This document shows positions 1 to 6,393 of a DNA stretch of 6,393 nt, in pieces. The notes under the pieces were generated by a model, which saw only the letters and a program-made list of their open reading frames with translations, did not search any database and was not told the DNA's origin. This DNA is from Chloroflexota bacterium. GTDB lineage: Bacteria > Chloroflexota > Ktedonobacteria > Ktedonobacterales > Ktedonobacteraceae. The DNA is taken from contig VBHV01000519.1 in the NCBI GenBank assembly GCA_005881995.1, forward strand, positions 1 through 6,393, in the 5' to 3' direction. The position numbers and the translations under genes were made by a program. Within the stretch, counting starts at the first letter, position 1, and each line of letters opens with the position of its first letter.

Positions 1-531
1 TTGATAGATCAAGGGGCGCCGGGCGATCTCCTGGCGCTGCCAGAGTCCCTGAGTCATGGCCTTGCGCAGGGTCTCCGTCCACATGCGATAGGGAATGCTG
101 GTCTCCTGGGCATAGGCGCGGGTCCAGGTAACGGTCCAGCCGCGCCGCCTGGCTTCACGCCCCATCTCCTCGGCAAGACGCGTCTTGCCGATACCAACAT
201 CGCCCAGCAGCAGGACGCATTGATGTTGCTGGCGAGCTTCGAGCGGCGCAATAGGAGCAAGAGCGGAAGCCTTCTTTTGCCCGGTCAGCTTCATCCTTTT
301 GGCCTGCTCGGTTGTGTGCAAAAGCTGCTGCAAGGCGGCGAGTTCCTGGTCGCGTCCTACGAGCTGGCTCTGGTTACTGCGGCCAACCTGCATATAGGGA
401 CGCGCTTCAGGCTCCTGCTGCGGATTGTCTTGCGCCATAGAGATTGGGGACGCACCTGCCAGTGGTAGCTGCGCGCCGCGCTGAGTCGCTTCGTAAAGGG
501 CACGCGTTTCCGGCAGAGGACGGCGGCTTCG
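1..531 (-). pseudogene. Out-of-frame continuation of the BTAD activator: end of BTAD plus AAA+ ATPase domain, partial at the window edge
   Basis: From 531 down to base 1 a second minus-strand frame stays open for 177 codons and runs off the window. It is preceded by in-frame stops at 532-534, 541-543, 559-561 and 568-570, so it has no start of its own at its 5' end. It begins with RPLPETRALYEA, the usual end of a BTAD domain, then has a linker, SQLVGRDQELAALQQLL (the typical lead-in to an AfsR/MalT-type ATPase), and a Walker A motif GDVGIGKT encoded at 204-181. The following residues (RLAEEMGREARRRGW, then YRMWTETLR) continue the STAND/AAA_16-like fold. The nearest internal ATG, at 438, lacks a good ribosome binding site. 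This stretch and the frame at 357-1370 together make up one ancestral activator. It is probably untranslated unless the shift is a sequencing error or ribosomes slip. The Walker B motif and any C-terminal TPR region lie outside the window. Confidence 0.8.
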
Positions 532-1370
532 TTAGCAGGGTCAATGGCCAGCAGTCGATCAAGCGTCTCAATGGCACCGGGTATAGCTTCGCGCGCGATG
601 CGCAGATCGGCCAGTTCGAGCAGCAGCCCGATCCAGCTTCGCTGCAAGCTCTCGCGCCGCGTCTGAATCCATTCGATATGCCGTTCCTCTGGTACGTAGT
701 CTCCGGCGTAGAGCAACATGGCCTCTTCGAGTAGCTGTTCGGTTTTACCGGGATCACTGCTAGCGCGCGCTTGAGCCAGCAGCGCATCGAAGGCATCGGC
801 ATCAATCCAGAGCTGGCTTTGATCGGCAAGCATCAGTGTGGCGTGTTCGGTCAAAAGGAGATTGGAGGTGGCGGGACGACTACGCGCGGGTTCAAAAAGC
901 TGGCGCAGGCTATGCACAGCCTTATCCAGGCGGTGGGTGGCGGTCTCGAAATCGAGTTCGGGCCATAGCAATTCAACAGCTTGCTCGCGACCCAGTTTGC
1001 GCCCGGGAGCGCTGATGAGGCAGGTGAGTAGTGAGCGCACCCGTGAATGCTGCATGGAGGCGTCGGCAACGGTTTGCCAGCGCTGTCCGCTTTGCCGGTC
1101 ACGGCGTTCAAGGGTGAATTGTCCCAGCACATACAGGCGCACCGTCACATCGGTTAAATCCGCTGCGCCTGCTTCCCTGGTATCTTCGCCAACCCCTATG
1201 CCCTGCGCTTCGGCCGGTGGTTGTTTGCCCACATAGGTACGCACGGTACGCCCGTTGATGGTCTGGTATGCATACCAGTAGGGGCCGTGTCCGATACCCT
1301 CGCGACACCTGCGACAGCGCGGTTTGCCACAGTAGCTGACCTGCTGGTGGTAGGTGATCTTGCTATCCAT
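357..1370 (-). CDS. N-terminal part of a frameshifted SARP/BTAD-family transcriptional activator with a DUF6788-like zinc motif
   Basis: This is a 337-residue reading frame from an ATG at 1370 to a TAG at 357. An in-frame TTG lies 10 codons upstream, but AAAGGAGA at 1381-1388 sits 10 nt before the ATG and decides the start. Residues 7-50 hold C14, C19, C22 and H28 followed by GPYWYAYQT, resembling the DUF6788 zinc-ribbon-like module. Residues 76-190 match the winged-helix DNA-binding domain of SARP/AfsR-type activators (VRLYVLGQF, then ELLWPELDFETATHRLDKAV). Residues 190-284 are the BTAD helical repeats (WIDADAFDALL, LYAGDYVPEE, LLAIDPANEAAV). After V284 the similarity stops: the last 53 residues are Arg-rich and do not look like BTAD. 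The expected continuation (LPETRALYE, then the ATPase) is in another frame that overlaps this one. I read it as the front part of a gene broken by an internal deletion. Domain identity is confident; whether the truncated product functions as a regulator is unknown. Confidence 0.85.
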   Translation of the reverse strand: MDSKITYHQQVSYCGKPRCRRCREGIGHGPYWYAYQTINGRTVRTYVGKQPPAEAQGIGVGEDTREAGAADLTDVTVRLYVLGQFTLERRDRQSGQRWQTVADASMQHSRVRSLLTCLISAPGRKLGREQAVELLWPELDFETATHRLDKAVHSLRQLFEPARSRPATSNLLLTEHATLMLADQSQLWIDADAFDALLAQARASSDPGKTEQLLEEAMLLYAGDYVPEERHIEWIQTRRESLQRSWIGLLLELADLRIAREAIPGAIETLDRLLAIDPANEAAVLCRKRVPFTKRLSAARSYHWQVRPQSLWRKTIRSRSLKRVPICRLAAVTRASS

Positions 1371-1380
1371 CTCGTCGCTG

Positions 1381-1388
1381 TCTCCTTT
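1381..1388 (-). promoter_or_regulatory. Ribosome binding site of the BTAD activator
   Basis: On the minus strand AAAGGAGA lies 10 nt upstream of the ATG at 1370. It overlaps the codons that follow the alternative upstream TTG at 1400, so it supports the ATG as the start. Confidence 0.6.
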
Positions 1389-1470
1389 GTGTATCGTCAA
1401 CGAGCATTTGCTGGGGGGATGCTACGCATCGAACGAAACCAAAGCTAGCGTCCAGTCTTGAGACTCATTC

Positions 1471-1479
1471 ATTATATCA
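1471..1479 (-). promoter_or_regulatory. Candidate extended -10 promoter for the BTAD activator
   Basis: The minus strand reads TGATATAAT, a perfect TATAAT hexamer with the upstream TGn of an extended -10 element. No good -35 lies 17 nt upstream (the hexamer there is T-rich). A TTGACA is present at 1485-1490, but it is only 8 nt from the hexamer, too close to serve as a normal -35. A start near 1464 would give a leader of about 95 nt. An interrupted palindrome, AGTCT-TG-AGACT, lies at 1454-1465 where transcription would begin and could be an operator. This is prediction from sequence only. Confidence 0.4.
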
Positions 1480-1553
1480 GAATATGTCAATGTGAAAAAA
1501 TGGCTGCCAAATGGTCATAATTGGGGACACCCACACCCCTACTTCATAAAGAA

Positions 1554-1613
1554 CGGGAAAGAATCAGGAAACTGTTGAAGTTAGAGAGAAAAAATAATGA
1601 AGCGGGAAAGAAT
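1554..1613. repeat. Direct repeat of CGGGAAAGAAT
   Basis: The 11-mer CGGGAAAGAAT occurs at 1554-1564 and again at 1603-1613, 49 nt apart. Weaker similarity extends upstream on both sides (ATAAAGAA against ATAATGAAG). The two copies flank a purine-rich stretch. They could be binding sites or remnants of a longer repeat; nothing in the sequence decides between these. Confidence 0.4.
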
Positions 1614-1661
1614 TATGAGAAGACTGGTATAAGACAATTTGCCAGGCCTGGCGCGTGAACT

Positions 1662-1810
1662 CCTCCAGGGCGACCGCAAGGGTCCCAACCCCACATCATC
1701 CACCGCCACCGCCCTTACAATGACGCGCGGCGACAGGTACCTCCCGTTGTCATTGTAAGGGCGGGAGTGGAGCGGAAGTGGGGTAGGGGCCCTTGCGGTC
1801 GCCCTGGAGG
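1662..1810. repeat. 149-bp inverted-repeat element, two 50-nt units pointing outward
   Basis: The ends are perfect 21-bp inverted arms (1662-1682 and 1790-1810). An inner pair, GCCCTTACAATG at 1711-1722 and its complement at 1751-1762, forms a second perfect 12-bp stem, with partial pairing between them. The right half contains a 50-nt unit at 1755-1804 that starts GTAAGGGCG and ends GGTCGCCC. The left half holds a 51-nt inverse copy at 1668-1718, so the units diverge from the centre. The same unit occurs at 3835-3985 in the opposite arrangement. There is no open frame, transposase or target duplication that I can see. It is most like a REP/BIME- or MITE-like non-autonomous repeat. As RNA it would fold into a long hairpin that could affect transcription toward the sigma gene. 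Confidence 0.8.
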
Positions 1811-1957
1811 TTCGCTGCTGCTTGCACCTTGAGTTTACATATCCTCCACATCCCAAAGAGATATATCCCTTCCCTGGAAGCCATATAGGACATCACAAGA
1901 AGGGCCGCGACGTACACTTACTCCCAGTAAACGAGATTTTGCTGGAGGGAATTTCTC

Positions 1958-2980
1958 ATGAATAGTTTGTTGCAAACAGAGGAAAGAATGAGCGAAGTAG
2001 CAACCATTGGACAGCTGCCTGGGAAAGGCCCGGATCAACTCGCAAAGCTCTATGGACTTGCCAGTATCTCCGGTGTACCAGAGAAGGCGGTTTCCAGTGA
2101 TTCGGCCAGGCTCTATCGAGATGAAATCGGGCGCGTCGATTTGCTGAGCAATGAAGAGGTTATTTGCCTGGCACAGCGCATTGCGCGCGGGCGGGCAGCA
2201 GCTGAACGCCCCAAGCAGCCAGGACATCAGAAGCTGATTGAAGAGGGCGAGCAGGCGAAGCGCAAACTCATCGAGGCCAATTTACGCCTGGTTATTCACG
2301 TAGCGCGTAAGTATAAGGGCCTGGACCTGGACATCATGGACCTGATTCAAGAGGGCAATCTTGGCCTGATCCACGCCGTTGACAAGTTCGACTATACGAA
2401 AGGATATCGATTTAGTACTTACGCCATCTGGTGGATTCGCCAGGCCATCACACGCGCACTCACTGAGCAGGCGCGTATTATCCGTGTGCCGCTGCACAAA
2501 ATGGAGAAAATGAAACGTCTCGCGCGTATTCAGCAGCGCCTGCGGCAGGGCCTGGAGACGGAGCCAACGCTGGAGGACCTGGCGGAACAGATGGAATTGA
2601 GCATTCAGCAGGTGGTTGATTTACTGATTATCACCAAAGCCCAGGAGCCGCTCAGTTTAGATATTCGCCGCAAGGTAGGCGACGATGATCTGCCTTTGAG
2701 CGATCTGCTGGAAGATGACCAGATGAATTCACCTGAACAGATTGTCATGACCCAGACATTGGAAGGGCAAATACGCGACCTGCTTGAGAACCTGACGCCG
2801 CGAGAACGCCAGGTGATCCGCTACCGCTATGGCCTGGATGGTGATCGCGAGCATACGCTGCACGAGGTGGGGCGCAAGCTCGGACTGAGCCACGAGGCGG
2901 TGCGCCAGCTCGAAAGTCGCGCGCTGCGCAAACTTGACCCGTTGAGCCGCAACAGAAAATTGGAAGAGTTTCTAGCATGA
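1958..2980 (+). CDS. RpoD-like group 2 RNA polymerase sigma factor (sigma-70 family)
   Basis: This 340-residue protein directs RNA polymerase core to promoters. The start is ATG 1958, with GGAGGG at 1944-1949 and an 8-nt spacer. Domains in order: region 1.2 at about 48-77 (SARLYRDEIGRVDLLSNEE); regions 2.1-2.4 at about 100-178, with KRKLIEANLRLVIHVARKY, then DLIQEGNLGLIHAVDKFDY, then YRFSTYAIWWIRQAITRAL; region 3 at about 179-235; the 3.2 finger GDDDLPLSDLLED at 241-253; and region 4 at about 265-335, ending HEVGRKLGLSHEAVRQLESR. Region 1.1 is missing and the protein is short, so it is an alternative RpoD paralogue rather than the main housekeeping factor. Region 2.4 keeps the Gln and Thr of RQAIT that read the -10 element. 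The region 4.2 recognition helix reads SHEAVRQ where classical RpoD has TRERIRQ, which suggests a changed -35 preference. A spacer of about 15 residues rich in Ala, Arg and Lys sits between regions 1.2 and 2.1. No anti-sigma gene is adjacent. Confidence 0.95.
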   Translation: MNSLLQTEERMSEVATIGQLPGKGPDQLAKLYGLASISGVPEKAVSSDSARLYRDEIGRVDLLSNEEVICLAQRIARGRAAAERPKQPGHQKLIEEGEQAKRKLIEANLRLVIHVARKYKGLDLDIMDLIQEGNLGLIHAVDKFDYTKGYRFSTYAIWWIRQAITRALTEQARIIRVPLHKMEKMKRLARIQQRLRQGLETEPTLEDLAEQMELSIQQVVDLLIITKAQEPLSLDIRRKVGDDDLPLSDLLEDDQMNSPEQIVMTQTLEGQIRDLLENLTPRERQVIRYRYGLDGDREHTLHEVGRKLGLSHEAVRQLESRALRKLDPLSRNRKLEEFLA

Positions 2981-3002
2981 GCCATTTTGACGATGATGAG
3001 TA

Positions 3003-3046
3003 GAAATAACCCCTTTCCCGCCAGCTGGCGGGAAAGGGGTTATTTC
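3003..3046. terminator. Perfect 44-bp palindrome between convergent genes, probable terminator
   Basis: Positions 3003-3046 form an uninterrupted inverted repeat of two 22-nt arms centred between 3024 and 3025, with a GC-rich core around CCGCCAGCTGGCGG. It starts 22 nt after the sigma-factor stop codon and is followed by TTATTTC. The A/T-rich outer ends can act as the U-tract on either strand, so it may end transcription from both sides. Its position between convergent genes fits this role. Confidence 0.75.
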
Positions 3047-3056
3047 ATAAGGGTTC

Positions 3057-3089
3057 AAAAATTGTCGCGACTATACACGCGCGACAATT
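3057..3089 (-). terminator. Rho-independent terminator of the PP2C operon, overlapping the end of the gene
   Basis: On the minus strand AATTGTCGCG (3089-3080) pairs with CGCGACAATT (3069-3060) around a 10-nt loop, and the 3' arm runs into five Ts (3061-3057). The stop codon of the phosphatase gene (3071-3073) lies in the loop, so the 5' arm is still coding. The palindrome at 3003-3046 provides a second stop immediately beyond it. Confidence 0.65.
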
Positions 3090-4447
3090 ACGCTTACGTT
3101 GTCGACTCCGCCGCGATGGAGGGCGGCTTTGACCAGGGCGGCGCTGGCCTGCGAGACATCTGGAAGGCAGCGTTTCAGGATTTTTTCGATCTCGTGGTCG
3201 CGCACCATCTCCCACAGGCCATCGGAACAGAGCAAGAGATAATCGCCTGCCTGAACAGGTTCGGTGAACCAGTCCACCTGCACAGAATCCTTCTCTCCCA
3301 GGCCACGATAGACCTTATTACGGTCAGGATGGGTGTAGACTTCTTCGGCTGAAATGGCGCCAACGGCCACGAGGCGCGCTACCAACGAATGATCGCGTGT
3401 CACCTGCCTGAGCCCTTCGCGATAAATGTATGTGCGGCTATCGCCCACGTTGACGATATAAGCGGTAGATTCGATCAGCAGAGCGGCGGTGATGGTTGTT
3501 CCCAGATCAACATGGTGTTCTTCCCTGTGCTGGTGAATGGCCTGATTCGCCCAGTGCGTACTATCCACCAGCGTATCTATCAGAAATTCCTCGGTAAGCT
3601 CCTCGCCGTTCTGGATGGTCGGCAACACGGTTTGCATCATACTGTGTATAGCCAGGTGACTCGCTACCTGGCCACTGGCATGACCACCCATACCATCAGC
3701 TACGACAAACAAGGAAAGAGGCACGAGCCTTCCATACATAGTACAAATGCTGCGCTGGGCCAGCAGAGCATCCTCGTTAGGCTTGTGCTTGCGCACAATA
3801 CCCGGGTCCCAACCAATTCCAACGTCCTCCGCCCGTAGGGGCGAGGGCGGTTGGGATGTGTGGGGAGGGCCTTTATGGTCGCCCGCTGCTGGTCGGCTCT
3901 CGTGTAAGTCCGAGGTAATGCTCTCCCGTCGCGGCGAGCGACCATAAAGGCCCTCCCCACGGCCCTCCGCCACCCTCGCCCCTACAGCATCGCGATGAGG
4001 TTTTGACATTTTCATCAACGGGGGAGGAGTTAAGGGCGAGGTAGTTCTGGCAAGCGCGGCATAGGCCAGAGAAGCCTGCGGCTCATCAAAGCCTTGATCG
4101 AGCAGATTGTCGGCTGAGGTGCGCTGCCAGTTGATAGCGGCCTGCATGCGTCTCTTTGGTCGGCTGGGCCAGACTAGCACGATACTTACCCATAGCAGCA
4201 GCAGCCAGAGGATGCCCCACGTCAAAGACAGGAATACTATGCCTGCAAACGATGCCAGGGCGATGATACCCCGTGAGGCCAGCAGGCTTCCGATGTGGGG
4301 AGCAGCCCGGGCCAGCAGATACCAGACCTGCGGTGGAAAGCCATCCGAAATGCGCAGCAGCAGTGTTGCAACGCTAATCAGGCCCAACCAGGTAAGACAT
4401 TTCAGCCAGATGTGCATAGCGTAAGCAGTTTTGAATTGCTGTATCAT
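3071..4447 (-). CDS. Membrane-anchored PP2C-family (PPM) serine/threonine protein phosphatase with a repeat-derived linker
   Basis: This 458-residue protein is predicted to remove phosphate from Ser/Thr of proteins in the cytoplasm, probably opposing Hanks-type kinases. Residues 17-33 and 59-93 are strongly hydrophobic, giving two or three membrane helices, followed by the basic stretch PSRPKRR. The catalytic domain spans about 208-458 and has all the PP2C motifs: R219 with NEDA (224-227), DGMGGH (251-256), GTT (316-318), GDSR (335-338), TRDHS (350-354), SDG (408-410) and GGVDN (446-450). The metal-binding aspartates D226, D251, D409 and D449 are all present, so it should be active. Residues 155-205 are encoded exactly by the inverted-repeat element at 3835-3985, which is in frame and rich in Gly, Arg, Pro and Ser; they form the link between anchor and enzyme. 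ATG 4447 follows the upstream stop codon by one base (TGA-C-ATG), implying translational coupling. Unlike RsbU-type phosphatases it has no visible sensor domain. Confidence 0.93.
   Translation of the reverse strand: MIQQFKTAYAMHIWLKCLTWLGLISVATLLLRISDGFPPQVWYLLARAAPHIGSLLASRGIIALASFAGIVFLSLTWGILWLLLLWVSIVLVWPSRPKRRMQAAINWQRTSADNLLDQGFDEPQASLAYAALARTTSPLTPPPLMKMSKPHRDAVGARVAEGRGEGLYGRSPRRESITSDLHESRPAAGDHKGPPHTSQPPSPLRAEDVGIGWDPGIVRKHKPNEDALLAQRSICTMYGRLVPLSLFVVADGMGGHASGQVASHLAIHSMMQTVLPTIQNGEELTEEFLIDTLVDSTHWANQAIHQHREEHHVDLGTTITAALLIESTAYIVNVGDSRTYIYREGLRQVTRDHSLVARLVAVGAISAEEVYTHPDRNKVYRGLGEKDSVQVDWFTEPVQAGDYLLLCSDGLWEMVRDHEIEKILKRCLPDVSQASAALVKAALHRGGVDNVSVIVARV
3835..3985. repeat. 151-bp inverted-repeat element inside the PP2C gene, two 50-nt units pointing inward
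   Basis: The outer ends are GTAGGGGCGAGGG (3835-3847) and its exact complement (3973-3985). Inner arms of 23 bp (3860-3882 and 3938-3960) are also perfectly complementary. The left unit, 3835-3884, begins GTAGGGGCG and ends GGTCGCCC. The right unit, 3936-3985, is its inverse copy. Compared without gaps, the left unit and the unit at 1755-1804 agree at about 35 of 50 positions and have the same two ends, so the elements belong to one family. Here the unit polarity is reversed relative to the copy at 1662-1810. The element begins and ends on codon boundaries of the phosphatase frame (codons 155-205) and contains no stop in that frame. Confidence 0.85.
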
Positions 4448-4448
4448 G

Positions 4449-5312
4449 TCAGGCCTTCGACTCTGCGAACGAGGTGATAGTGATGGTAATGCCAGTTTGC
4501 ACGATCAGGCGCATGCCATCATATCCCGATGGTAGCATCGTATCCGTTGCGTTCAACATCCAGGTGGATGGCTCGGTCTGGCCAGTCTGCCACACTCGCG
4601 CACTGATACTTGATCCGACCATACGCACGCGCAGGGTATACGATTGACCATCCTGGGCCGGAAAGGGCACGGATTGCAGGATAGAGACAACTCCGGCGAC
4701 TTTCTTGAGTACGGTTAAATTCGTGCCATCGAAGAAGACCTTGTAGAGGTTGTTCGCGTCCGTCCAGCGTAACAATGCGCCCATGTTGGAATCACCAAAG
4801 TGACTGACGGAGCCGCTGAAGACGATCTCGCTATCGACGGCGCGCGGGCCGAGCAGCGCATCGTAAATACCACTGCCATTGCCGACCTGTCCCGCGTGGT
4901 TGACAATCGCAAAGGCCGGGGCATTCGCCGCGTCTCCCGTCCAGGGTTGCCCATCGGAAGCCGTTCCCCAGAACCGCTGATCCGCGCGCTGAAAGGTATC
5001 CTGCGATAGGATATTCGCGGTTGGCCCTATAGCAGTAGTGGTTGTGGCTACCGGCGTTGACGCAATTGTCTTAGTAGCGGGTGGCGTGGCATGCGTTGTC
5101 GTTCCATTGGCCATACGCGGCAATTGCAGCACTGTACCATTGTTGGTGTGCGGAGCAGTTAAAGGTAAGGTTAAGGTCGATTGAATTTGTGCCGAAAATC
5201 TGGCGGAAACAATATCTATCAACAAGATCAGGCCCAAAGCAAATAAACCGATCTTGATGGCACGCGGTGAGAGTCGCCTGTAACGCAACAGGCGATGACG
5301 ATAGGTTCCCAT
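4449..5312 (-). CDS. Membrane-anchored extracytoplasmic LamG/concanavalin-like domain protein of unknown function
   Basis: This is a 287-residue protein. The start ATG 5312 is preceded by AAAGGAAGAG on the minus strand with good spacing. Residues 1-19 are rich in Arg and Lys, and residues 20-36 (KIGLFALGLILLIDIV) form one membrane helix with no clear signal-peptidase site, so it is probably a signal anchor with the rest outside the cell. Residues 45-100 are a Thr/Ala/Pro-rich linker. From about 104 to 283 there is a beta-rich domain opening with DTFQRADQRFWGTASDGQPW and continuing GALLRWTDANNLYKVFFDG, which resembles the LamG-like/DUF1080-like jelly-roll domains common in Ktedonobacteria and actinobacteria. 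These folds often bind sugars, but no catalytic residues can be assigned and the ligand is unknown. It is in the middle of the operon, 23 bases after the small helical protein gene and one base before the phosphatase gene. It may act as an external sensor or wall-contact module for the pathway; that is inference. Confidence 0.8.
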   Translation of the reverse strand: MGTYRHRLLRYRRLSPRAIKIGLFALGLILLIDIVSARFSAQIQSTLTLPLTAPHTNNGTVLQLPRMANGTTTHATPPATKTIASTPVATTTTAIGPTANILSQDTFQRADQRFWGTASDGQPWTGDAANAPAFAIVNHAGQVGNGSGIYDALLGPRAVDSEIVFSGSVSHFGDSNMGALLRWTDANNLYKVFFDGTNLTVLKKVAGVVSILQSVPFPAQDGQSYTLRVRMVGSSISARVWQTGQTEPSTWMLNATDTMLPSGYDGMRLIVQTGITITITSFAESKA

Positions 5313-5335
5313 ATCTCTTCCTTTGCAAGTTCATT

Positions 5336-5560
5336 TCATGATGCCATGACTTCAGAATAAAGGCCGTAGACGACCTGGTTGGCATCTTCTTCTCCGATCT
5401 GCCGCGTGAGGGCTGCATGGTATTGGTCGAGGCGCTCCAGACGCGCGCGGATGAATGCATGGCGTGTCGCGCCCGTGGAAAACCCGTGCATTCCCCGTTG
5501 CATGGCTTCGATTTGCAATTCGATCTGTTCGCGCAAGCGCGCTACTTCACTCTGGTTCAT
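5336..5560 (-). CDS. Small helical conserved protein of unknown function
   Basis: This is a 74-residue protein starting at ATG 5560, with AGGGAAGGAG about 10 nt upstream on the minus strand. It is rich in charged residues and predicted to be almost all helix: residues 2-24 (EVARLREQIELQIEAMQRGM) and 35-58 (AFIRARLERLDQYHAALT) look like two amphipathic helices separated by a Gly/Ser/Thr turn, HGFSTGATRH. There are no membrane segment, Cys or enzyme motifs. I recognise the pattern (a leading RLREQIELQIEAMQ followed by RHAFI) as a type of small protein seen repeatedly in Ktedonobacteria, but no function is known to me. It is the first gene of a three-gene operon, with 23 bases to the next gene, whose ribosome binding site lies in that gap. 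A small helical adaptor or regulator is possible. Confidence 0.8.
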   Translation of the reverse strand: MNQSEVARLREQIELQIEAMQRGMHGFSTGATRHAFIRARLERLDQYHAALTRQIGEEDANQVVYGLYSEVMAS

Positions 5561-5589
5561 GGTTGCTAAGCTCCTTCCCTTAGCTCAGA

Positions 5590-5627
5590 TGTCTTATTCT
5601 TATGTATGTGTCTTATACTTGTCTTAT
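5590..5627. promoter_or_regulatory. Three direct copies of TGTCTTAT upstream of the operon, possible operator
   Basis: TGTCTTAT occurs at 5590-5597, 5609-5616 and 5620-5627 (ATAAGACA on the coding strand), 19 and 11 nt apart and so close to two and one helical turns. Related fragments (TTCTTATG, CTTTATC) fill the gaps. The block lies 30-67 bases upstream of the start of the 74-aa protein, where a promoter would be expected. TATAAG within the middle copy could be a -10, but no matching -35 is obvious. Confidence 0.4.
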
Positions 5628-5683
5628 CTTTATCTTTTATCAGTTTCTACCAACAAGCTCCCGTTTTTCGTAGAACCCTATCA

Positions 5684-6049
5684 TTATGCTGATTGGATAA
5701 TATAGAGTAATTCTTGTATTTTGAATGGTTTGGTGATATGGCCCCTGGCTCCAGCAAGACGACTCTTCAGGCGATCGAGCATACCATCACGAGCGGAGAG
5801 CATAAAGACCGGCGTATGGTCAAACCTGGGACTGGTTTTCAGGAGGCGCAGCACATCATAGCCATCAAGCCTGGGCAGGCCAATATCGAGGAAGATCAGA
5901 TCAGGAATGTCATCCTGCCTTTCCTTCAAGGCCTGTAGAGCTTCTACACCGTCCTGGTAGCTGCTACAGGCGATACCGGCGCGGCGCAATGTCGTTTCAA
6001 CGATCTTACGGACCACAATCGAATCGTCGATAATGACTACGTTACTCAT
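5684..6049 (-). CDS. Single-domain (REC-only) response regulator
   Basis: This 121-residue protein is a complete CheY-like receiver domain with no output domain. The acidic pocket is D8 and D9 (VVIIDDS), the phosphate acceptor is D55 in LIFLDIGLP, the switch Ser is S85 in FMLSA, and the conserved Lys is K107 in ITKPF, so it should be phosphorylatable. The opening IDDSIVVRKIVETTLRRAG resembles PilG/PilH- and PatA-like receivers. ATG 6049 is preceded by GGGAG with an 8-nt spacer on the minus strand. The downstream operon starts 123 bases after its stop on the same strand. No strong terminator lies between: there is only a weak 6-bp TTCTAC/GTAGAA stem at 5645-5675, so some read-through is possible. 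Having no DNA-binding domain, it must act through a protein partner. No histidine kinase is present in the window. Confidence 0.93.
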   Translation of the reverse strand: MSNVVIIDDSIVVRKIVETTLRRAGIACSSYQDGVEALQALKERQDDIPDLIFLDIGLPRLDGYDVLRLLKTSPRFDHTPVFMLSARDGMLDRLKSRLAGARGHITKPFKIQELLYIIQSA

Positions 6050-6393
6050 GTCTTTGTCTCCCGGGTACCTCGCTATCGAGCGGGCGGCCAGTTCTTGTCA
6101 CTCACTCACGAATTCTTTCCTACATTTCTATTTCAAAATACAGGCATGACGGGCAAGGGGAGGGAAATCGATTCGCCCGTCACGCTGCTGGTACCTTGCT
6201 CACCGCCCACTCCTATTTCGGGGTGTTTTGAGATAAAAGCGAACGGTACTAACAAAGCAACGTACCTGTGGGAAGTATACGTTGGAGGAGTTCGCTGCAT
6301 GTCCCTGTTTTCTTCCAATAGTGGGCTTTCCAGGGCAGGGGCAAGCCCAGCCCGTACCCTATACGTGTGGTGGTTGTCCTGCGTCTAGGCTAC
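6050..6393. other. 344-base region upstream of the response regulator with no convincing gene
   Basis: Open frames here on both strands lack a ribosome binding site, begin with TTG or with an unsupported ATG, and encode no recognisable motif. Visible structure is limited to an 8-bp inverted repeat TGACGGGC (6147-6154) and GCCCGTCA (6175-6182) around a loop containing AATCGATT, and GGGCTT (6323-6328) with AAGCCC (6343-6348) in a G/C-rich stretch resembling part of a dispersed repeat. The promoter of the response regulator should be here, but I see no clear -35/-10 pair. Confidence 0.5.
6147..6182. repeat. Small inverted repeat upstream of the response regulator
   Basis: TGACGGGC at 6147-6154 and GCCCGTCA at 6175-6182 can pair with a 20-nt loop that itself contains the palindrome AATCGATT. 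It lies about 100-130 bases upstream of the response regulator start and has no T-tract on the gene strand. It may be an operator or the terminator of an outside gene; the evidence is thin. Confidence 0.35.

Follow-up and report, generated by a model that had tools for sequence, protein, structure and literature searches.

A palindrome of 151 bp lies entirely within a protein-coding gene of the window, the whole stretch of 6,393 nucleotides of DNA analysed here. It raises the question whether a dispersed DNA repeat has settled in this gene and is translated as part of its product. The gene (3071..4447, minus strand) encodes a PP2C phosphatase of 458 amino acids consisting of membrane helices, a linker and a catalytic domain, as indicated by the open reading frame, Pfam and AlphaFold. 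The inverted repeat comprises two arms of 55 nt (3835-3889 / 3931-3985), which are 82% complementary and separated by 41 nt. A sequence-only reading of this DNA had proposed a 23-bp hairpin. This is right for the perfect pairing in the core; a further 13 bp pair perfectly at the ends of the arms, and a mismatched stretch separates both. RNA of the transcribed strand (3833-3987) is predicted to fold with -116.3 kcal/mol (z = -12.8); among 200 dinucleotide shuffles (mean -63.2, sd 4.15) none was equally stable. In the minus-strand frame, codon 155 begins at position 3985 and codon 205 at position 3835. The frame used by the gene is free of stops throughout the palindrome, and both remaining frames of the minus strand are interrupted by a stop. 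The proposed in-frame palindrome at codons 155-205 was thus confirmed in position, pairing and frame.

An AlphaFold model of the phosphatase was built from 45 sequences and reached a mean pLDDT of 65.5. It contains helices at residues 2-34, 40-59 and 61-92 and a folded domain from about residue 209, and the Pfam PP2C matches start at residues 219-221. The palindrome is hence located between the membrane helices (2-92) and the PP2C domain (from about 219), as had been suggested. Values of pLDDT below 50 were obtained for residues 96-205, besides residues 1-3, 352-361 and 363-377. From the low values for residues 96-205, disorder is predicted for the linker that holds the palindrome.

The palindrome (3835..3985, minus strand) is a dimer of two GTAG-type REP units of about 49 nt, arranged head-to-head with the GTAG ends outside. 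One unit (3937..3985, minus strand) has the sense direction of the gene and reads VGARVAEGRGEGLYGR. The other (3835..3883, plus strand) is antisense to the gene, in which it reads GDHKGPPHTSQPPSPL. The spacer (3884..3936) was defined by subtraction. A 17-base core pattern of the unit matched 5 of 47 genomes of the class Ktedonobacteria, and the reversed control matched none; therefore the palindrome is not a chance repeat. With two mismatches allowed, the reversed control matched four times in five genomes, in G023 and G025, with no match in G045-G047. The exact core pattern had no match in viral contigs. Using the whole element as DNA query, none of four genomes (G001-G004) was matched; with the unit profile, 22 weak matches were subsequently obtained in G002. 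The whole-element query was superseded by the core pattern and then by the profile, named R1.

Profile R1 was built from 19 units, four from the window (both units of the palindrome among them) and 15 from G025, G045, G046 and G047. It yielded 187 matches in 7 of the 47 class genomes, with up to 119 candidates scored per genome: 83 in G047, 25 in G025, 22 in G002, 21 in G046, 18 in G023, 17 in G045 and one in G024. The matches in G025, G045, G046 and G047 arise partly by construction, since the 15 training units come from these genomes. G002, G023 and G024 contributed no training unit, so that their matches are independent; the matches in G002 are weak (best E 6.4e-5). Several units of G047 are situated close to contig ends, as is expected if the repeat breaks assemblies. 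A six-frame search with the peptide gave matches in 9 of the 47 genomes, the best with E 0.0013.

All 19 aligned units share the motifs GTA and GGGCG without exception, and the middle is variable in sequence and length. The fourth base, following GTA, is G in 16 units and A in three, two of which form the intergenic pair of the window. Folding of single units is weak, with z between -0.8 and -2.3 in four of them; the strong hairpin comes from the pair. A 6-bp GGGCGA/TCGCCC stem directly after GTAG, closing about 34 nt, was predicted in two of the four folded units, where folding is weak. In the window and 80 loci fetched from G047, G046, G045, G025 and G023, with G002 and G024 left out, 105 units (E <= 1e-3) form 85 clusters. 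Dimers among these clusters are oriented head-to-head (8), tail-to-tail (10) or head-to-tail (2).

The window harbors two REP pairs, its own genome being counted within the window only. The second pair (1662..1810) is a diverged copy, recognized by its inverted repeat and by the profile. It represents a tail-to-tail dimer with GTAA ends inside, and its units (about 1667-1719, minus strand, and about 1754-1805, plus strand) both contributed to the profile. This pair is intergenic and flanked by the divergent open reading frames 357-1400 (minus) and 1958-2980 (plus). The latter encodes a sigma factor of the sigma-70 family (regions 1.2, 2, 3 and 4) and is convergent with the phosphatase gene. 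A perfect 22-bp palindrome at 3003-3046 separates the two convergent genes and is possibly a bidirectional terminator. An Rfam scan of the window returned nothing at gathering score.

Homologues of the phosphatase numbered 7806; 120 of them were listed, and 44 of these 120 were aligned with the window protein. Several of the named homologues belong to Ktedonobacteraceae, which makes an origin of the window in the Ktedonobacteria probable. Among the 120 listed, both REP units are present in P0001, P0002, P0003 and the fragment P0036, and P0004 contains one altered unit. In P0001-P0004 (91-98% identical), the frame is open throughout. All length changes are in frame: P0002 carries 22 more codons in the form of an additional sense unit, P0003 is shorter by two codons, and P0004 has 23 additional codons ahead of the element and no second half. 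Further bearers are P0032, in which the sense unit is present twice, P0043, which combines one sense unit with a distant half of antisense type, and P0041 with a decayed remnant. A tree calculated without the linker columns divided the REP-bearing proteins into two groups with the REP-free P0038 and P0044 between them, which needs two changes; P0041 was labelled as REP-bearing in this tree though only a decayed second half remains.

The element has changed faster than the catalytic part in P0003 (40/49 versus 240/250 identical residues) and in P0004 (16/38 versus 241/250). Change in the element was not faster in P0001 (50/51) and hardly so in P0002 (48/51 plus 22 inserted). These relatives bear on two functional explanations. 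An internal start at a GTG at residue 159, after AGGGGCGAGG, would yield a soluble phosphatase of about 300 amino acids beside the anchored one. The GTG is present, as is an upstream purine-rich stretch, which we liken to a Shine-Dalgarno sequence. However, the start is not kept, because judging from the proteins P0003 lacks the valine and P0004 has another residue in its place; an internal start is very unlikely. The hairpin of the mRNA might instead be what matters, slowing ribosomes or setting mRNA decay between anchor and enzyme. The very stable predicted fold would suit such a role, but the loss of the second unit in P0004, as judged from the protein, would undo the dimer hairpin, and P0032 carries direct copies only. 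A decisive role of the hairpin is as improbable as the internal start.

REP-free homologues outside both REP-bearing groups are represented by 35 aligned rows. They are 60-71% identical and have different linkers, with lengths of 65-85 amino acids in the 31 rows measured (four rows are without measurement). The linker of the window phosphatase minus the element has about 34 amino acids. This difference weighs against a simple addition of 50 residues and suggests that the element displaced linker sequence or that the linker was turned over. The sequence-only reading had named collinear orthologues lacking just residues of about 155-205 as support. None was found among the 120 listed homologues of the 7806, near-identical ones included. 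Of the overall reading, the dispersed in-frame palindromic family in a predicted disordered linker held up, and the orthologue lacking only this segment did not appear. The presence of linkers in REP-free homologues and the lack of an empty site among the aligned homologues would also fit an ordinary GC-rich linker, palindromic by chance or local inversion and not mobile in origin. That view is hard to reconcile with the dispersal of the unit in seven genomes and with a second pair in intergenic DNA of the same window, and its probability is close to nil.

Further searches for relatives were of limited yield. PP2C loci of the class genomes (L081-L110) yielded no more than a couple of unit matches, two in number, partial and located in L082 (E 0.03). 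A contig scan with the single phosphatase protein gave 219 stretches and no relative, and a scan with the phosphatase alignment recovered mostly distant PP2C loci. The window peptide (residues 153-207) as protein query retrieved three proteins among 33 candidates, all phosphatases. This query was short in reach, as P0003, P0032 and P0043 were not returned.

The peptide of P0032 led to unrelated proteins. It retrieved 6 of 242 candidates including P0032 itself, with P0125 only at E 0.028. The MFS transporter P0121 contains two sense units. The FtsQ-type POTRA proteins P0122-P0125 contain two REP-encoded peptides each in the N-tail, and the spacers differ among relatives. Since this search was tied to one phase, the loci were surveyed in a frame-blind manner. 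The survey covered 101 units in 80 loci, the window excluded. Seventy units are intergenic, 13 lie at gene edges and 18 inside genes, with genes defined by codon-score calls; random placement would give 14% intergenic, 20% at edges and 66% inside genes. Units inside genes are strongly depleted yet present. Less-supported intragenic cases are those in L212 and L229 (open reading frames of about 70-80 amino acids), two units in L264 (a 162-amino-acid frame) and one in L261 near an uncertain N-terminus. The better-supported set comprises 13 units in 11 open reading frames. Pfam was applied to ten of the 11 (L275 was left out) and identified a domain in nine; L209 had none.

The host proteins are diverse. 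Units were located in the N-part of a methyltransferase (L213), between the lipoyl and E3-binding domains of a 2-oxoacid dehydrogenase E2 (L221), in the N-tail of an SLT transglycosylase (L260), in the N-part of a NUDIX protein and in a two-module FAD oxidase (both L230), in an FtsX-type permease (L248) and in the C-tail of a molybdopterin enzyme (L236). Intragenic units thus occur mostly in linkers or tails; those of an Eco57I-type methylase (L278) and a FAD_binding_3 enzyme (L279) instead fall inside the region covered by the Pfam match.

Insert-free collinear orthologues were found for two of these proteins, the FAD oxidase and the FAD_binding_3 enzyme, and not for the phosphatase. Nineteen orthologues of the FAD oxidase have 53-58 amino acids where the G047 protein has 135. 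The surplus consists of a head-to-head REP pair and a short three-fold repeat. Directly behind the pair in the G047 linker (L230:351-3275), this repeat reads REQSSGGIPSH. A REP pair is present at the same place in the FAD oxidase of G045, whose row L254, a partial open reading frame, was dropped from the comparison. The linkers of G045 and G047 differ, by eye, in both synonymous and non-synonymous changes. In L324 (G045:C328:11300-14600), a frame shift precedes the pair and the TAG of GTAG terminates the first half, due either to an error in sequencing or to a genuine split of the gene. The FAD_binding_3 enzyme has 65 amino acids at the insert, compared with 34-45 in 13 of its 14 orthologues; the fourteenth (L313) is truncated.

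Reading phases were determined for 102 units; 3 of the 105 were dropped as GTA was not found at the start. The sense phase starting with GTA is open in 101 units, the TAG phase in none and the AGG phase in 83, and the antisense phases are open in 92-97. Shuffles that kept base content alone were open in 67% (sense) and 86% (antisense). The counts are not independent, because the units are related by descent. A stop-free sense phase in 101 of 102 copies, most of them noncoding, might indicate that R1 REPs have been shaped to survive inside genes. The RAYT-REP pair would then provide a standing supply of disordered linkers, reused in PP2C, FtsQ-type, MFS, E2 and oxidase proteins of one bacterial lineage, an idea that we consider unlikely. 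The 13 units of the better-supported frames are read in the sense GTA phase (3), the sense AGG phase (5) and antisense (5). This spread of phases bears on the possibility that the VGAR...EGLYGRPP segment is a selected peptide module with a specific job in PP2C, FtsQ-type and MFS proteins. A near-identical peptide in the same phase, often in two copies, indeed occurs in these three unrelated families, and two separate PP2C groups carry it. The searches that revealed it, however, themselves used that phase, and the segment is largely lost or altered in P0003 and P0004. A selected module is quite unlikely. As several frames are in use, a tolerated insertion appears better supported than a selected peptide.

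RAYTs are HUH-type, REP-associated tyrosine transposases. The NCBIfam RAYT model NF047646 (cut-off 80 bits) was applied to 12 genomes. Matches at E <= 0.001 were obtained in ten, and one match passes the cut-off. In the five genomes with a match of at least 60 bits, best scores are 64-89 bits. The two best RAYT frames, from G047 (165 amino acids) and G046 (179 amino acids), are each positioned between inverted units of the R1 family. In L281, the frame at about 777-1271 is bracketed by units at 684-737 (plus) and 1339-1392 (minus). In L282, the frame at about 1417-1953 is bracketed by units at 1323-1376 (plus) and 1942-1996 (minus), the latter overlapping its end. Bracketing was hence detected in two of the five scanned loci of at least 60 bits (L281-L285); no R1 unit was present in L283 and L284, and L285 had only partial units (E 0.046). 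The bracketed RAYT is likely the mobilizer of the R1 family. Occurrence of both partners varies among genomes. In G004, RAYT was matched (74 bits) and R1 was not; conversely, R1 was matched in G023, G024 and G045, where no RAYT match exceeds 43 bits, in assemblies that may be incomplete. PF01797 was uninformative, being present in 41 of 47 genomes.

Taken together, the palindrome is a GTAG-type REP dimer that was very probably moved by a RAYT and is translated as a tolerated flexible spacer in the phosphatase linker. The R1 family, found in part of the Ktedonobacteria, would be mobilized by a RAYT-type HUH transposase, and one dimer would have settled in the linker that joins the membrane helices to the PP2C domain. 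Intragenic copies may be retained at places that tolerate extra codons, for the most part linkers and tails, and the open sense GTA phase together with the mostly open antisense phases would suit the unit to translation. The element appears to be translated, judging from the open frames and the intact flanking domains. Residues 155-205 would then form a flexible, changeable spacer, most likely without a sequence-specific role. With insert-bearing and insert-free orthologues, several unrelated hosts and a transposase candidate from one lineage, the route from selfish DNA repeat to protein would become traceable. The neutrality or use of such linkers and the action of RAYTs on intragenic REPs would become testable.

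GTAG REPs, including those of Chloroflexi, and REPs inside genes have been described before (PMC3733652). That paper does not mention Ktedonobacter, and a literature search gave no description of the R1 family in Ktedonobacteria. R1 REPs share with GTAG REPs the GTAG foot, head-to-head and tail-to-tail dimers, and a mostly intergenic location with some copies in unrelated open reading frames (PMC3733652). In the tabulated GTAG structures, a stem of 5-13 bp adjoins GTAG and closes a loop of 2-20 nt (Table 1, PMC3733652); the R1 unit is about 49 nt long, its G-rich middle is variable, and the loop, in the weak folds predicted, is longer, at about 34 nt. R1 REPs are best regarded as a further GTAG REP family with an unusually long unit.

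The likeness to Rickettsia palindromic elements, raised in the sequence-only reading, is valid in kind, given the in-frame copies in unrelated open reading frames. The published elements likewise are palindromes of about 150 bp found in frame in unrelated genes with recurrent peptides (PMC10969869, PMC3733652); the R1 family uses several phases. RPE-4 and RPE-6 are classed with the CGTC repeats, not with GTAG, in the REP study (PMC3733652). The bracketed genes resemble REPtrons in having a RAYT gene between inverted units of one REP family and a GTAG foot (PMC6006769). A single NF047646 match exceeds the 80-bit cut-off, and the bracketed genes are candidate transposases. For the Ktedonobacteria lineage, the published picture of GTAG REPs is extended here by insert-free orthologues and by RAYT genes lying between units.
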